A stretch of 56,486 bases of DNA from Candidatus Curtissbacteria bacterium RIFCSPLOWO2_02_41_11 (GCA_001775055.1 MFBU01000002.1:1-56486), one strand, 5' to 3'; positions 1 to 56,486 are shown, numbered from the stretch's first letter. Notes: generated from the letters alone by a model not told the origin. A program made the numbers and translations.

Positions 1-92
1 ATAACAAGCGAAAGGCACTTTGTCAGCTTTTTGTCAGGCAAAAGTCGGCACAAAGTCAAGCAGAAAAGACCAACTACTTTAATAATAGTCGC

Positions 93-281
93 ATGGCAAG
101 ACGCGAGGGCCAACCGCCACCAATGGCGGGAGAATTGGGTTCCCAACACCAACCAACACTGGTAGAGCTAGGCAATGGAAGATTCAAGCGAGAAAGTCCA
201 GTTGGTGGCAGGTCAATCACCATCATTGATCTTCATGGTGAGCTTAAACCTCCCACTGCAGAAAATCCCGAACTAATCTAA
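93..281 (+). CDS. Hypothetical small protein (62 aa)
   Basis: An ATG-initiated frame of 62 codons that ends 4 nt inside the 3' end of the convergent yebC gene. A TAATAA-like -10 box lies about 10 nt before the ATG, the spacing seen at several real genes here. The product is Pro/Gly-rich in its first half and has no TM segment and no motif I recognise. It could equally be a chance frame in the space after yebC; only its length, tight fit to the yebC end and the possible promoter argue for it. Confidence 0.3.
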   Translation: MARREGQPPPMAGELGSQHQPTLVELGNGRFKRESPVGGRSITIIDLHGELKPPTAENPELI

Positions 282-1030
282 ACGCTTTTTAACAATTCAT
301 CCGGAATATCAAAATTACTCCAGACTTTGACAACGGCATCAAGCTCTTCTAATTTTTCCATTAGATTTAAAATCTTCTTGGCAGTTTCAGAATCGGCGAT
401 TGCAACAGTACTTGTCGGTTTTTTGGCAAGTTCGGCAGTCTCTACTTTTAGTCCCTTCTCAACAAGTGAGTTTTTAACAGATTCAAGCTCACTCGGTTTG
501 GTATAAACCAAAACGCTATTTTGCGCTTCCTCCAAATCTTCGGCGCCTGCCTCAACTGCCAAATCAAAAATTTCGTCAAAACTTTTGCCGTTTTTTAAAA
601 CCGTAACCACTCCTTCATCTGTAAACATCCAAGAAACCGCACCTGGTGAAGCAAAAGCACCACCTGAATGTTCAATTACTCCTTTAATTTCCGCTGTTGT
701 CCGATTGCGATTGTCAGTCACCGCCTGCACCAACAGCGCGACCTTTGCCGGCCCATATCCTTCATAGTTTACCGATTCGATTTGTGCGTCGGCCGTGCCT
801 TTGCCGAGTCCCCGCTCTATTGCCCTTTTTATATTTTCCTTGGGCATGTTGACCGAGCGGGCCTGCTCTATTGCCAGTCTTAACTTGAAGTTGGAAGCCG
901 GATCGCCACCTGCGCCTTCGCGTACTGCTATCGTTATCGCATTGGCCATTTTGGTAAAAGTTTGGCCGCGCTTGATATCCGCCGCCCCCTTTTGCCTTTT
1001 AATTTGCGACCACTTACTATGACCCGACAT
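278..1030 (-). CDS. yebC: YebC/PmpR family translation factor or transcriptional regulator
   Basis: A full-length 250-aa YebC-family protein. The N-terminus has the family signature MSGHSKWSQIKRQKGAADIK, followed by the typical GGDPASNFKLRLAIEQARSV stretch and the GPAKVALLVQAVTDNRNRT core around residues 92-112. YebC proteins were long listed as DNA-binding regulators; members of the family have also been reported to relieve ribosome stalling at proline-rich stretches. The start is fixed by a strong Shine-Dalgarno AAGGAGGA (1037-1044) six nt before the ATG. The gene is preceded by a 39-codon ORF whose first ten residues are identical to those of YebC and whose stop overlaps the yebC start, so translation is probably coupled (see that entry). 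Confidence 0.95.
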   Translation of the reverse strand: MSGHSKWSQIKRQKGAADIKRGQTFTKMANAITIAVREGAGGDPASNFKLRLAIEQARSVNMPKENIKRAIERGLGKGTADAQIESVNYEGYGPAKVALLVQAVTDNRNRTTAEIKGVIEHSGGAFASPGAVSWMFTDEGVVTVLKNGKSFDEIFDLAVEAGAEDLEEAQNSVLVYTKPSELESVKNSLVEKGLKVETAELAKKPTSTVAIADSETAKKILNLMEKLEELDAVVKVWSNFDIPDELLKSV

Positions 1031-1136
1031 AAGAAATCCTCCTTGTGGTCGTAAATATCAGAGGAGCGCCGTTGGCACGACGGAGTGTGCCAAGGCGACC
1101 TGCTGATATTTGACTCCACTTCGAATGTCCCGACAT
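1017..1136 (-). CDS. Leader ORF that repeats the first ten residues of YebC (39 aa)
   Basis: The frame starts at ATG 1136 and reads MSGHSKWSQI, identical to residues 1-10 of YebC, then diverges into a basic 29-residue tail. Its TAG stop overlaps the yebC start region by 14 nt in another frame. The repeat is kept at peptide level but not at DNA level: both interior Ser codons switch between AGT and TCG, and the Gly and Ile codons also differ, so this is not a fresh DNA duplication. A -10 box TATAAT ends 9 nt before the ATG, which would make the mRNA leaderless. An in-frame start further upstream (to 1208) exists but lies upstream of that promoter. Translation is an inference. Confidence 0.5.
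   Translation of the reverse strand: MSGHSKWSQISAGRLGTLRRANGAPLIFTTTRRISYVGS
1053..1111 (-). promoter_or_regulatory. Stem-loop between the leader ORF start and yebC
   Basis: Complementary arms AAATATCAG / CTGATATTT (1103-1111 with 1053-1061) and TTGGCAC / GTGCCAA (1087-1093 with 1072-1078), with shorter GC pairing between, form a 59-nt hairpin in the leader mRNA. The 3' side contains CUCCUC, which can pair either with the 5' arm or with the yebC Shine-Dalgarno AAGGAGGA just downstream. Ribosome movement along the leader ORF could therefore control access to the yebC start. The folding is seen in the sequence; the switch is inferred. Confidence 0.55.
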
Positions 1137-1145
1137 CTTGATCGG

Positions 1146-1176
1146 ATTATAACATTCTGTTGAATAAAAATGGCAA
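1146..1176 (-). promoter_or_regulatory. Predicted promoter of the yebC leader
   Basis: -35 TTGCCA (1171-1176), 19-nt spacer, -10 TATAAT (1146-1151), all on the minus strand. The predicted transcription start is about 3 nt before the leader ORF ATG at 1136. Confidence 0.55.
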
Positions 1177-1285
1177 TAATTTTTTAAATATTTCTCTTTG
1201 AACACCATGAGTACTCAAATTGTCCAAAATTGTCGCAGAATTTTCACTTATTGACTGTTTTCACTGTTTATCTTAAGTTGATTTC

Positions 1286-1987
1286 ATGCCAAATATAATA
1301 GCGGATTGGCAAAATATCGCCAGTAAGGATGGTTTGAGTCAGTTGGCTATCAAAACAGCGCTTTGTGGCCAGTGGGATGATGCTGTCAAAATCAACAAAA
1401 AAATCCTCAAAATTGATACCACCGATATCAATGCTCTGAACCGGCTGGGCCATGCATATACTAGCCTTGGCCAAAAGACTAAAGCCAAAAAAATTTATAA
1501 GCAAATCCTTGGGATTGATCCTTATAATATAATTGCCCGAAAAAATATGGAGAAAGTTGCCAGGCAAAACGGCCAACCAAACGGCGGCAATGGTAATAGT
1601 CAAAAAGAAACAAATAATCCGTCCGCGGTCTTTCTTTACGAACCGGGCAAGACCAAAATTATTAACCTCTTAAATCTGGCACCGCCGGCAGTTTTATGCT
1701 CCCTAAATTGTGGCGACAAGATTTTATTTAACCCCAAAAAACACGCAATTTCTATTACTACTTCTGATGAAGTCTACTTAGGTGCCCTACCTGATGATTT
1801 AGCCCATAAGCTCTTAACTTTCATTGCCGGCGGCAACAAATACGAAGCATACATTAAATCTGTCGGTTCAAAAATACTAACAATATTTATTAGGGAAATC
1901 TTCCGCTCTGAAAAATTTTTAAATCAGCCCTCATTTAAGGACAAGCGCAACCCCTATTTGCAGGAGAAAGAACACGCCTGGGCTTAA
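1286..1987 (+). CDS. TPR protein with a HIRAN-like C-terminal domain
   Basis: A soluble 233-aa protein. Residues 20-90 form two tetratricopeptide repeats (GQWDDAVKINKKILKID..., LGQKTKAKKIYKQILGIDP...). After an Asn/Gly-rich linker, residues 120-205 contain NPKKHAISI...YLGALPDDLAHKLLTFI followed by a strand (KILTIFIREI). The order 'Asn-Pro..Ala-Ile, Gly-x-Leu-Pro, small helix' matches the HIRAN domain pattern found in DNA-repair and helicase proteins, but this is my pattern reading. TPRs mediate protein contacts; no enzyme motif is visible. It is a single gene facing a convergent neighbour. Confidence 0.7.
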   Translation: MPNIIADWQNIASKDGLSQLAIKTALCGQWDDAVKINKKILKIDTTDINALNRLGHAYTSLGQKTKAKKIYKQILGIDPYNIIARKNMEKVARQNGQPNGGNGNSQKETNNPSAVFLYEPGKTKIINLLNLAPPAVLCSLNCGDKILFNPKKHAISITTSDEVYLGALPDDLAHKLLTFIAGGNKYEAYIKSVGSKILTIFIREIFRSEKFLNQPSFKDKRNPYLQEKEHAWA

Positions 1988-2004
1988 AAAGCATCAAGCT
2001 TTTT
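1986..2004. terminator. Weak bidirectional terminator hairpin
   Basis: Perfect 7-bp inverted repeat AAAAAGC / GCTTTTT with a 5-nt loop, exactly between the convergent stops of the TPR gene and the minus-strand gene. Each strand ends in a run of T. The stem has only two GC pairs, so it is weak. Confidence 0.45.
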
Positions 2005-2375
2005 CAAACCTCATCTCTGCGAGTCATATCTTTAAGAGAGATTTCGCCCCTTAAATTTTGGGGTGGTGTAGTGTCATCTTGACTTGAAGAAGGCAAATTC
2101 TGACCAGTATCAACTGAGTCCCGCTGCTCCCAGAAAAAAGGTTCGTTTGCCGCGGTTTTTAAATGTTCTTTTTCCTCGCCTGAAGTCTGATTTGAATCGG
2201 CTTTTGGCTGTTTTGAAATTTTTAAACCTGCAGATGAAAACTGACTGTTCATTAACTGTGGCGTATCAGCACTCTGAGGTTGGGGGACATTCCCCTTTTG
2301 CTCACGCGCCAGAGATATAAAAGCGATGATAAACGAAACAACCAATATTAATATACCTAAGGCAAAAAAAATCAC
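2004..2375 (-). CDS. Hypothetical single-TM protein (123 aa)
   Basis: Starts with GTG directly after the TAA of the upstream LytR_C-type gene, so the two are co-transcribed. Residues 2-23 (GILILVVSFIIAFIS core) form one membrane helix; the remaining ~100 residues are polar, Gln/Ser/Pro-rich and probably disordered. No family is recognised. The coupling suggests a role with the envelope protein encoded upstream. Confidence 0.6.
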   Translation of the reverse strand: MIFFALGILILVVSFIIAFISLAREQKGNVPQPQSADTPQLMNSQFSSAGLKISKQPKADSNQTSGEEKEHLKTAANEPFFWEQRDSVDTGQNLPSSSQDDTTPPQNLRGEISLKDMTRRDEV

Positions 2376-3365
2376 TTAAAAATATTTGGAGGCAAAATCG
2401 TTTCCGATAACTAAGCTAACCTCCTCGTCACTACTGGACGAGCTTTTTATATCACATTTAAAAATATTTGCCAAATAACGCACAGTGTATTTATTTTTGG
2501 CAGAAGTTTGAATAAAAGTTTGGTCAACAAGATTTGGGGCTGTCTCAATCTTAACTATATTAACACCCACGCTGGCTGCAAAATCGGCGGCCAGTTGCCC
2601 GACTCCGGCAATGCCGGAAGCATTGATAACTTTTATTTTTAAATTTTCTTTTGTAACATTTTCATTTTCCAAATATTGGGATATGACTTTGTGTAAAACA
2701 AGATTATCTACTCCCAGTACTTTTTGATCATTTTTATAAACAACATCCTCCTGATATTGCGAAAGATCAATCAATTCTAACTGATTTACACGAACATTTT
2801 TCAGCTGCCACCACAACCTTAATTGATCAATGCGGGTAATATTTGTGTCCTTAATATCATCCCCGATTCTCCCTGTTAAAGTCATAAAAGGTGCCGCCAG
2901 TGACGAATAATTTTTAAACCATTTGGTAACCTCTTCTTTATTAATTTTCTGATCATTTTTAAAGATAACATAATTTTCAATATCGGCCCGAAAAGCAAGA
3001 CTTAGTAAACGAGTAAGACCCCCTCCATAACTTTTATTTATAAGTGAAGAAATTGTTGCGATCGGTTCATTGGGATTACCAGTTGCCAAATAGGTCTTTT
3101 CGTCAATTGTTAGAAAAACCAATCTTTTTGGATCTCCCTGAAGAATCAAAACAGCAAGTGGTGTTGTCGAGAGTACAGCCACAAAAGATGAATTGCTATT
3201 CCAGTTAGAGGTACCTAAATATTTGTTAATGGAGAAAGTTTTAACTAGACCGTTAAAACTTGCCAAAACCAAAATCAAAACAATTAAGAATGCCGACAAA
3301 TTCTTCCATTTTGCCTGAACCTGACGCCTTCTCCATGCTGATCTTCGGGCAGGATAGTCTGTCAT
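2376..3365 (-). CDS. LCP/LytR-like membrane-anchored protein with LytR_C domain
   Basis: 329 aa. A basic N-terminus (MTDYPARRSAWRRRQVQAKW) precedes one TM helix (residues ~22-42). Residues 65-170 resemble a degraded LCP domain (VLILQGDPKRLVFLTID...), and residues ~240-328 fit the LytR C-terminal domain: LKIKVINASGIAGVGQLAA, then a pairing strand and VSLVIGNDF near the end. LCP proteins ligate polymers to peptidoglycan, but the conserved Arg/Asp catalytic set of true LCP enzymes is not obvious here, so it may be structural or regulatory. It is followed with no gap by a small single-TM protein. Confidence 0.7.
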   Translation of the reverse strand: MTDYPARRSAWRRRQVQAKWKNLSAFLIVLILVLASFNGLVKTFSINKYLGTSNWNSNSSFVAVLSTTPLAVLILQGDPKRLVFLTIDEKTYLATGNPNEPIATISSLINKSYGGGLTRLLSLAFRADIENYVIFKNDQKINKEEVTKWFKNYSSLAAPFMTLTGRIGDDIKDTNITRIDQLRLWWQLKNVRVNQLELIDLSQYQEDVVYKNDQKVLGVDNLVLHKVISQYLENENVTKENLKIKVINASGIAGVGQLAADFAASVGVNIVKIETAPNLVDQTFIQTSAKNKYTVRYLANIFKCDIKSSSSSDEEVSLVIGNDFASKYF

Positions 3366-3420
3366 TTTTAAATATCTGGACTTAACCTGCCTATCTGCCG
3401 TCCCCTTACACTCTAGTTAA

Positions 3421-3558
3421 CTAATGTTTACCCTTTTTACCGAGGATTTCGACTTTAGGAACTGTTTGAATCCTGATAATTTTAGCAGCCTTTTTTTCTA
3501 AAACTTCTTTTTTGGACTTTCGTCTGTCCCCTTTGTAGAATCCACCAAATATACCCAT
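3421..3558 (-). CDS. Small basic protein (45 aa)
   Basis: A 45-codon frame beginning MGIFGGFYKGDRRKSKKEVL and ending in EILGKKGKH, stop TAG at 3421. A good Shine-Dalgarno (GAGGTGA, about 7 nt before ATG 3558) supports translation. Composition is about one third Lys/Arg, with a short amphipathic Gly/Phe N-terminus. It sits alone in the 356-nt space between the LytR_C-type gene and the Kef-type antiporter. Function unknown; size and charge would suit a nucleic-acid or ribosome-associated peptide, which is a guess. Confidence 0.6.
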   Translation of the reverse strand: MGIFGGFYKGDRRKSKKEVLEKKAAKIIRIQTVPKVEILGKKGKH

Positions 3559-3721
3559 CGCCAATTCACCTCATCTTAATCTAATTTTAATCAATCAGTA
3601 AGCTGCTTCGCAAGTAAAAAATAGATTCCCACGGCCTAAAGTCCGGGTTCTCTCTTCCTCGTTCAAGATTCGCTTCATCTCCTGCATGAATGCCGACGTT
3701 TTTTCGCTCGGAATAAAGAAG

Positions 3722-5443
3722 CTAAAATATGCGATGAGCAAGAAGTTCTTCAAAATGTTTGCTCTTGGCCTTCTTTATTGCCTTTAAGTTATCCCAATGG
3801 TCCGACAGAATTCTGGCAACATGTTTGCCGCCAATCTCCTCAGGCACTACCACATAATCAGCACCCACCTCATAAAGCTTAATGGCATCATGAAGCCAGT
3901 AAGTAGCGCAGATTACTGGCCCCGCATATCCGTTTTCTTTAGCAAACTTAATAAGATTGATATTGTCTACTAAATCGGGGACAGTAGTTACAATTAACTT
4001 AGCCTCGCTTAATTTTAACTGTTCCAAAACCTCCGGGTCGGAAATATCGCCAAAAATAACATTAACATTACCAGCAATCAGGCTTTCGACGATAGCCGGG
4101 TTAAAATCAACTACAATCAGAGTCTGGTCAGTCTCTTTGATCTTAATCCTCAAAAAATCAAGAATATCACTACCCATTTGTTCGGCCCCAACTAAAATAA
4201 TATGATTTTGCAAATCTTTTTTTGCTATTGCGGTGGTAACTGTTTTTCTTTTTTCAATAATCTTTACTTTGCTGCCAAGTAACCTGTAAATCCTTGATCC
4301 GTTGATAACTAGATATGAAGAAACTGCAATTGTGAAAATTGCCACTGATGAAATAAAAGAAACAACTTCCGAATTAACATGACCAAGTCTTGCTCCGACA
4401 ACCACAATAATTAAAGAAAATTCAGAAACCTGGGCCAGTGCCAGTCCCGACAAAAATGCCACCCGTTTGCCAAAACCAAGCCAACCGAGATAATTGGCAA
4501 TCACTATCGGAGTCACCATAATCACAAACAGCGAAAAAACAAGAATTTCCCAAAACATATTTTTTACAGCTGCAAAATCAATAGAAAGACCCAAAACAAT
4601 AAAGAAAATTATAATGAAAAAATCTCGAATAGGGGCAATGCGCGCAGAGATAGAATAACGGTAAGGCAAATTAGCCAAAGCCACTCCCGACAAAAAAGCA
4701 CCGATTTCAAAAGAAAACCCTAAAAATTTAAAGATGCTGGAAACTCCCAGTGCCCAAGCCATCGTGCATAAAAACAAAAGCTCTAAATTTGAAGCAACGT
4801 AGGCAAAAATCCGCTTTAGGGCATATTTTGAACCAAGCCACAAAGCACCTATTAAAAATGCACCCTTTATAAAAGTGAATATCAGGCCGCGCCATTCAAA
4901 AGGCTGACCGCGAGGACCAATACCTGCAAGAAACATCAAAATAACCACGGCAAACAAATCCTGCAGCAACAAAATGCCAATAGTTAATTTGCCGTAGAGA
5001 GAATTGGTATCTTTTTGTTCGCCAAGGAGTTTAACGACAATCACCGTGGAGGAAAAAATAATAGCCAGAGCAATATAAAAAGAGGCCAGCAGTGTAAATT
5101 TAAATAGTAGCGCAAGAATGAAAGTAGATAAACCAATAACAAGCGCGTGAAATAAGGTCGCCATAAAAACCGGTTTGCCAATATTCTTAAGATCACTAAG
5201 TGAAAGTTCAATACCAACCATAAAAAGAATAAGGGCAATACCGATTTGAGAAAAAAAGCCGAAGGTTTCAGTAGGTGTCGGAATTGCTACAAAATTAGAA
5301 GATAGAAAGCCGATAACCGCTCCCGAAAGAATGTAAGCTAAAATCAATGGTTGGGAAAAGAGCGATGAGACGATACCAATGCCGGCGGCAATGATTAAAA
5401 TAGTTGCCAGAACAAAATAGATTCTTTCGCCAAAATCAGCCAT
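3722..5443 (-). CDS. Kef-type monovalent cation:proton antiporter (CPA2) with RCK domain
   Basis: 573 aa. Residues 1-375 contain about 12 hydrophobic helices with CPA2 features: ILFMVGIELSL (residues ~72-82), AIIFSSTVIVVKLL (~127-140) and GAFLSGVALA. Residues ~410-530 form a Rossmann TrkA_N/RCK domain (HIILVGAEQMGSDILDFL, then VVDFNPAIVESLI and VIFGDISDPEVLEQL). Such proteins exchange K+ or Na+ for H+ across the inner membrane, gated through nucleotide binding at the RCK domain. The first Gly of the usual GxGxxG is followed by Ala-Glu, a slightly degenerate nucleotide motif. Start overlaps the end of the rluD-like gene by 8 nt; last gene of the lgt-traR-lspA-rluD operon. Confidence 0.9.
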   Translation of the reverse strand: MADFGERIYFVLATILIIAAGIGIVSSLFSQPLILAYILSGAVIGFLSSNFVAIPTPTETFGFFSQIGIALILFMVGIELSLSDLKNIGKPVFMATLFHALVIGLSTFILALLFKFTLLASFYIALAIIFSSTVIVVKLLGEQKDTNSLYGKLTIGILLLQDLFAVVILMFLAGIGPRGQPFEWRGLIFTFIKGAFLIGALWLGSKYALKRIFAYVASNLELLFLCTMAWALGVSSIFKFLGFSFEIGAFLSGVALANLPYRYSISARIAPIRDFFIIIFFIVLGLSIDFAAVKNMFWEILVFSLFVIMVTPIVIANYLGWLGFGKRVAFLSGLALAQVSEFSLIIVVVGARLGHVNSEVVSFISSVAIFTIAVSSYLVINGSRIYRLLGSKVKIIEKRKTVTTAIAKKDLQNHIILVGAEQMGSDILDFLRIKIKETDQTLIVVDFNPAIVESLIAGNVNVIFGDISDPEVLEQLKLSEAKLIVTTVPDLVDNINLIKFAKENGYAGPVICATYWLHDAIKLYEVGADYVVVPEEIGGKHVARILSDHWDNLKAIKKAKSKHFEELLAHRIF

Positions 5444-6239
5444 TGGGCAGTCTCTCTAAAAAATCGCAAGCTTTTACTAAATCATAAGGCAAAGAAACTT
5501 CAAAAACAACACTTTTGGCAAACCTTATTCTTGCCTCTGGCAGCATTTTAAATTCAATACGCCCTGCATGCAAAAACAGCCGAGGACACCAGATAAGATC
5601 AAATTTTAAAAGTTTTTTTGGGCAGTAGATTAAATCAGAAACTACCGGATGGCCGATACTTTTAAGATGAACTCTTACCTGATGAGTCCGACCAGTTTTG
5701 GGATATAGATGAAGTAAAGTGTATTCTTTAGCATGATGATTCAAATAATTAATCCTAGATTTAGTCAATCTTTGTTGATGTATCGATAGATCAAAACGAT
5801 CCGGTTTAAACAAATAGTGTTTTAAAACCTTAAAATCAGTTTCCGATCTCCGACCTTCATCAACCACACCAAATTTACCGAATTTGCCAATCCGACCAAT
5901 AGCACCGGCTATGGATCCTGATTCTTTCCCGACATGACCATGAACTAAGGTAGTATATTCTTTTTTAACAGACCTGTCTTTAAACTGACTCTGAAGAATT
6001 TCAAAGGCTCTTTGGGTTTTAGCAACAACCAAAACACCCGAAGTTTCCCGATCAAGCCTGTGAACAATCCCTGCTCTATCGCCTATTCCCAAATTGTTAC
6101 CAAGTTTAAAATACTCTGATAGTTGATCTTGAAGTGTCGCCTCGCCAACTGTCGCCGACCGATTAACCACTAGACCCGCCAGTTTATCAATAACCAAAAT
6201 CCTTTTATCTTCAAAAATGATTTTTAATTTGCCAACCAT
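5436..6239 (-). CDS. rluD: RluA/RluD-family 23S rRNA pseudouridine synthase
   Basis: 267 aa with the family catalytic motif HRLDRETSG (residues 60-68, catalytic Asp63) and the conserved KTGRTHQVRVHL (181-192). It lacks an N-terminal S4 RNA-binding domain. Residues ~145-170 are an extra segment, absent from the usual spacing between the KVLKHY strand and the YTLLHLYPKTGRTHQ strand. The enzyme isomerises uridine in rRNA; exact sites cannot be told. The start codon lies 16 nt inside the end of lspA, and lspA-rluD adjacency is common in bacteria, which supports the name. Other RluA-family specificities remain possible. Confidence 0.85.
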   Translation of the reverse strand: MVGKLKIIFEDKRILVIDKLAGLVVNRSATVGEATLQDQLSEYFKLGNNLGIGDRAGIVHRLDRETSGVLVVAKTQRAFEILQSQFKDRSVKKEYTTLVHGHVGKESGSIAGAIGRIGKFGKFGVVDEGRRSETDFKVLKHYLFKPDRFDLSIHQQRLTKSRINYLNHHAKEYTLLHLYPKTGRTHQVRVHLKSIGHPVVSDLIYCPKKLLKFDLIWCPRLFLHAGRIEFKMLPEARIRFAKSVVFEVSLPYDLVKACDFLERLPNG

Positions 6240-6637
6240 TTATAACCTCTCAAAACCTCAAATAGAATCAGTAGAACCCCAAAAGTAATTGCCGCATCTG
6301 CTAAGTTAAAACTTGGCCAAAATCCCACACTGATAAAATCTCTAACGCAACCAACCGTTAACCTGTCAATCAAATTGGCAATTCCCCCACCAATAACCAA
6401 AGACAAACTGAAGCTTAAAAAGTTTTGCTTTTTTTTGAAAAGAAAATAGCCAACCAAAACTAAAACAAAAAGCAAAATCGGCCATGATGCTTCACCCAGC
6501 CCAAACGCAAAACCGAAATTACAAGAAACCTCTAAATATTTTTGAACAAATTCTTTAGAAATCTGATCAAGAATAATTATTAGGAGAATTATTGACGAGG
6601 AAAGAATTAATTTTTTAATAAATTTATCACCTGTCAC
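6224..6637 (-). CDS. lspA: Lipoprotein signal peptidase (signal peptidase II)
   Basis: 137 aa with four predicted TM helices and GTG start. The conserved LspA boxes are present: LDQISKEFVQKYL (residues 23-35), IANLIDRLTVGCVRDF (86-101) and FNLADAAITFG (110-120). The two catalytic aspartates are Asp100 and Asp114. It cleaves the signal peptide of diacylglyceryl-modified prolipoproteins in the inner membrane. It is 15 nt downstream of traR and overlaps rluD. It needs substrate made by Lgt; the lgt-like gene two positions upstream is atypical. Confidence 0.92.
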   Translation of the reverse strand: MTGDKFIKKLILSSSIILLIIILDQISKEFVQKYLEVSCNFGFAFGLGEASWPILLFVLVLVGYFLFKKKQNFLSFSLSLVIGGGIANLIDRLTVGCVRDFISVGFWPSFNLADAAITFGVLLILFEVLRGYKWLAN

Positions 6638-6652
6638 TTGTCAATTGTCAAT

Positions 6653-7006
6653 TCACCCTTTTTTTGTCTCAATTTCCTTCAAGCATTTTACGCAATAAAT
6701 AGCCTGAGGTTTAACTTGAAGTCTTGCCAAATCAATTTTTTTGCCGCAGCGCTCACAAATCCCGTAAGTCTTTTTCTTCATTTTCAAAAGAGCCGCCTCA
6801 ATCTCCTTAAGTTCGCGCTTCAGCTGATTTTCCAAAACTACTGCCTGTTCATGACCGTAAAGCTGGGCGGCATCTGTCCCTGGCTCAACAATAAGTGCCC
6901 GATCCGTCGTCGAAAAAGGATCATCTTTGCGAAGACGCTTTATTCTTGCAATAATTACTTCTCTTTGCTTTTCAATTTTAGACTTTACAATTTTAAAATT
7001 AATCAT
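6653..7006 (-). CDS. TraR/DksA-family zinc-finger protein
   Basis: 117 aa: an N-terminal helical hairpin (residues ~1-75, charged coiled coil with DDPFSTTDRALI) followed by a C4 zinc finger CERCGKKI...CVKC at residues ~84-108. DksA/TraR proteins insert their coiled coil into the RNA polymerase secondary channel. The Asp-rich tip expected of DksA is not clearly kept, so this may be a shorter relative of the kind often found beside lspA. It lies 18 nt after the lgt-like gene and 15 nt before lspA, in one operon. Confidence 0.85.
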   Translation of the reverse strand: MINFKIVKSKIEKQREVIIARIKRLRKDDPFSTTDRALIVEPGTDAAQLYGHEQAVVLENQLKRELKEIEAALLKMKKKTYGICERCGKKIDLARLQVKPQAIYCVKCLKEIETKKG

Positions 7007-7024
7007 TTTGTCATTTTTATTTTT

Positions 7025-7903
7025 TTATTTTTTACCTCTGATGACTGTCACCAAATCTACAAATGAAAAGGCAATTTCACGGCCTATTAATTTTACCAAA
7101 ATTAAGATCAAGTTTGCCAAGTAGTAAGGAAAAAGCAAAATCGATCTTGCGACGTTATCTGCTTCCATAATTGATGTAAAAGTCCTTCTTAATTTTAAAA
7201 CCCCCAGTAAAAACAGGGCAAAAAACATCTTTAAATCCTGCCAAGGTCTCCTTTTGGCAAGTAGATACCAAGAAACAATCCCAAAAACCAGAAAAACACT
7301 GGGGATTGCCAATTCGTATAAAAAAAGCCTCGTAATTACCGGATTCCCTTTTAAAACTACAAACAGGACATTTAAAAGCGAAACCGAAACCAGTAAAAAA
7401 CAGGCAAAAAAACCATGATGTCTTTTTTGACGCGCAAGGTTCTTCATAAACCAAAAAATAACCAAATAGCCTAAAAATTTGTATAAACTGAGGCTAAATA
7501 TATTCTTTGATAACAAACCAACTACATAAAAACCAATTGAGCATAAAGCTACTCCAAAAACAATTGGTGCAGAAGCTAAATCGAAAATTTGCCAGAAATT
7601 AATTTTTTGCGATTTTAAATAAATCTGTCCTGAGACTATTGCCCCAAAAAGTGCGCCCCACCAGTTAAAAGAGCCATAGATATTAAAAAAAATAAGACGT
7701 GTTATCGACCATTGATAAATGTTGGCAGAAAGCAAAAAGTCAAAAATTCTGCCAAATATCAAGCCACCCACAAAAGCTATTGTCAACAAATCAAATAATA
7801 TATTTGATTCAAAAAGTTCGTGCCTGCCGGCTCGCCAGTAAAGAAAAACTCCCACAAATATACCTAGAGTAATTATCAGCGGATGAAGATATGGTAAAAG
7901 CAT
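7025..7903 (-). CDS. Lgt-like (prolipoprotein diacylglyceryl transferase family) membrane protein with altered active site
   Basis: 292 aa, seven or more TM helices. The overall pattern follows Lgt: GGLIFGRIFDFL (residues 46-57) matches the GARLGYVLF region, GSFNWWGAL (77-85) occupies the place of the FHGGL box, and ALCSIGFYVVGL (119-130) the place of GRIGNFINGE. In E. coli Lgt, His103, Arg143 and Asn146 in these boxes are essential or important; here they are replaced. First gene of the operon with traR and lspA, which fits lipoprotein maturation. It may be a diverged Lgt or a non-catalytic relative. Promoter not clear. Confidence 0.7.
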   Translation of the reverse strand: MLLPYLHPLIITLGIFVGVFLYWRAGRHELFESNILFDLLTIAFVGGLIFGRIFDFLLSANIYQWSITRLIFFNIYGSFNWWGALFGAIVSGQIYLKSQKINFWQIFDLASAPIVFGVALCSIGFYVVGLLSKNIFSLSLYKFLGYLVIFWFMKNLARQKRHHGFFACFLLVSVSLLNVLFVVLKGNPVITRLFLYELAIPSVFLVFGIVSWYLLAKRRPWQDLKMFFALFLLGVLKLRRTFTSIMEADNVARSILLFPYYLANLILILVKLIGREIAFSFVDLVTVIRGKK

Positions 7904-7941
7904 GTTTTAACTTTGCCAATTATAACAAGAGGCTAAAATTC

Positions 7942-7970
7942 TTGCTTAGAGACAAAATGTGTGCTAAGAT
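7942..7970 (+). promoter_or_regulatory. Predicted promoter for the 8005 gene
   Basis: -35 TTGCTT (7942-7947), 17-nt spacer, -10 TAAGAT (7965-7970). The predicted start of transcription (~7977) is just before a hairpin at 7981. Confidence 0.45.
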
Positions 7971-7980
7971 AATTTGTACA

Positions 7981-8001
7981 AACCAGAGCTTTCTGGTTTT
8001 T
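7981..8001 (+). terminator. Terminator-like hairpin just before a start codon
   Basis: Perfect 7-bp stem AACCAGA / TCTGGTT with loop GCTT, followed by TTTT, ending 3 nt before the ATG at 8005. On the plus strand it has the shape of an intrinsic terminator; on the minus strand no T-run follows. It would be the 5' end of the predicted mRNA, so it may act as an attenuator, an RNA stabiliser or a start-site occluding structure. Confidence 0.5.
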
Positions 8002-8004
8002 TAG

Positions 8005-8490
8005 ATGACTGCAACAGCACACGCTTTAATTGGCGCTTCAATCGCCGTCAAAGTCGTAAATCCCATACTCGGCATCCCCTTGGCTATCATTTCGCATTTT
8101 GTTGCTGATCTGATTCCTCACTGGGATGCTGGTACTAATCACCGTCAAAAATCGCTCATGCGACTGCGAGTTGAGGCTGCCCTTGATGTTCTTCTTGGTT
8201 TCGCCCTAGTTTACTTAATTTTTCGAAATCTAGTTGATCCTCGCTACCTTTTTGTAATGGTTATTGCCGCCCAACTCCCCGATTGGCTAGAAGCACCCTC
8301 TTTTATGTTTAATATCAACGTTCCGCCCTTCTCTTGGCTTGATTGGCTTGGCCACAAAATCCAATCGCGCCTGGCACTGCCTTGGGGGTTAGTTACTCAA
8401 ATCGTCGTCGTCGGATTATTGCTAGTAGCTACAGTCAGCTTTGCCCCAGTTGATAATCTTTTAGCAAGCCTCATCTTCGCCACCAATTAA
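8005..8490 (+). CDS. Membrane-bound metal-dependent hydrolase-like protein
   Basis: 161 aa, four hydrophobic segments. His and Asp residues are arranged as in the YdjM-like family of predicted membrane metal-dependent hydrolases: TAHALIGASIA (residues 4-14), ISHFVADLIPHWD (29-41) and AAQLPDWLEAP (91-101). The substrate is unknown. It is monocistronic and divergent from the lgt-like gene. No Shine-Dalgarno is seen; a hairpin covers the leader. Confidence 0.75.
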   Translation: MTATAHALIGASIAVKVVNPILGIPLAIISHFVADLIPHWDAGTNHRQKSLMRLRVEAALDVLLGFALVYLIFRNLVDPRYLFVMVIAAQLPDWLEAPSFMFNINVPPFSWLDWLGHKIQSRLALPWGLVTQIVVVGLLLVATVSFAPVDNLLASLIFATN

Positions 8491-8524
8491 AAGGTCTGAC
8501 CCTAAAACGGCTTATTGGAACAAT

Positions 8525-9085
8525 TTATTTTGCCCGCTCGACATATTCGCCGATTCTGGTGTCAACCCGAACAACTTCTCCTATTTTTATAAAAAGTGGA
8601 ACCTTTACCGTCAACCCATTCTCCAAAACCGCATCCTTGTATGTCGCCCCGACTGTATTACCGCGGGCTGAACCACCGGTTTGAGCAACTTTGTATTCCA
8701 GGATTTTGGGGATTTCGATATACAGAGGCTTATCAGCTACGGCAAACAAAGTCAGCTCCATCCCCTCTTTTAAGAATTTTGCCATATCCTCAACCAACCG
8801 TTTATCAACTGCGAATTGATCATAACTGACCAGATCCATCAAATGATAACCCTGGTTGTCCTGATATAAATACTGAACTTTCTTTCGCTCCAGATTTACT
8901 TCTTGGACCCGCGCACCAGTTTGGAAAGTCTTTTCAATTGTAGCACCGGTTGGCAGGTTCTTAACTTTAACTTTGACCGTACCACTACCTCGCCCCATTT
9001 TAATGTGTTCATAAGAAAGGACAAGAAAAACTTGTCCTCGATCTTCAAAAGCAGTGCCAGCACGCAAATCTGTAACAGAGATCAT
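8525..9085 (-). CDS. efp: Elongation factor P
   Basis: 186 aa, full length, with the KOW-like domain I (MISVTDLRAGTAFEDRGQVF), OB domain II and C-terminal domain III ending GEVVRVDTRIGEYVERAK. EF-P helps the ribosome form peptide bonds at consecutive prolines. At the loop tip that carries the modified residue (Lys34 in E. coli) this protein has Arg32 in KMGRGSG, the residue type that is rhamnosylated by EarP in some bacteria; no earP, epmA or epmB gene is seen in the window. The start overlaps the nif3 stop (ATGA). Confidence 0.96.
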   Translation of the reverse strand: MISVTDLRAGTAFEDRGQVFLVLSYEHIKMGRGSGTVKVKVKNLPTGATIEKTFQTGARVQEVNLERKKVQYLYQDNQGYHLMDLVSYDQFAVDKRLVEDMAKFLKEGMELTLFAVADKPLYIEIPKILEYKVAQTGGSARGNTVGATYKDAVLENGLTVKVPLFIKIGEVVRVDTRIGEYVERAK

Positions 9086-10074
9086 TTTCTTTTCGTTTTG
9101 GAAGTAGACGATTGAGGCTTTAATCGACTAACCCTGATTAATCCTGAAGTTGGGATAACACTGATTCCCTGCCTTTCCAATTCATCCAAGAACAAATTAG
9201 CACCGATTGAATCGGAAACCATGTGTCCGGCAACCACTACATTTATATGATGTTTTTTTGCTTCCTCCCGATGCTCTTCCGAAGTATGCATGGAGATGAT
9301 TGTGCCAACACCCGCATGAGACAGTCTTTCGTAAATCTCCTTGGCTCCTTCTGTTCCGCCGGTAAATTCGGCAACCGCCACGCGGCCAGCCCGATTTTTT
9401 TCACTGCCGGTGTAAAGCATTGGTCCGGCTTTGTACTTAATTGCCTGTTTATACTCTGGAATCGAGCGCAAAATATCCATGACATCGCCAACCATCTCGT
9501 GCTCGCGTTTTTCAAAAATATCGGCCATAAAGCGCCAGCTTAAATTATCCCAAACAGTGTGAATACACATTAAGGGAAAACCCAAAATTCTGGCAGCATC
9601 AACACTACGGTAATGATTAATCGGGCCGATCTTACGCCTAACTTCGCTGATTCGCTCTCGCATCATCCCCTCGGCAACATTAATTGGCACACCGTATGAA
9701 GCCAAAAGATCAACTTGTAAATCCATCACTTCGTGGAGTGAGGACAAAGCACCGCCTGCAGGATGATGGGCAATTAAAAGATCAATCCCCTCGCCTTTTT
9801 CGTTTAATCGATCAGCCAAAACTACCTCACCGGTATCAAAGTCAATACCGGCCATCACTTTATCAACATTTGTCGATGGATCGCCAAACAAAATGCGAGT
9901 GTCAGAATAGGGATTTTTGAGATTTTCTAAATCAAAATCTTCTTTCTTTCGCTCTGGTAGTTCCTCATAGCTCTTCTTTTGTCTCTCAAGATATTTTTGC
10001 ACACCCTTCTTGCCGCGCGGATCAGCGCCAGTTCCCATGTTGATAGCCAGATCATAAATCTCTTGGATCGTCAT
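9082..10074 (-). CDS. NIF3/DUF34 family protein
   Basis: 330 aa. Metal-ligand motifs of the NIF3 family are visible: IAHHPAGG (residues ~100-107), EFTGGTEGAKE (~236-246) and a C-terminal AGHMVSDSIGANLFLDEL (~283-300). Members bind two metals and are often annotated as type 2 GTP cyclohydrolase I, but their cellular role is unsettled. An N-terminal extension with charged residues (GKKGVQKYLERQKKS) precedes the core. It forms a translationally coupled pair with efp (4-nt overlap), nif3 first. Confidence 0.88.
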   Translation of the reverse strand: MTIQEIYDLAINMGTGADPRGKKGVQKYLERQKKSYEELPERKKEDFDLENLKNPYSDTRILFGDPSTNVDKVMAGIDFDTGEVVLADRLNEKGEGIDLLIAHHPAGGALSSLHEVMDLQVDLLASYGVPINVAEGMMRERISEVRRKIGPINHYRSVDAARILGFPLMCIHTVWDNLSWRFMADIFEKREHEMVGDVMDILRSIPEYKQAIKYKAGPMLYTGSEKNRAGRVAVAEFTGGTEGAKEIYERLSHAGVGTIISMHTSEEHREEAKKHHINVVVAGHMVSDSIGANLFLDELERQGISVIPTSGLIRVSRLKPQSSTSKTKRK

Positions 10075-10088
10075 GATAAAGGAAATGA

Positions 10089-10094
10089 TATAAT
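10089..10094 (+). promoter_or_regulatory. -10 box of the tRNA-Leu transcript
   Basis: Consensus TATAAT 54 nt before the mature tRNA. No close -35 match with normal spacing (TTGGAT at 10063 is 20 nt away). The decayed tRNA-Leu piece lies between this box and the tRNA. Confidence 0.4.
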
Positions 10095-10113
10095 AATTGA
10101 GCTTAAAAATCCA

Positions 10114-10144
10114 GCCGATGTGGTGGAATTGACACCAGTCTAAA
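10114..10144 (+). pseudogene. Remnant of the 5' half of a second tRNA-Leu
   Basis: The stretch beginning GCCGATGTGGTGGAATTG matches the acceptor 5' strand and D-arm start of tRNA-Leu, very like the intact gene 34 nt downstream, but lacks about four D-loop bases and has no anticodon arm, variable arm or acceptor 3' strand. It is therefore a non-functional fragment located in the leader of the real tRNA transcript. Confidence 0.6.
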
Positions 10145-10147
10145 TTT

Positions 10148-10232
10148 GCCGAGGTGATGGAATGGTAGACATGTGGGTCTCAAAAACCCATGGGAGTAAA
10201 ATCCCGTGAGAGTTCGAATCTCTCCCTCGGCA
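10148..10232 (+). tRNA. tRNA-Leu (anticodon CAA)
   Basis: Acceptor GCCGAGG pairs with CCTCGGC at the 3' end, with discriminator A at 10232. The anticodon stem TGGGT/ACCCA closes the loop CTCAAAA, giving anticodon CAA (reads UUG). A long variable arm (GGGAGTAAAATCCC region) marks a class II tRNA, and the T-arm contains GTTCGAATC. CCA is not encoded. Cognate amino acid: leucine. Confidence 0.95.
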
Positions 10233-10244
10233 CAAGACCTATAG

Positions 10245-10273
10245 TTGATATAAGACCACTATTTTGTTATAAT
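10245..10273 (+). promoter_or_regulatory. Strong predicted promoter for the 10282 gene
   Basis: -35 TTGATA (10245-10250), 17-nt spacer, perfect -10 TATAAT (10268-10273). The start of transcription would fall within about 2 nt of the ATG at 10282, giving a leaderless mRNA. Confidence 0.65.
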
Positions 10274-10281
10274 CTTCCTCT

Positions 10282-11184
10282 ATGTCTACGCATAGAGAGA
10301 GGGAAGGCTCCCAAAATCGTGTAGAGGCAAATATTCATCTCCTTGGTGAACTTGTTGCCGAAAAGAACAGGGATTCAAAAGAAAAGATCAAGATGATAGA
10401 AGATCTGAAAATCTTGTCTGCCCCAGATGACGCCCTAATCAAACTTGCCATGCTTCGAATGGATACCCAGCAATTGGTAGATACTCTTCCTGCCAAGCAA
10501 GAAATCATTGCTGATATCATTCGCAGATACGCTATTGAAACCGAAATAGATGAAAATTTTTTAAGACAGATGTTAATTATTGCAGACAGACATTTAAAAA
10601 CCCCTGAAGAGGAAAGAGACGAGGAGTTTTTACGGCAAGAACAGGAAGTGGTCACAAACGTGATAAACAGCTTGAATGACAGAAGAGCCAGAGAAAGACT
10701 TACCAGAGAAAATGAACAAAAACACGAAGTTGAAATAAGCGGTGGACGAGTTTTTAACTTTTTTGTTTCGCAAGACGGAGAAAGTGTTCGAATGGATCTT
10801 CCAATAATAACTGACCCAAACAAAACAAGGGTAGCAATCGGTCCAGAAGCTGTAGTTGAAATACTTGGGGCAAAATTAACCTTTGAAGATTACGACAGAA
10901 TAGCAGAGACTCTACTTTCTTTTAAAGGTGGAGTAGGTAGGGTTATTCGGGCTTACGCTTTTGCTGTAGAAACATGGGCCGACTTATCATCGCAAGGCTT
11001 TGATGCAAGTGAGACCCGCGATAGCAGAAGACTAAGATCTTACGCAATTAGAAAAACCTTTAACGGTGAAGATCCTAAAATTGGGCCTTTCGTCGACATT
11101 CCTCTAAATTCAATATTTACATATGTTACCAAACGATATCCATTAATAGCCCTAAAAAATCCTCCACAACCGTTTAGCGAATAA
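10282..11184 (+). CDS. Hypothetical protein (300 aa)
   Basis: A long intact frame right after tRNA-Leu, driven by its own near-consensus promoter. Residues 1-155 are charged and almost entirely helical (Glu/Lys/Arg/Leu-rich, with LRQMLIIADRHLKTPEEERD); residues 160-300 look like a mixed alpha/beta domain with TRVAIGPEAVVEILGAKL. No TM segment, no signal peptide and no catalytic motif is recognised. Position downstream of a tRNA with a tRNA fragment beside it would suit an acquired gene, but no integrase or attachment repeat is visible. Confidence 0.75.
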   Translation: MSTHREREGSQNRVEANIHLLGELVAEKNRDSKEKIKMIEDLKILSAPDDALIKLAMLRMDTQQLVDTLPAKQEIIADIIRRYAIETEIDENFLRQMLIIADRHLKTPEEERDEEFLRQEQEVVTNVINSLNDRRARERLTRENEQKHEVEISGGRVFNFFVSQDGESVRMDLPIITDPNKTRVAIGPEAVVEILGAKLTFEDYDRIAETLLSFKGGVGRVIRAYAFAVETWADLSSQGFDASETRDSRRLRSYAIRKTFNGEDPKIGPFVDIPLNSIFTYVTKRYPLIALKNPPQPFSE

Positions 11185-11292
11185 TTTTGGATTTAGGCAA
11201 TTTTGAACCCAAAAAGTTCTCATCTTTCATTAAAATTTCGAAGGACAAGTAACATCGTCTAAAAACCGGCAGCAAACTTTGAGAATGTAACT

Positions 11293-12669
11293 TTAGGCTT
11301 CTGCAGTTACGCGCGGCTCGGGGGCTACTAGTTTTTGGCGTTTTTCAACTCCGTAAAACTTAACGCGTTCCGGCCGAAACATCATATCAATTTCACCGGT
11401 TGGCCCGTTGCGGTGTTTCTGAATATCCAATTTTACCTGTTCCATATTATCCGGGTCCGGCCGCCAGATAAACATCACCACATCGGCATCCTGCTCAATA
11501 GCTCCCGATTCCCTTAGATCCGCAAGCTGCGGCTTTTTAGTCCCTCGCTGCTCAACTGCCCGCGACAACTGCGAACATGCAAGAATCGGAATTTTAAGTT
11601 CTCTAGCCAAGTTTTTAAGATTCTGGGAAATTTCCGATACTTCCTGCACTCTGTTTTCCAGATGCCTACCAATAATAAGCTGCAGGTAATCAACGATTAA
11701 AAACGCAAGATTATGTTCCACCTGCAGGCGCCGGGCTTTAGTACGCATTTCCAAAATATTGGAAGCCGGTGTGTCGTCAATAAACAGCGGTGCGTCTGCC
11801 AAAACCCCCATCGCTTCTTGCAGTCGGTCAAAATCGCTATCGTCAAGCTTGCCGGTTTTAAGCTTCCAGGCATCAATTTCCGACTCTGAAACCAAAAGCC
11901 TGTCAACTAGTTCTTCTTTACTCATCTCCAGAGAAAAAATACCCACCGGCAAGCCTTCTTTGACGGCAACGTGGGCAGCAATATTTAAGGCCATCGAAGT
12001 TTTACCCTGCCCGGGACGGGATGCCAAGATTAAAAGATTGGAATTTTGCATGCCGGCAAGTTTACCGTCCAAATCCCAAAAACCGGTGGAAATTCCCCGC
12101 AGTCCCCCGGCCTTTCTGTGAAGCTCGTCAAGTCTGTCAAAACTTTCAGCCAGAGCGTCTTTTAAGGGAATAAAGTTTTGGCGCAAATGCTCCTGAGAAA
12201 GAGAAAAAACCGTCTGTTCGGTTTCATCCAAAATCGACCTGACATCGCCCCTTTCATCAAAAGCCGATTCGGAAATTTTGGCGCTGGCAGCAATTAGCCT
12301 ACGCTTAACAGAATGGTCGCGAACAATCTGGGCGTATTGGGCAATATGGGCGGAAGTCGGTACTGCCGATGCCAGCTGCGCGAGATATGCCGCTCCGCCG
12401 ACATCGTCAAAAGTGCCTCTTTTTTTAAGTTGGGCCGTTAAAGTTACCAAGTCGATTGGCTCGCGCCTCTCGTAAAGCTCCAAAATTGCCAAATAAATAT
12501 CGGTGTGTGCCTGTTTATAAAAATGCTCAGGTTTTAAGGCTTGCGCCACCGAAACGACGGCGTCTTTGTCGATTAAAATTGCGCCGATTATCGACTGCTC
12601 TGCTTCCAAATCTTGCGGTGGCACTCTGCCTGCTCGTCCGGTAAGCGGGCCAGCTGTTTGTTTAGCCAT
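11293..12669 (-). CDS. dnaB: Replicative DNA helicase DnaB
   Basis: 458 aa, typical length. N-terminal domain (residues ~17-120, PPQDLEAEQSIIGAILID) for hexamer and primase contacts; RecA-like C-terminal domain from ~190 with Walker A ASRPGQGKTS (216-225), Walker B FLIVDYLQLI (~320-330), and the DnaB ELRESGAIEQDADVV-type motif (here LRESGAIEQDADVVMFIWRP). No intein. It unwinds DNA ahead of the replication fork. It follows the metallo-hydrolase gene by 11 nt and is probably co-transcribed with it. Confidence 0.96.
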   Translation of the reverse strand: MAKQTAGPLTGRAGRVPPQDLEAEQSIIGAILIDKDAVVSVAQALKPEHFYKQAHTDIYLAILELYERREPIDLVTLTAQLKKRGTFDDVGGAAYLAQLASAVPTSAHIAQYAQIVRDHSVKRRLIAASAKISESAFDERGDVRSILDETEQTVFSLSQEHLRQNFIPLKDALAESFDRLDELHRKAGGLRGISTGFWDLDGKLAGMQNSNLLILASRPGQGKTSMALNIAAHVAVKEGLPVGIFSLEMSKEELVDRLLVSESEIDAWKLKTGKLDDSDFDRLQEAMGVLADAPLFIDDTPASNILEMRTKARRLQVEHNLAFLIVDYLQLIIGRHLENRVQEVSEISQNLKNLARELKIPILACSQLSRAVEQRGTKKPQLADLRESGAIEQDADVVMFIWRPDPDNMEQVKLDIQKHRNGPTGEIDMMFRPERVKFYGVEKRQKLVAPEPRVTAEA

Positions 12670-12680
12670 GTTGATATATC

Positions 12681-13340
12681 TTATTGTTTTTCTAAAACTG
12701 CAATTTCCACTTCTTCAGGTAATTTCTCGAAAGATATAGAAAGTTTGGAAACTGGTTCGATTTTTTCCTTACCCATGACCGTTAAAAATTTTGAAAGGTC
12801 GTCAAGATCAAATTTGAGACCCGCAAGCTTGTAATGCATCGGTATAACAATTTTAGGTTCAATCTGGGCGATAATATCCGGCGCGTCTTTGGCACTTATA
12901 GTGTAAATACCTCCCACCGGAATTAAAAGAACATCGCAAGTTGAAAGAGCCTCGGCCTGCTCCTGTGTCAGTTTTTTTTGGCCTAAATCTCCAAGATGAA
13001 CAATATTAACCTCATCAACAACTACATGATAAATCGTATTTTTGCCGCGTTCCTCTCCGTTTTTATCATCATGGAAACTGTCAATCCCCACAATATTGAC
13101 ACCAGAAATTTCATATTCTCCAGGACCTGAAATGACAAAGGGTGATTGATTATCGGCAGGACCTTGGATAACAGCCTCATTATTGTGATCTTTATGATCG
13201 TGACTTACGCAAACAATATCAGAGTCGATTTTTGGCAGACGAAGGCCTGTGAATTCGCCATCATAAGGATCAAAAACCACACTGGCGTTTTTGCCTTTGA
13301 CCTTAAAACATGACTGACCATACCACCAAATATCAACCAT
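12681..13340 (-). CDS. Metallo-beta-lactamase-fold hydrolase (UPF0173-like)
   Basis: 219 aa from ATG 13340 (MVDIWWYGQSCFKVKG). A longer in-frame extension to 13391 reads through a palindromic repeat and is not credible as protein. The metal site motif is HDHKDHN (residues ~47-53), with downstream GPGEYEISG, HLGDLG and a final IPMHYK histidine. Members are Zn-dependent hydrolases of unknown substrate resembling YtkL/UPF0173 proteins. It stands just before dnaB. Confidence 0.85.
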   Translation of the reverse strand: MVDIWWYGQSCFKVKGKNASVVFDPYDGEFTGLRLPKIDSDIVCVSHDHKDHNNEAVIQGPADNQSPFVISGPGEYEISGVNIVGIDSFHDDKNGEERGKNTIYHVVVDEVNIVHLGDLGQKKLTQEQAEALSTCDVLLIPVGGIYTISAKDAPDIIAQIEPKIVIPMHYKLAGLKFDLDDLSKFLTVMGKEKIEPVSKLSISFEKLPEEVEIAVLEKQ

Positions 13341-13347
13341 TAGTTTA

Positions 13348-13366
13348 TCCTGAACTTGTCGAAGGA
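13348..13366. repeat. Short palindromic repeat in a 5' leader
   Basis: TCCTGAACTTGTCGAAGGA (reverse TCCTTCGACAAGTTCAGGA), a short imperfect palindrome with TCCT/AGGA ends, lies 8 nt before the metallo-hydrolase ATG. It resembles the element in the DUF763 gene at 34639-34660 (TTCG...TCAGG core). I recall similar sequences as dispersed short repeats in many bacterial genomes. Confidence 0.5.
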
Positions 13367-13454
13367 CTAAAAAATAATAGCACAATTTCAAAATTGAAAG
13401 AAGAACTAAAATTGCCCAAAATATCCCCCTTGTGCTAAGCTAGGATACTAACTT

Positions 13455-13560
13455 GGAAGTGTGAAGTGTGAAATGAGAAAATAGATAATGAGGTGGGAAG
13501 TTGGAATAATCTCACATCACACTTCGATAATCTAGCTTCTCACTTCTCACATCTCACTTC
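13455..13560. repeat. Short-word repeat region with inverted arms
   Basis: Left block (13455-13477) repeats GAAGTGTGAAGTGTGAAATGAG; right blocks CTCACATCACACTTC (13511-13525) and CTTCTCACTTCTCACATCTCACTTC-like words (13536-13560) are their approximate reverse complements (13 of 15 positions). The region ends at the start of the next gene and could fold into a long imperfect hairpin. Confidence 0.55.
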
Positions 13561-13569
13561 GTGAGAATT

Positions 13570-14505
13570 ATGAAATCCTCTTTGGTCATCAACCGACTCG
13601 CCAAATACCTTGTGATTTTAATTTTGATAGCTTCCTTTCTTCTAGTCCTCTTTTGGCTTTGGCAAAGACAGCCCAAAATTACCAAAGAAAACAGCCAAAA
13701 TTTGACGACTCCTCAAACTAACCAAGAAGAAAAGGCCCAAGAATTTATCAAAAACCCAAAAGACAACTCAATTTTAGCTTCAAACAAAGTCAATATTGAA
13801 GGCCAAGCAGACCCAGATGGCTATGTGGCAATTTTAGCAAGCACTGATCAGGCTGTAGTAATAACAACTAGTGATGGTCAATTTTCAAAAGAAATTGAAC
13901 TTGGTCAAGGTTTAAATTTAGTTGAGGTTATTTCGATCTTGCCAGACTTTAAGCAAGATAAAAAACAGACACTGACCCTTCTGGTTTCTGGCGACAAAAG
14001 CCAAGGTGCAGTTTTTGCCGGTACAGTTAAATCTATTTTTGACACCTACCTGACTATCACGACGCCTACGGGTCAAAAAAACCTACGCAGCCAAAAATCC
14101 ACAAATATTATTCTGCCACCTGCTCCCAAAGATCAAGAAGAGGCTACTTCCCCATCTGGCATTAAGGCAATTAGGGTCGGTGACTATCTTATAGCCGAAG
14201 GAGAAATCTCCTCGCCTGATGAAATGACAACCACTAAAATCGAAGTTCTAAGAGAAGACAAACCTCAAAATAACAAAAAGTTAATGGTTGGCAGGATTTT
14301 AGTTTCCCCGCGTCAAAACCTGTTTTCAGTCAAAGATATAACTAACAGCGAAATCACCGAATTTGCTCTTTTCAAAAATACTCAAATTACAAAAGTTGAC
14401 AAAGAAGCAAAACCCCAGGACCTCACTAAAGACGCAAATGCCATCATCATTTATCACCAAGATGGCGATAAAAATTTGGTTGACTTAATTTATCTTCTAC
14501 CCTAA
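13570..14505 (+). CDS. Membrane-anchored beta-sandwich (Ig-like) protein
   Basis: 311 aa from ATG 13570 (a GTG at 13561 is possible). Residues ~7-28 form a TM anchor (YLVILILIASFLLVLFWLW). Residues ~60-140 fit a bacterial Ig/glucodextranase-B-like domain: FIKNPKDNSILASNKVNIEG, then DGQFSKEIELGQGLNLVEV. Residues ~145-310 carry two strand-rich modules beginning VFAGTVKSIFDTYLTIT and MVGRILVSPRQNLFSVKD, like DUF5666-type folds. It probably projects outside the membrane. Function unknown. Confidence 0.7.
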   Translation: MKSSLVINRLAKYLVILILIASFLLVLFWLWQRQPKITKENSQNLTTPQTNQEEKAQEFIKNPKDNSILASNKVNIEGQADPDGYVAILASTDQAVVITTSDGQFSKEIELGQGLNLVEVISILPDFKQDKKQTLTLLVSGDKSQGAVFAGTVKSIFDTYLTITTPTGQKNLRSQKSTNIILPPAPKDQEEATSPSGIKAIRVGDYLIAEGEISSPDEMTTTKIEVLREDKPQNNKKLMVGRILVSPRQNLFSVKDITNSEITEFALFKNTQITKVDKEAKPQDLTKDANAIIIYHQDGDKNLVDLIYLLP

Positions 14506-14559
14506 TTCCACTAGCCTCAATACCCAAAAACTAAACTCTGTAGTATCATTAAAACAAGC

Positions 14560-15462
14560 ATGCAAAAAGCACCGCCGACACCTAAGGGCTTTCGCGATAT
14601 TGCACCCGACTTAGCCAAAAAACGCCAACAAGTTATTAGCCAAATCGTCAAGGTTTTGGAAGACTTTGGCTTTGAACCAATCGAGACTCCCACCATCGAA
14701 TTTTCCCAAACCTTAAAAGGCAAATATGGCGAAGAGGAAAGATTGATTTACGAATTTAAAGATCGCGGAGGCAGAAATTTAGCTCTCCGCTATGATCTAA
14801 CCGTACCTTTAGCCCGCTATGTGGCAACTTACAACCCGCCTCTCCCCTTTCGTCGCTATCAAATCGGCCAGGTTTTTCGAGGCGAAAATCCTCAACATGG
14901 TCGATACCGCGAATTTACTCAGCTTGACTTTGATTCAGTCGGCTCAGACTCTTTAGAAGAAGATGCCAAAATAATTGCGGCCGCCATCAAAGCTGTCAAA
15001 AAAATCGGCGTTATCAATCCTCAAATGAAAATCAATGACCGCCAAAATTTTGCAGGTCTTGGTAAAAAAGTCATCATCGCTCTCGATAAACTGGAAAAGA
15101 TTGGCGAATCTGCGGTTGTTAGCGAACTTATCCAAAAAGGATTATCCGAAAATAAAGCAGCTGAACTTTTGACAAGTATCAGAAATAAGAAACCGACTGA
15201 TGATCTTGAGAAAATCTTTAAGCATCTGGAAATTTTGGGGGTCGATAAAAAAGAATATGCTTTTGACCCGTACTTAGCTCGAGGTCTTGATTATTATACC
15301 GGAGCAATTTTTGAGCTTAGGGTTCCATCTTATGGAAATTTATCAATTGGCTCCGGCGGCAGATATGACAACTTAATCGGTATGCTTTCTAAAAAACAGA
15401 TTCCTGCAGTCGGCTTTTCCTTTGGCCTGGATCGTCTGATTGAGGCACTTGGTGAAAATTAA
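14560..15462 (+). CDS. hisS: Histidyl-tRNA synthetase catalytic core lacking the anticodon-binding domain
   Basis: 300 aa. All class II HisRS catalytic boxes are present: GFRDIAPDLAKKR (10-22), motif 2 FRRYQIGQVFRGENPQHGR (98-115), histidine-specific RGLDYYTG (241-248) and motif 3 PAVGFSFGLDRL (282-293). The usual C-terminal ~90-120-residue anticodon-binding domain is missing: the stop follows motif 3 by eight codons and the next gene starts inside this one, so no broken domain follows. HisZ (the regulatory paralogue) normally loses the histidine motif, which is intact here. It may be a minimal HisRS, or a second copy with another role. Confidence 0.85.
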   Translation: MQKAPPTPKGFRDIAPDLAKKRQQVISQIVKVLEDFGFEPIETPTIEFSQTLKGKYGEEERLIYEFKDRGGRNLALRYDLTVPLARYVATYNPPLPFRRYQIGQVFRGENPQHGRYREFTQLDFDSVGSDSLEEDAKIIAAAIKAVKKIGVINPQMKINDRQNFAGLGKKVIIALDKLEKIGESAVVSELIQKGLSENKAAELLTSIRNKKPTDDLEKIFKHLEILGVDKKEYAFDPYLARGLDYYTGAIFELRVPSYGNLSIGSGGRYDNLIGMLSKKQIPAVGFSFGLDRLIEALGEN

Positions 15463-16342
15463 CTCCGCTTTCTTACTAACCGCTTTCGCTGCTCTTATCT
15501 GGGGTGCCACCGCCCCGATTATGAAACTGACCCTGCAGGAAGTTCCCGTTTTTTCTCTGGCCTTTATCAGAATGAGCTTGGCTTCATTAATCTTGGCATC
15601 GATCATTTTTTCCAAATTGAAGATTAAAAAGCGGGATTTGCCGATGCTAAGTCTTGCTGCCTTAACCGGCGTTACCCTAAATCTAGCCTTTTTCTTCCTC
15701 GGTCTTAAACTTACCCAAGCCATCAATGCTTCCTTTTTGGTTGCCGCAGTTCCCATTTTTACCATCCTAGCTGCCCATTTTTACCTAAAGGAAAAATTTA
15801 ACTCGCGTTTAATTTTGGCCTCACTTATCGCTTTTGCCGGAGTTGCCTTAATTATCGGCAAACCTTATGCAGGAGTGTCATCAAGAGAACTTGTGGGAAA
15901 TTTTTTATTGCTCTTGGCAACTCTTAGCTGGGTCGCCCATGAAATTTTCGCCAAGAAACTCTTAAAAACTTATGACGGTGGTACGGTCGCTTTTTATTCG
16001 ATGGCTATCGGTGCTTTGACCTTTTTGCCCTTGGCTCTTTTAGAATTTGTGAAAAACCCCAACTGGATAAATCAGGTGACTTTATCGGGTTTTATGGGTA
16101 TTCTCTACGGCATTTTCTTCGCTTCGCTTATTGCCTATTGGGCTTGGCAAAAAGGCTTATCCTTATTGCCTGCAGGCCAAGCTGCTTTCTTCTTTTATCT
16201 TGACCCAATTTCAGGAACAATCCTGGCCATCATTCTCTTGGGCGAAAAACTCACACCCCAATTAATACTTGGTGGAATTCTAATTGCAGTTGCAGTTCTC
16301 CTGATCGAACACAAACGCCGCGCCCACTCTTTACATCAATAA
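15452..16342 (+). CDS. EamA/DMT-family transporter
   Basis: About 296 aa with ten TM helices in two EamA repeats (residues ~1-140 and ~150-290). Repeat marks: ALIWGATAPIMKLTL near the start and LSWVAHEIFAKKLL at the second repeat. GTG 15452 with a GAGG sequence upstream is the likeliest start; it overlaps hisS by 11 nt. A TTG at 15440 is less likely. Members export or import metabolites; the substrate cannot be told. Confidence 0.88.
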   Translation: MKINSAFLLTAFAALIWGATAPIMKLTLQEVPVFSLAFIRMSLASLILASIIFSKLKIKKRDLPMLSLAALTGVTLNLAFFFLGLKLTQAINASFLVAAVPIFTILAAHFYLKEKFNSRLILASLIAFAGVALIIGKPYAGVSSRELVGNFLLLLATLSWVAHEIFAKKLLKTYDGGTVAFYSMAIGALTFLPLALLEFVKNPNWINQVTLSGFMGILYGIFFASLIAYWAWQKGLSLLPAGQAAFFFYLDPISGTILAIILLGEKLTPQLILGGILIAVAVLLIEHKRRAHSLHQ

Positions 16343-16346
16343 AATT

Positions 16347-16374
16347 TTGCTAATTTAAGCCTTTTTGATAGAAT
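16347..16374 (+). promoter_or_regulatory. Predicted promoter of rpmE
   Basis: -35 TTGCTA (16347-16352), 16-nt spacer, -10 TAGAAT (16369-16374), ending 9 nt before the rpmE ATG, so the mRNA is probably leaderless. Confidence 0.55.
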
Positions 16375-16383
16375 ACATTTATC

Positions 16384-16695
16384 ATGAAAGCGCAAATTCA
16401 TCCAGAGTATTTTGATGATTGTAAGGTTACCTGCGCTTGTGGCAACACTTTTACCACCGGCGCTACTGTTCGTGAAATTCGCGTTGATGTCTGCAACAAA
16501 TGCCATCCCTTCTTCACCGGCGAAATGAAATATGTCGATACTCTGGGCCGAGTTGAAAAATTTGAAAAATCGCGTCAAAAATCAAAAGAGTTAAATCTCC
16601 AAAAACAAAAAGTCCAAAAGGAAAAAATCGAAAGACAAAGACCGACTTCTCTTAAAGAAATGCTCGATCTTGCCAAAAAGCAAGCCTCATCGTAG
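16384..16695 (+). CDS. rpmE: 50S ribosomal protein L31 with C-terminal extension
   Basis: Residues 1-65 are L31: [20 protein letters not shown], ...[27 protein letters not shown]. The cysteines (Cys13, Cys17, Cys19, Cys37 and Cys40) provide a zinc-ribbon set, so this is the zinc-containing type. Residues 66-103 are an added charged Lys/Gln/Glu-rich helix not found in standard ~70-aa L31; such tails are common on ribosomal proteins of this lineage. It stands upstream of prfA, a frequent pairing. Confidence 0.93.
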
Positions 16696-16704
16696 GAAAA
16701 TCCC

Positions 16705-16790
16705 AAATTGTTAAATTGCTATATTGTTATATTGAAAAAATTTAATTAACTAATTTAACAATTTAACCATTTAACCATGTAACAATTTAA
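16705..16790. repeat. AT-rich word repeat with perfect inverted arms
   Basis: AAATTGTTAAATT (16705-16717) is the exact reverse complement of AATTTAACAATTT (16752-16764); further copies of the words ATTGTTA and TTTAACCA flank them. It fills the rpmE-prfA gap and contains no gene. Confidence 0.6.
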
Positions 16791-16795
16791 TTTAT

Positions 16796-17713
16796 ATGAA
16801 CGATTACATAAAAAAACAAATCGCAGATATTGATCTCAAAATTGCCGAGGCTCAAAAGCTTTTGGAAGATCCTTCTGTGGCGCAGTTGGCACAAGCAGAA
16901 ATTGAGGAACTTACAAAACAAAAGGCTATCCTTTTATCAGCCAATTCCTCCACCTCCGAGGTGAAAACTCCCTACACCTCGGAGGTATCTCTTGGCAAAA
17001 GCATTATCCTCGAAATTCGCTCCGCAGCCGGCGGCGACGAGGCCGGGCTTTTTGCGGCAGATCTTTACCGGATGTACCAGAAATTCGCCGTAAGTCACAA
17101 CTGGCGCTTTGAAGAGTTGGATCGCACCGAAGGCGGACTTGGCAATATCAAAACTGTCGTTGTTAAAATTTCAGGGCGCGATGTCTTAGAAAAACTAAAG
17201 TACGAATCCGGAGTCCATCGCGTTCAGCGCGTGCCCAAGACCGAAAGTTCGGGCCGAATTCACACCTCAACGGCAACTGTTGCCATTTTGCCGGAAGTCC
17301 CAGCAACCCAAATTGATATTAATCCCGCCGATATCGAATTTGAAGCCTTTCGTTCCGGCGGTCATGGCGGCCAAAATGTCAACAAAGTTTCAACAGCCGT
17401 GCGCATTAAACACAAACCAACCGGCATTATCGTCAAGGCTCAAACCGAAAGATCCCAAGCCCAAAACCGCGAAATCGCCATGCAAATTTTGCGCTCTAAA
17501 ATTTACCAGCTGGAGGAATCTCAAAAACAGTCACAACTTGGCAACCTTCGACAGGCTCAGGTCGGTGCCGGCGACCGCTCAGAAAAAATCCGCACCTACA
17601 ACTTTCCACAGAACCGTGTTACTGATCACAGACTAAATAAGTCGTGGAATAATTTAGATTCTGTAATTGATGGTAAGTTTGAAAAAATCATCGAAGCTTT
17701 AAGCGGTAAATAA
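16796..17713 (+). CDS. prfA: Peptide chain release factor 1 (short form)
   Basis: 305 aa, about 50 shorter than most RF1, the loss being in N-terminal domain 1. GGQ motif at residues 191-193 ([12 protein letters not shown]), stop-codon tripeptide PKT at 147-149 in the RF1-type PxT form, followed by [15 protein letters not shown], which marks RF1 rather than RF2. C-terminal [20 protein letters not shown] is intact. It recognises UAA and UAG. Residues ~52-63 ([13 protein letters not shown]) are encoded by a perfect 12-bp inverted repeat inserted in frame before the catalytic part. Confidence 0.95.
16951..16985. repeat. Perfect inverted repeat inside prfA
   Basis: ACCTCCGAGGTG (16951-16962) and CACCTCGGAGGT (16974-16985) are exact reverse complements separated by 11 nt, giving a 35-nt hairpin element. 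Each arm is itself nearly palindromic. It encodes the linker between RF1 domain 1 and the conserved [14 protein letters not shown] segment. Confidence 0.75.
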
Positions 17714-17767
17714 AACCTAAAATGAAAATTAAAGTTTACGATATCAGCTTTAGTATAAAATAGATTA

Positions 17768-18256
17768 GTGCTTGATTTTGTAGAAAGATTCTCTTATTTA
17801 GGTCTCTTTCTTATTTTGTTTGCCGAAGAAGGCGGTATTCCCCTGCCGATTCCCGGCGACATTTTTATTGCCACGGTTGCGGCTCTACCAAAAACTAATT
17901 ACTTTTTATTGGTTTTAACCGTAGTTACAGCAACCCTTTGCGGATCAACTATTTTATTCACGCTCGCCAGGTTCTTCGGTCACAAATTAATCGTCAAATT
18001 CGGCAAGTACATTAAATTAACCCCGGAAAAAATCAAAAGGATCGAGGCTTGGTTTGAAAAACGCGGAGGACTAGCAATCGTCATCGGCCGCCTGATCCCC
18101 GGCCTTCGCATTATCACACCGGCTGTTGCCGGCATTTTCGAAGTTAGCTACAGGACTTTCTGGCTCTACACCGCCATTGCCGCCTTCATCTGGGCCAATA
18201 TATACTATCTAATCGGTAGATTCTTTGGGGAAGTCTTAAAGACGGTAATTAAATAA
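17768..18256 (+). CDS. DedA-family membrane protein
   Basis: 162 aa, GTG start. DedA/SNARE-associated hallmarks: FAEEGGIPLPIPGD (residues ~18-31) and the Arg/Gly pair region GRLIPGLRIITPAVAGI (~98-114), with about four TM segments. DedA proteins act as lipid (undecaprenyl phosphate or phospholipid) translocases or help maintain membrane potential. A TATAAA/TAAAAT -10 region lies a few nt upstream, suggesting its own leaderless transcript. Confidence 0.88.
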   Translation: MLDFVERFSYLGLFLILFAEEGGIPLPIPGDIFIATVAALPKTNYFLLVLTVVTATLCGSTILFTLARFFGHKLIVKFGKYIKLTPEKIKRIEAWFEKRGGLAIVIGRLIPGLRIITPAVAGIFEVSYRTFWLYTAIAAFIWANIYYLIGRFFGEVLKTVIK

Positions 18257-18276
18257 GGACTCTTTCGACATTTAAC

Positions 18277-19821
18277 CTACTTATTCCTTGATCTTACAGC
18301 TCTTGATTCTCTAATTCGTCCTCGATAAACTTCACCACACCTTGCCAATACCTGATTAACTAATTCTACATAATCCTCAATCGATTTTCCTTTAGTTACC
18401 ATTTCACAAATTTTTAGAGCAGCAGATTCATTAACATAAAGTTCCAATGCGTCGTCCCCTATTCTTTTGGCTGCCTGATATAAAGGATAATCTGAGTTAA
18501 TCTTCAAAACCTGCCTACCAGTTTCTTGAACAACATCAGCTCGTTTATCAATTGCACCCATTGAGACAGGTTCCCAGCGGTCCAAAGCCCCCCAGCGTCT
18601 GACTGTTTCGCCAACAGTCGCATCCAAAGTCGGGGCAGTCGCCCCAGAAATTGCTTCGGGTGGGCGGTGGGTACCACCAGTTGGCACCTTAGGCTGAACA
18701 ACTCTTTTAGTAGGTGGCCGACGACCAGTTGATTCACCCGGTAATTCTCTTTTAGTAATTAAGCCCGTAGTTGCCAAAACATGTTCAAAGACTCTTTTGG
18801 CTCTTCTGGCAATATCTTTTTCATAACTTTCAACCGGACTTTTCTGTTCAATTCTTAGCTTAGCCAATTTCTCTATCCAGGGATTAAGAACGTCGTGAAT
18901 TCTTTTAGCGGCATTTTCCCATTGGGGACTACTGTGAATAAAGTTGGCTTTATTTGGCAAAACTGGGACAAAGTCCAAGTGGGCTTCCCCGATAAGCCTT
19001 GAAATCTGAGGCATTTGAGCAGGAGTAGGTTGACTAAAGAATTGTTCGTCTTCAATTAATCTGCCGCGGTAGTAACAGCGAATGCCGGGTTTTATTCTTT
19101 GAACTTCGGCAAGTATTCCAACTTTCAATTCTAGCCAATCACCGAATCTGGTCTGAACTCTAAGTATCTGCGGGCGCAAATTTGCCTCATCTTCGGCATA
19201 TTTAATTTCCAAAGGCTCGACCTTCTTGCCATTAAGTAAGATCGTAACCGAGCCATCTAAAAGTAAAGGCCGGTAAATATCGGCCAGTTTGGCTACCAAA
19301 GCTGGTGCATTGACTTCACGTTTGAGATTGGTGACCCTCGCTCTAAAATAACCTTCTTTGGCAACCGCTTTTCTTTCTTCCGGCTCAAACTCTTTCCATT
19401 CTCCTTCTCGTCTTGTTTCCCATTCAGGATCAAAAACTCGATACTCACTATCTGAACCTCTAGCCGAACAAACGACTTCCATACTCCTACCTAAAAACCC
19501 CATGGCTGCCTTACCGCCGACTCCATAAAAACCAATTTGGCCGGTGGTTTTCTCCGATTCACCCCAAGAGAAAAATTTCTCCAATCCTGCGGGATCCAAA
19601 CCCTCACCACCGCGATTAAAAACCACCAATTCATTTTTAGTTACTCTGACCCTGACCTCAAGCGGCTGATTTTCAATCCGGTTGTCGACAGCATTATCAA
19701 TTAATTCCAAAAAAGCCTGTTGAGCATCCCTGTAATTGGACATTAAAGCCTCAATCGCTCTGGTGGCGACCCGTTCTTTAATTGTCCATGGTCCTCGTCC
19801 TAGTCTATCTTCTGGGCTCAT
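18277..19821 (-). CDS. GHKL/MORC-like ATPase, third gene of the winged-helix operon
   Basis: 514 aa. Residues ~20-200 form a Bergerat (GHKL) ATPase domain: N-box FLELIDNAVDNRIEN (Glu39, Asn43, Asp46), G1-like region FNRGGEGLDP (68-77), G2 GQIGFYGVGGKAAMGFLG (94-111). Residues ~210-310 resemble the S5 domain of MutL/MORC-type proteins. The middle (~330-410) is basic and Pro/Thr-rich; the C-terminus is helical. In G1 the usual adenine-contacting Asp of DNGxG is replaced (Arg70-Gly71 in my alignment). MORC-like ATPases clamp DNA or rearrange chromatin. The start codon has AAGGAGGA and lies 17 nt inside the preceding gene. Confidence 0.8.
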   Translation of the reverse strand: MSPEDRLGRGPWTIKERVATRAIEALMSNYRDAQQAFLELIDNAVDNRIENQPLEVRVRVTKNELVVFNRGGEGLDPAGLEKFFSWGESEKTTGQIGFYGVGGKAAMGFLGRSMEVVCSARGSDSEYRVFDPEWETRREGEWKEFEPEERKAVAKEGYFRARVTNLKREVNAPALVAKLADIYRPLLLDGSVTILLNGKKVEPLEIKYAEDEANLRPQILRVQTRFGDWLELKVGILAEVQRIKPGIRCYYRGRLIEDEQFFSQPTPAQMPQISRLIGEAHLDFVPVLPNKANFIHSSPQWENAAKRIHDVLNPWIEKLAKLRIEQKSPVESYEKDIARRAKRVFEHVLATTGLITKRELPGESTGRRPPTKRVVQPKVPTGGTHRPPEAISGATAPTLDATVGETVRRWGALDRWEPVSMGAIDKRADVVQETGRQVLKINSDYPLYQAAKRIGDDALELYVNESAALKICEMVTKGKSIEDYVELVNQVLARCGEVYRGRIRESRAVRSRNK

Positions 19822-22009
19822 GTTTCCTCCTTACCCACTCAACTTCACGACCACTGCCAGAAGGATGATCACGATAAAATTGTCTGACTGAACGGTCAAT
19901 CTCCAGCCTTACCTTGCGTTTAAAGTCTTCAATGTCATAACCTGACCATCTTTGTTGAAGTAATTGGAGCCTTTCCCAAAGCTGCCTTTCTTCGACTGTC
20001 CAAGTTTCTTTCAAATGGGCAATTTCTGCCTCTTCTCTCATTTTGGTAAAAGCTGAGACAAACTTGTCTTTAAGTTCTTCTGCTCGATAGATAAAATAGA
20101 TTTTGTCGCCCAAAACCTGTCTGTCTCTTTCTTTTGAGTAAAGTTCTCTTTGAAGCTCTTCAAAGCGCAATCTGGGATTTACCGAAAGCATTGAAACAAT
20201 TACAGCCAAAAGCCGCGTTTCTTCTTTAGATCTTTTTTCCTCCTCAGTTGGTTCATAAGGTTTAACAATTACTTCAGGTGGTTGAACTTCAGCCGGTTCA
20301 ACAACTGGCACTGCTGCTTCCGGTAAGGGTGCTTCTTCAATAACTAGCGCAACTTCTTCGATTACAGGAGCTTCTTCGCCCGTTGGCACCGCTTCCACCT
20401 GTTTAGTAATTTTTTCCAGATAGTAAGCTCCTAATTCACCTTGAATCCTTTCACCGCCAACAGTATTAACAATTTGCCAATTGAAGGGCTTTAGAAATTT
20501 CCTTAGATTTGACATCATTCTCCAGATCAGCGCTTGGTTTGTTTCGCTATAAACTCCATATAATGCCTCAGATATCTTATCAGTTTGAACTGGATTTTCT
20601 TTTGAAGTCTTAGCTAAACTTTCTAATGCTCTAGCTCTTAATTTACCTCGAATTTCAATAATTTGCCCATCAGGAAGGGTGACTTCAAAAACTTGATGGG
20701 ATTCTTTGTATCTTTTGGTTTTTTCAACTTCACCCACAAACTCAACTTGAGCATTAAGACGGTAGGTGATCTTACCTCCAGGTCGAGAGGAAATTATCAA
20801 TTGTGGGTTTTTGGGATCAAATTCGAGAATTCTCTTTATACTATCAACAACATCTCTAGCAGGGTATTTTGCTTTCGAACCAACTCCTCTGGCAATTCTT
20901 GCAATTTCACTCCAAAGAATATCCTTATTTTGATTCTTTGCCAAATGATTAAACACTTCCCAATTAATGCGGCCACTAATTTTTACGGTTCTTCCATCAA
21001 TTGTCACCTCTCTTGTTTCTTGATCGATTCGCAAGGTTGGTAGTCTCTTTTCAACTTCTTCTACCCTTGAAATGGGTTTTTCCTTAACTGTTTCTGATCT
21101 GGTTTCTTCAGGCCAAACTACATTAACGTTTTGTAGCAAATACCAAGAACCCCCACTTTTATTTCCTGAACTTACTAAAATATCTCCCCATTCGGGTGAA
21201 TTTATTCTCTCTCTTAATCTTTTGACCTTGTCACTTAAGAAAGTTTCGCGTGGAGTCGGATTAGCGAAAGCTTCTTGAGAAAGTCTACGCGTTGGAATTT
21301 TTTGGCCAACACTTCTTGCTAAAACTTGTAAAACTTTCAATTGTTTATCGGCTAGCTTAATTCTTCTCCCGGCAAGTTCAATCTGATTTTGTCCTGTAAA
21401 AAATCTAAGGATGGGTTTTTCAACTTCCTCTACCGCTTGTGGTTTTTCTTCAACCGGCGCCAGATAATATTTAGACTCATTTCCTTTGCGAAACTCACCG
21501 TGTGGCGTTAAATCAACAATTCTCCAACCAGCGTCCTGAAGTTTTCTGCGGATTCTTGAAAGAATAACTGATAGTCTATTTTTGGTTACAGCTATAGAAA
21601 CTTTCTTATCATAAACTGTTTTTGCTATTTCAGAGCTTGTTAATGCTTCATCTGGACTAAAATGAAGTCTTGAAAGAATTTGCTTTTCTTTTGCACTTAG
21701 ATCAGCTACCTTTCCACCATCAGGAAAGACGAAATCTCTCCCAATCTCTACCTCAATTCTTGGTAGAACGGAAGGGATGACAGTTGGCGCTACTGCTTCT
21801 TTTAGTACCGGGGCTCGACGTGCTTGTAGACCTTGAGCAATTTCAGATTCTGACCTTTTTGTCCAAATTTCATCAACCTTGGTTTTGGCAATAGTAATTT
21901 CGACCTCCACGCCTTCTTCCTTGGCTTTCCGCCATTGCCAACGGGTAACAGCTAAATCATGTAAATATTTATCAGCAACGGTTGCAAAAGTTTTTTCTCG
22001 CTCAGCCAT
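19805..22009 (-). CDS. Large protein with four tandem OmpR/PhoB-type winged helices
   Basis: 734 aa, no TM segment. Four modules share the trans_reg_C pattern (strand, 'LS/LA..E.Q/K.L..L' helix, recognition helix with 'R..L', final wing): residues ~92-185 (LSAKEKQILSRL...RIRRKL), ~200-293 (LADKQLKVLQVLARSVGQ), ~325-420 (NWEVFNHLAK...DPKNPQLIISSRPGGK) and ~438-534 (RALESLAKT...GAYYLEKI). There is no receiver domain. A Glu/Pro/Val linker (~540-600) leads to a charged helical C-terminus. It overlaps the first gene by one base (TAATG) and the ATPase gene by 17 nt. It probably binds DNA at several sites at once; this is inference. Confidence 0.75.
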   Translation of the reverse strand: MAEREKTFATVADKYLHDLAVTRWQWRKAKEEGVEVEITIAKTKVDEIWTKRSESEIAQGLQARRAPVLKEAVAPTVIPSVLPRIEVEIGRDFVFPDGGKVADLSAKEKQILSRLHFSPDEALTSSEIAKTVYDKKVSIAVTKNRLSVILSRIRRKLQDAGWRIVDLTPHGEFRKGNESKYYLAPVEEKPQAVEEVEKPILRFFTGQNQIELAGRRIKLADKQLKVLQVLARSVGQKIPTRRLSQEAFANPTPRETFLSDKVKRLRERINSPEWGDILVSSGNKSGGSWYLLQNVNVVWPEETRSETVKEKPISRVEEVEKRLPTLRIDQETREVTIDGRTVKISGRINWEVFNHLAKNQNKDILWSEIARIARGVGSKAKYPARDVVDSIKRILEFDPKNPQLIISSRPGGKITYRLNAQVEFVGEVEKTKRYKESHQVFEVTLPDGQIIEIRGKLRARALESLAKTSKENPVQTDKISEALYGVYSETNQALIWRMMSNLRKFLKPFNWQIVNTVGGERIQGELGAYYLEKITKQVEAVPTGEEAPVIEEVALVIEEAPLPEAAVPVVEPAEVQPPEVIVKPYEPTEEEKRSKEETRLLAVIVSMLSVNPRLRFEELQRELYSKERDRQVLGDKIYFIYRAEELKDKFVSAFTKMREEAEIAHLKETWTVEERQLWERLQLLQQRWSGYDIEDFKRKVRLEIDRSVRQFYRDHPSGSGREVEWVRRKHEPRR

Positions 22010-24084
22010 TATTTTGCCCCCTTATGGTTGTTATTATGACCACCCAAAAATTTCTTCCGTTGTTCAACTGTTGCCCAACGGGGAAGATTGCGCATCAACG
22101 GGTTAATAAATACCCGATGAATATCTTCAAGCATTAACTCATTACCATCAAAGCGGGCAATTTGTGACCAGATTTTCTGCCAGCCTTCGGGTAATCGGGC
22201 AAAAATTGAACTTTGCAAAAAGCGTTGTAAGGTTGGGGCTTTGGTTAGCCGCCATTGGGCTTTCATTTGGTCATAAGCCTTTTGCAGATCACGCCTGATT
22301 CGTTCTTCTTGGACGTCAAGTTGTTTGTTAACGCCACTTTTTGGCCTTGAGTGACGACCAAAGATTGCATGGCGTAGATTATTAATGGCCGGATACATCA
22401 ATTTCCCCCTCTCATCAAAGTTAAATACTTGAGTTAAAGTTTTCATATATCTTTCATTGGCTGCCGAGCCAAACTCTCGATCTTCGCGAATTTCCACCGG
22501 TTTGATCTCGATGGCCTGAGGTGGAGCAGCCTCTTCAGCAGTGGTATCAGTTGAAACAAATTCATCAACATTTCGGATCAAAAAGTCATAAAGCTTTTCG
22601 AGCTGTTCACTACTAAATTGTTCAAGATCAAGCGAAATAGCAAAAGCTTCTATCAAGTGGTCGTGGGCGTTAAGAACTTTATTTAAGTGGCCTTGATCAA
22701 CAACTGTTCTTAATTTAGCCAGAATCTCACGCCTTTGGTTTTCTAAATCAGTTTTTTGTTCCGATGTTAAATTGACAAAATCGCCAGTTAAATCTTTTTC
22801 CAGTTCTTTAAGGCTTGGGAAGTTAATTCTGCCCCTTGAGAGTAGAGCTTTCTTTTGGACAAAATTAGCTGCCAAAATTCTAATTTCCTCATCGGAAAAT
22901 TCAGGGACTGTGACTGCCTCTTCTTCCTTTGGGAAAAAACGCTGGTGAATCCACTCTCGAAACTGCTTGGCATCCGCAATGCCAAATTGCCCAACCACTT
23001 CTTGAGCTTGAAGCCATAAGCTCTCTTCAATGTCAGTTAACGTCTGTTGTTCGGCTCGCCGGTAAAGTTTGGTGATCTGGCCCGTCATCCAAAATTCACC
23101 ACCCCTGACCGTGTAAGGACTGCCATCAGTCTTTGGTCCCATAAATTCAACCCATTGATCAGCGCTTCCCTGAGGGTTTTCCAATAACCAGCGTAGTCCT
23201 TTAACGCTTGGAGCACCAAGAGGAATTGTATCGATTTTTTTGACTACTTCAGAAAAATCGGCATTGATAAAATTTTCCAGTTTGTAAAGGGCACCGTGTC
23301 TTCCGACTCGTCTTAAGAGAAGAAATCTTGGGTTTTTGGGATCAAGTTCTATTTTGCTCCTTAAATTCCAAACAATTGTGTGCAAGGCATACCCGACCGC
23401 TTGAATCTCAGGTTGGCAAATAATTTGCTGTCTTTCAACTTCTTGACCTTGGACATTTGCCAAAATTGTTAATAGGCGCCTTTCAGCTTGATTAAGTTTT
23501 TTTCTTCGGCCGGCAATTTCAACTTGACCTGTTCTTGGATCAAAAAGCAATTGCGGCAGCGCTTCCTCTTCTGGTACCGTCCTAATCTCTAATTTTCTAG
23601 GCGCTTCTTCGATAACTGACGGTTTTTCTTCTTTTTGCTCGCGCTCGGCAATGATTCTCTGGCCTAAAGCGATGTCCAAGTCTTGGTCAGCTTGAGTCAG
23701 GAAAGTTTGGTATTCTTGTTGGCGTGACTTGAGAAGTTGGGAAGGGTAATCACCAGCAGTAGCTGCTCTTTCAAAAAGAGCCAGTCTTTCTTCCCAGAGT
23801 TGCTTTTCGTCATTAAAACGCTTGGCTTTAGCCACCAATTCTTCTTGGCGACTGATTTGATTAATTTTGTCGGTAATTTCCTCAGCTTCAACTATGGAAA
23901 TAATTGAGTGGTCACGTACCCTGGCTTTAAAGTCCAAAATGCGTTCATCCATTGCAATTGATTGACCAAACCTGACCTGACCATCGAATCCTGCTCTGTT
24001 GGCAATAGATTGTCGAGAAGCAATACGCTTATCAAGCTGTTCTCTTCTCTGTTGTAATAGCTGTAAATCTTGTTCTTTTGGCAT
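22009..24084 (-). CDS. Large winged-helix protein, first gene of the three-gene operon
   Basis: 691 aa. Residues 1-150 are charged coiled-coil-like helices (many Gln, Glu, Arg). Residues ~178-270 form one OmpR-type winged helix (LNQAERRLLTILANVQGQ, then DPKNPRFLLLRRVGRHGALY). Residues ~280-690 are helical with no motif I recognise; a segment near 545-640 (RYMKTLTQVFNFDERGKLMY) looks like a separate domain. No TM, nuclease or ATPase signature. The protein shares its module style and Glu/Pro linkers with the next gene product, so the two probably arose from one family and act together. Confidence 0.75.
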   Translation of the reverse strand: MPKEQDLQLLQQRREQLDKRIASRQSIANRAGFDGQVRFGQSIAMDERILDFKARVRDHSIISIVEAEEITDKINQISRQEELVAKAKRFNDEKQLWEERLALFERAATAGDYPSQLLKSRQQEYQTFLTQADQDLDIALGQRIIAEREQKEEKPSVIEEAPRKLEIRTVPEEEALPQLLFDPRTGQVEIAGRRKKLNQAERRLLTILANVQGQEVERQQIICQPEIQAVGYALHTIVWNLRSKIELDPKNPRFLLLRRVGRHGALYKLENFINADFSEVVKKIDTIPLGAPSVKGLRWLLENPQGSADQWVEFMGPKTDGSPYTVRGGEFWMTGQITKLYRRAEQQTLTDIEESLWLQAQEVVGQFGIADAKQFREWIHQRFFPKEEEAVTVPEFSDEEIRILAANFVQKKALLSRGRINFPSLKELEKDLTGDFVNLTSEQKTDLENQRREILAKLRTVVDQGHLNKVLNAHDHLIEAFAISLDLEQFSSEQLEKLYDFLIRNVDEFVSTDTTAEEAAPPQAIEIKPVEIREDREFGSAANERYMKTLTQVFNFDERGKLMYPAINNLRHAIFGRHSRPKSGVNKQLDVQEERIRRDLQKAYDQMKAQWRLTKAPTLQRFLQSSIFARLPEGWQKIWSQIARFDGNELMLEDIHRVFINPLMRNLPRWATVEQRKKFLGGHNNNHKGAK

Positions 24085-24120
24085 TTTTCAATCCAATAAA
24101 AATAGACAGGAACAGGGCGC

Positions 24121-24149
24121 ATTTAAACATATTGAGTGGAATTTGTCAA
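24121..24149 (-). promoter_or_regulatory. Predicted promoter of the three-gene winged-helix/ATPase operon
   Basis: Perfect -35 TTGACA (24144-24149), 17-nt spacer, -10 TTAAAT (24121-24126) on the minus strand, about 35 nt before the first start codon. This is the only perfect -35 box on the minus strand that I located near a gene start. Confidence 0.6.
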
Positions 24150-24171
24150 CCCTATAGTTGAGGAACTCTTA

Positions 24172-25287
24172 TTATTCTCCCGAGGCTTCGCCGAGGGTCG
24201 CGGTAAAATCCAAAGTCTGCCCATCGCGATATACTCGAATTTTAACGCTGTCACCGACCTTTTTATTGCGAATTATTTTATTTAAGCTATTATCATCGGT
24301 TAATTTCTGGCCATCAAATTGAGTCACAATATCACCGACTTTAACCCCGGCGCGCTCTGCAGCCGAACCGGCAACGACCTCGCGCACCAGCTCCCCCTCC
24401 GGAACTTCATTTAAAAGAGCCGTATCGCGCGAAATATGTGTATAGCGAATACCTAAAAACGGCCGGGAAATTTTTCCGCCGGATTTAGTGAAATCTTCCA
24501 TTAACTGTTTGGCGATGTTAACTTTGATGGCAAAACCAATATTTTCAGCGCTGGCTACTGCTGTATTAATCCCAATCACCTGACCGGCAGAATTAACCAG
24601 CGGACCGCCGGAATTACCGGGATTAATCGCCGCATCGGTTTGAATCAGATCCTCAAGCCTTTCGGCAACACCTGTTGCCGGATCAACCGGCGATACCCCC
24701 CGCCCAAGTCCGGAAACTACTCCCGTAGTCACCGTATTCTCAAATTGACCAAGTGCATTACCGATAGCAATCACTTTTTGTCCGACTTTAAGATTATCTG
24801 AATCTCCGATTTCAACCGGTTTTAAATCACCGGCATCGACCCGAACCAAGGCCAGATCGTTAAACGGATCCCGATTAATTTCTTTGATTGTTAGTTTCTT
24901 TTCTGGACCCGAATTTTCCCGAATTATGGCAATATAAGTTGCCCCTTTTTCCGAAACCACATGCTTGTTAGTTAAAATTAGTCCGTCTTTGGAAACAACA
25001 AAGCCTGTACCAATTCCGGATTGTTTTTCCTTCGGTTGTTGCAGCCCAAAAAACGGGTTGAAAAACGGCCGGTTTTCAACGGCTATTGAAACAACCGAGG
25101 GCGAAACTTTCTCTACAACATCAATGACAACCGATTCTTCCTCAATCAATTTTTGCGTCTGCTTAATCTGTTCCTTTTCATTACGTGTCTCGGGTAATTT
25201 CTGACCGATTATCCTGCCCACGGCAATGGCGCTGACTATCCAAAGAGCAATTACTATCAAAATTAGGCTGATTCTTTTAACTTTCAC
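24172..25287 (-). CDS. htrA: HtrA/DegP-type serine protease with one PDZ domain
   Basis: 371 aa, GTG start overlapping the ctpA stop (GTGA). N-terminal TM anchor (residues ~7-25), then a trypsin-like S1C protease with catalytic triad His109 (LTNKHVV), Asp144 (FNDLALVRV) and Ser226 (GNSGGPL). One PDZ domain (~270-365, AGVKVGDIVTQFDG). It should act outside the membrane in protein quality control. Last gene of the rpsF-ssb-rpsR-ctpA-htrA run. Confidence 0.94.
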   Translation of the reverse strand: MKVKRISLILIVIALWIVSAIAVGRIIGQKLPETRNEKEQIKQTQKLIEEESVVIDVVEKVSPSVVSIAVENRPFFNPFFGLQQPKEKQSGIGTGFVVSKDGLILTNKHVVSEKGATYIAIIRENSGPEKKLTIKEINRDPFNDLALVRVDAGDLKPVEIGDSDNLKVGQKVIAIGNALGQFENTVTTGVVSGLGRGVSPVDPATGVAERLEDLIQTDAAINPGNSGGPLVNSAGQVIGINTAVASAENIGFAIKVNIAKQLMEDFTKSGGKISRPFLGIRYTHISRDTALLNEVPEGELVREVVAGSAAERAGVKVGDIVTQFDGQKLTDDNSLNKIIRNKKVGDSVKIRVYRDGQTLDFTATLGEASGE

Positions 25288-26555
25288 TTACTTATGATTT
25301 CTAAGGCTTTATCAAGCTGCGGGTCTTCTTTTTGTTCTTCCTGATCTTGTTGCGGAAATTCAATTATAAAATCAGGTGTAATTCCAACTGCAGAAATTGA
25401 CTTTCCGCGCGGGGTTAGCCATTTGGCAATGGTAATATGCAAGCCCGAACCGCCGGCAAAATCAACAACATCCTGAACTGTACCCTTACCAAAGGTTTTC
25501 TCGCCGACAATTTTAGCGCGATTGGCATCTTGTATTGCTCCGGCAAATATTTCGGAGGCAGATGCCGATCCTGCGTTAACCAAAACCGTAAGCGGTATTT
25601 TCAAAAGTTTGCCTTCATGATCGGCTGCCAAGGGTTCCACATTTCCGTCGGCAAATTCCTGTCTAACTACTGTCCCACGGATAAAATCACTAGCCAGATG
25701 AACTGCTGATGACAAAAGTCCTCCCGGATTATTTCTCATATCAACAACAACTCCCATGACTTTTCTTGCCAGAATATCGGAAACTGCCATGTCCCACTCG
25801 CTGTCTGTCTGGTCACCGAATCTGGTAACTTTAATAACGGCAATTTCTCCTTTTTGCTCATTTTTAAATTCAACTTCAACGCTTTTGACGGAAATTTTTG
25901 CCCTCTCGATTTCAAGCTCTTGCGGTTTTTCTTGACCTTCGTGCAAAAGCTCCAATTTAACGGAAGTTCCGGCCGGACCACGGATCAAATCAACAGCCTC
26001 CGGCAGAGTTAAATCAAAAGTATCCCGCTCATCAATTCTTAAAATCAAGTCTTTGGCGCGAACATTCGCCTTTTGGGCCGGAGTACCGGAAAGTGGTGCA
26101 ATCACTACCAACCGTTTGTCTTTGTTAAATCCAATCTGGATACCTACCCCTTCATAAACACCGGAAAGATCCGCCTTGATCGCCTCGTTTTGTTTGGGAT
26201 CCAAAAAAGCGGTGTAGGGATCGCCAAGCGAGCGAACCATGCCGGAAATTGCTCCGTACAAAAGTTTTTGGCCTTCAAAGGCGCTCTTGTCTATATATTT
26301 TTGAGGTAAAGTTTCAAAAACCTGCCAAAAAAGTGAGAAGTCAATATTTTGATTCTTGGGGGGAAGCTGATTAGTTACGGTAATCTGCGGAACAAAACCC
26401 CTTTTGACAACTTCAATTCGCCTCTGGCCAACAGCAAATCCAATCGCAAAAAAGATAACCGCAATTACCAAAAACTGCAAAAAAAAGTTAAAAATCGGAT
26501 TTTTACTATTTCTAATATTATTTTGAGGGTTGGGTAGGGTTTGGTCTTGAGGCAT
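25284..26555 (-). CDS. ctpA: C-terminal processing peptidase (S41 family)
   Basis: 423 aa. TM anchor at ~22-43, PDZ domain ~130-215 (GVGIQIGFNKDKRLVVIAPL, LRGPAG-like IRGPAGTSVK) and an S41 peptidase domain with VDMRNNPGGLL (271-281), catalytic Ser in NAGSASASEI (~Ser332) and catalytic Lys357 in KTFGKGTVQ. It trims C-termini of exported proteins. It follows rpsR by 6 nt and overlaps htrA by 4 nt, making an envelope protease pair. Confidence 0.94.
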   Translation of the reverse strand: MPQDQTLPNPQNNIRNSKNPIFNFFLQFLVIAVIFFAIGFAVGQRRIEVVKRGFVPQITVTNQLPPKNQNIDFSLFWQVFETLPQKYIDKSAFEGQKLLYGAISGMVRSLGDPYTAFLDPKQNEAIKADLSGVYEGVGIQIGFNKDKRLVVIAPLSGTPAQKANVRAKDLILRIDERDTFDLTLPEAVDLIRGPAGTSVKLELLHEGQEKPQELEIERAKISVKSVEVEFKNEQKGEIAVIKVTRFGDQTDSEWDMAVSDILARKVMGVVVDMRNNPGGLLSSAVHLASDFIRGTVVRQEFADGNVEPLAADHEGKLLKIPLTVLVNAGSASASEIFAGAIQDANRAKIVGEKTFGKGTVQDVVDFAGGSGLHITIAKWLTPRGKSISAVGITPDFIIEFPQQDQEEQKEDPQLDKALEIISK

Positions 26556-26561
26556 AAAAAG

Positions 26562-26777
26562 TTATCTTTGGCTAAACGGCAAAAGGGCCATATATCTTGC
26601 CCTTTTAATACTTCTGGTCAAAGCTCTTTGATGCTTGGCACAAAGTCCGCTGATTGCCCTTCCTAAAATTTTACCGCGCTCGGAAATATACTTTCTAAGA
26701 AGCGCTACATCTTTATAGTCAACAACTTGACTTTGCGCACAAATCGGGCACTTTTTAGATCGACGCAATCTTCTCAT
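26562..26777 (-). CDS. rpsR: 30S ribosomal protein S18
   Basis: 71 aa with the S18 core [19 protein letters not shown] and [18 protein letters not shown]. The N-terminus has CPIC (Cys10, Cys13) and a later Cys, suggesting a zinc site as in Cys-bearing S18 forms. It binds the 30S platform with S6, which is encoded two genes upstream. No clear Shine-Dalgarno. The 40-nt gap to ssb carries GCTCCTCTGAT, also seen in the yebC leader. Confidence 0.95.
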
Positions 26778-26816
26778 ATCTGGACAAAATCAGAGGAGCA
26801 CCATAAATTTTAAAAA

Positions 26817-27413
26817 TTAAAAAGGCAAATCATCAAGATCTATCTTTTCTTCTTCCTCTTTAATTTCGCCGCTTACCTTGCTTTTCTCCTCTTTTGCACC
26901 TTTCGTCTTCTTGGCCGTTTTGCCTCTTGATTTCAAATCCCCCTTCGCCGCTATATCATCCTGGCTCTCTTTCGAAGCGCCACTTGCTTCGTCAACTTTT
27001 GCACCCGCATCAACCGGCGCTTCCGGCACCTGACCAGTAATATCTTCACCCGCAGATGCTTCTTCAAAAGTGCGTCTAGAATCCAGAATTCTCATGTCGT
27101 CAATAACAACTTCCGTTGTCTGGCGGCTCTGCCCGTCCGGTGTTTCCCAGCTTCGTGTTTGCAGCCTTCCTTCCACATAAACTTTTCTGCCTTTGGAAAG
27201 AAGCTGCGAACAAAGTTCTGCCAGCTTATTCCAGGAAACAATCCTTGTAAATTCTGCTTCTTCTTTTTTGGTACCGTCGGAAGCCACATAAACGCGGTTG
27301 GTAGCCAGACCAAACGTACAAACTGCCGCGCCCGAAGGCGTGTAGCGAAGTTCCGGATCGCGAGTCAGATTACCGATTAGTAATACTTTATTCAACGAAG
27401 CCCTTGAAGCCAT
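26817..27413 (-). CDS. ssb: Single-stranded DNA-binding protein
   Basis: 198 aa. OB fold in residues 1-110 (LNKVLLIGNLTRDPELRYTP, VYVEGRLQTRSWE, TTEVVIDDMRILDSR). A disordered Ala/Glu/Lys-rich linker leads to the acidic tip DLDDLPF, the standard peptide for recruiting repair and replication partners. Starts directly after the rpsF stop. Confidence 0.95.
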   Translation of the reverse strand: MASRASLNKVLLIGNLTRDPELRYTPSGAAVCTFGLATNRVYVASDGTKKEEAEFTRIVSWNKLAELCSQLLSKGRKVYVEGRLQTRSWETPDGQSRQTTEVVIDDMRILDSRRTFEEASAGEDITGQVPEAPVDAGAKVDEASGASKESQDDIAAKGDLKSRGKTAKKTKGAKEEKSKVSGEIKEEEEKIDLDDLPF

Positions 27414-27896
27414 TTATTTTTTCTTGACTGTACCTTTCACCTTTTTCTTTGCTTCTGTTTTTATCCCTTTTGAATCTTGTGATACTTTTGATACCTGTGA
27501 TACCTTTGTTGCTGTTTTAACAGCAGTCTTAGTTGTGACAATTACTTTCGCCTTTGGTTTTTCTTCTTTAACTTTCTTATCTACAGTTGACTCTTCCGAT
27601 ACTCTTGATACTCTTGATACCCTTGGTACTCTTAATATAAGATACCGCAATATCGCCTCTCTCTCAAGTCTCAACATTTTGGAGATGACATCGATTGCTT
27701 CTGGCGGCGCTTCAAAGTTGAAAAGGACATACTCTCCCTCCTGTTGCTTGGCAATCGGGTAAGCTAAGACCTTTTTGCCAAGCTTTTCGACTTTTAAATT
27801 GGAAGCTTCGGCCTCTTTAACCGATTTTTCGATTTTTGCCAAAATCGGATCAGTACTCGAAACGGCAGTTGTCACCACCATCAATTCATAATTCAT
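27414..27896 (-). CDS. rpsF: 30S ribosomal protein S6 with repetitive C-terminal tail
   Basis: 160 aa. Residues 1-95 are S6 (MNYELMVVTTAVSSTDPILA, AYPIAKQQEGEYVLFNFEAP, LRLEREAILRYLILR). Residues 96-160 are an added tail made of Val-Ser-Arg/Lys repeats (VSRVSRVS, VSQVSKVSQDS) and Lys-rich sequence. The Val-Ser parts are encoded by copies of a 9-nt word (GATACTCTT and variants on the plus strand). The tail is probably disordered and RNA-binding or neutral. Confidence 0.94.
   Translation of the reverse strand: MNYELMVVTTAVSSTDPILAKIEKSVKEAEASNLKVEKLGKKVLAYPIAKQQEGEYVLFNFEAPPEAIDVISKMLRLEREAILRYLILRVPRVSRVSRVSEESTVDKKVKEEKPKAKVIVTTKTAVKTATKVSQVSKVSQDSKGIKTEAKKKVKGTVKKK
27476..27637. repeat. 9-nt word repeats inside rpsF
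   Basis: Two clusters (27476-27508 and 27591-27637) of tandem GATACTTTT / GATACCTGT / GATACTCTT words, in frame with rpsF on the minus strand, where they encode Val-Ser-Arg/Lys/Gln. Confidence 0.6.
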
Positions 27897-27979
27897 AGAC
27901 TTAATCTTACCTCAATCTGACTCACCCTAGCTCTTTCCAAGAAAGGTCGGGGCAATCTGTTGATATTCCAACAATCATA

Positions 27980-28918
27980 TCAGACTCTAAACTTAAACTC
28001 CACAACTTCTCCGTCTTTTACAACTTCATCCCGTCCAGCCGTATGCAACCACCCTTTTTCCCGGGCGTTGTGCCATGATTTGGCTTCAACTAATTTTGAA
28101 AAGTTGCAAACTTCCGCCGTGATAAAACCGCGGGCAAAATCGCTGTGGACTATTTCGGCTGCTTCAATCATTTTGGTGCCGACTTTGACCGGCCAGGCTT
28201 GCACCATCTTGCCTCCGGCAATTGTAAAAAAGGTTATCAGATCCAAAAGTTTGTAAGAAGCGCTAATCACCTGATCCAAACCACTTTTCTCAATACCTAC
28301 TTCCTTTAAATACGCTTTTTGCTCCTCTTCTGACAAATCAGAAAGTTCCGCTTCTAATTTCGCACAGACTGGAATTACCACACCGTCTTGCCCTAAACCC
28401 TTGCTTTTTGACTTGTCAAAAATAAGCTCTCTTATACTCTTGATACCCGCGCTCTCTGTGATACTCTTCTCATCCATATTCAAAACATAAATTGTCGGTT
28501 TTTTAATTTCTGCAAGTTCCAGCTCCAAATTAACAATTTCAATATCCTCTCTAGGGTCAACCTTTCCGGCAACATGGGGAACCTGCGAATTTTCAAACGC
28601 GCGTACCACTTGCAAAATCGCATCAACTTCACGAATGTGGGCCAAAAACTGATTACCTAAACCTTCCCCTTGATGCGCTCCTTTGACCAAACCGGCAATG
28701 TCGATGAATCGAATCGCCGCCGGAACAATCTTTTGTATCGAAAGGCTAGTGGCCAAAAGCGAAAGGCGTTTATCCGGCACCTCAACCACTCCGATATTCG
28801 GCTCGATCGTCGTATAAGGATACTCGGCCACTTGGGCAATCTGCCGTTTGAGAACTGCATTAAATAGCGTAGATTTTCCACTATTTGGCAACCCCACTAT
28901 CCCGATTGACAAACTCAT
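27980..28918 (-). CDS. ychF: YchF/OLA1-family GTPase (ATPase)
   Basis: 312 aa (typical ~360). G1 GLPNSGKSTLFNAV (residues 9-22), G3 DIAGLVKGAHQGEGLGN, G4 NMDE in place of NKxD as expected for this ATP-preferring family, and a C-terminal TGS domain (LITFFTIAGGKMVQAWPV to VEFKFRV). The coiled-coil segment is shortened. YchF binds ribosomes and affects stress responses. A stretch after NMDEKSITE is encoded by the same 9-nt words found in rpsF. Confidence 0.95.
   Translation of the reverse strand: MSLSIGIVGLPNSGKSTLFNAVLKRQIAQVAEYPYTTIEPNIGVVEVPDKRLSLLATSLSIQKIVPAAIRFIDIAGLVKGAHQGEGLGNQFLAHIREVDAILQVVRAFENSQVPHVAGKVDPREDIEIVNLELELAEIKKPTIYVLNMDEKSITESAGIKSIRELIFDKSKSKGLGQDGVVIPVCAKLEAELSDLSEEEQKAYLKEVGIEKSGLDQVISASYKLLDLITFFTIAGGKMVQAWPVKVGTKMIEAAEIVHSDFARGFITAEVCNFSKLVEAKSWHNAREKGWLHTAGRDEVVKDGEVVEFKFRV
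28431..28470. repeat. Copy of the rpsF word repeat inside ychF
   Basis: TTATACTCTTGATACCCGCG and TGTGATACTCTTCTC share the GATACTCTT/TGATAC words with the two rpsF clusters 0.8-1 kb away. It lies in the ychF coding region just after the NMDE motif. Confidence 0.5.
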
Positions 28919-29005
28919 CAGAAAAAGTTTACCACACTTCTACTTTAAATCCGTCCAAACACATACCTATTTCAAACGAACAAACTTTGCCTCAAAACAA
29001 ATATC

Positions 29006-29034
29006 TTGACATAACTCTATCAGGAAAGCATACT
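29006..29034 (+). promoter_or_regulatory. Predicted promoter of the 29041 gene
   Basis: Perfect -35 TTGACA (29006-29011), 17-nt spacer, -10 CATACT (29029-29034), 6 nt before the ATG. It also argues that the coding region begins at 29041 and not further upstream. Confidence 0.6.
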
Positions 29035-29040
29035 AAAGAT

Positions 29041-29568
29041 ATGTCTGCCGCCAAAGGCTTTGTAATAATTTTAGTAGTTTTAGGTGTCGTAGTTATTGCT
29101 GTAGCCGGCGCTGCAGCTGCTGCTGTCGTCGGGCAGGCGCCTATGTGCCCAAACCAAGGCGGTGCGGCTAGAAGCGAAAATGAAATCGGTGATACTCTGG
29201 AGAAATCCTCTGCGGTAACAGTCACAGACAGCGAAGCTACCACCATTGCCCAAAAATATGTAAAAGGTAAGGTTCAAGATGCCAGGGTTTGTTTCACTCA
29301 AGGACTAGGTCATGCTTCAGGAAGCATCACACTCGGACCGGTAAGCCCCACCTTCTATGCATCGACAGGAGTTGATCTTTCTGGTACAACTCCCAAAACT
29401 ACCAATTTGAATGTAAAAGTCGGCGCGCTTCCCAACATGCCTTTTATCTCCGATCAGGTTGGAAAAATAGTTGCAGATTTAATTAATGAAAATCTTGATA
29501 ACATCCAGCTTAAAAGAAAATACTCCGCTCAGTTCTCCGCCGGCTCAGTCACTGTCACCGCACCTTAG
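29041..29568 (+). CDS. Membrane-anchored protein with a possible lipid-binding domain
   Basis: 175 aa from ATG 29041; an open frame extends upstream to 28885 but crosses the promoter and overlaps the ychF start. Residues 6-30 are a TM anchor (FVIILVVLGVVVIAVAG, then Ala-rich). The exported part has ATTIAQKYVKGKVQDARVCF near the start and a LPNMPFISDQVGKIVADLIN...FSAGSVTVT end, like the tubular DUF2140/LmeA type of anchored lipid-binding domain, which is a weak assignment. It is followed by an ATP-cone gene 11 nt later. Confidence 0.65.
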   Translation: MSAAKGFVIILVVLGVVVIAVAGAAAAAVVGQAPMCPNQGGAARSENEIGDTLEKSSAVTVTDSEATTIAQKYVKGKVQDARVCFTQGLGHASGSITLGPVSPTFYASTGVDLSGTTPKTTNLNVKVGALPNMPFISDQVGKIVADLINENLDNIQLKRKYSAQFSAGSVTVTAP

Positions 29569-29579
29569 AAATAATCCGC

Positions 29580-29846
29580 ATGCGCCTTCAAGTAATTAAA
29601 AGAGATTCGTCAGTTGAAGATTTTGACCAGGATAAAATCGCCAGAGTTGTTACTGCCGCTGGACTAAAGCCGTCTGAGGGTTTAGACCTTGCAATCAGGA
29701 TCGGCCAATGGGTCCAAATCTTGGAAAAATCCCAAATCACAACTTATGCTTTAAGAGAAAAGATTATCGAAGAACTGCAAAAAGTCAACCCGACAGTTAC
29801 CCAGTTTTACAGTCAATACGAAAAGCAAAAAGACGCTAGTTCCTAA
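29580..29846 (+). CDS. Stand-alone ATP-cone domain protein
   Basis: 88 aa comprising one ATP-cone: MRLQVIKRDSSVEDFDQDKI, then a helical core ending in LREKIIEELQKVNPTVTQFY. ATP-cones sense ATP/dATP at the N-terminus of ribonucleotide reductases and in NrdR. Here no NrdR zinc ribbon and no reductase domain is attached, so the partner is unknown. Short gap to the gene before it; a TAAAAT box before the next gene suggests the transcript of this pair ends here. Confidence 0.8.
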   Translation: MRLQVIKRDSSVEDFDQDKIARVVTAAGLKPSEGLDLAIRIGQWVQILEKSQITTYALREKIIEELQKVNPTVTQFYSQYEKQKDASS

Positions 29847-29868
29847 TTATTGTTAAAATTATCCGTTT

Positions 29869-30423
29869 ATGGCTTTAACTCAGTCGCAAAAAGTGGAAAT
29901 TGACTCATCCGCACCTGATTTTAACCTGCCAGCAACCAATGGCCAAAATTATTCGCTTGACTCTTTCAAAAATGCCCACGCTTTAGTTATTGTTTTCACC
30001 TGCAATCACTGCCCTTATGCCAAAGCCGCTTGGCCGCTTCTTGTCAAACTGGCTCAAGAGTTTAAAGAAAAAGGCGTCGCCTTTGTGGCCATTAATCCTA
30101 ATGACGACAAGCAATATCCCGAAGATAGCCTTGAAATGATGAAGCAAAAAGTAGATGAATGGCAAATTAGTTTTCCATATCTTCGCGATGAAACGCAGGA
30201 AGTTGCCAGAACCTACGGCGCGGTCTGCACTCCGGATGTCTTTGTTTTCAACCAAAACCGCAAGCTTTACTATCACGGGCGCATTAATGACAATTGGCAA
30301 GAACCGCAAAAAGTTACCAAAGGAGAATTAAAAGATGCCATCGACGCACTTTTGATGAGTAATCCCCCACCAACTGATCAACATCCCTCTATGGGCTGTT
30401 CGATCAAGTGGAAAACTGGCTAA
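29869..30423 (+). CDS. Thioredoxin-like/AhpC-TSA redox protein
   Basis: 184 aa thioredoxin fold: APDFNLPATNGQNYSLDSFK (residues 15-34), active-site FTCNHCPYAKAAWP with Cys45 and Cys48 in a CxxC, cis-Pro region VCTPDVFVFNQN, and a C-terminal MGCSIKWK. The CNHCPY form is typical of the 'thioredoxin family/redoxin' group with unknown substrate. No signal peptide, so cytoplasmic. Its own -10 box (TAAAAT) lies ~10 nt upstream. Confidence 0.88.
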   Translation: MALTQSQKVEIDSSAPDFNLPATNGQNYSLDSFKNAHALVIVFTCNHCPYAKAAWPLLVKLAQEFKEKGVAFVAINPNDDKQYPEDSLEMMKQKVDEWQISFPYLRDETQEVARTYGAVCTPDVFVFNQNRKLYYHGRINDNWQEPQKVTKGELKDAIDALLMSNPPPTDQHPSMGCSIKWKTG

Positions 30424-30471
30424 GTATTAAGCTTATTTTATTAACAATTCAAATTCGCCCCCGTATCTTTT

Positions 30472-30500
30472 TTGAATTTAAAACTGTTTCATGGTAGAAT
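30472..30500 (+). promoter_or_regulatory. Predicted promoter of the 30516 gene
   Basis: -35 TTGAAT (30472-30477), 17-nt spacer, -10 TAGAAT (30495-30500), 15 nt before the ATG. Confidence 0.55.
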
Positions 30501-30515
30501 CTTGCCGCCAAAATC

Positions 30516-30857
30516 ATGTCAGCTGAAAGACCTAGAGGACCATCAAAGGGAGCCAGAAAACATATTAGAGAAGTAAAATCACAAGTTCGTCGCGAACTTG
30601 GCCTAACAGCTCAAGTCGATTCACGTATCTGGAATGAAACGGTTGAGATTCTCCGGCTTGAGTTACCGGATTTTGAACAAAAAATTGCCCCCCACCTTGC
30701 AATAATTTACGAATTCTTTGAATTAAGACAGCTTATACGCGAAGGGGGATCAGTCAAAGTAATTGGTGATTTTTACCATAAACATGGTAAGGAGTTAATA
30801 CAAGAACTCGCTCCAGCATTCACTATAGTCAGAAGAACTCTTACGCCTAAAAGATAA
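30516..30857 (+). CDS. Hypothetical protein (113 aa)
   Basis: Basic N-terminus (MSAERPRGPSKGARKHIREV) followed by a helical body with LRLELPDFEQKIAPHLAIIY. No TM, no known motif. A good promoter upstream supports expression. Convergent with the PEBP gene. The composition would suit a small nucleic-acid-associated protein, without further evidence. Confidence 0.65.
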   Translation: MSAERPRGPSKGARKHIREVKSQVRRELGLTAQVDSRIWNETVEILRLELPDFEQKIAPHLAIIYEFFELRQLIREGGSVKVIGDFYHKHGKELIQELAPAFTIVRRTLTPKR

Positions 30858-30868
30858 AAAAGATTGAC

Positions 30869-31513
30869 TCAGCCCCTTTGATACAATCCAATTAAAAGTG
30901 TCTGATCTAAAATATGTCCTTGCATTGCCTCCCCAATGTCCTGCTTTTTGGCAGATGAACCAAGTTCAAGTGTTGTATCCAGGGCATAAAGTTTAAATTG
31001 GTAGCGGTGAGTACCAGAAGGCTCGCCTCGCTGAGACTTTGGCGAAGCGGGCGGGCAAGGACCACCCCAACCAGTTTTACCAAAATCCGTCATTCCTTCA
31101 ACCCCGCCAGTAGGAACTGTTCCTTCGGTAACTTCTGTCATCGCAGGATCAATGTTGAAAACCGTCCAGTGGACCCAATCTCCAGCCGGCGCATCCGGAT
31201 CGTCAACAATTAAAACTAAACCTTGGGCATTTTCGGGAATTTCAGAAATGGTAAGCGGCGGACTGATATTAACTCCATCGCAGGTGTATTTAGCGGGAAT
31301 CGACTGATTATCAGAAAAAGCCGAACTTGCCAATTTCATTTTGCTCTCAACCTTAACCGCACTGGAAGGCTTTGTTATCTGACCAATCGGTTTTGGCCCA
31401 ATCTTCGATTGTCTTAAAAGTATAATACCACCGGCTGCAAGTAGCGCCAAAATCAAAACTGCAATCGCTACCTGTAACGGTTTCATTTCCCTAATTTTAC
31501 CACTAGATTTCAA
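30869..31513 (-). CDS. PEBP-family (YbhB/YbcL-like) protein with an in-frame insertion
   Basis: 214 aa. N-terminal TM anchor or uncleaved signal (residues ~13-33). PEBP motifs: NISPPLTISEIPENAQGLVL (82-101), DDPDAPAGDWVHW (104-116) and the ligand loop GWGGPCPP...SGTHRYQFKLYALD. In ordinary members PCPP is followed directly by SGTHRY; here ten residues (ASPKSQRGEP, 156-165) are inserted between them, encoded by a 30-nt element. Members bind phospholipids or act as kinase/protease modulators; the bacterial role is unclear. Confidence 0.9.
   Translation of the reverse strand: MKSSGKIREMKPLQVAIAVLILALLAAGGIILLRQSKIGPKPIGQITKPSSAVKVESKMKLASSAFSDNQSIPAKYTCDGVNISPPLTISEIPENAQGLVLIVDDPDAPAGDWVHWTVFNIDPAMTEVTEGTVPTGGVEGMTDFGKTGWGGPCPPASPKSQRGEPSGTHRYQFKLYALDTTLELGSSAKKQDIGEAMQGHILDQTLLIGLYQRG
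31019..31048. repeat. 30-nt element inserted in frame in the PEBP gene
   Basis: On the minus strand it begins GCTTCGCCAAAGTCTCAGCG and ends GCGAGCCT, with CGCTTCG/CGAGGCG-type imperfect inverted ends. It interrupts the highly conserved PCPP-SGTHRY junction without shifting the frame. Confidence 0.65.
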
Positions 31514-31528
31514 AAAAGAGGTCGGGAT

Positions 31529-32392
31529 TTAAGGGAGGGAAAAGGCAATTTCGGCATCTTCATAAACTAACCTAAAACTTTTTTCAGTCTTTGGAGCAAT
31601 AAAGGACACTCCTCCGATTATTGTTGCGCCGGGCAGAAGTGAGCCGAGTGTTAAGGCTTTATATTCTTTGGAAGCATTGAGCACGGTTTTATACTCCAAA
31701 TCTTGTAAGTCTTTCAATATAAAATCGGTTGGTGTGTAAGAAAGAGCGTTTGACTCTTCATTGGCAAAAGTAACTTGAACATCAACTTGAACTTTATCCG
31801 GCAAAGCAGCTTTACTCTTGGCGTATGCACTATCCAACCAAACTTTATCTAAAGTTAGAGTTAATCCGCTTGCAAGTTTAACTTTATCACCGATTGCAGC
31901 CGGCGATGGTGAAGGTAATGGTGAAGGACTTGGGGTTGGAGGAACATTTACTGCCGGTTGACTACTGGGTGCAGTTGAAGGAAGAATCGTCTTCTGACCT
32001 GTCGAACCCTTACCTAAAAAATAGCCGCCTGTTCCCGAAATGGCAACCAAAAAAATCGCTGCCAAAAATAAACCGATTGGCGATGACTTTGAACCATCTG
32101 TCTTATCTTTTTCCAAATCAGACATTTTTTCTTTAGCAGCAATTGATTCCCCAGAACTAACAGGCATACTCGATAAGGCTTTGGCCTCTTCAAGAAGTTC
32201 TTCTGGTGTTTTGGGTTGTGGTGGCTGCGGAGAAACGGGCTCAGGCGGCGGATCGACTGGCACTCCCTCTAATTCGTTAGTTTCTTTCTTAATGTTAAGA
32301 TTTGGCAAACGAGGATCCTGATCCTCAGGAGGATCTTTGTCAAAATCGGGCATTAAATCAATTGTAAAAGTTCGAGGTGCCTTTGTAAACAA
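31529..32392 (-). CDS. Membrane-anchored protein with DUF4352-like domain
   Basis: 287 aa. A long cytoplasmic, Pro/Glu-rich N-terminus (residues 1-105, with PPPEPVSPQPPQP), one TM helix (~106-127, PIGLFLAAIFLVAISGTGG), a Pro/Ser spacer, then an exported ~120-residue strand-rich domain (VKLASGLTLTLDKVWLDS ... ALSYTPTDFILKD) of the DUF4352/telokin-like type. Possible cell-surface or polymer-binding role; unknown. Its start is immediately beyond the pyrD stop. Confidence 0.72.
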   Translation of the reverse strand: MFTKAPRTFTIDLMPDFDKDPPEDQDPRLPNLNIKKETNELEGVPVDPPPEPVSPQPPQPKTPEELLEEAKALSSMPVSSGESIAAKEKMSDLEKDKTDGSKSSPIGLFLAAIFLVAISGTGGYFLGKGSTGQKTILPSTAPSSQPAVNVPPTPSPSPLPSPSPAAIGDKVKLASGLTLTLDKVWLDSAYAKSKAALPDKVQVDVQVTFANEESNALSYTPTDFILKDLQDLEYKTVLNASKEYKALTLGSLLPGATIIGGVSFIAPKTEKSFRLVYEDAEIAFSLP

Positions 32393-33511
32393 CTAGTTAT
32401 CTTTTCCTATAGCCTGTGAGATATTGCCAAATCCGTCTTTTTTGAGAAGTTTTACCAGCCCTTGATTAATCTCGGAAATAACCTGCGGCCCTTCAAAAAT
32501 CATACCGGTGATAAGCTCAACCAAAGACGCCCCCAGCTTAATTTTTTTGTAAGCATCTTCTGCGCAAAAAACCCCGCCTAAACCAATAATTACAAATTTT
32601 CCTTTTGTTTTACGGTAAATATAACTTATCAAATTATTGGCTAAATCTTCCACAACCTTACCGCTCATTCCTCCCTCTGTTCCGTCAACGCTGTCTTTGA
32701 TCTTCCTATTGTTTCTGTTTTTGGTGAGATTGCTACAAATAAAACCTGCTACCTGATGCTTATTGGAAATGGCAAGAATTCTGTCAATTTCACTCTGACT
32801 TAAGTCCGGCGATAGTTTTAAAAAAATCGGCTTTTTGGTAGAAATCTCGTCAAGTCTTTGAAGAAGTTTATCCAGTCGAGTTGCATCTGTAAACGGCTGG
32901 CCGCCATAGGCATTTGGACAACTGATATTAACCGTAAAATAATCTCCGATTTGGACAAACTCCTTGAATGCCTTAGCATAATCGGCAATGCCGTTTTCAA
33001 CTTTGACTGTATTTGGACTATTAGTCTTGGCAATATTTGTGCCAAGCGGTATTTTAAAAGTTTTCCCCTTCAGACTTTTGGCAATAGCCTCAGATCCTTC
33101 ATTTTTTAAACCGTAATTAACAACCAGTGCCTTTGATTTCTTAAGCCGCCAGAGTCTGGGTTTGAGATTACCAGCACAGGCTTCACCGGTTATTGAACCG
33201 ACTTCGATAAAACCAAAACCAACGCCAGGAAGAGTATCCGTTAGAACTGCATCTTTATCAAACCCCGCCCCAAGGCCAATCGGATTGGCAAATTTAATTC
33301 CCAGAATTTCTTGCGAAAGAGTCTTGTCTTGATAAGAAAAGAGCAGAGAGACTAACCATCGAGTTAAGCTAAACTTGCCCAGAAACCGCCCGACATTGAG
33401 CATCCGGTCATGAATTATTTCCGGATCCTGCAAAAAGAAAATTTTTTGCAAAATTGCCTTATATAAAAAACGAAGAATATAGTTTCTGACAAAAATTACT
33501 TGTTCTTTCAT
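32393..33511 (-). CDS. pyrD: Dihydroorotate dehydrogenase, class 2 (quinone-dependent)
   Basis: 372 aa. N-terminal membrane-associating helices (RNYILRFLYKAILQKIFFLQ), FMN-binding barrel with NPIGLGAGFDKDA, catalytic-Ser loop VNISCPNAYGGQPF, IFLKLSPDL and FVIIGLGGVF near the end. Ser in NISCPN marks class 2. It makes orotate from dihydroorotate at the membrane in pyrimidine synthesis. No other pyr gene is in the window. It overlaps the AlkD-like gene end by 4 nt. Confidence 0.95.
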   Translation of the reverse strand: MKEQVIFVRNYILRFLYKAILQKIFFLQDPEIIHDRMLNVGRFLGKFSLTRWLVSLLFSYQDKTLSQEILGIKFANPIGLGAGFDKDAVLTDTLPGVGFGFIEVGSITGEACAGNLKPRLWRLKKSKALVVNYGLKNEGSEAIAKSLKGKTFKIPLGTNIAKTNSPNTVKVENGIADYAKAFKEFVQIGDYFTVNISCPNAYGGQPFTDATRLDKLLQRLDEISTKKPIFLKLSPDLSQSEIDRILAISNKHQVAGFICSNLTKNRNNRKIKDSVDGTEGGMSGKVVEDLANNLISYIYRKTKGKFVIIGLGGVFCAEDAYKKIKLGASLVELITGMIFEGPQVISEINQGLVKLLKKDGFGNISQAIGKDN

Positions 33512-34182
33512 GTCAGTCTTTTTAAAATTGCATCACTAGTCAGTTCTCGCAGGGCATCAGTTGCAATCCACTTGGCGGTTTTTGAATCGATTTTTATAAT
33601 TTCCTGTGCTGTTCCAATCGCCATTTTATTCAAATTTCTATTGCGTTTTCCGATTTGCCTCAAAGCCCAATTAACCGCCTTTTTGACAAAGTTGCGCTCG
33701 TCGGTTGCAGCCTGTTTGATAAGAGAAAAAAAATGGGAAAATGACTCGTTGGAACTATTCTTATCATGCCATGCCAAGCAGGCCATTAGTGCAAAACCGG
33801 CCCGCTTTTCAAACTCATTATCTCGTCTAGTCCATTCTTTAGCTTTTTGGAATGCATGGGGCGTTTTATCAAAAAAATTCATACAAACCTGATCACAAAC
33901 ATCCCAGGAATCAAAGTCGCTAGTCCACAAATCCATCTGTTTTTCAGAAACCTGTTTTGGATCATCAACCATGCTGGCCAAAATCCGCGCTTCGTGAATT
34001 CCAGAATCCCAAAGTTGTTGGGCAATAGTATGGTTTGTTCCTATTTCTTTGGCTAACTTTCTCAAAATTGGAATAGATATTCCAAGAGTATTTTTAGAAT
34101 TTATCCCAAACTTAACCATCCCTTGCACATTTTTGGGATTGGTCTGCGATTTTAGTTTTCTGAGAACTTCAGCGTACTGCAC
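33508..34182 (-). CDS. AlkD-like DNA alkylation repair protein
   Basis: 224 aa, all-helical HEAT-like repeats. Matches to the family: GISIPILRKLAKEIG (residues ~33-47), HEARILASMVDDP, DLWTSDFDSWDVCDQVC and FEKRAGFALMACLAWHDK. AlkD-type enzymes excise N3/N7-alkylpurines without base flipping. The WxxDFDSWDVCDQ stretch holds the usual Asp/Trp active-site residues. Translationally coupled with pyrD. Confidence 0.9.
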   Translation of the reverse strand: MQYAEVLRKLKSQTNPKNVQGMVKFGINSKNTLGISIPILRKLAKEIGTNHTIAQQLWDSGIHEARILASMVDDPKQVSEKQMDLWTSDFDSWDVCDQVCMNFFDKTPHAFQKAKEWTRRDNEFEKRAGFALMACLAWHDKNSSNESFSHFFSLIKQAATDERNFVKKAVNWALRQIGKRNRNLNKMAIGTAQEIIKIDSKTAKWIATDALRELTSDAILKRLT

Positions 34183-34219
34183 ACCACAACTCTAGCAAGT
34201 TTTTAGTCGGGAGGCAAAA

Positions 34220-35398
34220 TTAACTTTTACTACCAAGACGCTTCAAAGCTTTGTCTTTTTCAATTGGATTGATGTGAGTTTTGCGAACAGCTCCGGATAA
34301 AATAGAAATTGTTTGATCATAAGTCGGCCTGTCAACCGGATATGGCGTCGCATCTTTACCGCCATGGGCAAAAGAATATCTGGCCGGATCCTCATACGAG
34401 GGCTTTGCTCCGTAAATCACCTCGGAAACTAAAGAAAGAGCCCGAATCGTCTTTGGTCCAACCCCAGTAGTTGCCAAAAGCTCCTCATAAGTCTTAGGCT
34501 TGGTGTCTCCAAGTCTATTTAAAATCTTCTCAAGATAACGGCTTTTGGCAAAATCTTCAGCCATAACCGAATGAGAACTAAACTCAGTGTCGGTAAGTTC
34601 AAGCAATGTCAAAGACTCTCCCCGACGTCTCAATGCTCGCCCTGAGCGAAGCCGAAGGGCAATCATTCGGGAAAGTTCTGATGAATGTTTGCGGATAATT
34701 TCAATATCTTTTGCAAACCGGCCATAGCCTAAAGTTGCCAACTGGCGGCTGATCTTTTGATTCTTTTGACTTTCTTTGGCCGTCAGATTTAAAACTGTTT
34801 TTTGTTTAACTTGCGAAGCAATTCCGCTGTGCGGTTCACAAACCAAATCCGTGATCGTATCGGAAAACCAATGATAACGCCTGGCTGTTTGACTAGCTGT
34901 ATTCATCCCCTGCTGAACCACTGCCCAATGACCGTTTTTGGAAAAGAAAAAGCTGTGATGATAGATTTGAAATCCGTCCTGAACCAGGGAACTGTCGACT
35001 TTGGCCGCCATTTTCGAATTGTAAACTAGGTTATTAACATGGCCGGATGATAGATTTAATCTTTCTCCCCAGCCGACAATCTCATCCGGCGTTTTTCTCG
35101 AGGTTTTCCCTTTACCTCCACAGATAAAAATTCCCAAATCGCGCTCTTGATAACGAATTGCCTCTTTCAAAGCTGCCGTCAAAATGGTCGTTAAACCCGA
35201 AGCATTCCAGTCGAAAGCCAAAACTGTGCCCAAGGATTGAAACCAGACCGGATCGGCAATGCGCTTAACAAACTCATCCGGTCCGTACTCGTCAACTAAA
35301 ACCTGAGTCATTTCCCGCCCAAGCTTAACCATCCGCTCAAAAAGCCATCGCGGACATTTCCCGTAATCTAAAGTGAAAGTCGCGACTCCTCGTTGCAT
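34220..35398 (-). CDS. DUF763 family protein with a repeat insertion
   Basis: 392 aa matching DUF763 along its length: MQRGVATFTLDYGKCPRWLF, RYHWFSDTITDLVCEPHSGI and a C-terminal helix-hairpin-helix ATTGVGPKTIRALSLVSEV followed by DPARYSFAHGGKD and PYPVDRPTYD. The HhH suggests DNA or RNA binding; the biochemical role is not established. Residues ~247-261 (ALRLRSGRALRRRGE) are Arg-rich and encoded by a palindromic repeat element. Confidence 0.88.
   Translation of the reverse strand: MQRGVATFTLDYGKCPRWLFERMVKLGREMTQVLVDEYGPDEFVKRIADPVWFQSLGTVLAFDWNASGLTTILTAALKEAIRYQERDLGIFICGGKGKTSRKTPDEIVGWGERLNLSSGHVNNLVYNSKMAAKVDSSLVQDGFQIYHHSFFFSKNGHWAVVQQGMNTASQTARRYHWFSDTITDLVCEPHSGIASQVKQKTVLNLTAKESQKNQKISRQLATLGYGRFAKDIEIIRKHSSELSRMIALRLRSGRALRRRGESLTLLELTDTEFSSHSVMAEDFAKSRYLEKILNRLGDTKPKTYEELLATTGVGPKTIRALSLVSEVIYGAKPSYEDPARYSFAHGGKDATPYPVDRPTYDQTISILSGAVRKTHINPIEKDKALKRLGSKS
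34639..34660. repeat. Palindromic repeat inside the DUF763 gene
   Basis: GCCCTGAGCGAAGCCGAAGGGC: ends GCCCT/AGGGC pair, with TTCG/CGAA inside. The element seems to extend to about 34616 on the left. It encodes an Arg-rich in-frame insertion. It shares the TTCG..TCAGG pattern with the element at 13348. Confidence 0.65.
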
Positions 35399-35478
35399 GC
35401 TTTCTCAATTCTAGCATTTTGCGACCCGAAAGAAAACCGAAGATTATTAGGGGGATGTGAAACAGAGTGAAAAGAAGT

Positions 35479-35536
35479 AAACAGTTAACTGGATTGAAAT
35501 TATCAAATATCCTGAATCAGTTTACCAGAAGTCCGT
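35479..35536 (+). pseudogene. Decayed copy 1 of a short coding repeat (NWxEIIKYPE)
   Basis: One frame reads TVNWIEIIKYPESVYQKS between stops, with no start codon and no full gene. Two similar fragments lie at 36789 and 38947, all in the same orientation. It lies in the 180-nt space between the DUF763 gene and the DMT transporter. Confidence 0.5.
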
Positions 35537-35578
35537 ACAATTATATTGCAAAACTAAACCGAGATAATGCTGTGTATT

Positions 35579-36478
35579 TTAGATATAGATTAAATAAAGG
35601 CCAAGCATCATTAATAAAATTGACATAACTTTAACACCTAAGACATCTTTACCAAGTTCTTCTTTAAGTATTTTTGGCAACCAAAATGAAAGGAACACAG
35701 CATAGACGAGTACAAATAAACTTTGGAATCCTCTAAATACACTAACTAGAGTAACCGGACCGATAGCTAAAGCCCAAAGGCCGCTTAGCGAGGCTGTGGT
35801 CACAAAAAACATACCTAATATCAGTAGCGTCCAACCTATTGGCTTCAGACCTGAAAGACTTTTAATAAATCTGCTTCTGAAAGATGCTATTAACAAAAGA
35901 AGTAGCGGAGTGGGAAGAAATTCGCCAAAACCAAGGTATACTGTCAAATCCCAAAATGGGTGAGCAACGTATAAAGATTTCAAAATTACTGCATAAATTG
36001 CGTAAATTAAACTGGATAGAACCATCCACCAGAAGGCGACTCTTAACTTAAATACTCCTTTTGTTTTCTGAAGGGAAATTAAGAGACCGCCTAACAAAAT
36101 TAGCACAAAGGCTAAGTAATGGGTCAGTGTTAATACTTCTCCCAAAAACAAAAGGGAAAGTATTAAAACAAAAGGTGGAGTAAACTGAAATAGAGGTATC
36201 ACTCTGGAGATTTCCTCTTTAGATATAGCTTGGTAGAAAGCAAAGACAGCAACTATCTGAAATGCCCCAGCAAATATTACCAGTGCCGCTGGACCAAAAC
36301 CTATCCACCTCAAACCATTAAAGATGATAATGACCAGAGACAGAAGTAACGCAGAAATGCCAGCGATTAATGTGAGAGTGAGAGAATCAGGGAGATATCT
36401 TCCTCTTAAAAGTTTATCGACTATATTATCTGCTGCCCATAGAGCCCTAGAGAAAAGAGAAAAAATCACCCAATCCAT
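35579..36478 (-). CDS. EamA/DMT-family transporter
   Basis: 299 aa, ten TM helices. Features: ALWAADNIVDKLLRG near the start, FYQAISKEEISRVIPLFQFT (residues ~80-99) typical for EamA pore helices, and GLWALAIGPVTLVSVFRGFQ in the second half. Substrate unknown. Different sequence from the EamA gene at 15452, so not a recent copy. Begins the AT-richer accessory stretch. Confidence 0.85.
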   Translation of the reverse strand: MDWVIFSLFSRALWAADNIVDKLLRGRYLPDSLTLTLIAGISALLLSLVIIIFNGLRWIGFGPAALVIFAGAFQIVAVFAFYQAISKEEISRVIPLFQFTPPFVLILSLLFLGEVLTLTHYLAFVLILLGGLLISLQKTKGVFKLRVAFWWMVLSSLIYAIYAVILKSLYVAHPFWDLTVYLGFGEFLPTPLLLLLIASFRSRFIKSLSGLKPIGWTLLILGMFFVTTASLSGLWALAIGPVTLVSVFRGFQSLFVLVYAVFLSFWLPKILKEELGKDVLGVKVMSILLMMLGLYLIYI

Positions 36479-36546
36479 TTAGCTGAAATTATAGCAAAAG
36501 TTCGAATTTTAGCTGGGATTCCTCAGTTTGAAATAAGGGAATTTCA

Positions 36547-36738
36547 CTAAGGTGCTATCGGGCCGTAAGATTTTGCGCCTTTCATAAGTACAGGTTTCTT
36601 TTCTCCGTCCGCTCTGGCACGCTCAAGTGCAACCTTAATTGTTCTTCCCCAACCTGCGACCTTTTTATAATCGGACGACAAGGCGATCCATCCGCTCGTA
36701 TAATTTTTGGTGATTTTAGTTAAATCAATAGGTTTCAC
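36547..36738 (-). CDS. Small DUF5678-like protein (63 aa)
   Basis: GTG start; MKPIDLTKITKNYTSGWIAL, then LSSDYKKVAGWGRTIKVALE and a C-terminal KKPVLMKGAKSYGPIAP. The layout 'W-x-A-L-S-x-D..KV..G.t...A...A...G...P.l' is that of DUF5678, small proteins often found near toxin-antitoxin or regulatory genes. No partner toxin is adjacent. A TAAAAT/AATACT -10-like sequence overlaps the space just before the start. Confidence 0.65.
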   Translation of the reverse strand: MKPIDLTKITKNYTSGWIALSSDYKKVAGWGRTIKVALERARADGEKKPVLMKGAKSYGPIAP

Positions 36739-36788
36739 AGTATTATTTTAGCATAATGTGTAAATCCTGATTTTAAAAGCTGGCAATT

Positions 36789-36857
36789 TTGGACGATTTC
36801 CGAACTGTTGGTTGAGTTGGACTTATTCCTTATCCTAAATTAGTTTATCAACAATCA
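36789..36857 (+). pseudogene. Decayed copy 2 of the NWxEIIKYPE repeat
   Basis: GACGATTTCCGAACTG matches copy 3 exactly over 13 nt, followed by a diverged stretch reading LIPYPKLVYQQSK, interrupted by a stop. No start codon or gene. Confidence 0.45.
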
Positions 36858-36906
36858 AAAGTTTTTCTGCAACAATAAAGTATCACTTACCGAAAATTTA
36901 TTAAAG

Positions 36907-36935
36907 TTGAGTACATAACCGACTTTTGCTAAAAT
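36907..36935 (+). promoter_or_regulatory. Predicted promoter of the ADP-ribosylglycohydrolase gene
   Basis: -35 TTGAGT (36907-36912), 17-nt spacer, -10 TAAAAT (36930-36935), 9 nt before the ATG; leaderless. Confidence 0.55.
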
Positions 36936-36944
36936 TCTGAAACC

Positions 36945-37949
36945 ATGAGAAAAGAAAGTCTAAATGTTCCTATAGTAGATAGATACAAAGGCTGCTTGTT
37001 GGGTGTAGCTGCAGGTGATGCTTTGGGTCAGCCCGTGGAATTCATACCACTCAATGGAAAGGACAAAGCCTTAGAGAGATTTGATGAACCATGGAAAAGG
37101 AAAATTAGAAAGTTTATCAAAGAAATTCAAGAAAAACACGGTGGGGTTATTCGTGAAATGTTACTAAATCCTTTTGGATATTGGGAAAAAGGTGAATATA
37201 CAGATGACACAACTCAAACCTTACTCTTAGCTGATAGTTTTATTGAGAAAGGTAAATATGATCCAGATGATTTTGTTAGTAGATTACTAAAATGGTATGA
37301 CAATGGTAAAGCCAAAGGTATAGGCAGAACCACAGAGCTAAGCCTCGGTTTAATAAATGCAGGTGTTGCTGATTGGAAAAGTGTGGGAAAGTATGTATTG
37401 AAAAATTTTGGTAAGTTTTTCTCTAATGGTTCACTCATGAGAACCTCACCTGTGGGTTTATATTTTAGAGAATACATAGAAGATATTGATCGGGTAGCAG
37501 CTGAGCTTTCGATAATAACTCATGCAGCTGAACCTGCAATTGTGGTTTGTCAAATGGCAAGCCAATTAGTATCACAACTAGTAAGTGGTGTGCCCAAAAA
37601 TGAAGCAGTTGACTTTATCGAGAGGAAGTTTAAAACTGCTTATGAAAATGTCTATAATTCCTATAGCGATTATGAAAAGTATCCGATGAATGCCGATTCA
37701 ACATTCTCAGTTGCTTTAATTTCTTTTGCTAATGCAGATAGTTTTGAAGAAGCTGTGGTTGAGGCGGTCAATAAAGGTGGAGACACAGATACATGTGGCT
37801 CAGTGGCTGGAGCACTTGCGGGAGCTTATTGGGGCGTTGCCCAAATACCTGAAAGATGGGCAAAATGTCTAAAACCACAAAGTGCTCAACAAATTGGTAG
37901 TAAAGCTGAAAAATTGTACCTTCTAAATACTTCTTTACGTAGAAGTTGA
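36945..37949 (+). CDS. ADP-ribosylglycohydrolase (DraG-like)
   Basis: 334 aa of the ADP-ribosyl-glycohydrolase fold. Metal-binding motifs: GVAAGDALGQPVEF (residues ~20-33), EYTDDTTQTLLLAD (~85-98) and the C-terminal NKGGDTDTCGSVAGALAGAYWG (positions ~274-295; Gly-Asp-Thr-Asp-Thr core). Two Mg ions held by these Asp/Thr residues hydrolyse ADP-ribose from proteins or small molecules. A matching ADP-ribosyltransferase is not in the window. Monocistronic, AT-rich, in the accessory segment. Confidence 0.93.
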   Translation: MRKESLNVPIVDRYKGCLLGVAAGDALGQPVEFIPLNGKDKALERFDEPWKRKIRKFIKEIQEKHGGVIREMLLNPFGYWEKGEYTDDTTQTLLLADSFIEKGKYDPDDFVSRLLKWYDNGKAKGIGRTTELSLGLINAGVADWKSVGKYVLKNFGKFFSNGSLMRTSPVGLYFREYIEDIDRVAAELSIITHAAEPAIVVCQMASQLVSQLVSGVPKNEAVDFIERKFKTAYENVYNSYSDYEKYPMNADSTFSVALISFANADSFEEAVVEAVNKGGDTDTCGSVAGALAGAYWGVAQIPERWAKCLKPQSAQQIGSKAEKLYLLNTSLRRS

Positions 37950-38113
37950 GCTGCTTTAGTTACTAACTTCCTTGAACTTTTGGTCTAATGCAAAGTTAAA
38001 ATTAGAATCCCATGTAAGATTGCACGTTTGCTCTGGTTTTCTGAGGCTAAGAAAAAAGCTGGGTAGGCTAGCCTAAACCATTTCTCTCCTTATACACAAA
38101 ACAGTAACATACA

Positions 38114-38902
38114 CTAGCCATTATCTTTAGGGTTTATTTTAAAAAACGAATCTCGTTGATCACTTTGTGTAATTTTAATTCCCTTTACTGCCATTTCATT
38201 ACTTACACTGTTAGGTAAGTAGACTATAGTTTTTTCTGCAGAATAGTATCTTGCGATGGGAGAAAAATCATAAGTTCCAACGTAAATACCTGTAACGTTT
38301 TTGCCAATAAATTTACCATGAAGTTTGTGATTTGCACCAATTCTAATTAAATCCACCAATTTGTCTGTAATTAACTTTCTATCTCCCTTTTTTTCTCTTT
38401 TCATAAATTTTCTAACTTTTTTGCTTCTTTTGTTAAAGTAATCTTCCTGTGTTGCTGGCAAATACCCATCGCACTTTAGAAATATAGAATCCTCGAGATT
38501 TTTTTTGTCTAAAACGAAACAATTACTATCGACATTGGAAATACTGAAATAAAAACGTTGAAATATATCTTCATAATCACTCCAGCCAATTCCCGTCAAA
38601 ATTAGGTTACCTTTATGGGTATATGTTTCATTCAATTTCTCTCTTAAAAACGTCACGATATCTTCTGGTCCTTTGTTTCCTATTTTATAGTTACTTAATT
38701 CATTTGTTAGCCAGTCATGGACCTTTACATTTTTTATATAAGCCACACCTGTATATGATGTTAGAAAGCAAAAATGGTTTCCTCTAACTTGAGTCTGTTT
38801 AACTGAAAAATCATCGTGTAACTTTCCATTTTGATCGGTAAGTCTCATATCTGAAGTTTGGAACAAACAGTTTTTGTTTGCTGCTGTTATTATTAGTGTC
38901 AT
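38114..38902 (-). CDS. Candidate proteasome-like Ntn-hydrolase
   Basis: 262 aa. After Met removal the protein would start with Thr. Counting that Thr as 1, the sequence TSDMRLTD places Asp17, Arg19 and Thr21 exactly where proteasome beta subunits have their conserved Asp17-x-Arg19-x-Thr21, and a Lys follows at 34 (33 in the proteasome). Next, CFLTSYTGVAYIKNVKVHDW matches the Gly-containing helix start of proteasome and HslV folds. The rest (residues ~95-262) is lineage-specific. A self-compartmentalising or stand-alone Ntn-hydrolase is suggested, not shown. No HslU, ARC/Mpa or second subunit is nearby. Confidence 0.6.
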   Translation of the reverse strand: MTLIITAANKNCLFQTSDMRLTDQNGKLHDDFSVKQTQVRGNHFCFLTSYTGVAYIKNVKVHDWLTNELSNYKIGNKGPEDIVTFLREKLNETYTHKGNLILTGIGWSDYEDIFQRFYFSISNVDSNCFVLDKKNLEDSIFLKCDGYLPATQEDYFNKRSKKVRKFMKREKKGDRKLITDKLVDLIRIGANHKLHGKFIGKNVTGIYVGTYDFSPIARYYSAEKTIVYLPNSVSNEMAVKGIKITQSDQRDSFFKINPKDNG

Positions 38903-38946
38903 ATTTGGTTTGCAAAAAGTCCTAACATATTTGTGAAGGCACTAGC

Positions 38947-39018
38947 TAATGATTTCCGAACTGCAAATTGGGTAGAAATTATTAAATATCCAGAGTTAGT
39001 TTATCAGAAATCGTAGCA
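38947..39018 (+). pseudogene. Decayed copy 3 of the NWxEIIKYPE repeat
   Basis: Reads NDFRTANWVEIIKYPELVYQ, then KS and a TAG stop; a GTG at about 38932 could open a 26-codon frame (starting VKALANDFR), but there is no Shine-Dalgarno. It overlaps the 3' end of the HAD gene on the other strand by about 23 nt. Longest of the three copies, probably the C-terminus of a lost gene. Confidence 0.45.
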
Positions 39019-39592
39019 ATTTCTTTCTTAAATCACCAGAATTTGTAAATAATATAGTCTTCATACCCATCTTAGCTGCTGGTTGTAAAAACTGGGGAAT
39101 ATCATCAATGAATATTGCCTCGTTGGCTCTAACGCCAGCCTTTTGTAGTGCTATTCTGTAAATCTTTGGGTTTGGCTTCCTTACTCCTACTTCGTGCGAA
39201 AAGACCCCATCTTCAAACCATGAAATAAAATCATGTTCTTTATTGAGTTTTTCGACCCGTTCTTTAACATTATCTGACAAAAATAGTAATTTATACTTTT
39301 TTGAAAGTTCTTTAATTAAATCTTTGGTTTCCGTTATTAGTTCGTACTGGTTAATCCACTCTGTCTCTAATTTATCTGCATCCTCACTAATACCTAACTC
39401 ATTTAAAAATCTTTCCCAAAATTCATCTCTAGAGATTTTTGACTCTCGATACAAAGAACCTATTTCCCCGTGCATTACCGTATTTACTTTTTCTCTATTC
39501 AGATTGTAAGTTTTAATTAAGTATTTAATGAAGCTCTTTGTACCGTTGGTAAAGAGTACCCCACCCAAATCAAAAATAATTGCTTTGACCAT
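38996..39592 (-). CDS. HAD-superfamily hydrolase (subfamily IA)
   Basis: 198 aa from ATG 39592; an ATG three codons upstream overlaps the -10 box and is unlikely. HAD motifs: IIFDLGGVL (motif I), LLFLSDN (II), GVRKPNPKIY with the catalytic Lys (III) and AIFIDDIPQF (IV). The second motif I Asp is Gly, as in the YihX-like 'FDLGGVL' group, usually sugar- or nucleotide-phosphate phosphatases or epoxide-hydrolase-like domains. Substrate unknown. Confidence 0.88.
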   Translation of the reverse strand: MVKAIIFDLGGVLFTNGTKSFIKYLIKTYNLNREKVNTVMHGEIGSLYRESKISRDEFWERFLNELGISEDADKLETEWINQYELITETKDLIKELSKKYKLLFLSDNVKERVEKLNKEHDFISWFEDGVFSHEVGVRKPNPKIYRIALQKAGVRANEAIFIDDIPQFLQPAAKMGMKTILFTNSGDLRKKLLRFLIN

Positions 39593-39599
39593 ACAAATC

Positions 39600-39605
39600 A
39601 TTATA
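39600..39605 (-). promoter_or_regulatory. -10 box of the HAD gene
   Basis: TATAAT on the minus strand, 7 nt before ATG 39592. No good -35 is visible. It fixes the choice of the downstream ATG. Confidence 0.4.
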
Positions 39606-39776
39606 CCTAAAGTTCGAATTCACTTCGCGGTTGTTCTGTTTAATACAGTTTTTTGAGGCTAAAAATCCGGGTTCTGTATTAAAACTTCCCGTATAACAAA
39701 TCAATAAATGCTTTGGGTGAAATGATTGAACTATCTTGAAATTTTGCCAAAGAAAGAAGTGCTTTTTAATTTCCCA

Positions 39777-39804
39777 TTGACATAACTTTGCTTTTATCTA
39801 GAAT
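39777..39804 (+). promoter_or_regulatory. Predicted promoter of the phosphate transport pair
   Basis: Perfect -35 TTGACA (39777-39782), 16-nt spacer, -10 TAGAAT (39799-39804), about 23 nt before the ATG at 39828. No Pho box recognised. Confidence 0.6.
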
Positions 39805-39827
39805 AGAAGTAAGAACAATTTATAAAA

Positions 39828-40460
39828 ATGAGAAGCATCAGAGGACTTCTTTTTCCGCAAGAAGGAATTTTTTTCGAACTTTTGGAAAGTGAAAGCAAAA
39901 ATGTTTTAAAAGGGGCCCAACTGCTTTCGCAAATGGCTACGAAATTTGACAACAACACTAACTTGATACGCAAAAAGATTAAACAGCTTGAACTTGAAGG
40001 AGATAAAATCGTTGCCGAAATCCACCAGCGGCTCAACTCCTCATTTATTACCCCAATTGACCATGAAGATATCGCCAACTTGGCCAATACTTACGACGAT
40101 GTCATTGACGGAATTTATACTTTTGTCAACAGACTGCATATTTACAATATCAAAAAAATAGATGGTGTAATTAAGTCTTTTGCAAAACTGGTCCTTTTAA
40201 CCTGTCAGGAAATTGACAAAGCATTTATTTCAATGAAAAAACTTTCCCAAACGGAAATGGACGCCCGAAGCGATAATGTCAAAAAACTTGAACGAGAAGC
40301 TGATGATCTTTTAGATCATTCAACTGCCGCCTTATTCAAGAATAAAAATTTTGTGGCCATCTTAAAGTATAAAGAGCTTTACGAAATTCTGGAAGGTACT
40401 ACCGATAAATGCATGGATGTGGTTGATATTTTACGCGGTGTTGTTTTAAAACATTCATAG
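39828..40460 (+). CDS. PhoU-like DUF47 protein, Pit accessory
   Basis: 210 aa, all helical. DUF47/YkaA pattern: LFPQEGIFFELLESES (residues ~9-24), ELEGDKIVAEIHQRLNSSFI, TPIDHEDIANLANTYDDVID and ADDLLDHSTAALFKN. It lies directly upstream of the Pit transporter with a 1-nt overlap (TAGTG), the standard arrangement in which DUF47 proteins accompany and probably regulate Pit-type phosphate carriers. Confidence 0.9.
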   Translation: MRSIRGLLFPQEGIFFELLESESKNVLKGAQLLSQMATKFDNNTNLIRKKIKQLELEGDKIVAEIHQRLNSSFITPIDHEDIANLANTYDDVIDGIYTFVNRLHIYNIKKIDGVIKSFAKLVLLTCQEIDKAFISMKKLSQTEMDARSDNVKKLEREADDLLDHSTAALFKNKNFVAILKYKELYEILEGTTDKCMDVVDILRGVVLKHS

Positions 40461-41467
40461 TGGATTTTACTCTTTTCTCGCTAATCTTTATTATATTTCT
40501 GGCTTTTATCTTTGATTTTATAAACGGTTTTCATGATGCCGCCAATGCCATCGCCACCGTAGTTTCCACCCGTGTTCTTTCCCCCAGAAACGCCGTTGCT
40601 ATGGCTGCTTTTTTTAATTTTATAGCATTTTTAGTCTTTGGTGTGGCGGTTGCCACCACCATTGCCAAAGGCATTGTTGAGCCAACTTCGGTTACCCAAG
40701 AAGTAATTTTTGCGGCATTAATCGGTGCCATCGCCTGGGACTTAATTACCTGGTGGCAGGGGCTACCGACCTCCTCATCTCATGCCCTAATTGGCGGCTT
40801 TGTCGGAGCAGCTGTCACTAAATCCGGGCTAACGGTTTTAATTTTACCCGGACTTCAAAAAATTATAGTCTTTATGTTAATTTCACCAGTTGTCGGCTTT
40901 ATCCTGGCATTCATCTTGATGAGTTTGACCACGAGACTGCTTTTTAAAGTACCGGCGCCGAAAATTAACTGGGCTTTTAGAAAATTGCAATTAGTTTCAT
41001 CTGGATTTTATGCACTTTCCCACGGCACCAATGATGCCCAAAAAACCATGGGTATTGTAGCTATCTTGCTTTTTTCCAAAGGTTATCTGGGTGATAAACT
41101 CTATATACCGCTCTGGGTTGTCTTAATGGCCCATTTGGCAATTGCCTTAGGAACTTTAGCCGGCGGCTGGAAAATTGTCAGAACCATGGGCAAAAGAGTC
41201 ACCCACTTAAAGCCTGTTCATGGATTCAGTGCCGAAACTGCCGGAGGCATGGTTTTATTTTTTTCGGCATCGCTTGGGGTTCCGGTTTCCACAACTCATG
41301 CCATCTCCGGCTCGATTTTGGGAGTCGGCACATCACTTCGGGCAACGGCAGTCCGCTGGATTCTGGCAAGAAGAATAGTCTGGGCTTGGATTTTAACCAT
41401 TCCGGCCAGTGCAACAATTGCCGCACTTACCTATTATTTAGTTTATTTAATTTCAAAAATCTATTAA
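40460..41467 (+). CDS. pit: Pit-type inorganic phosphate transporter
   Basis: 335 aa with ~10 TM helices and GTG start. Both PiT signature repeats are present: FINGFHDAANAIATVVSTRV (residues ~17-36) and ALSHGTNDAQKTMGIVAI (~187-204). The large cytoplasmic loop of longer PiT proteins is absent. It imports phosphate with protons or metal ions. Ends 4 nt inside the convergent nuclease gene. Confidence 0.93.
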   Translation: MDFTLFSLIFIIFLAFIFDFINGFHDAANAIATVVSTRVLSPRNAVAMAAFFNFIAFLVFGVAVATTIAKGIVEPTSVTQEVIFAALIGAIAWDLITWWQGLPTSSSHALIGGFVGAAVTKSGLTVLILPGLQKIIVFMLISPVVGFILAFILMSLTTRLLFKVPAPKINWAFRKLQLVSSGFYALSHGTNDAQKTMGIVAILLFSKGYLGDKLYIPLWVVLMAHLAIALGTLAGGWKIVRTMGKRVTHLKPVHGFSAETAGGMVLFFSASLGVPVSTTHAISGSILGVGTSLRATAVRWILARRIVWAWILTIPASATIAALTYYLVYLISKIY

Positions 41468-42147
41468 TCTTCGATCAACTTAAGGTTTCTTGGTGCAAGT
41501 TCCTCGCTTATCTTGTCGTACCAGGCACAAAAATCACAATCAGAACTTGCCTTCGGAATTCTCCCTTCCAAAATCTCAATTGCCCTGGCAATTCTTTTGA
41601 CGGTTCTGTCAGGATCGCCCTTAAGCTTGACCAGATGAACAACCATCGGAAATCCCCTATGTAAATATTTACCCAAATCGGGATAAACATAGATTAAGTA
41701 GCCAATATCGGCAACATTTTGTTTTTTTTGCGAAAGTAGATAAATATAGGCATCAATTTGCGCCTGATATGCAGCCAAAGTCTCTTTTTCTCGGGGATCG
41801 GAACTTGACGTTTTAAAATCGATTGGGACCAACTGATTTTGATCGTCTACCAAACATTCATCAAGTTTTCCCCAAAAGCCGTATTTTGCGTCAATGGTCA
41901 CGAAATATTTTTCTTGAAATGGATCTTGCAAACGCCCTTGAAGTTTGCCCTCAACCATCGGCGGCAGATCCGGGCGGTACATATTAAAATAATTTTTCAA
42001 AACCGTATCGAATCGGTTAGCAAGGCGCGACACAATACCTTCCGGCTGTCTTATCTTTCGGCGGTAAGAAAGCCAAAAACAGCGCGGACATCTTTCCAAA
42101 CTCTCAACACCGGTGTGCGATAACCAAACCCGGCCGTCCTTTGCCAT
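41464..42147 (-). CDS. Cas4/RecB-like PD-(D/E)XK nuclease with four cysteines
   Basis: 227 aa. Catalytic residues appear as Asp96 (GKLDECL) and Asp110-Phe-Lys112 (VPIDFKTSS), followed by the Gln/Tyr motif AAYQAQIDAYIYLL (motif QxxxY, ~125-138). Cys20, Cys23, Cys204 and Cys207 (LERCPRCFWL, SDCDFCAWY) flank the nuclease core as in iron-sulfur Cas4/AddB-type exonucleases. No CRISPR array or cas gene is in the window, so a repair role is likelier. Confidence 0.87.
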   Translation of the reverse strand: MAKDGRVWLSHTGVESLERCPRCFWLSYRRKIRQPEGIVSRLANRFDTVLKNYFNMYRPDLPPMVEGKLQGRLQDPFQEKYFVTIDAKYGFWGKLDECLVDDQNQLVPIDFKTSSSDPREKETLAAYQAQIDAYIYLLSQKKQNVADIGYLIYVYPDLGKYLHRGFPMVVHLVKLKGDPDRTVKRIARAIEILEGRIPKASSDCDFCAWYDKISEELAPRNLKLIED

Positions 42148-42188
42148 GTGGCCAGTTTAATTGCCGTCTTCTTATTCTGTCAAGGAAA

Positions 42189-43235
42189 TTATTGATTCTT
42201 ATTAAATTGCTTTTTGTAAAAATCTATATTGCGACTAACAACCGTAGACCATGAACCTTTGGCAAAATTGTGATCCTCGCCCCCATAAGTAAAATATTCG
42301 ATCTCTTTGCCCAATTTTTTTAATGTTTCATAAAGTTGGTCGGACCACTTAACGGGAACTGCCTCATCCGCTCCTCCCTGGTGCAGCTCTATTGGTGCCT
42401 TAATCCTGTCATAATAATTGGTTAGCGAATATTTTTCTGCGTCATAATCTTTTTCAAAATCGGCAACGACACGCCTAAGCATCTTCCCACGGTCATCAAA
42501 ATCATCAGTATAATAAAGGATAGAATATGGGAACGGTTTGGAAACCGGCGCCCAAAGAACAGTCGGATAACTTTTACTGCTAATTTCCAAAATGGTCAGG
42601 GCAATCTGGCCGCCGTTGCTATGTCCCCAAATTCCAACTTTGCCAATGTCTGCCGTAACACCGCCCTCTTTCCCTAATGCCTGATTTAAATTAGCAAGAG
42701 ACTCTAATAAAGTCATGGAAGCAATATAAGTTTGAAAACGTTCTTCCATGGGATTTTCAGAAGGCATATCCGATTTGCCATAACCTAAAAAATCGGGGGC
42801 CAGGGTGATAAAACCATTTTTGGCGAAAAATTGGCCGGCACGGACACTACCGGCACCGGTTTGATAATTTTCTTTGTCAATATAACCTCTAAACATCACA
42901 ATCACCGAATACACCCCTTCAGCCTTAGGAATATTGATAAGACCACTGACTTTCTTAGCTTGTCCTGAGGCTATCGAAGGATCAACATAGAAATAGAAAA
43001 GTCGGGAGGTAAAATCTGCTGTTTCTTCAAGAATTTCTGAAAGAATTATTTGACTGGCAGCAAACTGGGTTTTCGACAAAGCCTCAATGGTGTATTTAGC
43101 CAAGGGTTTTGGCTTTTCTTCTTGTTGATCTTTAAAAGCAGGGGTTAGGAAATTTGCGCCTGATTTGAATTTTGCAAAATACAATGCTGCTGCAACTGGC
43201 AAAATAATAACTAAAACAATCAGCAATTTTTTCAT
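42189..43235 (-). CDS. Exported alpha/beta hydrolase (prolyl oligopeptidase-like)
   Basis: 348 aa. N-terminal TM/signal anchor (LLIVLVIILPVAAALYF). Alpha/beta-hydrolase core: SVIVMFRGYID, LAPDFLGYGKSD, nucleophile elbow IWGHSNGGQ with Ser206, an Asp in QGGADEAVPVK and a His in YGGEDHNF. Probable peptidase or esterase acting outside the membrane. Monocistronic, divergent from the DUF4349 gene. Confidence 0.87.
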   Translation of the reverse strand: MKKLLIVLVIILPVAAALYFAKFKSGANFLTPAFKDQQEEKPKPLAKYTIEALSKTQFAASQIILSEILEETADFTSRLFYFYVDPSIASGQAKKVSGLINIPKAEGVYSVIVMFRGYIDKENYQTGAGSVRAGQFFAKNGFITLAPDFLGYGKSDMPSENPMEERFQTYIASMTLLESLANLNQALGKEGGVTADIGKVGIWGHSNGGQIALTILEISSKSYPTVLWAPVSKPFPYSILYYTDDFDDRGKMLRRVVADFEKDYDAEKYSLTNYYDRIKAPIELHQGGADEAVPVKWSDQLYETLKKLGKEIEYFTYGGEDHNFAKGSWSTVVSRNIDFYKKQFNKNQ

Positions 43236-43293
43236 TGACTTTGGGACTGGATTAAACCTTTTACCAATTATATAATGGATTTATAACTTATTA

Positions 43294-44205
43294 ATGCCAA
43301 TTATTAATTGGGCAAAGACCCATAAATTAATAGTCGCCCTTTTTTTGGTAATTGCCTTCCTGCTATTTAGAAATAATATCGTATTGCCTCAAACTTCAAG
43401 TCGCAATTTACCACCAGCAAAAAATTTTACTGGAACTGGCGATCTGTCTGAAATTAGTCCAAGATCACTCTCAACTGCTCCCCAAGAAGAAATTTCCAAG
43501 GTAAGCGAATCCAAAGATCGAATTGTCATTCAAACCTCCAACCTCTCGCTTTTAGTTGGCGATGTGCGTAAAGTCGGCGACGAAATCATCTCGTATGCCA
43601 AAAGCATCAGCGGCTTTATGGTCACAACATCCTATACCAAACCCGACGTTTCACCGTTTGCTACCATCACCGTCAGAGTTCCCACCGAAAAACTCGACGA
43701 GGCCCTTGCCCATTTTCGCCAACTTGCGATTAAAGTCACATCAGAAAATCTTGTCGGCACCGATGTCACCGAAGAATATACTGATATTGAAGCCCGCCTT
43801 GATACTTTGCAGAAAACCAAAACCAAATTTGAAGGAATTTTGGAGAAAGCCCAAAGCGTTTCGGATATCCTTGAAGTTCAGCGTGAACTTATTAACTTGC
43901 AGGAACAAATCGATTCGCTAAAAGGCCAAAAAGAGGCCCTGGAAAAAGGTGCGAATTTAACCAAAATCACCCTTTATCTTTCAACAGATGAGCTGGCTTT
44001 GCCCTACACGCCAGACAAGGTATTTAGGCCCAATGTTATCTTCAAAAGCGCTGTCCGTAGCTTAATTAACACCTTGCAGGCTATTGGCGGTATTCTGATC
44101 TGGGTTGGAGTTTTCGCTGTTATCTGGGTTCCGCTTCTTATAATTTATCTTCTCTACAAACGCGCAAGAGGAAAAAGGTCAAAAGCACAATCTGGGCCTT
44201 CTTAA
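43294..44205 (+). CDS. DUF4349-type membrane protein
   Basis: 303 aa. TM helix at ~12-28, then an exported domain with IVIQTSNLSLLVGDVRKVGD, TSYTKPDVSPFATITVRVP, a long coiled coil (~165-215, LQKTKTKFEGILEKAQS, DILEVQRELINLQEQIDSLK) and a second TM near 265-288 followed by a basic tail. This layout is that of DUF4349 proteins, of unknown role. A TATAAC -10 sequence lies 6 nt before the ATG. Confidence 0.85.
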   Translation: MPIINWAKTHKLIVALFLVIAFLLFRNNIVLPQTSSRNLPPAKNFTGTGDLSEISPRSLSTAPQEEISKVSESKDRIVIQTSNLSLLVGDVRKVGDEIISYAKSISGFMVTTSYTKPDVSPFATITVRVPTEKLDEALAHFRQLAIKVTSENLVGTDVTEEYTDIEARLDTLQKTKTKFEGILEKAQSVSDILEVQRELINLQEQIDSLKGQKEALEKGANLTKITLYLSTDELALPYTPDKVFRPNVIFKSAVRSLINTLQAIGGILIWVGVFAVIWVPLLIIYLLYKRARGKRSKAQSGPS

Positions 44206-44208
44206 TTC

Positions 44209-44703
44209 TCACCTTGTAACTAAATTACCATTTGCGTCAAGACACTCTGGCACCATGTCAGTGGGGAAATCATAAGGGGCAATTTGGGTACAGGTTGGAG
44301 TCGCCTGTCCGTCGTAAACAATTACCCAGCCGCTTTCTGTTTTGACTGCCAGAAAGTAACCGCCGCCGACCTCTGAAGTCTTTTCTTTTACATTGCCTTT
44401 TGCATGCTTGGCATCCTTTTTGGTAACTTGAACATCCAAATTAGTTTCAGATACTCCCAATTTGGCAGCCAGCGCTGCGGCAATTGCTTTGGCATCATCT
44501 TCCGAAAATTGAGGGGTTGGGGTTGGAGACGGTGTCGGAGAAGCTATAGATTGCTCAACTACAACGGTGGTCGCAACCGGAGAAGTTGTAGCAGTTGAGG
44601 TGATCTGATTAACTTTTTGGGTTTTTGCGGCAAAATAGACAAACAAACCAATAATAACCGCACCCAAAATAATGGCCAAAGGAATCTTATATTTATCTAT
44701 CAC
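44209..44703 (-). CDS. Membrane-anchored protein with Pro/Thr/Ser spacer (164 aa)
   Basis: TM anchor at ~7-26 (PLAIILGAVIIGLFVYFA), then a Thr/Pro/Ser spacer (SPTPSPTPTP) and an exported domain of ~95 residues with SEDDAKAIAAALAAKLG, GWVIVYDGQATPTCTQIAPY and two Cys near the end (PTC, PEC). Small exported domains of this kind are common in this lineage. Function unknown. Convergent with the DUF4349 gene, 3 nt apart. Confidence 0.72.
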   Translation of the reverse strand: MIDKYKIPLAIILGAVIIGLFVYFAAKTQKVNQITSTATTSPVATTVVVEQSIASPTPSPTPTPQFSEDDAKAIAAALAAKLGVSETNLDVQVTKKDAKHAKGNVKEKTSEVGGGYFLAVKTESGWVIVYDGQATPTCTQIAPYDFPTDMVPECLDANGNLVTR

Positions 44704-44795
44704 TGCCCCAAAGTCTAGTCCAAACCGCCAAAACTGTCAATTTTTGTTTAAGGCAGTATAAAAGAATAAAACAATGATTAGGGAAAGGTTTTGTT

Positions 44796-45242
44796 TTAGA
44801 AGGAACTGGCGGTCTGCAATTGGGCAAGTTTGTGGGCGGTTCTGACTATCCTAGCCACTCGGAAATAGTCAGTTAATAGTCCATCGGCGAGCTCTAAATC
44901 TAGTGGGTCTTCTGCATCAAATTTGGCTTTTTGGGCAATCAGCAACAGATTTAGGGAAGTCCTTTCCAAATCACTATAATTAACAGATCTTCTAATATAA
45001 TCATTGGGATCTGCCTCTTTCCAAACGGCAAACAAGCGGTTTAAATTTTGCGCTTTCGAGTCAAGATCATCAACCGGCTCTTTCGCAATCCCGCTGGTTA
45101 AAAAATCCAAGATGAGTTCCTCTCTTCTTTCCTTAAAATCAAACGGCGTCTCTGTTACTTGGGGAAAAGAGGGTCGATCAAATTGAATCAGGCGAAGATG
45201 TCGGTGTCTGGTGGTATTAACTCCCTTATCTCTTTCTCCCAC
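44796..45242 (-). CDS. Hypothetical protein (148 aa)
   Basis: GTG start. Basic N-terminus (TTRHRHLRLIQFDRPSFP) and a helical, Leu/Asp-rich body (LERTSLNLLLIAQKAKFDAE). No TM or known motif. An intact frame in a region with no alternative gene, but no clear promoter or Shine-Dalgarno is seen. Confidence 0.55.
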   Translation of the reverse strand: MGERDKGVNTTRHRHLRLIQFDRPSFPQVTETPFDFKERREELILDFLTSGIAKEPVDDLDSKAQNLNRLFAVWKEADPNDYIRRSVNYSDLERTSLNLLLIAQKAKFDAEDPLDLELADGLLTDYFRVARIVRTAHKLAQLQTASSF

Positions 45243-45369
45243 AGATTAATTTAACCCTCAATTCCATCTTAGCCACCAAAAAAATTTAATTACAAGCCCC
45301 CATTTTAAGCTAGATTGCCTTCTTGATTTTAGATCGCCGATCGGTTAGGCTTATCAGAACTTTTTGAAT

Positions 45370-45777
45370 ATGCCAGCAAAAACAGCAAAAGCCAAACCAG
45401 TTAAGCCAAATGGCCCAAAAGGGTCAATTTTCCAAAAGATCAATCAATCTTTGGCAATAATTTTTTACCTTATGTGGATTGTCATTGGCCTGTTTTTCAT
45501 GCTTTTGATCATTGCAAATATCCACCAAGGGGTATTTAGACAATTATTCGCTCCCCCGCAGCAAGCCCCGCCGCAAGTGCAGACACCGACCGAAACAACA
45601 CTGTCGGGCATCGGCAAAGTCAATATCGAATGTATACAGTCGGCCTTAAGTAATGAAGTAATCGGCAAGATTATCCAGGAAGAGAATACTACTTTCTTAA
45701 CCGATGAGGAAAAAGCCAAACTTGAACCCTGTATTGTCGAAAAAGAAGCAACCCCCGCCCCCTCACCTTCACCGTAA
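45370..45777 (+). CDS. Hypothetical single-TM protein (135 aa)
   Basis: ATG 45370 preferred over an in-frame TTG at 45364. A Lys/Pro-rich N-terminus (residues 1-30) precedes one TM helix (~35-58, FYLMWIVIGLFFMLLIIAN). The outer part has IGKVNIECIQSALSNEVIGK and ends in Pro/Ser (PAPSPSP), with two Cys. Function unknown. Confidence 0.65.
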   Translation: MPAKTAKAKPVKPNGPKGSIFQKINQSLAIIFYLMWIVIGLFFMLLIIANIHQGVFRQLFAPPQQAPPQVQTPTETTLSGIGKVNIECIQSALSNEVIGKIIQEENTTFLTDEEKAKLEPCIVEKEATPAPSPSP

Positions 45778-45810
45778 AACCCTGAGCTAAAAAAGTTATG
45801 GATTTTTAGG

Positions 45811-46548
45811 TTACCCCGACTTTTCTCTAATGATGGCAATTTCTCTAGGTGCCTTGATTACGGATACTAGCTGACGACCGTATTGGGGATCTTTCATAAA
45901 TTTGAAACGGAGGTCTTGGTTAACAACTGAGCAAATAGTGTCAATGCGGACGACGACAATCTTAGTCGATGATTCTCTGCCAGCAATTACTTGTGACAAA
46001 GCCAAACGAGCAAAAGTTTCATTCCAGGTTAACAAGCGCAATCGCATAAAATTACCATTTTTAACATCACCAATTAACAAGGCGCCAAGTTTTTTAACTG
46101 CTAAGACCAAACCGCCAAATCTATCTTTTGACTGCTCAACTATTTGGGGGAATTCTTGATGACGACTAATCAACTCTTCCCTCAGTATCGGTAAATCTCT
46201 AGGAGCATCGATATTAAAGTAAATTCTTTGAAACGGATAAGGCCCTTGCGCCCGCACATGAGCATCAAGATTGATTTCTATACCATTAAGATGATAAGCC
46301 TTAAGAAACATTAAAGTCTGAAGCCGTGGCGGTTTCTCAAGATGGTCGGCAACTTCTGATACGACAAGATTAAACTGCCACTTATTCCAGCGAATCGGCC
46401 GAAATCTCAAGAATTCGCCTCTTGCAAAATCACCGGCAATAAAAGATTCGCAGCCACTGATAACCAGATGCAACCCAGAAATTGGTTGTTCGATTTCGAT
46501 AAAAGTAAGACGGCCTGGCACTTCGCCGGTTCTATCTCTTTCAGACAT
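45811..46548 (-). CDS. Hypothetical protein (245 aa), second of a pair
   Basis: Overlaps the end of the upstream gene by 8 nt. Strand-rich soluble protein containing two similar halves: GDFARGEFLRFRPIRWNKWQ (~39-58) and GDVKNGNFMRLRLLTWNETF (~159-178), each followed by a helix with 'LVVSEV' or 'LALSQV'. This suggests an internal duplication of a ~115-residue unit ending in 'RxL VSVIKAPREIAIIRE' or 'FNIDAPRDLPILRE'. Family not recognised. Confidence 0.65.
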   Translation of the reverse strand: MSERDRTGEVPGRLTFIEIEQPISGLHLVISGCESFIAGDFARGEFLRFRPIRWNKWQFNLVVSEVADHLEKPPRLQTLMFLKAYHLNGIEINLDAHVRAQGPYPFQRIYFNIDAPRDLPILREELISRHQEFPQIVEQSKDRFGGLVLAVKKLGALLIGDVKNGNFMRLRLLTWNETFARLALSQVIAGRESSTKIVVVRIDTICSVVNQDLRFKFMKDPQYGRQLVSVIKAPREIAIIREKSG

Positions 46549-47062
46549 TATCTTCTTTCATCTCAAAAGCTGCACCAATAATTTGCGAAGCATTTGCCCA
46601 GAAGTCGACATTTTTTCGGTGTTGATGCGCATCAGAGCTCTCTGGCACTGCACGGCCAAAACTTGCCAGGGCAAGCTTAAATCTTTCCTTGGCATGTTGG
46701 GCAAGGTTTTCCAATGTAAGACAAGCTACCATTCGTCTGGCCTCCATTACGGTTATCTTCAATGGCTCGCAAAGTCCCTCCGGATATTCTTTATAATATA
46801 AAAATTGATCTCTAAAATCTCTAGCCAATTGACTGGGTTCACCGACATCCCTAAAACGCTCATTAATTGATTTATCAGGATCAGACCGCACTAACTGGCC
46901 AAAATATACTTCAAGATATTTGGCTTCATACGAATTAACTAGTTCTCCTCGGCGAACTGTTACCCCAGATTCCACTCTAGCATCTTGTAATATTGCCATT
47001 GCTGCTTCAACGACTTCATCTGAACTAGATAAACCCGATTCTCGATCCCTAAATAACGACAT
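46541..47062 (-). CDS. Hypothetical protein (173 aa), first of a pair
   Basis: Helical soluble protein with EAAMAILQDARVESGVTVRR and MVACLTLENLAQHAKERFKL. No known motif. A -10 box TATAAT 8 nt upstream points to a leaderless transcript. It is coupled to the 45811 gene, so the two proteins probably act together. Confidence 0.62.
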   Translation of the reverse strand: MSLFRDRESGLSSSDEVVEAAMAILQDARVESGVTVRRGELVNSYEAKYLEVYFGQLVRSDPDKSINERFRDVGEPSQLARDFRDQFLYYKEYPEGLCEPLKITVMEARRMVACLTLENLAQHAKERFKLALASFGRAVPESSDAHQHRKNVDFWANASQIIGAAFEMKEDNV

Positions 47063-47070
47063 AGGGCAAG

Positions 47071-47076
47071 ATTATA
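47071..47076 (-). promoter_or_regulatory. -10 box of the 46541-45811 gene pair
   Basis: TATAAT on the minus strand ending 8 nt before ATG 47062; -35 not clear. Confidence 0.4.
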
Positions 47077-47173
47077 CAAGATCTCAGCCGGATTTTCCCC
47101 TCTTGCACTAAAGTGTTATAATTGCCCCACATCAAAATCTGCCGCAAAACTGCCCACTTAAGATAATTTTTAA

Positions 47174-47707
47174 ATGAGAAATAATTTAAGTTTTGTAGTC
47201 GGCGCAGTTGTTCTGATTATCTTTTTTGCCTTAGTTGCCTTTGCCGCCTCCAAATTTTATCAAAGGCAAAGCGAGAAAAAGCTTTCGCCTTCGCCTAGAC
47301 CAAGTCCTGTCAGCGGTTTTCCGACTGCCTCGCCAAGCCCAGAGACACTCGGTCAGGCTAATGTTCCGGCTGCCCAACCTGAATCCGGCAGTAATACTCT
47401 AGAGGAAAAGAATATTCGAATCTTTATAGAAAACCCTGCTCCTTCAAGTTTAATTTCCTCACCCCTTAAAATAAGCGGTTTGACAAATTTAACCTCAGGA
47501 ATAATTATGGCTCAAGTCAAAGATGCAAATGGCCAACTTTTAGGACAAAACCAAACCAGTGCTTGTACTACTTCAGATTCCTGCAGTTTCCAAACAGAGA
47601 TTGTCCTTGTCAGCCCTCAGACTCAAAGCGGTCTTGTCGAGGTCTTCAATTTGACAGAAGACAACTCAGAAGCTTATCGACAAAGCACCAGTGTCCGCTT
47701 TTGGTAA
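47174..47707 (+). CDS. Anchored Gmad2-type Ig-like domain protein
   Basis: 177 aa: TM anchor (~5-26, FVVGAVVLIIFFALVAFAAS), Pro/Ser spacer (SPSPRPSPVSGFPTASPSP) and an exported beta-sandwich from ~75: NIRIFIENPAPSSLISSPLK, then ANGQLLGQNQTSACTTSDSC and VEVFNLTEDNSEA. This matches the Gmad2 (bacterial spore germination/Ig-like) domain. Role unknown, perhaps cell-surface adhesion. Confidence 0.75.
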   Translation: MRNNLSFVVGAVVLIIFFALVAFAASKFYQRQSEKKLSPSPRPSPVSGFPTASPSPETLGQANVPAAQPESGSNTLEEKNIRIFIENPAPSSLISSPLKISGLTNLTSGIIMAQVKDANGQLLGQNQTSACTTSDSCSFQTEIVLVSPQTQSGLVEVFNLTEDNSEAYRQSTSVRFW

Positions 47708-47772
47708 AAATCCCCAAGCGAATTTCATCTTAAATAATATGATAAACTAAATAACGACTAAACGGTTATTTT

Positions 47773-49287
47773 ATGTCAAAAACGCAAGTTTTAGAAAAAA
47801 TCAGCAAACAGCCTGCCTCGCCTGGCGGCGGTCAAGGCGGGCCAACCGCAATCGTTATTGCCGGTGCAACCGGCGATTTGGCGCGAAAAAGAATTTTTCC
47901 GGCGCTTTTTGAGCTTTTTACAAATAATCTTCTACCTCAAAAACTCAAAATAATCGCTGCCGCCAGAACCAAACATACCGACAAGAGTTTCAGAGAAGTT
48001 TTAAACGAAACACTTAGCCGTAAAAATGAAGAATTTTTAAAATTGATTGATTATTTATCGCTAGATGTTGCCCAAAATATTAATTTAGCAAATCTTTCAA
48101 AACATATTGAACAATTTGAAAAAATCACCAACTCCTGCACCCAGCGAATTTTCTACATGGCCATTGCACCAACAATCTTAGAAAAGGCGGTCGAAAATTT
48201 GGCAAGCAATAACTTACATCTTGGCTGTCCTATTCACCACCAACAAAATACCAAGTCAAGAATTATTATCGAAAAACCATATGGGACCGACTTAAAATCT
48301 GCCCAAAGCTTAGGCCAAAAACTGCTGCAATATTTTAACGAAGACCAAATTTATCGTATTGATCACTATCTTGGTAAAGAAACAGTCCAAAATATTTTTG
48401 CCTTTCGCTTTGGTAACGATATTTTTGAACCAATCTGGAACAAAGACTTTATCGACCATGTCCAAATCACCACTGCCGAAGGTATTGGGGTGGAAAAGCG
48501 CGGCGAGTTCTACGATAAAACCGGAGCCCTTCGGGATATTACCCAAAATCACCTCCTGCAACTTTTGACTCTGACTGCAATGGAGGAACCGGAAAAATTC
48601 GAAACTGAAAGTATCAGAAAAAAGAAATTGGAAATTCTTTCTTCAATCAAGGAGTTAACTTTCGACGAAATCCCCAAGTTTTCAGTTCGCGGCCAATACG
48701 AAGGCTATCTTGCCGAAGAAAAAATTGCTTCCAACTCCAAAACCGAAACTTATGCTTTAATCAAACTCTTTATCAAAAATCAAAGATGGCAGGGTATCCC
48801 TTTTTACTTGCGCACCGGTAAAAAACTGATGGGCAAAGTCACCTCAATTATTATCCAGTTTAAAGAATCAGGCCATAAGCTATATAAGAATTTTCAGGAT
48901 ACAATTCCCAATCACATAACCATCCAAATTCAGCCCAATGAAGGTATCGGTATCAGACTTGCTGCCAAAAAGCCAGGATTAACCACTCAACTGGAACCGG
49001 TTGATATGGAATTTTGTTACAAAACTTCTTTTGATACGCCACAACCGGATGCTTATGAAAGGTTAATTTTGGATGTTATTTTGGGCGATCAAAGTTTATT
49101 TATTTCCCAAGAAGAAGTCGAAGCTTCGTGGAAAATAATTGATCCTATCGAAGAAGTTTGGCAAAGCAGCAAATCAAAACTAACTCTTTATAAACCTGGT
49201 ACCTGGGGCCCCAGCCAAGCCGATGATTTAATAAAGGCTGACAGCCGACATTGGTTGGCTCCACTCTTAACCATCTGCAAAATCTGA
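47773..49287 (+). CDS. zwf: Glucose-6-phosphate 1-dehydrogenase
   Basis: 504 aa, typical length. NADP-binding GATGDLARKRIFPALF (residues 31-46), IIIEKPYGTDLKSAQ (~164-178), active-site YRIDHYLGKETVQN (~195-208) and C-terminal FYLRTGKKL. The first step of the oxidative pentose phosphate pathway. A short Gly-rich N-terminal extension precedes the Rossmann strand. Partner genes pgl and gnd are on the opposite strand immediately downstream. Confidence 0.97.
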   Translation: MSKTQVLEKISKQPASPGGGQGGPTAIVIAGATGDLARKRIFPALFELFTNNLLPQKLKIIAAARTKHTDKSFREVLNETLSRKNEEFLKLIDYLSLDVAQNINLANLSKHIEQFEKITNSCTQRIFYMAIAPTILEKAVENLASNNLHLGCPIHHQQNTKSRIIIEKPYGTDLKSAQSLGQKLLQYFNEDQIYRIDHYLGKETVQNIFAFRFGNDIFEPIWNKDFIDHVQITTAEGIGVEKRGEFYDKTGALRDITQNHLLQLLTLTAMEEPEKFETESIRKKKLEILSSIKELTFDEIPKFSVRGQYEGYLAEEKIASNSKTETYALIKLFIKNQRWQGIPFYLRTGKKLMGKVTSIIIQFKESGHKLYKNFQDTIPNHITIQIQPNEGIGIRLAAKKPGLTTQLEPVDMEFCYKTSFDTPQPDAYERLILDVILGDQSLFISQEEVEASWKIIDPIEEVWQSSKSKLTLYKPGTWGPSQADDLIKADSRHWLAPLLTICKI

Positions 49288-49308
49288 CATCCTAATTTAT
49301 CCAAATTT

Positions 49309-49341
49309 TTAATCCGAATTTTTTGCGAATATTCGGATTAA
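49309..49341. terminator. Hairpin between convergent zwf and gnd
   Basis: Perfect 10-bp inverted repeat TTAATCCGAA / TTCGGATTAA with a 13-nt loop, centred in the 86-nt gap between the two stop codons. No long T-run follows, so termination strength is uncertain. Confidence 0.5.
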
Positions 49342-49373
49342 TTAGAACAAATCCCATTCGGATGCATTCGCAT

Positions 49374-50330
49374 CTACTTCTTCTTCACTTCATGCCCGCC
49401 AAAAGCTTGCCGGAGCGCCGCTACTAATTTGGCAGCAAAAGTTGAGGAGACTTTCGAATCTTGTCTGGACTTAGCCCGATACATCAATGATTCCTCGATA
49501 ATTGGAACCGAAACTTTTTCTCTTTTGGCCTGCTCAACAGTCCATCTGCCCTCTCCCGATTCCTCAATATAGCCTTCAATTTGTGAAAGCTTAGGATCTT
49601 TTTCTAAAGCATCAATTGTCCGCTGCATCATAAAGCCGGAAACCAAAGTTCCCTTTTGGTAAAGTTTGGCAACTTTTAAAAGATCTAAATTATAAGGAGA
49701 TTTTTGCAAGAGCCCAAAGCCCTCTCCGACTGATTGCATGATGCCGTATTCAATACCGTTATGGACCATCTTGACAAAATGGCCGGCTCCGCCTTGGCCA
49801 AAATATTCATGGCCGCCATTGGGTTTTGAAAGTGAATCCAAAATCGGCTTAATATGATCATAAGCGGACTGATCTCCGCCCGCCATCAATGGATAGCCCT
49901 CGCGCGCTGCAATTACTCCTCCCGATACACCAATTCCTAAAAACTTGACAAACTTTTTTCTAAAATGCCTATACCTGCGCTCTGTATCCTCAAAAAATGC
50001 ATTGCCACCATCAATGATGACATCGCCTGACTCAACATACTTTTCGACCTCGTCCAAAATCTCTTCCGTTGCCTCACCAGCAGGCAACATCGACCAGATG
50101 ACCCGGGGTAAATCAAGCTGATTAACCAAATCTTTGACACTACTTGCCACTTTTAAATTTCCCGACCTCGTCTCGACTCGGTCGAGGACGGGTTGAATTT
50201 TGAATTTTGACTTAAGCTCTTCAACTTTGCTTGAAGAGCGATTCCAGACCACCACCTCATGATCTCCCTCAAGCAGCTTTATAACCATCCGACTTCCCAT
50301 CCGTCCTAAACCTATGAAACCAATTTTCAT
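49374..50330 (-). CDS. gnd: 6-phosphogluconate dehydrogenase, decarboxylating (short YqeC/GndA-like form) with an insertion
   Basis: 318 aa. Rossmann start MKIGFIGLGRMGSRM, WSMLPAGEATEEILDEV, substrate motif GIGVSGGVIAAREGYPLMAGG (~127-147 core GVSGG) and KMVHNGIEYGIMQSVGEGFG. It oxidises 6-phosphogluconate to ribulose-5-phosphate. Between the end of the second Rossmann strand/helix (VVWNRSSSKVEELKSK) and ASSVKDLVNQLDLPRVIW the family has about 4-5 residues; here there are about 20, partly encoded by a 32-nt palindrome. Start overlaps the broken upstream gene (ATGA). Confidence 0.95.
   Translation of the reverse strand: MKIGFIGLGRMGSRMVIKLLEGDHEVVVWNRSSSKVEELKSKFKIQPVLDRVETRSGNLKVASSVKDLVNQLDLPRVIWSMLPAGEATEEILDEVEKYVESGDVIIDGGNAFFEDTERRYRHFRKKFVKFLGIGVSGGVIAAREGYPLMAGGDQSAYDHIKPILDSLSKPNGGHEYFGQGGAGHFVKMVHNGIEYGIMQSVGEGFGLLQKSPYNLDLLKVAKLYQKGTLVSGFMMQRTIDALEKDPKLSQIEGYIEESGEGRWTVEQAKREKVSVPIIEESLMYRAKSRQDSKVSSTFAAKLVAALRQAFGGHEVKKK
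50161..50192. repeat. 32-nt imperfect palindrome inside gnd
   Basis: CCCGACCTCGTCTCGACTCG followed by GTCGAGGACGGG. Pairs CCCG/CGGG and CCTCG/CGAGG hold around single mismatches. It is followed by tandem TTGAATTTTGAATTTTGA words (50193-50211). Together they encode the extra residues of Gnd in frame. Confidence 0.65.
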
Positions 50331-50573
50331 TTGTTTTTCCTTATAAGAATTAATAAAGTCTTATAGCCAGCAAATGCTGCCCATAAGGACTCAAGTACCA
50401 AAAACGGCAAGCTATTGATCATAAATGCGTAATAGGCTAAAAAGCTTGCCCCCCCCCAGATTAACAATATTATAAAAAAGTGATTCTTGATTTAGCTTTT
50501 TTAGTAAATTCATTACAAATCCTAAGAGCAACAGAAATAAACCAAATACTCCAATAACAAAGTTAAAATCCAT
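50327..50573 (-). pseudogene. CBU_0592-like small membrane protein, frameshifted at a G9 tract
   Basis: Starts ATG 50573: MDFNFVIGVFGLFLLLLGFV, ...NQESLFYNIVNLGG; then a run of nine G (nine C on the plus strand at about 50449-50457) shifts the frame and a stop follows. Removing one G restores SFLAYYAFMINSLPFLVLES, then LWAAFAGYKTLLILIRKNK, with a TGA overlapping the gnd ATG. The restored 81-aa protein has the CBU_0592 pattern (two to three TM helices, YNIVNLGG, LESLWAAFAGY). It may be a real mutation, a phase-variable switch, transcript slippage or a sequencing error. Confidence 0.75.
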
Positions 50574-50592
50574 TTTTTAATTTTTATTTGTA

Positions 50593-50637
50593 TTTTTGAT
50601 TTTTGATATTTGATATTTGAATTAAATATCAATATCC
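50593..50637. repeat. AT-rich word repeat before pgl's stop region
   Basis: Tandem TTTTTGATTTTTGATATTTGATATTTGA words, with an inverted TCAAATATC/GATATTTGA arm. It fills the gap between the broken membrane gene and pgl and runs slightly into the pgl 3' end. Confidence 0.5.
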
Positions 50638-51293
50638 GTAATCAAATAAGATTTAGTGGTGGTTTTTTTAAAGAAAACCGCCGGATATTTACGCACATCC
50701 AAAAAACCATCTTCGAGTAATTTTTTTAAAACTTCTTTCTTCTCCTGACCGAAAGCCAAAATGATAAAGGCGTTAAAGCGACTCAAGGCTTTAAAAGTCA
50801 TCGTAATGCGTTTGGGAAATTCGTCACTAACCACCTGCGAAACCACATACTTGGGCGAATCGATTGCCAGGCTATTGGCAAAAATCCCCGCCGTGTGCAA
50901 GTCATTACCAATTCCCATAACGGCTACTTTCTTCTCATATTTGACAAAAAGTTCCCTCAGTCTTCTGTCGTAATCAAAAGCAGTCTCCTCAAATTGCAAC
51001 ATCGATAAGACTTTATGAAGTTCGATATTTTTCGCTTTCAAGAAATCCGCCAAACCGCTTCGCTCAATAATCAACTCATTGCTATTTTTATGACCAGATG
51101 GTCCAAAGCGTTCGTCAACCAGACAGGCTGCACCCGGCAAAATGTTACGAGGAACCACAAGCATCTGGTTGTAATTGGGCGATCTGCCGCCGGAAAGCGC
51201 CAAAAGTGTAGCCGAATCAACAAAAATCCTAAGGATTGAATTTGCCCGAAAATTGCCCAGAAGCGGATCTTTAACTTTGATAAGCTGAATCAT
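50622..51293 (-). CDS. pgl: 6-phosphogluconolactonase (DevB/NagB-like)
   Basis: 223 aa with the NagB/6PGL pattern: LLALSGGRSPNYNQML (residues ~31-46), CLVDERFGPSGHKNSNELII (~57-76) and GIGNDLHTAGIFANS (~127-141, where active 6PGLs have GxGxDGHTASLFP). The Asp-His pair in GNDLHTAG keeps the catalytic His. It hydrolyses 6-phosphogluconolactone between the Zwf and Gnd steps. Lies 33 nt after cysS. Confidence 0.88.
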   Translation of the reverse strand: MIQLIKVKDPLLGNFRANSILRIFVDSATLLALSGGRSPNYNQMLVVPRNILPGAACLVDERFGPSGHKNSNELIIERSGLADFLKAKNIELHKVLSMLQFEETAFDYDRRLRELFVKYEKKVAVMGIGNDLHTAGIFANSLAIDSPKYVVSQVVSDEFPKRITMTFKALSRFNAFIILAFGQEKKEVLKKLLEDGFLDVRKYPAVFFKKTTTKSYLITDIDI

Positions 51294-51326
51294 TCCGACC
51301 TCAGAAACATCACATTTTCTGATATA

Positions 51327-52673
51327 TCATATTTTGTGATGTTTTTTCTTAATGCTCCATTTCGGCCCCTCCGAGGTGTCCTCAACATAGACTCCCATCT
51401 CCTGCAATTGCTTGCGCAGCCTATCAGACTCTTCAAACTTCCCAAGTCTTCTTAAAGTCTCGCGTTTCTCGATTAACTCCCTTGCTTCTTTTGGCAATTG
51501 GGCTTTCTTGACTTTATCAAGTCCAAGACCCAAAACCTGATCCATCACAATTATTGATTGATGTTTGGCGCTAGTTGGATAATTACTTTTGACCATTGCC
51601 CACATGATTGATAGTGCTTTGGGCATATCAAGATCACTATTGACGGCTTTTTTAAAATCACCTTCAAACTCCGCGCAGCCGATTTTAGGTTCATCCCAAG
51701 TGCTGATTTGACCGCGAAGATTGTCAAGAGCATTTTGGCAAGCCGCAAGTGCTTTCCAGGTAAAATTAAGTTTAGACCTGTAATGGGCGGTTAAGAATAA
51801 ATATCGCAGAGCGAGCGGCTCAAAATTGCGCTTTTTGATATCCTCAAGTGTAAAAATATTGCTCAGGCTTTTGGCCATTTTTTCGCCTTCCACCAAAAGA
51901 TGTTCGCCCTCCAGCCAAAAGTTGACAAATTTCTTGCCGGTTGCTGCTTCACTTTGAGCAATTTCATTCTCATGATGAGGAAATAAAAGATCAACCCCGC
52001 CAGTATGAATATCAATTGTCCGACTCAAATACTTCATGCTCATTGCGCTACATTCAATATGCCAGCCCGGTCTGCCTTTGCCAAACGGGGCATCAAACTC
52101 CGGCTCGCCAGCATTTGACTTTTTCCAGAGCGCAAAATCACAAGGATTATCTTTTTCGTATAAATCGGCGGCGATTCTCGCTCCGACTTTGATTCTTTTC
52201 TTTAAGAGATTAGACAGCTTCCCATAATCTTTAAATTTGGAAATATCAAAATATACGCCATCTTCGGTTTTATAAGCAAAACCTTTCTTAAGAAGCACTT
52301 CAATGATTTGAATCATTGAAGTGATGTGTTCAGTCGCCCTCGGATACTCATCCGCTTTGATTATATTGAGCTTTTCCAAATCATCAAAAAAAGCCTTTTC
52401 ATATTTGGCTGCAATCTCCCTAAACTCTAGTCCCTGATTCCTAGACGCAGCTATGATTTTGTCGTCAATATCAGTGATATTCATCACATGCTTGACTTTA
52501 AAACCGTTAAAAATCAAAACCCGTTTTAAAATGTCCTCAAAAACAAAAGTCCGCCAGTTACCGATATGCACAAAGTCATAAACCGTCGGACCACAGGTAT
52601 AAAGCCCAACCGTTTTGCTAATGGGCCTGAACTCTTCGACTTTTTTAGAAAGGAAATTATACAGCTTAAGCAT
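51327..52673 (-). CDS. cysS: Cysteinyl-tRNA synthetase
   Basis: 448 aa class I synthetase. TCGPTVYDFVHIGNWRTFVF includes the zinc Cys and the HIGH-like HIGN; CSAMSMKYL and HHENEIAQSEA carry the other zinc ligands; KMSKS loop is EKMAKSLSN (around residue 267). C-terminal DALR-like helical domain, ending VYVEDTSEGPKWSIKKK. Start overlaps the fic stop by 8 nt. Confidence 0.97.
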   Translation of the reverse strand: MLKLYNFLSKKVEEFRPISKTVGLYTCGPTVYDFVHIGNWRTFVFEDILKRVLIFNGFKVKHVMNITDIDDKIIAASRNQGLEFREIAAKYEKAFFDDLEKLNIIKADEYPRATEHITSMIQIIEVLLKKGFAYKTEDGVYFDISKFKDYGKLSNLLKKRIKVGARIAADLYEKDNPCDFALWKKSNAGEPEFDAPFGKGRPGWHIECSAMSMKYLSRTIDIHTGGVDLLFPHHENEIAQSEAATGKKFVNFWLEGEHLLVEGEKMAKSLSNIFTLEDIKKRNFEPLALRYLFLTAHYRSKLNFTWKALAACQNALDNLRGQISTWDEPKIGCAEFEGDFKKAVNSDLDMPKALSIMWAMVKSNYPTSAKHQSIIVMDQVLGLGLDKVKKAQLPKEARELIEKRETLRRLGKFEESDRLRKQLQEMGVYVEDTSEGPKWSIKKKHHKI

Positions 52674-53376
52674 TTAAAAATTTTTCCAACTGTCCTCTTT
52701 TTTGACTAACTTCTGCCAATTTGTCAGTTAAAACGTAATATGGATCTCCCATAAGTTGTGACTCTACCTTTTTATAACTTGAAGTCAAAGCCTTTGTTAG
52801 AAATTGCTCAAATACTTGGGGATTGTCCTTTGCTTCTGAAACCGCATCAAGATAGCCATCACGCCCTTCAACACGCCAATCAGGCAGATAATAACCAAAT
52901 CTTCTTAAGGCAAAATGGATCAAACCTCTTGTCACTCGACCGTTACCGTCAAGAAACGGGTGGATATAAACCATCTCATGAATTTTCCGGCACAATCTCA
53001 CTACCTTAGCTACGTCTTTATGATCTGCGACTGTTTCTTGCCATAGAGCTGATATATCCACTCCAAGCTCTCGCATTAATCTGGGGACGAGGTGATGCTC
53101 CGGATACTCTAAATTCCCTTCGACAACAATAATATTGGTGTTTCGGTAGCTTCTGGTGGATTGACCTAATGGCCGAAATGCTTCCTCGTAAAGATCAGTA
53201 GCCAAAGAAGGCAGGCTAAATGTAACTTCTGGATCAGCTGCTTTCTTCTCCACTAAACTTTCTAAATTAAAAATTCCTTCCAGAGCCCTAACTTCATCGG
53301 GTGTTAAAGTTTCCCTTTCTTTCCAGACAGGGGAGGCTTCAGTCGCAAGATTCACCTCATGAGATAGATCAGCCAC
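52666..53376 (-). CDS. Fic-domain protein (probable AMP/NMP transferase)
   Basis: 236 aa, GTG start. Fic core HPFLDGNGRVTR (residues 139-150) with catalytic His139 and all canonical residues, preceded by the flap region with YPEHHLVPRLM. Fic enzymes transfer AMP or other phosphates to protein hydroxyls. I see no clear (S/T)xxxE(G/N) inhibitory helix motif in this protein. A 66-aa gene sits 4 nt upstream and cysS overlaps downstream, which suggests tight co-expression with a tRNA synthetase. Confidence 0.9.
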   Translation of the reverse strand: MADLSHEVNLATEASPVWKERETLTPDEVRALEGIFNLESLVEKKAADPEVTFSLPSLATDLYEEAFRPLGQSTRSYRNTNIIVVEGNLEYPEHHLVPRLMRELGVDISALWQETVADHKDVAKVVRLCRKIHEMVYIHPFLDGNGRVTRGLIHFALRRFGYYLPDWRVEGRDGYLDAVSEAKDNPQVFEQFLTKALTSSYKKVESQLMGDPYYVLTDKLAEVSQKRGQLEKFLNA

Positions 53377-53380
53377 AACT

Positions 53381-53581
53381 TTAGCGAGCCTTTCTCGCTC
53401 TGCGTCGCTTGATTTTTACTAGCTCTTCCCTAACAGCAACCTCAACAACTTGCGGATGCTCGATCACAAAGCTATCGACCACCACTTCATCAAGCTGTTG
53501 CTCCTCAATATCAGTTGCAAATTGCTGCGTAAGTTCTTCTGGAGTTCTCGGTTCGCCATGTCGTCTCGATTCTTTTGTCAT
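53381..53581 (-). CDS. Small protein upstream of fic (66 aa)
   Basis: ATG 53581 preferred (GTG 53602 possible). Acidic middle (DIEEQQLDEVVVDSF) and very basic C-terminus (KIKRRRARKAR). Located 4 nt before fic, where antitoxins of Fic systems (VbhA, AntF type) are found, but the inhibitory motif of those antitoxins is not visible. Function unknown; antitoxin is one option. Confidence 0.6.
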   Translation of the reverse strand: MTKESRRHGEPRTPEELTQQFATDIEEQQLDEVVVDSFVIEHPQVVEVAVREELVKIKRRRARKAR

Positions 53582-53626
53582 GATAACTACTGATTTTACC
53601 ACGTTACCGCCCTATAGTAAAGTCGG

Positions 53627-54028
53627 CTATTCTGCTCCGTAATTTTTAATTTCGGCGCGGGTTTTTTCAATAGCAGAAATCGGCATGTCTTTTTGTTGTT
53701 TTCCTAAAAGCTCCTCCTGCTTTTCTTTCTGCTCCCCTATTTGCGCTTGCTGCTGTTTTCTGGCCATTTCTTCTTTTTTACGCCGAGCGGCATGTTCCTC
53801 GTAAATTGCCTGGATTCTGGCACGAACCTCTTCTTGAGCTGCATCGCTAAACTTCTTGTCTTTATCCGAAAGCTTGGCCAAATCATCGGTTGTTGGGGTT
53901 TGCGCTTGTCCTTGACCAATTATCTGCGAAACTGCCACCTTACCGATTTTCTTTAACTCTCCTAAAAAAGTCGAGCCAACTTCTCCAGCCGTCTCGGCAA
54001 TATCAGAAACTGCAGACCCATCATCCAT
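53627..54028 (-). CDS. Hypothetical coiled-coil protein (133 aa)
   Basis: ATG start, intact frame. Residues 1-55 Gly/Ala/Ser-rich (GEVGSTFLGELKKIGKVA), residues 65-115 a highly charged Gln/Glu/Lys coiled coil (AARRKKEEMARKQQQAQIG), end with PISAIEKTRAEIKNYGAE. No TM. The conserved-looking ends suggest a lineage-specific family rather than noise. Upstream of the fic operon, downstream of recR. Confidence 0.62.
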   Translation of the reverse strand: MDDGSAVSDIAETAGEVGSTFLGELKKIGKVAVSQIIGQGQAQTPTTDDLAKLSDKDKKFSDAAQEEVRARIQAIYEEHAARRKKEEMARKQQQAQIGEQKEKQEELLGKQQKDMPISAIEKTRAEIKNYGAE

Positions 54029-54053
54029 ATAATTTAATTGTACAGGAAAAACC

Positions 54054-54113
54054 GACTAACGACTAAAGACTAATGACTAACGCAATTTGAAATTGGAAAT
54101 TTGAAATTTATTT
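54054..54113. repeat. Short-word repeats after recR
   Basis: GACTAACGACTAAAGACTAA and further TGACTAACG copies (54054-54082), followed by AATTTGAAATTGGAAATTTG (54084-54113). No gene fits here. Same style as the word repeats at 13455, 16705 and 50593, but different words. Confidence 0.55.
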
Positions 54114-54735
54114 AGTATTCTTTTCTTCCCTCAAGCGCCCGTCTGAGCGTGACCTCATCGGCGTACTCAATTTCCGCGCCAATCGGAATACCCCGGGCAA
54201 TCCGCGTAGTTTTAATTCCCAAAGGCTTAACCAATCTCTGAATATACATCGCCGTTGCCTCCCCTTCCATCGAAGGATTGGTTGCCAGAATCAGCTCTTT
54301 TAAGGCCAGACCTTGTTTCGGATTATCAGAATAGGATTTTTTTAATCTGGATAATAGCTCGTTTATTCGCAAATCCTCCGGGCCGATATTCTCAAGTGGT
54401 GCAATCACCCCATGCAAAACATGATAAAGTCCACTGTAACTTGCTGACTTTTCGATTGCCCAAACATCTAAAGGATCCTCAACCACGCAAATTATTGACT
54501 GGTCGCGATTCGGGTCCTCACAAACCTCACAAGGATCAACTTCCGTAATGTTTTGGCAAATGGAACAAATTTTAGTTTTGGTCTTTAAATCGCGCGCCGC
54601 CTCCGAAAGTTTTTGGGCTAAATTATCCGGCGCATGCAAAAGATAATAGGTTAAGCGCGCCGCCGTCTTTGGACCAATTCCCGGCAACGCCTCAAACGTC
54701 TCAATTAAATCGGAAACACTTTTAGGGACTCTCAC
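54112..54735 (-). CDS. recR: Recombination protein RecR
   Basis: 207 aa, probably GTG start. HhH start (ALPGIGPKTAARLTYYLL), C4 zinc finger CSICQNITEVDPCEVC (residues ~56-71), Toprim domain (SIICVVEDPLDVWAIEKS) and IPIGAEIEYADEVTL near the end. Works with RecF/RecO at gaps. Follows ybaB by ~40 nt, the classical ybaB-recR pair. Confidence 0.96.
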   Translation of the reverse strand: MRVPKSVSDLIETFEALPGIGPKTAARLTYYLLHAPDNLAQKLSEAARDLKTKTKICSICQNITEVDPCEVCEDPNRDQSIICVVEDPLDVWAIEKSASYSGLYHVLHGVIAPLENIGPEDLRINELLSRLKKSYSDNPKQGLALKELILATNPSMEGEATAMYIQRLVKPLGIKTTRIARGIPIGAEIEYADEVTLRRALEGRKEY

Positions 54736-54777
54736 TACTTAAGAAAGTATAACAAGCTTGAGAAAGGTTTTGAAGAT

Positions 54778-55071
54778 TTAACTTCCCCCACCGCCGAACA
54801 TGCCTTTGAGGCCTTCGAGTCCTACCATTCCCTGCATCTTCTTGGCCGCCTGCTTTTGGCTTTCTTTAACCGCTTCGTTTACGGCCTCGACAATATCCTC
54901 CTCATTTTTACCGTTTGTTTCAATGGAAATAAATCTTTGAGCCAAAGTCACCTTCACCCTGACTCCCCTTTTTTCAACCTCAACGGTTTCCTCATCCAAG
55001 GTCTTTTGAATGCGCATGGCCTCATCACGCATTTTCTTTAGTTCTTTTAATTGTTGAAGTTTATCAAACAT
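54778..55071 (-). CDS. YbaB/EbfC nucleoid-associated protein
   Basis: 97 aa from ATG 55071 (a TTG 11 codons upstream is less likely). Helical MFDKLQQLKELKKMRDEAMR, strand region GVRVKVTLAQRFISIETNG and a C-terminal Gly/Met tail (MFGGGGS). YbaB dimers bind DNA without much sequence preference. Paired with recR as in most bacteria. Confidence 0.9.
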   Translation of the reverse strand: MFDKLQQLKELKKMRDEAMRIQKTLDEETVEVEKRGVRVKVTLAQRFISIETNGKNEEDIVEAVNEAVKESQKQAAKKMQGMVGLEGLKGMFGGGGS

Positions 55072-55126
55072 CTTATTTTCAAATACTAAATTGTTCTTCT
55101 TCAAAAGTCAAACAAAAAAATCTATC

Positions 55127-56269
55127 TTAAACAAGATCTTTTAGGGATTCTCTTATCCTTCGGCTTTTGAAATGTCCCCGGTGCTCAATCGTAGTGTCAA
55201 TTACTCCCAATGGATTATCGACTCTGGTGATACCGGGGTCATTCACCTTAAGGATATCCATCAGCGAAAGGTAATCAATCAATGCTTCATGTGCTTCTTG
55301 TTTCGAAATATCAAACTCGACCTTCTTGACAACCTCATCGATTGCCACAAACATTTCTTTGGCATAACCACGAGTGACAAAAGCTCGTCTTTGACTATTC
55401 CTTATAAGTTCTGGAGCCTCGTATCCGTGAGGGTACCCCATTAAAATACTTGCTGAGGCATCTCTTGGTGGCTTAAGAATGTTCATGGCCTCCTCAGTTT
55501 TTGAAATTAAAACAGCAGTTCTGCCATCTAACCAGTTTGAATGTGAGAATCGATAACGAGTTACCTCCATCACGCCTTGAAAAAAATCCGTCATCCTCTC
55601 AAAAGGAGCTATTGACGCCATCATCGGTGTTGACAATCTTGCGCCCACCAAAAGCAATGGAATGCCGCCGGCCAGAGCAAGGAATTTTCTCCTTGACATT
55701 CCTCTTCTTTCACCGTCACCTTGAGATCCACGCCTTGATCTTAGTTGTGCCAAAACAATTGCTCCACTAATAAGTGCGGCAGTTGAAACATATGTTGCGG
55801 CCTCTTCCCGTATAAGTTTTAAGACATAGTCTTCTATTGCGCTGTTTTCCAATCGAGCCAACTCATCAGCAAATTGACTTTCTTGTCCAACTTGCCTCCT
55901 TAAAATTCCTTGATAGAGCGGATCACCCATAACCACATAGATACTTTCTCTGCCACTCATTTCCCTCGGAGAAGCTGGCAACCATCTCCAGACATGCGCC
56001 TTCTCGTTTTCACCCCTTACAATATCTGGGTCAAAATCAGAAATAACGGTATCAAGAGCCAACACCTGTGGTGAATACTCTCTCATTCTTCTGGCAATCG
56101 CTGACCCTGCTACCCAATTATGAGCACTCAAATCGCCAGACAAAAATTTCTCCTCTACATCAACTCCCCATTTCCAGAAAAGATGAATTCCTGGCTCAAA
56201 ATGGATGCGGTATGATTCTTTGTTTACCTCGACCTGATTCGCTGATTCGATAAGTTCTTTTCTTTCCAT
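55127..56269 (-). CDS. Two-TM protein with an internal Tat-like motif, possible TraB/Tiki relative
   Basis: 380 aa. Residues 1-155 soluble (VLALDTVISDFDPDIV), first TM ~159-176, a polar loop, then MSRRKFLALAGG (191-202) running into a second hydrophobic segment to ~220. SRRKFL is a twin-arginine-type motif, but sits mid-protein. Residues ~245-300 (GRTAVLISKTEEAMNIL, ILMGYPHGYEAPELI) resemble the 'R-N/D ... G-x-x-H' part of TraB/Tiki-like domains; a weak assignment. Either a two-TM membrane protein or a shorter Tat-exported product from the internal ATG. Confidence 0.6.
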   Translation of the reverse strand: MERKELIESANQVEVNKESYRIHFEPGIHLFWKWGVDVEEKFLSGDLSAHNWVAGSAIARRMREYSPQVLALDTVISDFDPDIVRGENEKAHVWRWLPASPREMSGRESIYVVMGDPLYQGILRRQVGQESQFADELARLENSAIEDYVLKLIREEAATYVSTAALISGAIVLAQLRSRRGSQGDGERRGMSRRKFLALAGGIPLLLVGARLSTPMMASIAPFERMTDFFQGVMEVTRYRFSHSNWLDGRTAVLISKTEEAMNILKPPRDASASILMGYPHGYEAPELIRNSQRRAFVTRGYAKEMFVAIDEVVKKVEFDISKQEAHEALIDYLSLMDILKVNDPGITRVDNPLGVIDTTIEHRGHFKSRRIRESLKDLV

Positions 56270-56340
56270 AGCAATAATTGCAAATTGAGCGGTTATTCTA
56301 CTATAGGTCTGATGTTAAGTCAAGGAAGGTGCTGTGATGG

Positions 56341-56370
56341 TTGTTAGATTTAACTTGTTAATAGTAAAAT
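56341..56370 (+). promoter_or_regulatory. Predicted promoter of the hibernation factor gene
   Basis: -35 TTGTTA (56341-56346), 18-nt spacer, -10 TAAAAT (56365-56370), 10 nt before the ATG at 56381; leaderless. Confidence 0.45.
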
Positions 56371-56380
56371 TAAAAAATCG

Positions 56381-56486
56381 ATGAACATTGTCATCTCCGG
56401 CCCTCATCCTAAAAAAGAACCGCAATTGGAAGAGTACGCCCGCAAAAAGGTCCAAAAGCTTGCCAAGTATCATCCAAAAATTCTTC
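56381..56486 (+). CDS. hpf: Ribosome hibernation promoting factor HPF/RaiA family (partial, runs off the window)
   Basis: Thirty-five codons are visible: MNIVISGPHPKKEPQLEEYA, then RKKVQKLAKYHPKIL. This is the first strand and helix of the HPF/RaiA fold (compare the family start 'I.I.G.......L..Yv..K..kL.ky'). These proteins bind the 30S decoding centre and silence ribosomes in starvation. Long or short form cannot be told because the gene is cut by the window end. Confidence 0.75.
   Translation, partial: MNIVISGPHPKKEPQLEEYARKKVQKLAKYHPKIL

Follow-up and report, generated by a model that had tools for sequence, protein, structure and literature searches.

MORC proteins are defined by the S5 motif GhXhhpXXRhl in the sections of Iyer, Abhiman and Aravind 2008 (PMC2292703) that we draw on here, and the same sections place the prokaryotic members chiefly in restriction-modification (R-M) loci, in company with an SFII helicase, a nuclease or a DNA methylase, and propose DNA looping for them. 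Knowledge of these prokaryotic relatives dates from 2008 and concerns R-M loci almost exclusively. In eukaryotes, MORC2 clamps and compacts DNA (PMC12216690), and how restriction-type MORC ATPases became chromatin-packing enzymes is the question on which the operon described here bears. The operon lies in a stretch of 56,486 nucleotides (hereafter, the window) from Candidatus Curtissbacteria bacterium RIFCSPLOWO2_02_41_11, a very small organism not yet cultured, and it pairs a MORC-type ATPase with proteins made of OmpR-type winged helices.

Gene order and domains of the operon

The ORF call of the window gave three consecutive genes on the minus strand, A, B and C, in an overlapping order:

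22009-24084, minus strand: gene A, 691 aa; a single winged helix of the OmpR type and a long C-terminal region
19805-22009, minus strand: gene B, 734 aa; a helical region at the N terminus, then four winged helices of the OmpR type, then a helical domain at the C terminus
18277-19821, minus strand: gene C, 514 aa; an ATPase with GHKL and S5 domains, of the prokaryotic MORC type (HATPase_c_3, PDB profile, Foldseek)
22009, minus strand: 1-nt overlap of A and B (ORF coordinates)
19805-19821, minus strand: 17-nt overlap of B and C (ORF coordinates)
24144-24149, minus strand: TTGACA 5' of A, a candidate -35 with no good -10

The three-gene operon linked by overlaps of 1 nt and 17 nt, as claimed in the first-pass annotation, is hence borne out by the ORF coordinates, and the 17-nt overlap suggests that translation of B and C may be coupled. 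The promoter with a perfect TTGACA that had been proposed upstream of A stands only as far as the hexamer, which is indeed present; the promoter itself is unproven, because no acceptable -10 hexamer is found 16-18 nt past TTGACA (24149-24144), the site is not among the predictions of a promoter scan of the region, and the promoter-like matches in the region (20 versus a shuffled mean of 14.5, sd 3.7) are near chance. An Rfam search found no element, and no nuclease, methylase or helicase was found by Pfam in the A-B-C operon.

In gene C, Pfam hit HATPase_c_3 (E 7.8e-8). When a C-family profile built from six relatives was searched against the PDB, the best matches were MORC4 (2.3e-12) and MORC3 (7.8e-12), followed by SMCHD1 (4.4e-4) and MutL (6e-3); also, when Foldseek was run with an AF2 model of C (pLDDT 73), the three best matches were structures of MORC4 and MORC3, and TRAP1 and MORC2 followed closely. 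The motifs of C are as follows:

19675-19716, minus strand: N-box AFLELIDNAVDNRI, aa 36-49, Mg/ATP site with the catalytic Glu (alignment)
19489-19542, minus strand: GxGxK glycine box GQIGFYGVGGKAAMGFLG, aa 94-111 (alignment)
19054-19086, minus strand: S5 MORC signature GIRCYYRGRLI, aa 246-256 (alignment versus GhXhhpXXRhl, PMC2292703)
18949-18951, minus strand: S5 lysine K291 (NKxxF-type loop), invariant in the six-sequence alignment

The signature agrees with the MORC motif at 10 of the 11 positions, a Tyr sitting at the polar position. With the PDB profile, Foldseek and the S5 signature in agreement, the earlier description of C as a MORC-like GHKL ATPase holds, and, as judged by the sequence profile, C is closer to MORC than to the other families of GHKL proteins. 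The TRAP1 structures among the top Foldseek matches would also fit an Hsp90-like remodelling or assembly factor that works on A and B and does not itself touch DNA; the profile nonetheless prefers MORC, and Hsp90 is absent from the PDB matches at E<=0.01, so that we regard such a role as quite improbable. In the alignment, the N-box and the glycine box of C are intact, but the Asp of the G1 box (adenine contact) is changed to Asn (N69), with one inserted residue. The same Asn and insertion occur in a paralogue from the same genome and in relatives from Yanofskybacteria and Chloroflexi, while Asp is kept in two of the other pair-bearing genomes introduced below (G278 and G056). Because it is common to the restriction-linked relatives of C, the G1 deviation is largely a subfamily trait, and C is likely to use nucleotide. 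The N-box Glu is replaced by Asp in two close relatives of C in the alignment.

As for the winged helices, Trans_reg_C (PF00486, the OmpR type) was hit by Pfam in three stretches of B (E 2.5e-14) and weakly, below the cut-off, in A (E 0.0011). We then used leave-one-out profiles, for which the domains of related proteins were taken and the target was excluded, with 200 shuffles as a control. Built without B, the profile recovered four copies in B and no more (40.7-56.2 bits); built without A, it recovered a single copy in A. The best shuffles reached 5.1-5.2 bits:

23269-23541, minus strand: winged helix of A, aa 182-272 (27.5 bits, versus 5.2 for the best shuffle of 200)
21446-21718, minus strand: winged helix 1 of B, aa 98-188 (40.7 bits; AF2 pLDDT mostly 65-79)
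21119-21391, minus strand: winged helix 2 of B, aa 207-297 (43.6 bits)
20738-21034, minus strand: winged helix 3 of B, aa 326-424 (56.2 bits)
20405-20686, minus strand: winged helix 4 of B, aa 442-535 (42.5 bits)
19808-20287, minus strand: C-terminal helical domain of B, aa 575-734 (AF2 pLDDT 77-89 over most of it; sequences of relatives)

Since these scores are far above the best shuffles, the count of one winged helix in A and four in B given at first reading is correct. The AF2 model of B, made from three sequences, is of low confidence overall (pLDDT 49), and we relied on it only where it covers winged helix 1 and the C-terminal domain. Foldseek with this model hit many OmpR-family DNA-binding domains (YycF, CssR and SaeR) at a probability of 0.97-0.99, none of them at E<=0.001, and the PDB held no relatives of the C-terminal domain beyond weak coiled-coil-like matches. 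Residues 2-53 of B also matched Csy3/Cas7f (E 2.6e-4 to 1e-2), which we consider a chance match because it is partial, falls in a predicted helical N-terminal stretch and is unsupported otherwise.

Two further readings can be weighed on this domain content. Topoisomerase VI pairs GHKL-S5 with winged helices, and the same broad pairing in the operon might represent a decayed topoisomerase VI-like pair of a GHKL-S5 subunit and a winged-helix cleavage subunit; no Toprim or topoisomerase VI A domain was, however, found by Pfam in A or B, and the ATPase is nearest to MORC, which leaves this reading hardly credible. Alternatively, C could phosphorylate winged-helix transcription factors or control them allosterically and thus form a regulatory switch, given that a GHKL protein adjoins a winged-helix protein also in the case of CapK (GHKL kinase) and CapS (wHTH repressor) (PMC13373217). 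A, B and C have no STAS domain (Pfam, E<=1), however, and C has instead the S5 domain with the MORC signature; CapS furthermore has one wHTH versus four in the 734-aa B. We therefore consider a switch of this kind improbable, albeit less so than the chaperone-like role.

Recurrence and location of the winged-helix/ATPase pair

Both C and B were searched for in 280 genomes of the class, in the public genome collection and in the family of one Levybacteria genome (G238). For the public collection, the profile was derived from a three-sequence alignment; C alone gave poorly conserved patterns and no matches in genome contigs. A winged-helix gene was found to abut or overlap a MORC-type ATPase gene in six genomes (namely, that of the window, G238, L056, G278, G072 and G056), which are spread over four families (f1, f16, f3 and f4) of one class. 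From the Ca. Levybacteria names of two of them, this class would be Microgenomatia. G238 is the same as L057, Ca. Levybacteria RIFCSPHIGHO2_01_FULL_36_15b, and L056 is Ca. Levybacteria RIFCSPLOWO2_01_FULL_39_10, which, judging by coordinates, appears to be the same as G630. The two genes are separated by 1 nt in G238 and L056, the spacing is 4 nt in G072 and 20 nt in G056, and in G278 the ATPase gene overlaps the second of two partner genes by 20 nt. Identity to the window C is 53-55% for the copies of the two Levybacteria genomes and only 21-26% for the far diverged ones of G278, G072 and G056. In the tree, the ATPases of the window, L056, G238 and G278 form a supported clade (97/95), and the AU test does not reject a grouping of all six (p 0.26).

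The 18 control loci, which carry other GHKL/MORC-like ATPases, showed no neighbouring winged helix, and neither did ten stretches around distant MORC-like matches elsewhere in the phylum. One genome (G672) has a G278-type ATPase with no detectable winged-helix neighbour, and the link between winged helix and ATPase is therefore strong but not absolute. In L056, the winged-helix score of the partner is weak (E 0.011), and its kinship to B is seen in the C-terminal half (E 1e-21). The C-terminal domain of B, which the Levybacteria partners share, was found in four of the 280 genomes of the class; the ATPase is present in two of these and absent from the other two (G173 and G226).

Gene A behaves in a different way. 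Among the 280 class genomes, its only clear relative is in G013, a genome without this ATPase. The sole other candidate for a trio is G278, where two partner genes are present and the winged-helix score of the second is marginal, and the trio is hence present at most twice. The co-conservation beyond the window that was foreseen at first reading is thus found for B and C, with a patchy distribution, but not for the full trio; from this gene content, B and C are the core of the module, and A does not belong to that core.

The genes around the operon read as housekeeping or metabolic. In the window, the neighbours are hisS, rpmE, prfA and dedA on one side and htrA, ctp, ssb, rpsF and ychF on the other. 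With names read from translations, the pair in G238 and L056 is located beside what we take to be rpsB-tsf-frr-rseP, and that in G072 and G056 between the presumed def and fmt. The insertion site in the window can be delimited by comparison with relatives:

18257-24171, strand not assigned: interval between the convergent DedA and HtrA genes, which holds the operon

A, B and C are absent from this interval in all eight same-family relatives examined, in which DedA and HtrA are adjacent, except that DedA is missing in L121, with HtrA abutting PrfA, and that small unrelated genes occupy the interval in L120 and L125. The ATPase C was found in none of 14 same-family genomes (0/14), nor in the congeners of G238 and G630. 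The two ends of the insertion have no repeat of at least 8 nt in common, and the base composition and codon usage of the operon look native; there is, therefore, no signature of a transposon or of recent transfer. Given the patchiness, the empty sites, the native composition and the lack of repeats, we describe the operon as an accessory unit that was gained or lost, neither universal nor a visible mobile element. Control of a mobile element, one of the functions first suggested, finds no counterpart in mobile-element genes or flanking repeats around the operon, and a housekeeping function, which was expected to show as universal single-copy presence, does not agree with the patchy distribution.

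The history of the ATPase may lead back to restriction. A second, diverged copy is present in the same genome (contig C14, 33% identity to C), adjoining genes that we read as a C5 cytosine methylase (Dcm-like) and a Vsr-type endonuclease; a ResIII-type helicase fragment is found at this locus as well. Upstream of an Actinomycetota relative, the genes presumably encode AbiE-like and type I methylase proteins. From these gene contents, the C14 locus appears to be the classical context of prokaryotic MORCs, whereas no SFII helicase, nuclease or DNA methylase is linked to the window C in the operon or among the identified neighbours.

These data also bear on anti-phage defence, in which DNA that is foreign or unmodified would be recognised by the winged-helix proteins and clamped or blocked by the ATPase, without a nuclease. 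The distribution is patchy, differing even within a genus, the nearest other relatives are in loci of the restriction type or a similar kind (the C14 paralogue and the Actinomycetota copy), and the sections of PMC2292703 used here place prokaryotic MORCs chiefly in R-M loci. The operon, on the other hand, has no nuclease, methylase or helicase and hence no effector, and the housekeeping neighbours in the window and at the other pair loci give no positional support. PADLOC gave no full-length defence match, only weak, partial ones to TmtA (E 1.1e-5, the GHKL part of C) and to a Cas7f fragment (B), and a database search found no phage match and one distant plasmid match. Of the signs of defence named at the outset, therefore, conservation as a unit (for B and C) and patchiness were observed, but linkage to defence genes was not. 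Because of the ancestry of the ATPase and its patchiness, we still allow defence a minor share of the probability, above that of any other rival considered here.

Proposed mode of action and comparison with known systems

The reading that we prefer, and to which we give about an even chance, is that B and C constitute an accessory module for DNA superstructure or silencing, with the MORC-type ATPase as a DNA clamp and B as the protein that positions it. By analogy with MORC2, C, a kin of restriction-locus MORCs, would form a dimer when it binds nucleotide and close into a clamp; B would bind DNA through its four winged helices and place or hold this clamp, and A could contribute a further DNA contact. 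DNA might in this way be bridged, looped or compacted under the control of ATP, and selected or foreign sequences silenced. Of the DNA-binding scaffold with an ATPase, as first put forward, the genetic linkage of the ATPase to multi-winged-helix proteins has stood, while the defence linkage and mobile-element role have not; the proteins themselves would form a complex. An accessory DNA-superstructure or silencing module would, we infer, fit better than defence or housekeeping, and the CapK-CapS-like switch, the chaperone role and the decayed topoisomerase are less likely. More tentatively, and with the odds against it, the module may be a bacterial counterpart of MORC chromatin silencing, with an ATP-gated clamp from a former restriction ATPase, loaded by a dedicated tandem winged-helix binder, that compacts or silences DNA in CPR bacteria. 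If true, the operon would be a sign that these bacteria have a DNA-organising or silencing module so far unrecognised; in any case, a compact operon with a MORC-type ATPase uncoupled from restriction and joined by a putative DNA binder on a separate polypeptide is a small, testable system for the action of MORC on DNA.

Among known systems, OmpR/PhoB response regulators share with A and B the type of winged helix (PF00486), but A and B have no receiver domain (Pfam, E<=1), and four tandem copies and an ATPase partner are found here. CapK-CapS (PMC13373217) and HEF_HK/Response_reg_2 (PMC8011034) resemble the operon in that a GHKL protein is genetically linked to a regulator; the former differs in the STAS domain carried by both CapK and CapS and by none of A, B and C, and the latter in PF19191 and PF19192, which are absent from A, B and C (Pfam, E<=1). 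SMC-kleisin-KITE complexes, with an ATPase on DNA and tandem winged-helix subunits, are a functional analogy only; the fold of their ATPase is unrelated, the operon has no kleisin, and its winged helices are of the OmpR type. Eukaryotic MORC2/3/4 are the closest solved relatives of C by profile and fold and provide the clamp and compaction as a model (PMC12216690); their DNA or chromatin readers are fused to the ATPase, whereas in the operon the corresponding part would be a separate polypeptide. The prokaryotic MORC/paraMORC proteins of R-M loci, as far as the sections of PMC2292703 cited above describe them, have in common with C the GHKL and S5 domains, the MORC S5 signature and the sporadic spread, and C differs from them in the absence of a helicase, nuclease or methylase in the window, in the tandem OmpR-type winged-helix partner and in the Asn of the G1 box. 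In the open-licence literature, we found no description of an operon of MORC and tandem winged helices. The components thus belong to known families, their pairing is to our knowledge undescribed, and the operon is best regarded as a variant of the prokaryotic MORC kind.

Genomic positions of winged-helix genes and of the operon

Winged-helix genes without an ATPase were found in two genomes (L026:7435-8898 and L030:8290-13089), and in both they are located at one common housekeeping spot, between rnc and rpsP; this identical position suggests that these genes were inherited vertically. Also, we noticed that a genome of the window's family has a cluster of three genes (789, 527, and 867 aa; L024:1469-8038), again with no ATPase, the first two of which encode a winged helix. 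This cluster is placed beside rseP, the spot of the ATPase operon in Levybacteria. In some relatives, furthermore, small unrelated genes are present within the HtrA-DedA-PrfA region (L118:3479-4689 and L125:927-2050), which may therefore be an insertion hotspot.

Winged helices in other combinations

At L029:6242-8831, an Hsp70-like gene is preceded, in the same orientation and at a distance of 193 nt, by the gene of a 319-aa winged-helix protein resembling B, the 734-aa protein of the operon, which hints at partner swapping. Four proteins of ~420-460 aa (L019:1492-2754, L020:445-1761, L099:1465-2841, and L100:481-1809), two of them from the window's genome, also appear to be P-loop NTPases with an OmpR-type winged helix fused C-terminally. 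Residues 2-53 of B itself (window 21851-22006) partially matched Cas7f/Csy3 models with E of 2.6e-4 to 1e-2, probably by chance. Of the window genes that were tabulated, an ADP-ribosylglycohydrolase gene (36945-37949) is lowest in GC3 (0.245) and ranks second from the top in codon-usage distance.

MORC-type ATPases in other settings

An ATPase of 586 aa resembling the diverged copy of genome G278 has no detectable winged-helix neighbour and is adjoined by a convergent, apparently helical protein of 526 aa (L136:2953-6295). A different MORC-like ATPase adjoins an apparent trypsin-like protease gene (L049:1346-3716). On another contig of the window's own genome (C14; L004:7015-12598), a MORC-type ATPase paralogue with 33% identity to C, the ATPase of the operon, is present in a restriction-type locus, together with genes reading as a C5 methylase, a Vsr-type endonuclease, and a possible restriction enzyme, and with a truncated fragment of a ResIII-type helicase.
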